Origin: Methanomassiliicoccaceae archaeon UBA367
Lineage (GTDB): Archaea > Thermoplasmatota > Thermoplasmata > Methanomassiliicoccales > Methanomethylophilaceae
Length of the DNA: 8,996 bases
Reading direction: 5' to 3'
Assembly (NCBI GenBank): GCA_002506255.1
Contig: DAXF01000046.1
Location: 9,120 to 18,115 of the forward strand
Below the pieces are notes generated by a model. The model ran no database searches, had not been told where the DNA came from, and saw only the letters and a list, made by a program, of their open reading frames with translations. The position numbers and the translations under genes were made by a program. Shown one piece after another: positions 1 through 8,996 of this stretch; position 1 is the stretch's first letter, and each line of letters starts with the position of its first letter.

Positions 1-120
1 CTGGAAGGCGCCCTGTCCCATGTGGACAGGGTCATGGAGATACCCCGGAAGATGTGGATTGCCAATTCCGGCGTCCTCAGGGACTTCCTGACGCAAAGGA
101 GGATCGAAGACTATCTCTAA
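1..120 (+). CDS. 3' end of an unidentified protein (partial)
   Basis: Frame 1 is open from the first base and ends at TAA 118-120, giving the last 39 residues of a protein whose beginning lies outside the window. The tail is amphipathic, rich in Arg, Asp and Glu, and ends in ...RRIEDYL. I do not recognise the family from this fragment, and no catalytic motif is visible. It lies on the same strand as the radical SAM gene 40 bases downstream, so the two could be co-transcribed. That it is coding is supported by the uninterrupted frame up to a stop and by the neighbouring gene arrangement, but the fragment is short. Confidence 0.5.
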   Translation: MEGALSHVDRVMEIPRKMWIANSGVLRDFLTQRRIEDYL

Positions 121-160
121 CCTTCTTGATTTCTCTAATTCGGCGGGAACGTACGAGGCG

Positions 161-883
161 GTGGAATGCAGGCGAGCTCTTTCCCCATCGAAGCTCCCGG
201 ATATGGATTACGCTCTCAATCCGTACTCGGGTTGCGCTCACGGATGCGTGTATTGCTACGCGCCTGAGGTAACCCATGCAGAATGGGCGGGGTGGAGGAT
301 ACCGAAGGCCAAGATGAACATAGCCAGACGTTTATGCTTGGAGTTGCCGAATGTCAAAGGGATAATAGGTATAGGGACGGTCACGGACCCCTATCAGCCC
401 GTGGAGTCCGAGCTGGAATTGACTCTTCAATGCCTCAGGGCGCTGAAGGAGCGGGATTTCAGAATACACATGCATACGAAATCGAATCTGATACTCAGAG
501 ATATCGACCTCCTCTCGGAGATGGAGGGCACTGTCGGCATCACCGTTACCGGGATCGAGGAACGGGAATCTAAGATGACAGAGCCGGGGGCTCCGATGCC
601 GTCGAGAAGATTGGAGGCGATAAGCAAGCTTGCAGACGTTGGAATAAACGTCTATGCGCTTGTGGGGCCGGTCCTCAGTCATTTAGAGGGGAGAGAGAGC
701 GCTCTTGTCGACGCGATTGCGAGAACCGGCGTAAAACTGATCTATATCGACTCATTGAATTCAAGGCCGCTGCTCTCAGAGAGGCTCGCACGTATGAGAT
801 TCAGGGGTTCTCCGTCTGCCGAGAGACGAATAAAGGAGTTGTCAGAGGCTGCCGGGGTTGAGGTCCGTCCCGTCTTTCGCTGA
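161..883 (+). CDS. Radical SAM protein, SplB-like (COG1533) family
   Basis: This is a radical S-adenosylmethionine enzyme. The cluster motif CAHGCVYC (Cys25, Cys29, Cys32 counted from GTG 161) follows the NPYSGC lead-in typical of the spore-photoproduct-lyase-like COG1533 group and would bind a [4Fe-4S] cluster that cleaves SAM. Further family blocks are GTVTDPYQPVE (about 72-82), TKSNLILRDIDLL (about 106-118), GITVTG (about 126-131) and EPGAPMPSRRLEAI (about 141-154). The substrate is unknown: archaeal members are mostly uncharacterised, and the similarity does not show DNA photoproduct repair. The start is uncertain. GTG 161 is the only ATG/GTG/TTG in frame after the stop at 89-91, but it has no well-spaced ribosome binding site, and conserved-looking sequence (TYEAVE) already begins upstream of it. 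A strong AAAGGAGG lies at 95-102. At 240 residues the protein is a little short for the family, so the true N-terminus may lie upstream at a non-standard codon. Confidence 0.88.
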   Translation: MECRRALSPSKLPDMDYALNPYSGCAHGCVYCYAPEVTHAEWAGWRIPKAKMNIARRLCLELPNVKGIIGIGTVTDPYQPVESELELTLQCLRALKERDFRIHMHTKSNLILRDIDLLSEMEGTVGITVTGIEERESKMTEPGAPMPSRRLEAISKLADVGINVYALVGPVLSHLEGRESALVDAIARTGVKLIYIDSLNSRPLLSERLARMRFRGSPSAERRIKELSEAAGVEVRPVFR

Positions 884-900
884 TGCGGGAATGGTGGATA

Positions 901-911
901 CGTAAAATACG
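901..911 (+). promoter_or_regulatory. Possible TATA box for the nitroreductase gene
   Basis: The A/T-rich stretch CGTAAAATACG sits in the 59-base gap before the nitroreductase. Its centre is about 37 bases upstream of ATG 943, so a transcript would start near 932 and carry a leader of about 10 bases containing the GAGG at 932-935. It is also a small inverted repeat (CGTA-AAA-TACG). The match is weak, and the gene might instead be read through from the radical SAM gene. Confidence 0.3.
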
Positions 912-942
912 CACACTCCATTCAGGGCATCGAGGATAGGGT

Positions 943-1473
943 ATGGATAAGAGCATCGACTTTCTGAGATTGGCGGCGGGTCGCTATTCTGTCCGCAAAT
1001 TCGCTGGGAAGCCAGTTGAACAGGGGAAGCTGGACAAGATACTTGAAGCGGGCCATCTGGCGCCCACAGCAGTCAACCGTCAGCCGCAGCATATTCTGGT
1101 TATAAATGAACAATCTGCACTGGCTAAATTGCCGAGGTGCACGAAATATCATTTCAATGCACCGGTAGCGCTTTTGGTGAGCTATGATAAGAACGAGTGC
1201 TGGAAGCGCGCATACGACGGGAAATCCAGCGGGGAGATAGATGCCAGCATAGTTACGACCCATATGATGCTGGAGGCGGCATCCATCGGACTGGGGACCA
1301 CATGGGTGATGCATTTCGATCCTGTGGCGATAAGAAAGGAATTCAATATGCCAGATAACCTTGAGCCGGTGGCGCTTCTCGTAATGGGATATCCTGCTGA
1401 CGATGCGAAACCATCTCCGTCGCATTCGGAGTTCAGGCCTCCCGAGGATATAGTATCCTACAACCGTTACTGA
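943..1473 (+). CDS. Nitroreductase-family FMN flavoprotein
   Basis: The 176-residue product matches the small nitroreductase / NAD(P)H:FMN oxidoreductase fold, cytosolic homodimers that bind FMN at the dimer interface. Visible signatures are RYSVRKF at 14-20 (N-terminal FMN phosphate/ribityl contacts), HLAPTAVNRQPQ at 38-49 (second FMN-binding block), an IDASI helix at about 99-103, and GLGTTWV at 116-122. The length is normal for single-domain members. The physiological acceptor cannot be told from sequence; nitroaromatic reduction is only the name-giving activity. The ATG at 943 is preceded by GAGG at 932-935 and fits the family N-terminus. It ends 30 bases before the convergent stop of the next gene, with no clear hairpin between them. 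Its neighbours give no obvious pathway link. Confidence 0.9.
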   Translation: MDKSIDFLRLAAGRYSVRKFAGKPVEQGKLDKILEAGHLAPTAVNRQPQHILVINEQSALAKLPRCTKYHFNAPVALLVSYDKNECWKRAYDGKSSGEIDASIVTTHMMLEAASIGLGTTWVMHFDPVAIRKEFNMPDNLEPVALLVMGYPADDAKPSPSHSEFRPPEDIVSYNRY

Positions 1474-1503
1474 GAATCACGATATCCTTCGATACGCAGC
1501 AGA

Positions 1504-2535
1504 TCAGCGCCGGAAGGCGTGAGCTGTAGATGTCATAAGTGACAGATTATCTATCGGGAATCCTCTGTGCAGGGAACAGGAACAGGACATGATGTACGCT
1601 CGGTCTTGAAAATCTTCGAGGAATCCTGTAGTGTCCGATACGATCTCCTCGCGCGTTCCGTTTAGCAGAGTGGTCATGACATCAGGTCCGCCCATCAATG
1701 AGCATTTTTCACCTATCCTATCGATGATCGAGGGGCCATCGTTCTCTTCTGAGAACTGGAAGCAATCTATGCCCGCACCCACAGTTGCATCAAGGATATC
1801 CGAAGAGCCCCCATCGAACTTACCGTGAGGATGGAACACAGACGGCATTCCCATGTCCTTGGCGGCGGAGCATATCCTCTTCAGGGCAGGGATGCAGTAT
1901 TCCGTGTACATGCCGTCCCCCAGGAGGTCTGGATTATCCGTTGCGGATGCCAGGAAAAGAGCGTCTGCCAGGTCAGCACCTATGTAGTCCATTGCGGATA
2001 TTATCGTCTCTACAGAGAAATCCATGACTCGATGGGCGGTATCAGGATCGGATATCATGTCCATCAGGAGGGTCTCCATGTTCCTGAGATTCCCGCCATT
2101 GGTGACCGGGCCTGCAAGATTCATTACAACGGCCAGATCGCTTCTTTTGCTGCGAACCATCCTGTATGATTCCCTCATTCCGGAAAGCATACTGTCCCTT
2201 ACCGAATCCGGCGATGCGGAATCCAATAACGAAATGTTCCTGAAAGGCGCATCTTTCGGATACGGTACGCCTTTGTCTGGTATTCCCAGCTCAACACCGA
2301 ATCCCGTGACCATGCAGCCGAATATGCATCCTACAACAGCATCATGACCCACGATTTCCTGAAGTGCCAGTATTCCTGCTGCGGAAGCACGGGGATCATA
2401 GGGCGGGCCGAACACCTCCGTCGTGGCCGCTCCGGTGATGTCCAGTCCCAGGGTCAGGTCCCGGGGGAAGACAGGTACTTCCGCCGAAATGCCACCTTTC
2501 ACAGCTTCCAGGAACAGATCTCTGGGCATTCTCAT
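1504..2535 (-). CDS. UroD-fold MtaA/MtbA-like methyltransferase with variant metal site (paralogue 1)
   Basis: The 343-residue protein has the uroporphyrinogen-decarboxylase TIM-barrel pattern of the methylcobamide:coenzyme M methyltransferase group (MtaA/MtbA/CmuA-like). Those zinc enzymes move a methyl group from a corrinoid protein to the thiol of coenzyme M. Family-type blocks are GPVTNGGNLRNMETLLMD (about 142-159), YIGADLADALFLA (184-196), FHPHG (234-238) and SCSCSLHRGFPIDNL (317-331). The usual HxC zinc motif reads His235-Pro-His237, and the C-terminal ligand position carries Cys318-Ser-Cys320; Cys320 aligns by spacing to the conserved Asn/Leu with the known zinc Cys. It is clearly paralogous to the gene at 6157-7215. 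True HemE is unlikely because its N-terminal substrate motif is absent. ATG 2535 is the furthest upstream usable start, since an in-frame TGA lies 8 codons earlier; ATG 2529 is also possible. Neither has a clear ribosome binding site. The reaction is inferred only at family level. Confidence 0.83.
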   Translation of the reverse strand: MRMPRDLFLEAVKGGISAEVPVFPRDLTLGLDITGAATTEVFGPPYDPRASAAGILALQEIVGHDAVVGCIFGCMVTGFGVELGIPDKGVPYPKDAPFRNISLLDSASPDSVRDSMLSGMRESYRMVRSKRSDLAVVMNLAGPVTNGGNLRNMETLLMDMISDPDTAHRVMDFSVETIISAMDYIGADLADALFLASATDNPDLLGDGMYTEYCIPALKRICSAAKDMGMPSVFHPHGKFDGGSSDILDATVGAGIDCFQFSEENDGPSIIDRIGEKCSLMGGPDVMTTLLNGTREEIVSDTTGFLEDFQDRAYIMSCSCSLHRGFPIDNLSLMTSTAHAFRR

Positions 2536-2588
2536 GGATAGCAGATTGGGGAGGAAGTATCAATGCCTTCTGGTTTATGCGGAGACAT
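2536..2588 (-). other. Possible 18-codon upstream reading frame before UroD-like paralogue 1
   Basis: On the minus strand an ATG at 2588 opens an 18-codon frame (MSPHKPEGIDTSSPICYP) whose TGA (2534-2532) overlaps the ATG of the UroD-like gene in an ATGA arrangement. Such an overlap would couple translation and could make up for the missing ribosome binding site of the main gene. The frame has no convincing ribosome binding site of its own and no recognisable homology, and a frame this short can arise by chance. Confidence 0.2.
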
Positions 2589-2610
2589 AATCAAATCCGT
2601 GTACTGATTC

Positions 2611-2624
2611 CGGGAGTACTCCCG
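2611..2624. promoter_or_regulatory. Perfect 14-base palindrome, candidate operator
   Basis: CGGGAGTACTCCCG is its own reverse complement. It lies in the 188-base gap between the binding-protein gene and UroD-like paralogue 1, 76 bases upstream of the latter's ATG. A dimeric regulator could bind it. As RNA it would give only a 5-base-pair stem with a GTAC loop, and on the minus strand it is not followed by a U run, so it does not look like a terminator of the transporter operon. I saw no second copy in the window. Confidence 0.4.
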
Positions 2625-2723
2625 CCCTCTCTTTCGCTGTCTGCGGTCCCAGGTTCCCTTTATTAGTATTCGTCATCCTGTTTATTGAGATCTGATTCTG
2701 GAGACAAGGCGTTTCACAGGCCG

Positions 2724-3815
2724 TCATACAAGTGTCCCGGTTTCAGGATCGTATGTGTACGGTTCATCCCCATACATCGCCTCCAGGAAGGAATAATCAA
2801 TACGTCCCGTGGGGTCGAAATCCTCATCCAGCAGGTTGGCTTTTCTGATCAGGAAATCTTCGATATTCCTCATCATGCAAACGTCCCAGTATTGGGAGTT
2901 GAAGAAGTTCTCCTGACTGTCGGCAGTCCATCCGCTTAGGTTGTAAAACTCTGCACAATATTCTGACACGCCTCTCCTTGTCTCGGAGTTCTCTATGTCG
3001 GCGCAGGCTCTGTCGAAGGCCTTCATGACCTTCAGTATCTTATCCTGTTTTTCTTCAAGGACCTTTTCCGAAGAGATCAAAACGCAGGCGCCCACAGGGT
3101 CTCCGTAAGGCGAGGATAGGATCGTGACACTTTCTCCGCCTCTTTCCTTAGCAATGTTCAATGCGTTCCCGGAACACAGCATCTGCACACTACCATTCAA
3201 AAGGGCTGTGGCTTGATTGTCAAACTGGATATGCACGATGCCGCCGTCTTTATCCGATGTTTTAACGGATCTCAGCAGGTTGTACTCCTCTTCCGTTAGC
3301 TTGCCGTGCTCCTTCGCCTCATAAAGATAGCCCCGATATCCTCCGAAATATCCTGTTGTGATGTCCAAGCCGGTGTGCACTTTGATGGTGCCGTCCTCAT
3401 TCAGCAGCGTCCCTCTGGGGTTATTCAGATCTATCCCGTATTCTGTCAAAGCAGCAAAATCGTATGCAGTGGAGTTCTTATTGACGGAGATGGAACCGAT
3501 GATCCTGCCGTCTTCGGTCTCGTTTATGAACCTCACTGCAGGATCTGCGCCTACCAGCGTTATGTCCGCTCTGCCGGCCATTAAGGCTGTGGTAGCGCTT
3601 CCGCCGCCGTCCACATAGAGCATCTTGACGGTAACACCCTGCTCTTCGAAGTATCCGTAATGGTCGGCGATCCAGAACGGCTCGTAGTAGTTCTTCGTAC
3701 CGCAGGCAATGGTGATGTCCGCATTCGTCTCGTCTTCTCCCAGGAGGTACACTCCTCCTGCTGTTATCATTATCATAACTGCGACGGCGGCCAGTATTTT
3801 GGTCTTCGTATCCAT
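2724..3815 (-). CDS. ABC transporter substrate-binding protein, nitrate/taurine/sulfonate (SsuA/NMT1-like) family
   Basis: This is the extracytoplasmic ligand-binding component of the importer encoded just upstream. An N-terminal hydrophobic segment (residues about 7-25, after MDTKTK) would export it and may stay as a membrane anchor; there is no lipobox Cys. The mature part begins ITIACGTKNYYEPFWIADHYGYFEEQG (here in pieces: ITIACGTKNYY at 34-44, then WIADHYGYFEEQG at 48-60), the classic start of the SsuA/TauA/NMT1 fold, followed by GGGSATTALMAGRADI (70-85). Family members bind nitrate, sulfonates, taurine or pyrimidine precursors, and the ligand here cannot be read off. ATG 3815 is chosen over the in-frame ATG 3833: AGGAG (3823-3827) lies 7 bases before it, and the earlier ATG falls inside the ATPase gene. 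The gap to the ATPase stop is 4 bases, so the genes are probably translationally coupled. Length is 363 residues. Confidence 0.9.
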   Translation of the reverse strand: MDTKTKILAAVAVMIMITAGGVYLLGEDETNADITIACGTKNYYEPFWIADHYGYFEEQGVTVKMLYVDGGGSATTALMAGRADITLVGADPAVRFINETEDGRIIGSISVNKNSTAYDFAALTEYGIDLNNPRGTLLNEDGTIKVHTGLDITTGYFGGYRGYLYEAKEHGKLTEEEYNLLRSVKTSDKDGGIVHIQFDNQATALLNGSVQMLCSGNALNIAKERGGESVTILSSPYGDPVGACVLISSEKVLEEKQDKILKVMKAFDRACADIENSETRRGVSEYCAEFYNLSGWTADSQENFFNSQYWDVCMMRNIEDFLIRKANLLDEDFDPTGRIDYSFLEAMYGDEPYTYDPETGTLV

Positions 3816-3819
3816 CCTC

Positions 3820-4608
3820 TCACTCCTGCACATTAATGGAAATGGGCGTTTTTGCGCAGGCGCAGACGCCCAGATTCCTGATGATATCCTTTTTAAGCAT
3901 AGTTATCTGATCCGAGCTCAAGTTCTCTTTATCGACGGGCAGATGCCATTCTTTGAACACCTGTCCGGGCGATGGCGTCAGGAGAACTATCCTGGTGGCC
4001 AGGAGCAGAGCCTCCTCTACGCTGTGCGTTACCAGTACGACGGTCCTCTTCTCCTCTTTCCATATGTCGAGGATCTCCTTGTCCAGGTGCTTCCTTGTCT
4101 GCTCATCCAGGCTGGAGAAGGGCTCATCCATGAGAAGGATGTCGGGTTGCATCGCGAACGCTCTGGCAATGGCCACTCTCTGTCTCATTCCACCGGAGAG
4201 AAGGTTGGGCTTGCTGTTCTCGAAACCTGTCAGATTAACCTTTGCGATGTACTTGGAAGCGATCTCCTCTCTTTCTTTGGAGGAGTACTTCTTCCGGTCC
4301 AGAGAGAACTCCACGTTCTTCTGCACATCCATCCAGGGCAATAGGCTGTATTCCTGGAATATCACCGCTCTCTCGGGGCCGGGACCGCGTATCTTCTGAC
4401 CGCGATAGGATATCTCTCCTTTGATGGGCTTCTCGAAACCTGCGATCATATCCAGCAAAGTGGTCTTCCCGCAACCTGAAGGCCCTATAATGCATACGAA
4501 TTCATTCTCACTTATGGAGAGGTTGATATCCTTGAGAACAACGCGTCCTTCATTCAGTTTGGGCTCATAATATGCTTTGTAGACGCCTTTGATATCGATA
4601 ACGCTCAT
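3820..4608 (-). CDS. ABC transporter ATP-binding protein, SsuB/TauB/NrtD type
   Basis: This 262-residue nucleotide-binding subunit powers the importer. All ABC motifs are present: Walker A GPSGCGKT (42-49), Q-loop Gln85 in FQEYSLLPW, signature LSGGMRQR (137-144), Walker B ILLMDE (157-162), D-loop SSLD (165-168) and H-loop His195 (VTHS). The Q-loop context and the GMRQR form of the signature are typical of the nitrate/sulfonate/taurine subfamily. The C-terminal tail contains a CAC pair (in LGVCACAK) of unknown meaning. ATG 4608 is chosen because GGAGG (4615-4619) precedes it by 6 bases; a longer in-frame start at 4650 would lie inside the permease gene and adds non-conserved residues. It begins one base after the permease stop and is followed after 4 bases by the binding-protein gene, which indicates one operon. 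Confidence 0.95.
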   Translation of the reverse strand: MSVIDIKGVYKAYYEPKLNEGRVVLKDINLSISENEFVCIIGPSGCGKTTLLDMIAGFEKPIKGEISYRGQKIRGPGPERAVIFQEYSLLPWMDVQKNVEFSLDRKKYSSKEREEIASKYIAKVNLTGFENSKPNLLSGGMRQRVAIARAFAMQPDILLMDEPFSSLDEQTRKHLDKEILDIWKEEKRTVVLVTHSVEEALLLATRIVLLTPSPGQVFKEWHLPVDKENLSSDQITMLKKDIIRNLGVCACAKTPISINVQE

Positions 4609-4609
4609 G

Positions 4610-5497
4610 TCATTCCTCCATTCCGAGCTTTGAGCGCACGTAGTTCTCAAGGGCTTCCAGAACCACTTTGTCTATTATCAGGCCGATGATGCATATGATC
4701 ACGATGCATGCGAAAGCCGAAGCATAGTCGATGTAGCCGGTGGTTATCTGTATCGCGAATCCTAGTCCGAGTGCGACGCCTACGACCATCTCTGCGGATA
4801 TCAGCATCCTCCACCCGTTCGCTATCCCTATCCTGAGCCCGGAAAGGATGTCAAGGGCGGCGAAGGGTATCAGGACCTCGGCGAATGTGTCAGATCTGCT
4901 TCTCCCGGACATCCTGGCGACCCTCAGGTTAACCTTCGGCACTTTGCGAAGTCCGTTGGCGGTGTTTATGGCGATAGGGGATATCACAGTTATCGCGATG
5001 ATGAATATGGCTGAGTTCTCATTCAGTCCGAAAAGCAGAATGGTGACGGGATACCAGGCGAGCCCGGGTATCAGTTGCAGGATGTTCACGGGAACCATCC
5101 CGAATTCATGTATCCTGTTGTTACTGCCCATGATAAGTCCCATGGAAAGGCCTATTGCGGCAGCTATCGAGAACCCTTTGATCCACCTTCCGAGACTGGC
5201 CTTAGTGTGATTAATTATGCTCTGCCCGAAGATCTTGTAATCCGTTGCGAAGAACTCCCCCAGACGTTCGAAGGTTTCTACAGGTCTGGGGAAGGATATC
5301 ATGTCAGCCATGTATGTGTTGTAAAATTGTGCAACGATGTACCATATGAGTATGACAAAAGCTAAACCGCAGAGGAAGACACCTATCCTGTAGAAGAGTC
5401 TCTTCAATCTTCTGTCTCCTAGATACAATCTGTTGCCGTCTGTTTCATTCAGACGGCCTTCCATCTCTTGCTCGACGGATGTGAATAATCTGAGCAT
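4610..5497 (-). CDS. ABC transporter permease, SsuC/TauC/NrtB type
   Basis: This integral membrane subunit (295 residues) forms the translocation path. It has about six hydrophobic segments (roughly 36-56, 107-124, 133-156, 162-180, 228-250, 258-277) and the SsuC-type periplasmic stretch SFPRPVETFERLGEFF (68-83). The cytoplasmic coupling loop ARMSGRSRSDTFAEVLIPFA (194-213), followed by SGLRIGIANGW, is the EAA-type site that docks the ATPase. ATG 5497 is preferred: it lies about 27 bases from the centre of a strong TATA box, which suggests a leaderless transcript starting at or next to this codon. TTG at 5500 and ATG at 5464 are in-frame alternatives without good ribosome binding sites. It is the first gene of a permease-ATPase-binding protein operon, which is not the order seen in many bacterial ssu/tau operons. 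Confidence 0.93.
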   Translation of the reverse strand: MLRLFTSVEQEMEGRLNETDGNRLYLGDRRLKRLFYRIGVFLCGLAFVILIWYIVAQFYNTYMADMISFPRPVETFERLGEFFATDYKIFGQSIINHTKASLGRWIKGFSIAAAIGLSMGLIMGSNNRIHEFGMVPVNILQLIPGLAWYPVTILLFGLNENSAIFIIAITVISPIAINTANGLRKVPKVNLRVARMSGRSRSDTFAEVLIPFAALDILSGLRIGIANGWRMLISAEMVVGVALGLGFAIQITTGYIDYASAFACIVIICIIGLIIDKVVLEALENYVRSKLGMEE

Positions 5498-5517
5498 CAA
5501 ATCTTCATAAGTTTTGG

Positions 5518-5533
5518 TTTATATTTAAATTTA
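5518..5533 (-). promoter_or_regulatory. Archaeal TATA-box promoter for the ABC transporter operon
   Basis: The minus strand reads TAAATTTAAATATAAA here, a strong archaeal TATA element in a 66-base gap that is otherwise A/T rich. Its centre is about 27 bases upstream of the permease ATG at 5497, the usual distance from TATA box to transcription start. The mRNA is therefore predicted to be leaderless, which agrees with the lack of a ribosome binding site. The transporter can thus be transcribed separately from the upstream UroD-like/P-loop pair. Confidence 0.7.
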
Positions 5534-5563
5534 CTTTTTGATTTTTTACTAAAACAATATCGG

Positions 5564-6160
5564 TCAGATCATATACAGAGCTCTGGCGCATACTTTCCTG
5601 GAGAATATCACTGAACGAATTTCTTCGACCGATTCACCGGTTTCGGAGGAAAAGAAGAATATCTCCGCATCGGGATTGATGCGGTGCACGATATTCGATG
5701 CGCAAACCCTGTCGACATTCTCAGCAACCGATATCGCGACTATATCAGACTCATATATCTGCTGTCTGATTTTCAATTCCTCCGAGGTGTCAGATTCCAA
5801 ACCTTTCTTCAAAACACCGCTTCTCACTACCGTTATAAGTGGGCCGATCTCGAACCTGCCATTGCTGAATGCGATGGCCTGTGTGAGTATGCGGGAAGAT
5901 GTCTCTGTACATATGCCGGGAGGTTCCGCTATAAGCGTATCCACGCCCCATTCGCTGTGAACTTTCTCGATCCAATGTAAGAACTGACGAGGTCTGGCAC
6001 ACGGGCTTCTAAGGGGGAAATAGGCTTTCCTTACATTATCTGGTATCAAGCTCAGAGACTCTGGGTTATTGAAAATCACGCCCGTATCGGGCGTGGCGAT
6101 TCTCGATATAAGGGTTGTTTTCCCTGAACCGGGGAATCCGGCGATCATCACCACTCTCAT
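5564..6160 (-). CDS. CobW/HypB-like P-loop nucleotide-binding protein with degenerate specificity motif
   Basis: The 198-residue protein starts with a Walker A motif GFPGSGKT (8-15). It continues like the G-domain of COG0523/CobW, HypB and UreG, SIMIBI NTPases that deliver metals or activate metalloenzymes. LIAEPPG (76-82) corresponds to their Walker B/switch region, and RQQIYESDIVAI (about 131-142) corresponds to the family's RQ...AD block. Two hallmarks are missing: there is no CxCC metal motif (only SPC54 in the equivalent region), and where NKxD would read out guanine the sequence is SVAENVD. No C-terminal CobW domain is present. ATG 6160 overlaps the TGA of the UroD-like gene (ATGA), and GGAGG (6167-6171) lies 6 bases before it, so the two are translationally coupled. 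I infer a maturation or metal-loading role for the UroD-like enzymes; nucleotide and metal specificity are unknown. Confidence 0.8.
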   Translation of the reverse strand: MRVVMIAGFPGSGKTTLISRIATPDTGVIFNNPESLSLIPDNVRKAYFPLRSPCARPRQFLHWIEKVHSEWGVDTLIAEPPGICTETSSRILTQAIAFSNGRFEIGPLITVVRSGVLKKGLESDTSEELKIRQQIYESDIVAISVAENVDRVCASNIVHRINPDAEIFFFSSETGESVEEIRSVIFSRKVCARALYMI

Positions 6161-7215
6161 GCGTGCCCTCCGCAGTATGATCGGGTGGCATCAGCCATCG
6201 TCTTGATGTTCTTGATCGGAACTCCTCTGTTAAGGGAGCAGGAGCAGGTCATTATGTAATCCTCTCCGAACAAAGAATCCAGAAGCGATCCCACGGACCT
6301 GATTATCCTCTCCTCGGGGCCGAGAAGAAGAACGTTGAATGCGTCCAGCCCTCCGAGCACGCAGCATCTTCCGGAAGTCTCCCGCAGTATCCCTGAAGGC
6401 GTGTTGTCCTCTGCGAACTGGAATCCGTCCACGCCTGTGTCCAGGGATGCCCTCAGCACCTCTTTTCGATCTTCGGTGCTGAATAGTCCGTGGGGGTGGA
6501 ATATTGCCGGAAGCCCCATGTCATGACAGAAATTCGTAACATTCCTTACGCTAGGAAGGCTGATCTTCATGAATTCCTCAAGACCCAGCATGTCTGGGTT
6601 GTCTGATGCGGCTGCAATGAACACTGCATCAGCACAATCCGCTCCTATGTACTCTATCGTGGATCTCATCACACCTTCGGAGAATCTCACAAGCCCGGAG
6701 ACAAGGTCCGGATTGAGGATTATGTCCATCATGAGAGTCTCAAGTCCTCTCAGGTTGCCCGCGGTGTTCACGGGACCGCTTATATTCATGATCTCTGCAA
6801 GGTGTGGTGCTCTTCTTCGAACAATTCGATAGGATTCGCGCATTCCCTCAAGGAGTTCGTTGCAGATGTCTTCTGGCACATATGCTTCCATCTTTTCTAT
6901 TTCTGCGAAGGGGGGATCCGATAGATAGGGTATCCCGTTCGCAGGATAAACCGTGGTACCGCCGAAGGCTTCCATACTGTATGTGTGAATGCACCCGATC
7001 ACGGCATCGTGCCCTATGAGCTTCTGCATTTCCAAGACACAGGCTGCAGAAAGTTTAGAATCATATACCGGACCGAACACAGCGTCGGTATCGATGTTCA
7101 AGGCATCCAGTCCGAGAGTCAGGTCCCTCAGGAAAATGGGTATATCCTTTGACGGGCTACCGGAAAGCACAGAAAGGAAGAGCTCTCGCCGGTCGGGATC
7201 TTCTCCTGGACTCAT
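6157..7215 (-). CDS. UroD-fold MtaA/MtbA-like methyltransferase with variant metal site (paralogue 2)
   Basis: The 352-residue paralogue of the product of 1504-2535 shares the blocks RDLTLGLD (30-37), IGHDAVIGC (67-75), SGPVNTAGNLRGLETLMMD (about 146-164), YIGADCADAVFIAA (189-202), FHPHG (239-243) and CSCSLNRGVPIKN (324-336). As in the other copy, the metal site expected from MtaA/MtbA (HxC plus one distal Cys) reads His240-Pro-His242 plus Cys324-Ser-Cys326. The fold and family suggest a metal-activated thiol or methyl-group transfer; the actual substrate is unknown. ATG 7215 has no ribosome binding site but lies about 25 bases from a TATA-like ATTTAATA, so a leaderless start is likely. It forms a two-gene unit with the P-loop protein through an ATGA overlap. 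No corrinoid protein or methylamine/methanol methyltransferase gene is adjacent. Confidence 0.83.
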   Translation of the reverse strand: MSPGEDPDRRELFLSVLSGSPSKDIPIFLRDLTLGLDALNIDTDAVFGPVYDSKLSAACVLEMQKLIGHDAVIGCIHTYSMEAFGGTTVYPANGIPYLSDPPFAEIEKMEAYVPEDICNELLEGMRESYRIVRRRAPHLAEIMNISGPVNTAGNLRGLETLMMDIILNPDLVSGLVRFSEGVMRSTIEYIGADCADAVFIAAASDNPDMLGLEEFMKISLPSVRNVTNFCHDMGLPAIFHPHGLFSTEDRKEVLRASLDTGVDGFQFAEDNTPSGILRETSGRCCVLGGLDAFNVLLLGPEERIIRSVGSLLDSLFGEDYIMTCSCSLNRGVPIKNIKTMADATRSYCGGHA

Positions 7216-7236
7216 GCGTACCGTTATACAACGTGG

Positions 7237-7244
7237 TATTAAAT
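7237..7244 (-). promoter_or_regulatory. TATA-like element for UroD-like paralogue 2
   Basis: The minus strand reads ATTTAATA, centred about 25 bases before ATG 7215, which suggests a leaderless or nearly leaderless transcript. The 12-base palindrome ATAATCGATTAT (7246-7257) lies just upstream of it and could be a regulator site, although A/T-rich palindromes of this size are not rare. Confidence 0.5.
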
Positions 7245-7334
7245 CATAATCGATTATTAGATAATAGAATCAAACATAGGTGCAGCCACACGGTGCACGG
7301 GATGTTCATTGGCTGTGCATGTGGAAAAGATATG

Positions 7335-7343
7335 TTAATATAG
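7335..7343 (+). promoter_or_regulatory. TATA box for the thermosome gene
   Basis: TTAATATAG is preceded by a purine-rich GAAAAGA (about 7324-7330) that could act as a BRE. Transcription would start near 7363-7366, leaving a leader of about 20 bases with the ribosome binding site AAGGAG at 7369-7374. This placement favours ATG 7384 as the thermosome start over the in-frame ATG at 7360. Confidence 0.6.
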
Positions 7344-7368
7344 AAGAACAAAATTACTGATGACCAGT

Positions 7369-7374
7369 AAGGAG
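7369..7374 (+). promoter_or_regulatory. Ribosome binding site that sets the thermosome start
   Basis: AAGGAG lies 9 bases before ATG 7384 (6 before an adjacent TTG at 7381). The in-frame ATG at 7360 lies upstream of this site and would have to be a nearly leaderless start, so 7384 is preferred. Confidence 0.65.
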
Positions 7375-7383
7375 ATTGTATTG

Positions 7384-8996
7384 ATGTACAGCTCGGGAAG
7401 CAATCAACCTATTATCGTGCTGAAAGAAGGCACGGAGAGAAGCAAGGATAAAGAGGCGCAGTTCAACAACATCGCGGCCGCCAAGGCGGTAGCCGATGCA
7501 GTCAGGTCCACACTTGGACCCAAGGGCATGGATAAGATGCTCGTTGACAGCATGGGCGACGTGATCGTCACGAACGATGGAGTTACGATCCTGAAAGAGG
7601 TCGACGTTCAGCACCCTGCGGCTAAGATGGTCGTAGAGGTCGCGAAGACCCAGGACACCGAATGCGGCGACGGGACGACCTCTGCGGTCGTTCTTGCCGG
7701 CGAGCTCCTCAAACTATCTGAGGACCTTATAGATTCCAACATACACGCAACCGTCATAACCAGCGGATACAGGATGGCCGCCGACAAAGCAGTCGAGGTC
7801 ATAAAATCCATGGCAGTGGACGCCGTAGATGACGAGATGCTCAAGAAAGTGGCGATGACCGCTCTCGTGGGCAAATCCGTGGGCGGCGAACAGGGCCACC
7901 TGGCGGACGTCATCGTCAAAGCCGTAAGGGCGATCGAGGGTGACGACGGGAAGGTCAACACCGACCACATCAGGGTAGAGAAGAAAGTCGGCGGAGTGAT
8001 CAAGGATACGGACCTCGTTGAGGGTATCGTCGTAGACAAGCAGAGGGTGCACTCCCGTATGCCCAAGTCCGTCAGCAACGCCAAGATAGCGCTGATCTCT
8101 GTTGCCTTTGAGAACAAGAAGACTGAGATGGATGCCGAGATCAGCATAACCGATCCGATGGCGATGCAGTCCTTCCTTAATCAGGAAGAGTCCTTCCTCA
8201 AGAGCCTGGTGGACAAGGTCGTTTCCACCGGCGCCAATGTCGTATTCTGCCAGAAGGGCGTGGACGACCTCGTTCAGCACTACTTTGCCAAGTCAGGCGT
8301 TTTCGTCTGCAGGCGCCTGAAGCAGTCTGACATGGAGGACCTTGCAAGGGCAACCGGCGGGCGTATCGTAGGCAACATCCTTGAGATGCAGGCTTCCGAT
8401 CTCGGATCCGCGGCCCTCGTCGAGGAGAAGCTCGTGGGCACCGAGTCCATGACCTTCGTTACCGGATGCAAAGAGCCCAAGGCACTTACCATCATCATAA
8501 GGGGCGGCACCGAGCACGTCATCGATGAGGTGGACAGGGCTCTCGAGGACGGTATACGCGTTGTCGGAGTTGCAATAGAGGACAAGAGGGTCGTTGCGGG
8601 CGCAGGTGCGGCCGAGATAGAGGTTGGCCTCAGGCTCGCAGATTACGCATCAACTGTCGGAGGAAGAGAGCAGCTGGCGATAAACGCCTTCGCCAAGGCC
8701 ATGGAGATCATACCCTGGGCTCTTGCGGAGAATGCCGGTATCGACTCCATAGATGCGATCATCAAACTGAAGAACGCTCACGAGAAGAAGAAGGACGGCA
8801 AGAACTACGGTCTGAATCTTGACACCGGCGAAGCAGTTGACATGCTGAAGGCCGATGTCGTGGAGCCCATAAGGGTGAAGATCCAGGCCATTGACTCTGC
8901 CGCGGAAGTGGCGAACATGATCCTGAGGATCGATGACGTCATAGCCTCCCGCAGGGCGCCCCCGATGAACCCAATGGGTGACCCGAGCCTTGGCGG
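7384..8996 (+). CDS. thsA: Thermosome subunit, group II chaperonin (3' end outside window)
   Basis: This is an archaeal HSP60-class chaperonin (TCP-1/CCT family) that forms a double-ring ATP-driven folding cage in the cytosol. Visible motifs are [10 protein letters not shown] (44-53), the nucleotide-binding TNDGVTIL (63-70), [15 protein letters not shown] (77-91) and the catalytic GDGTT (95-99), followed by the intermediate and apical domains. The second equatorial half carries [27 protein letters not shown] at roughly residues 424-450 (read here as [11 protein letters not shown] then [16 protein letters not shown]). About 537 codons are present with no stop. Family members are about 545-550 residues with a Gly/Met-rich tail, and the last visible residues ([11 protein letters not shown]) are the start of such a tail, so only a few codons are missing. 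Which paralogue it is (alpha or beta) cannot be decided here, so the symbol is generic. It is divergent from the UroD-like gene and is probably regulated independently. Confidence 0.97.

Follow-up and report, generated by a model that had tools for sequence, protein, structure and literature searches.

A conserved operon of six genes in Methanomassiliicoccaceae archaeon UBA367 joins an importer of the taurine/sulfonate class to two UroD-fold proteins with an altered metal motif and a CobW-like P-loop protein. We analysed a stretch of 8,996 nucleotides (hereafter, the window) carrying these genes, and the comparison with related genomes supports the six as a conserved unit. With a probability of about 0.35, we propose that the operon is an uptake-and-group-transfer module, in which organosulfur import would be combined with UroD metalloenzymes, a CobW GTPase, and an optional radical SAM step. 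Gut Methanomassiliicoccales add to the methane released by ruminants and people, and little is known of what nutrients they require. An importer that is conserved and accompanied by a new active-site variant of a well-studied methyltransferase fold may point to an unrecognised nutrient or metabolite taken from the surroundings. A literature search, conducted largely on records short of full texts, returned no description of the operon.

The six genes lie consecutively between positions 1504 and 7215, all on the minus strand (Table 1), as the earlier note had described; the ORF check confirmed their placement, and Pfam agreed with their assignments. The ATG of the CobW-like gene overlaps the UroD1 stop codon by 4 bp. 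Translation of the permease probably begins at the ATG at 5497, slightly downstream of the listed ORF start, and that of the ATPase probably at the ATG at 4608, directly after the permease stop, while the listed ORF opens at the TTG at 4650. The binding protein probably also starts slightly downstream of its listed ORF start, with a form of 363 residues, the length of the database copy, beginning at 3815. A 188-bp gap separates the binding protein and UroD2 genes and contains the relic of a radical SAM gene. The flanks of the window are 98–100% identical to RumEn M2. The earlier note had also remarked on the lack of a corrinoid protein, a substrate methyltransferase, and an activator, and in the eight window ORFs scanned (the thermosome-like ORF was left out) Pfam indeed found neither a B12-binding nor a corrinoid-activase domain, nor any further methyltransferase domain.

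Table 1. Genes and gene relic of the operon, with positions in the window.
Feature	Position	Strand	Pfam match
UroD1, UroD/MtaA-fold protein, 352 aa	6157..7215	-	URO-D, 1.9e-30
CobW/G3E-like P-loop protein, 198 aa	5564..6160	-	cobW, 4.7e-09
ABC permease, SsuC/TauC/NtrB class	4610..5500	-	BPD_transp_1, 3.6e-15
ABC ATPase, SsuB/TauB class	3820..4650	-	ABC_tran, 1.9e-34
Substrate-binding protein, NMT1/SsuA/TauA fold	2724..3833	-	NMT1, 6.7e-10
Relic of the 3' end of a BioB-like radical SAM gene, 19 codons, in-frame stop	2563..2619	-	
UroD2, UroD/MtaA-fold protein, 343 aa	1504..2535	-	URO-D, 2.4e-34

The assignment of the importer to the taurine/sulfonate class was borne out at the class level by NCBIfam, Foldseek, and profile searches against the PDB, with all NCBIfam subfamily matches below cut-off. 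The permease matched SaoP (7.7e-38) and TauC (1.6e-33), and the ATPase matched the taurine-type family NF008421 (3.3e-72). The predicted structure of the binding protein (AF2 pLDDT 85.0) resembled the Thi5/TauA/SsuA fold and also thiamin-precursor binders in Foldseek, and its profile ranked TauA best among PDB entries (8e-19), followed by an exported protein and SsuA. The ligand is not nameable from fold and sequence. The operon shares the three-gene importer and the fold and profile of the binding protein with the SsuABC/TauABC sulfonate and taurine systems, but its scores fall short of those subfamilies and its importer is coupled to UroD-fold enzymes. SsuABC/TauABC importers are coupled to oxygenases.

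The best fold match of UroD1 (AF2 pLDDT 95.2) was MtaA, the methylcobalamin:coenzyme M methyltransferase (4ay7/4ay8; TM 0.80–0.87, 20% identity; Foldseek). UroD2 matched 4ay7 in phmmer (1.7e-09) and bears the same motifs as UroD1, HPHG...CSCS. In the alignment with 4ay7, HPHG corresponds to H-I-C-G, and Cys326 corresponds to the C-terminal Cys. The fold and the positions of the first His, Cys326, and a Glu are shared with MtaA, whereas the second ligand is Cys in MtaA and His in the UroD pair, changing the zinc motif from His-x-Cys...Cys to His-x-His...Cys; another difference is that the UroD pair has no adjacent corrinoid partner. The predicted metal ligands of UroD1 are His240, His242, and Cys326, and Glu269 is conserved. 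All 122 aligned homologues have Cys326, and 121 have the histidine pair (the alignment draws on 120 of the 155 search matches); P0130 has QPQG in place of HPHG, and the metal site is not quite invariant. In the loci examined, every one of the 48 full-length UroD ORFs had HPHG, while three of the 48 locus proteins (G010, G114, and G017) have CSGS, in which the first cysteine alone is kept. The NCBIfam MtaA scores of UroD2 and UroD1 (71.1 and 69.1 bits) did not reach the cut-off of 400, and PRK06252 gave at best 90.6 bits against 244. The label "MtaA/MtbA-like" given in the earlier note holds for the fold but not for the metal site, where one ligand has changed.

The zinc site described for S-methyltransferases is His-Cys-Cys (PMC10418091), and the His-x-His...Cys motif indicates that the UroD pair are neither ordinary MtaA/MtbA nor type 1 mlp-cluster enzymes. 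Type 1 mlp clusters, as described by Kountz and Balskus (PMC10418091), comprise at least two co-transcribed MtaA-like proteins with >25% identity to a known enzyme. The operon likewise has more than one MtaA-like paralogue and no folate methyltransferase in the ORFs scanned; the two paralogues share one operon, but UroD1 is ~20% identical to MtaA. In place of a corrinoid protein and Ram/RACE activase, neither of which is in the eight window ORFs scanned, the operon has an importer and a CobW-like GTPase, and its ligands are His-His-Cys rather than His-Cys-Cys.

The CobW-like protein carries the P-loop GFPGSGKT and scores above the PF02492 cut-off (36.5 vs 20.7 bits). Its best curated match, a CobW-related selenoprotein family (1.7e-11), remained below cut-off at 44 of 180 bits. 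CXCC, the metal motif of CobW/G3E GTPases, was found in none of 26 aligned CobW-like proteins (25 of the 28 search matches and the window protein), in which Cys54 and Cys84, each a lone Cys, were invariant.

We surveyed 147 genomes of the order, in which absences may be gaps. Importer and UroD genes occurred together in 36 genomes, UroD only in six, and importer only in five (Fisher p = 1.1e-22, uncorrected for kinship; the Fisher tests assume independent genomes, and the genomes here are not independent). The two lay at most 2.5 kb apart in 24 of the 36 genomes carrying both. Their linkage is not absolute, because they were on different contigs in 12 of the 36, some at mid-contig positions (L145 and L147). 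UroD1 immediately preceded the short CobW gene in all 11 genomes with that gene; the importer was in the same locus in five of them (G001, G002, G004, G007, and G008), on another contig in four (G003, G006, G009, and G033), and not found in two (G005 and G036). The conserved neighbourhoods that the earlier note had proposed to look for were recovered in the main. Since synteny is kept in related genomes, the six-gene arrangement is not due to chance. The searches yielded 28 matches for CobW, 21 for the binding protein, and 155 for UroD. Of 389 genomes sampled from the phylum, 17 gave matches, and all 17 were already in the order-level set. Among the 25 commonest of 109 neighbour families (94 of 233 neighbour ORFs), there was no corrinoid protein or activase.

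In close relatives, the operon contains a seventh gene, encoding a BioB-like radical SAM protein. It is intact at the position of the relic in RumEn M2 (L004:13439-14449) and a stub in UBA381. The relic shares 10 of 19 residues with the radical SAM gene (tblastn). At the nucleotide level, with the adjoining flank included, the local score was 91, whereas 300 shuffles reached no more than 29; the relic alone gave a protein score of 47 in a weak test (shuffled maximum 45; reached by 0 of 500 shuffles). We identify it as a relic from its position, the nucleotide match, and the L002 stub, and the gene has been lost from the window. Radical SAM matches with at least 38% identity were found in eight genomes besides the L002 stub, in two pieces in G007 and with one internal stop in G025. 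A UroD or importer gene was near the match in six of seven contexts (G007 left out), the exception being G008 (L073); in G003 the importer next to the match is of another type. Only the CX3CX2C cysteines of the BioB-like protein are invariant (n = 7 aligned), with no auxiliary-cluster set. The genes added in other lineages encode lipoyl synthase and pyruvate dehydrogenase, peroxiredoxin-like proteins (loci L071, L072, L074, L144, and L153), or another radical SAM protein and a GTPase. Thiol-linked neighbours, namely peroxiredoxin-like proteins, the BioB-like radical SAM protein, and lipoyl synthase, recur.

In the proposed module, the TauA/SsuA-type binding protein, permease, and ATPase would bring in a small molecule; the likeliest cargo is an organosulfur compound, anionic or zwitterionic and distinct from coenzyme M. 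Both UroD proteins would act as MtaA-fold metalloenzymes, with zinc or a similar metal held by His240, His242, and Cys326 of CSCS and Glu269 near. Their task may be to activate the cargo, or something derived from it, and to transfer a methyl or alkyl group between it and a corrinoid or thiol carrier whose gene lies outside the operon. For the metal of the pair, the CobW-like GTPase would probably serve as deliverer or guard, and the radical SAM step would be an optional add-on lost in the lineage of the window. This mechanism is supported by importer–UroD co-occurrence, UroD1–CobW adjacency, the conservation of HPHG and Cys326, the MtaA fold match, the TauA profile match, and the recurrent thiol-linked neighbours. 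It is opposed by the lack of a corrinoid protein or activase among the scanned window ORFs and the commonest neighbour families, by a metal site that differs from that of the His-Cys-Cys S-methyltransferases (PMC10418091) and varies in a few homologues, by importer and UroD genes on separate contigs in 12 of 36 genomes, and by an importer that shares the locus in only five of the 11 genomes with the short CobW gene. A further tentative reading is that a separate UroD branch with His-x-His...Cys, evolved in Methanomassiliicoccales, performs a new group transfer on an imported compound, within an undescribed modular acquisition of sulfur, or of an organosulfur or organometalloid compound. The partners might then be interchangeable from lineage to lineage, which is equally tentative, and would include a CobW-type GTPase, a BioB-like or other radical SAM protein, lipoyl synthase with pyruvate dehydrogenase, and peroxiredoxin-like proteins.

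The lipoyl synthase (LipA) neighbours allow another, unlikely interpretation, namely the supply of a cofactor precursor (lipoate- or octanoate-like, or for the pyruvate dehydrogenase complex) to a sulfur-bearing cofactor pathway with LipA or the BioB-like radical SAM protein, depending on the lineage. In eight genomes (G010, G132, G134, G138, G140, G143, G146, and G147), the genes that come after UroD encode LipA and pyruvate dehydrogenase, with a hydrolase gene intervening in G010; these identities derive from NCBIfam for G010 alone and from BLAST to G010 for the other seven. LipA was present in 18 of 42 genomes with UroD and 14 of 105 without (p = 2.6e-4, uncorrected for kinship). However, LipA is missing from 24 of the 42, and of the 18 that do have it, 10 carry it at another site, so we leave the lipoate link as a rival; the cysteine pattern of the BioB-like protein likewise argues against it. 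The resemblance of the binding protein to Thi5 and thiamin-precursor binders would fit such a supply and suggested thiamin-pyrimidine import, but that candidate is weakened: 124 of the 147 genomes have ThiC above cut-off, and a shortage of this pyrimidine is therefore not general. A methylotrophic catabolic route, with an imported methylated growth substrate and UroD passing the methyl group to methanogenesis via a shared corrinoid protein, would suit both the MtaA fold of UroD1 and the H2-dependent methyl reduction by which the order lives (PMC4153887). It is improbable: the metal site is altered, the window ORFs scanned include neither a corrinoid protein dedicated to the route nor an activase nor a substrate methyltransferase, and the neighbours that recur elsewhere are genes for LipA/pyruvate dehydrogenase, radical SAM, and peroxiredoxin-like proteins, not methyltransferase modules. 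Less likely still, the operon would be related to the Sec-assisted organometallic (SAO) system, but selenium-free, and would serve organometal(loid) uptake and handling. As far as SAO (Haft and Gwadz 2023) is covered by the review PMC13188914 and by NCBIfam names, Sao and selenoprotein-linked families are among the best curated matches: SaoP is first for the permease, SaoA third for the ATPase, and the selenoprotein family first for the CobW-like protein, while the binding protein matches SaoB weakly (E 0.038) and its cousin L076 matches SaoX (2e-11). These scores lie far under the curated cut-offs (130 of 295 bits for the permease), and no MerB-like or selenoprotein family was found in the eight window ORFs scanned. 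The likeness is generic, because the SaoP and TauC scores are close, and membership in SAO was rejected since the SaoA, SaoP, and SaoB cut-offs were not reached.

The cargo favoured by the earlier note was coenzyme M (CoM) or a relative, which would make the operon an importer of CoM or methyl-CoM feeding an auxotroph, with the UroD pair methylating or demethylating CoM. The dependence on CoM that it mentioned is reported for some rumen members (ISO4-H5, ISO4-G1, and BRNA1) in PMC10658910, which also assigns CoM transport in nearly all methanogens to ssuABC, the class of the operon importer. In our survey, 131 of 147 genomes had no cysteate synthase match and all 147 had no ComA match, suggesting that most of the order is without both known CoM routes. 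The operon, however, is no commoner where biosynthesis genes are missing: cysteate synthase was found in 4 of 42 genomes with UroD and 12 of 105 without (p = 1), and ComD in 9 of 42 and 25 of 105 (p = 0.83), and the UroD genes are also absent from 93 of the 131 genomes without cysteate synthase. Together with a His-His-Cys site unlike the CoM-methyltransferase type and the presence of another permease, this leaves CoM as a very unlikely cargo. Among the 11 genomes in which that other permease has no strong match, 5 carry the operon importer, versus 36 of the 136 in which it has one (raw counts), which favours a CoM role. Nevertheless, the other permease, likewise of SsuC type, is present in 136 of the 147 genomes, among them each of the 11 with the UroD1–CobW pair and 36 of 41 with the operon importer, which suggests that the near-universal permease is the better candidate for CoM import.

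The locus at 1504-7215 is best described as a sulfonate-class (SsuABC/TauABC) importer paired with enzymes from a branch of the MtaA-fold superfamily whose metal site is altered, that is, known parts in a new variation. No description of such an operon was found in a literature search conducted mostly below full-text level, in which the Sec-assisted organometallic (SAO) literature was covered through a review and family names. The six consecutive minus-strand genes noticed earlier stand, each backed by Pfam, and UroD1 overlaps the CobW-like gene by 4 bp. A 99% match to the CobW-like protein carries the annotation Candidatus Methanomethylophilaceae. Nre_N matched two of 94 ORFs neighbouring related loci. 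Genome G001 (locus L074) has the radical SAM/nitroreductase gene pair that flanks the operon here, with a second cluster of importer and radical SAM genes upstream of it.

Genes of the window, in operon order followed by the flanks
Feature	Position	Strand	Remark
UroD1	6157-7215	minus	UroD/MtaA fold
CobW-like	5564-6160	minus	
Permease	4610-5500	minus	
ATPase	3820-4650	minus	
Binding protein	2724-3833	minus	
UroD2	1504-2535	minus	UroD/MtaA fold
Thermosome-like gene	7360 on		divergent, right of operon; named from its sequence
PA0069/Rv2578c-like radical SAM gene	161-883	plus	left of operon
Nitroreductase	943-1473	plus	left of operon
Open end of upstream gene	1-120	plus	possibly archaeal Nre, by synteny with L074 and L002

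The AlphaFold2 model of UroD1 (mean pLDDT 95.2) is closest among solved structures to MtaA of Methanosarcina mazei (TM 0.80-0.87, identity 20%). In the family profile, HPHG lines up with the HICG motif of MtaA, and CSCS falls in the stretch around that enzyme's C-terminal cysteine. Among 122 sequences, both histidines of the motif (His240, His242) are present in 121 (the exception, P0130, reads QPQG), Glu269 in 121 with one gap, and Cys326 in all. The full-length UroD ORFs of the loci retain HPHG in 48/48 and SCS in 45/48; CSGS replaces CSCS in genomes G010, G114 and G017 (L143, L156 and L149). These variants have lost the cysteine aligned to the MtaA ligand and kept the neighbouring first one, so one cysteine of the pair is kept in every sequence examined. 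The predicted His-His-Cys residues may bind zinc. A His-Cys-Cys set characterizes the S-methyltransferases of this superfamily, and the cysteines are replaced in the O-methyltransferases (Kountz and Balskus, PMC10418091), whereas the set of the UroD pair fits neither description well.

Conservation of linkage, proposed as a check by the earlier note, was borne out in the main across the 147 genomes surveyed from the order of G002. Eleven of them carry the short CobW (E 1.5e-51 or better; the next, longer paralogue falls to 2e-31), with UroD1 directly upstream in 11/11 (its frame split in L004). The UroD family is present in 42 genomes (E 1e-40) and the window-type permease class in 41 (E 3e-80 or better); in 21 more the permease match was only 2.5e-48 or weaker. 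The two co-occur in 36 genomes, UroD alone in six and permease alone in five; of these 36 genomes, 24 have the two no more than 2.5 kb apart and 12 have them on different contigs. Since the UroD gene stands alone mid-contig in some genomes (L145, L147), the importer-UroD linkage is strong but not absolute. Among the 11 CobW genomes, the importer was at the same locus in five, on another contig in four and not found in two. A draw of 389 genomes from the phylum gave 17 matches, all entries already seen in the order.

Partners of these genes change between loci. Lipoyl synthase (LipA) and pyruvate dehydrogenase genes lie downstream of the UroD gene in eight genomes, and in eight loci the permease is preceded by two genes, one of them for methanogenesis marker 2, as judged from families checked in L143 and L140; the loci concerned are L139, L140, L143, L157 and L160-L163. 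LipA occurs in 32/147 genomes, often away from the operon. At L144, L166 and L167, in three genomes, the importer genes have a different set of companions: a SAM methyltransferase, a G3E GTPase and another radical SAM protein, each assigned to its family from one or two of these loci. Six of seven genomes examined have a BioB-like protein encoded near importer or UroD genes, and peroxiredoxin-like genes recur as neighbours. No corrinoid protein appeared among the 25 commonest of 109 neighbour families (94 of 233 ORFs).

The nearest relative is L004, from Methanomassiliicoccales archaeon RumEn M2. In 250-base blocks, identity is 98.0-100% outside 2497-5996 and 71.6-88.0% inside, a segment running from the 3' part of the CobW-like gene to just past the binding protein. 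Because identity is low there and the flanks are near-identical, the importer segment looks like a cassette exchanged between close relatives. L004 carries an extra gene between the binding protein and UroD2, encoding a BioB-like radical SAM protein of 336 residues whose three PDB matches are all biotin synthases; the L001 orthologue matches BioB at 2.9e-18 and PylB at 4.1e-10. In L002 (UBA381) this gene is reduced to residues 1-60 and about 259-336, an open frame of 141 residues without the CX3CX2C cluster site, and the window retains only a 19-codon relic of it. Since Cys71, Cys75 and Cys78 are the only invariant cysteines in the alignment (n=7), no BioB-like sulfur-donor cluster is apparent. 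The RumEn M2 UroD1 (L004:8945-10004) and binding-protein (12296-13442) genes each appear as two overlapping frames, reflecting either decay or draft-assembly error.

Foldseek with the binding-protein model (AlphaFold2, pLDDT 85.0) returned Thi5, TauA, SsuA and others with similar scores. A profile of 15 relatives matched TauA best (8e-19), followed by an unnamed exported protein and SsuA, and a YEP motif (Y50, E51, P52), invariant in 18 close homologues, aligns beside EP of TauA. Together, the profile match and the motif favour a small sulfonate-like or zwitterionic ligand, specified to class only. The earlier note had proposed coenzyme M (CoM) or a relative as the cargo. As far as its relevant passages go, a review states that ISO4-H5, ISO4-G1 and BRNA1 lack comADE and require CoM, and that ssuABC serves as CoM transporter in almost all methanogens (PMC10658910); a cysteate route is reported in three genomes by Borrel et al. 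(PMC4153887). Cysteate synthase was matched in 16/147 genomes and ComD in 34 (E 1e-19 or better; 16 above the curated cut-off). Because 131 genomes have no cysteate synthase match and all 147 none to ComA, most of the order looks auxotrophic for CoM as far as the known routes go, allowing for gaps in draft genomes. Operon presence showed no association with cysteate synthase or ComD across the 147 genomes. Another SsuC-type permease, the L176 type, is present in 136/147 genomes (E 1e-45 or better), among them all 11 with the UroD1-CobW pair. CoM as cargo is thus not supported, and on parsimony the candidate CoM importer is the L176 type rather than the window's, although five of the 11 genomes without the L176-type permease carry the window's importer class. 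The L176 locus itself (2465-5426) encodes a second SsuABC-type importer, near-universal in the order, which CobW-like genes adjoin in L179 and L180.
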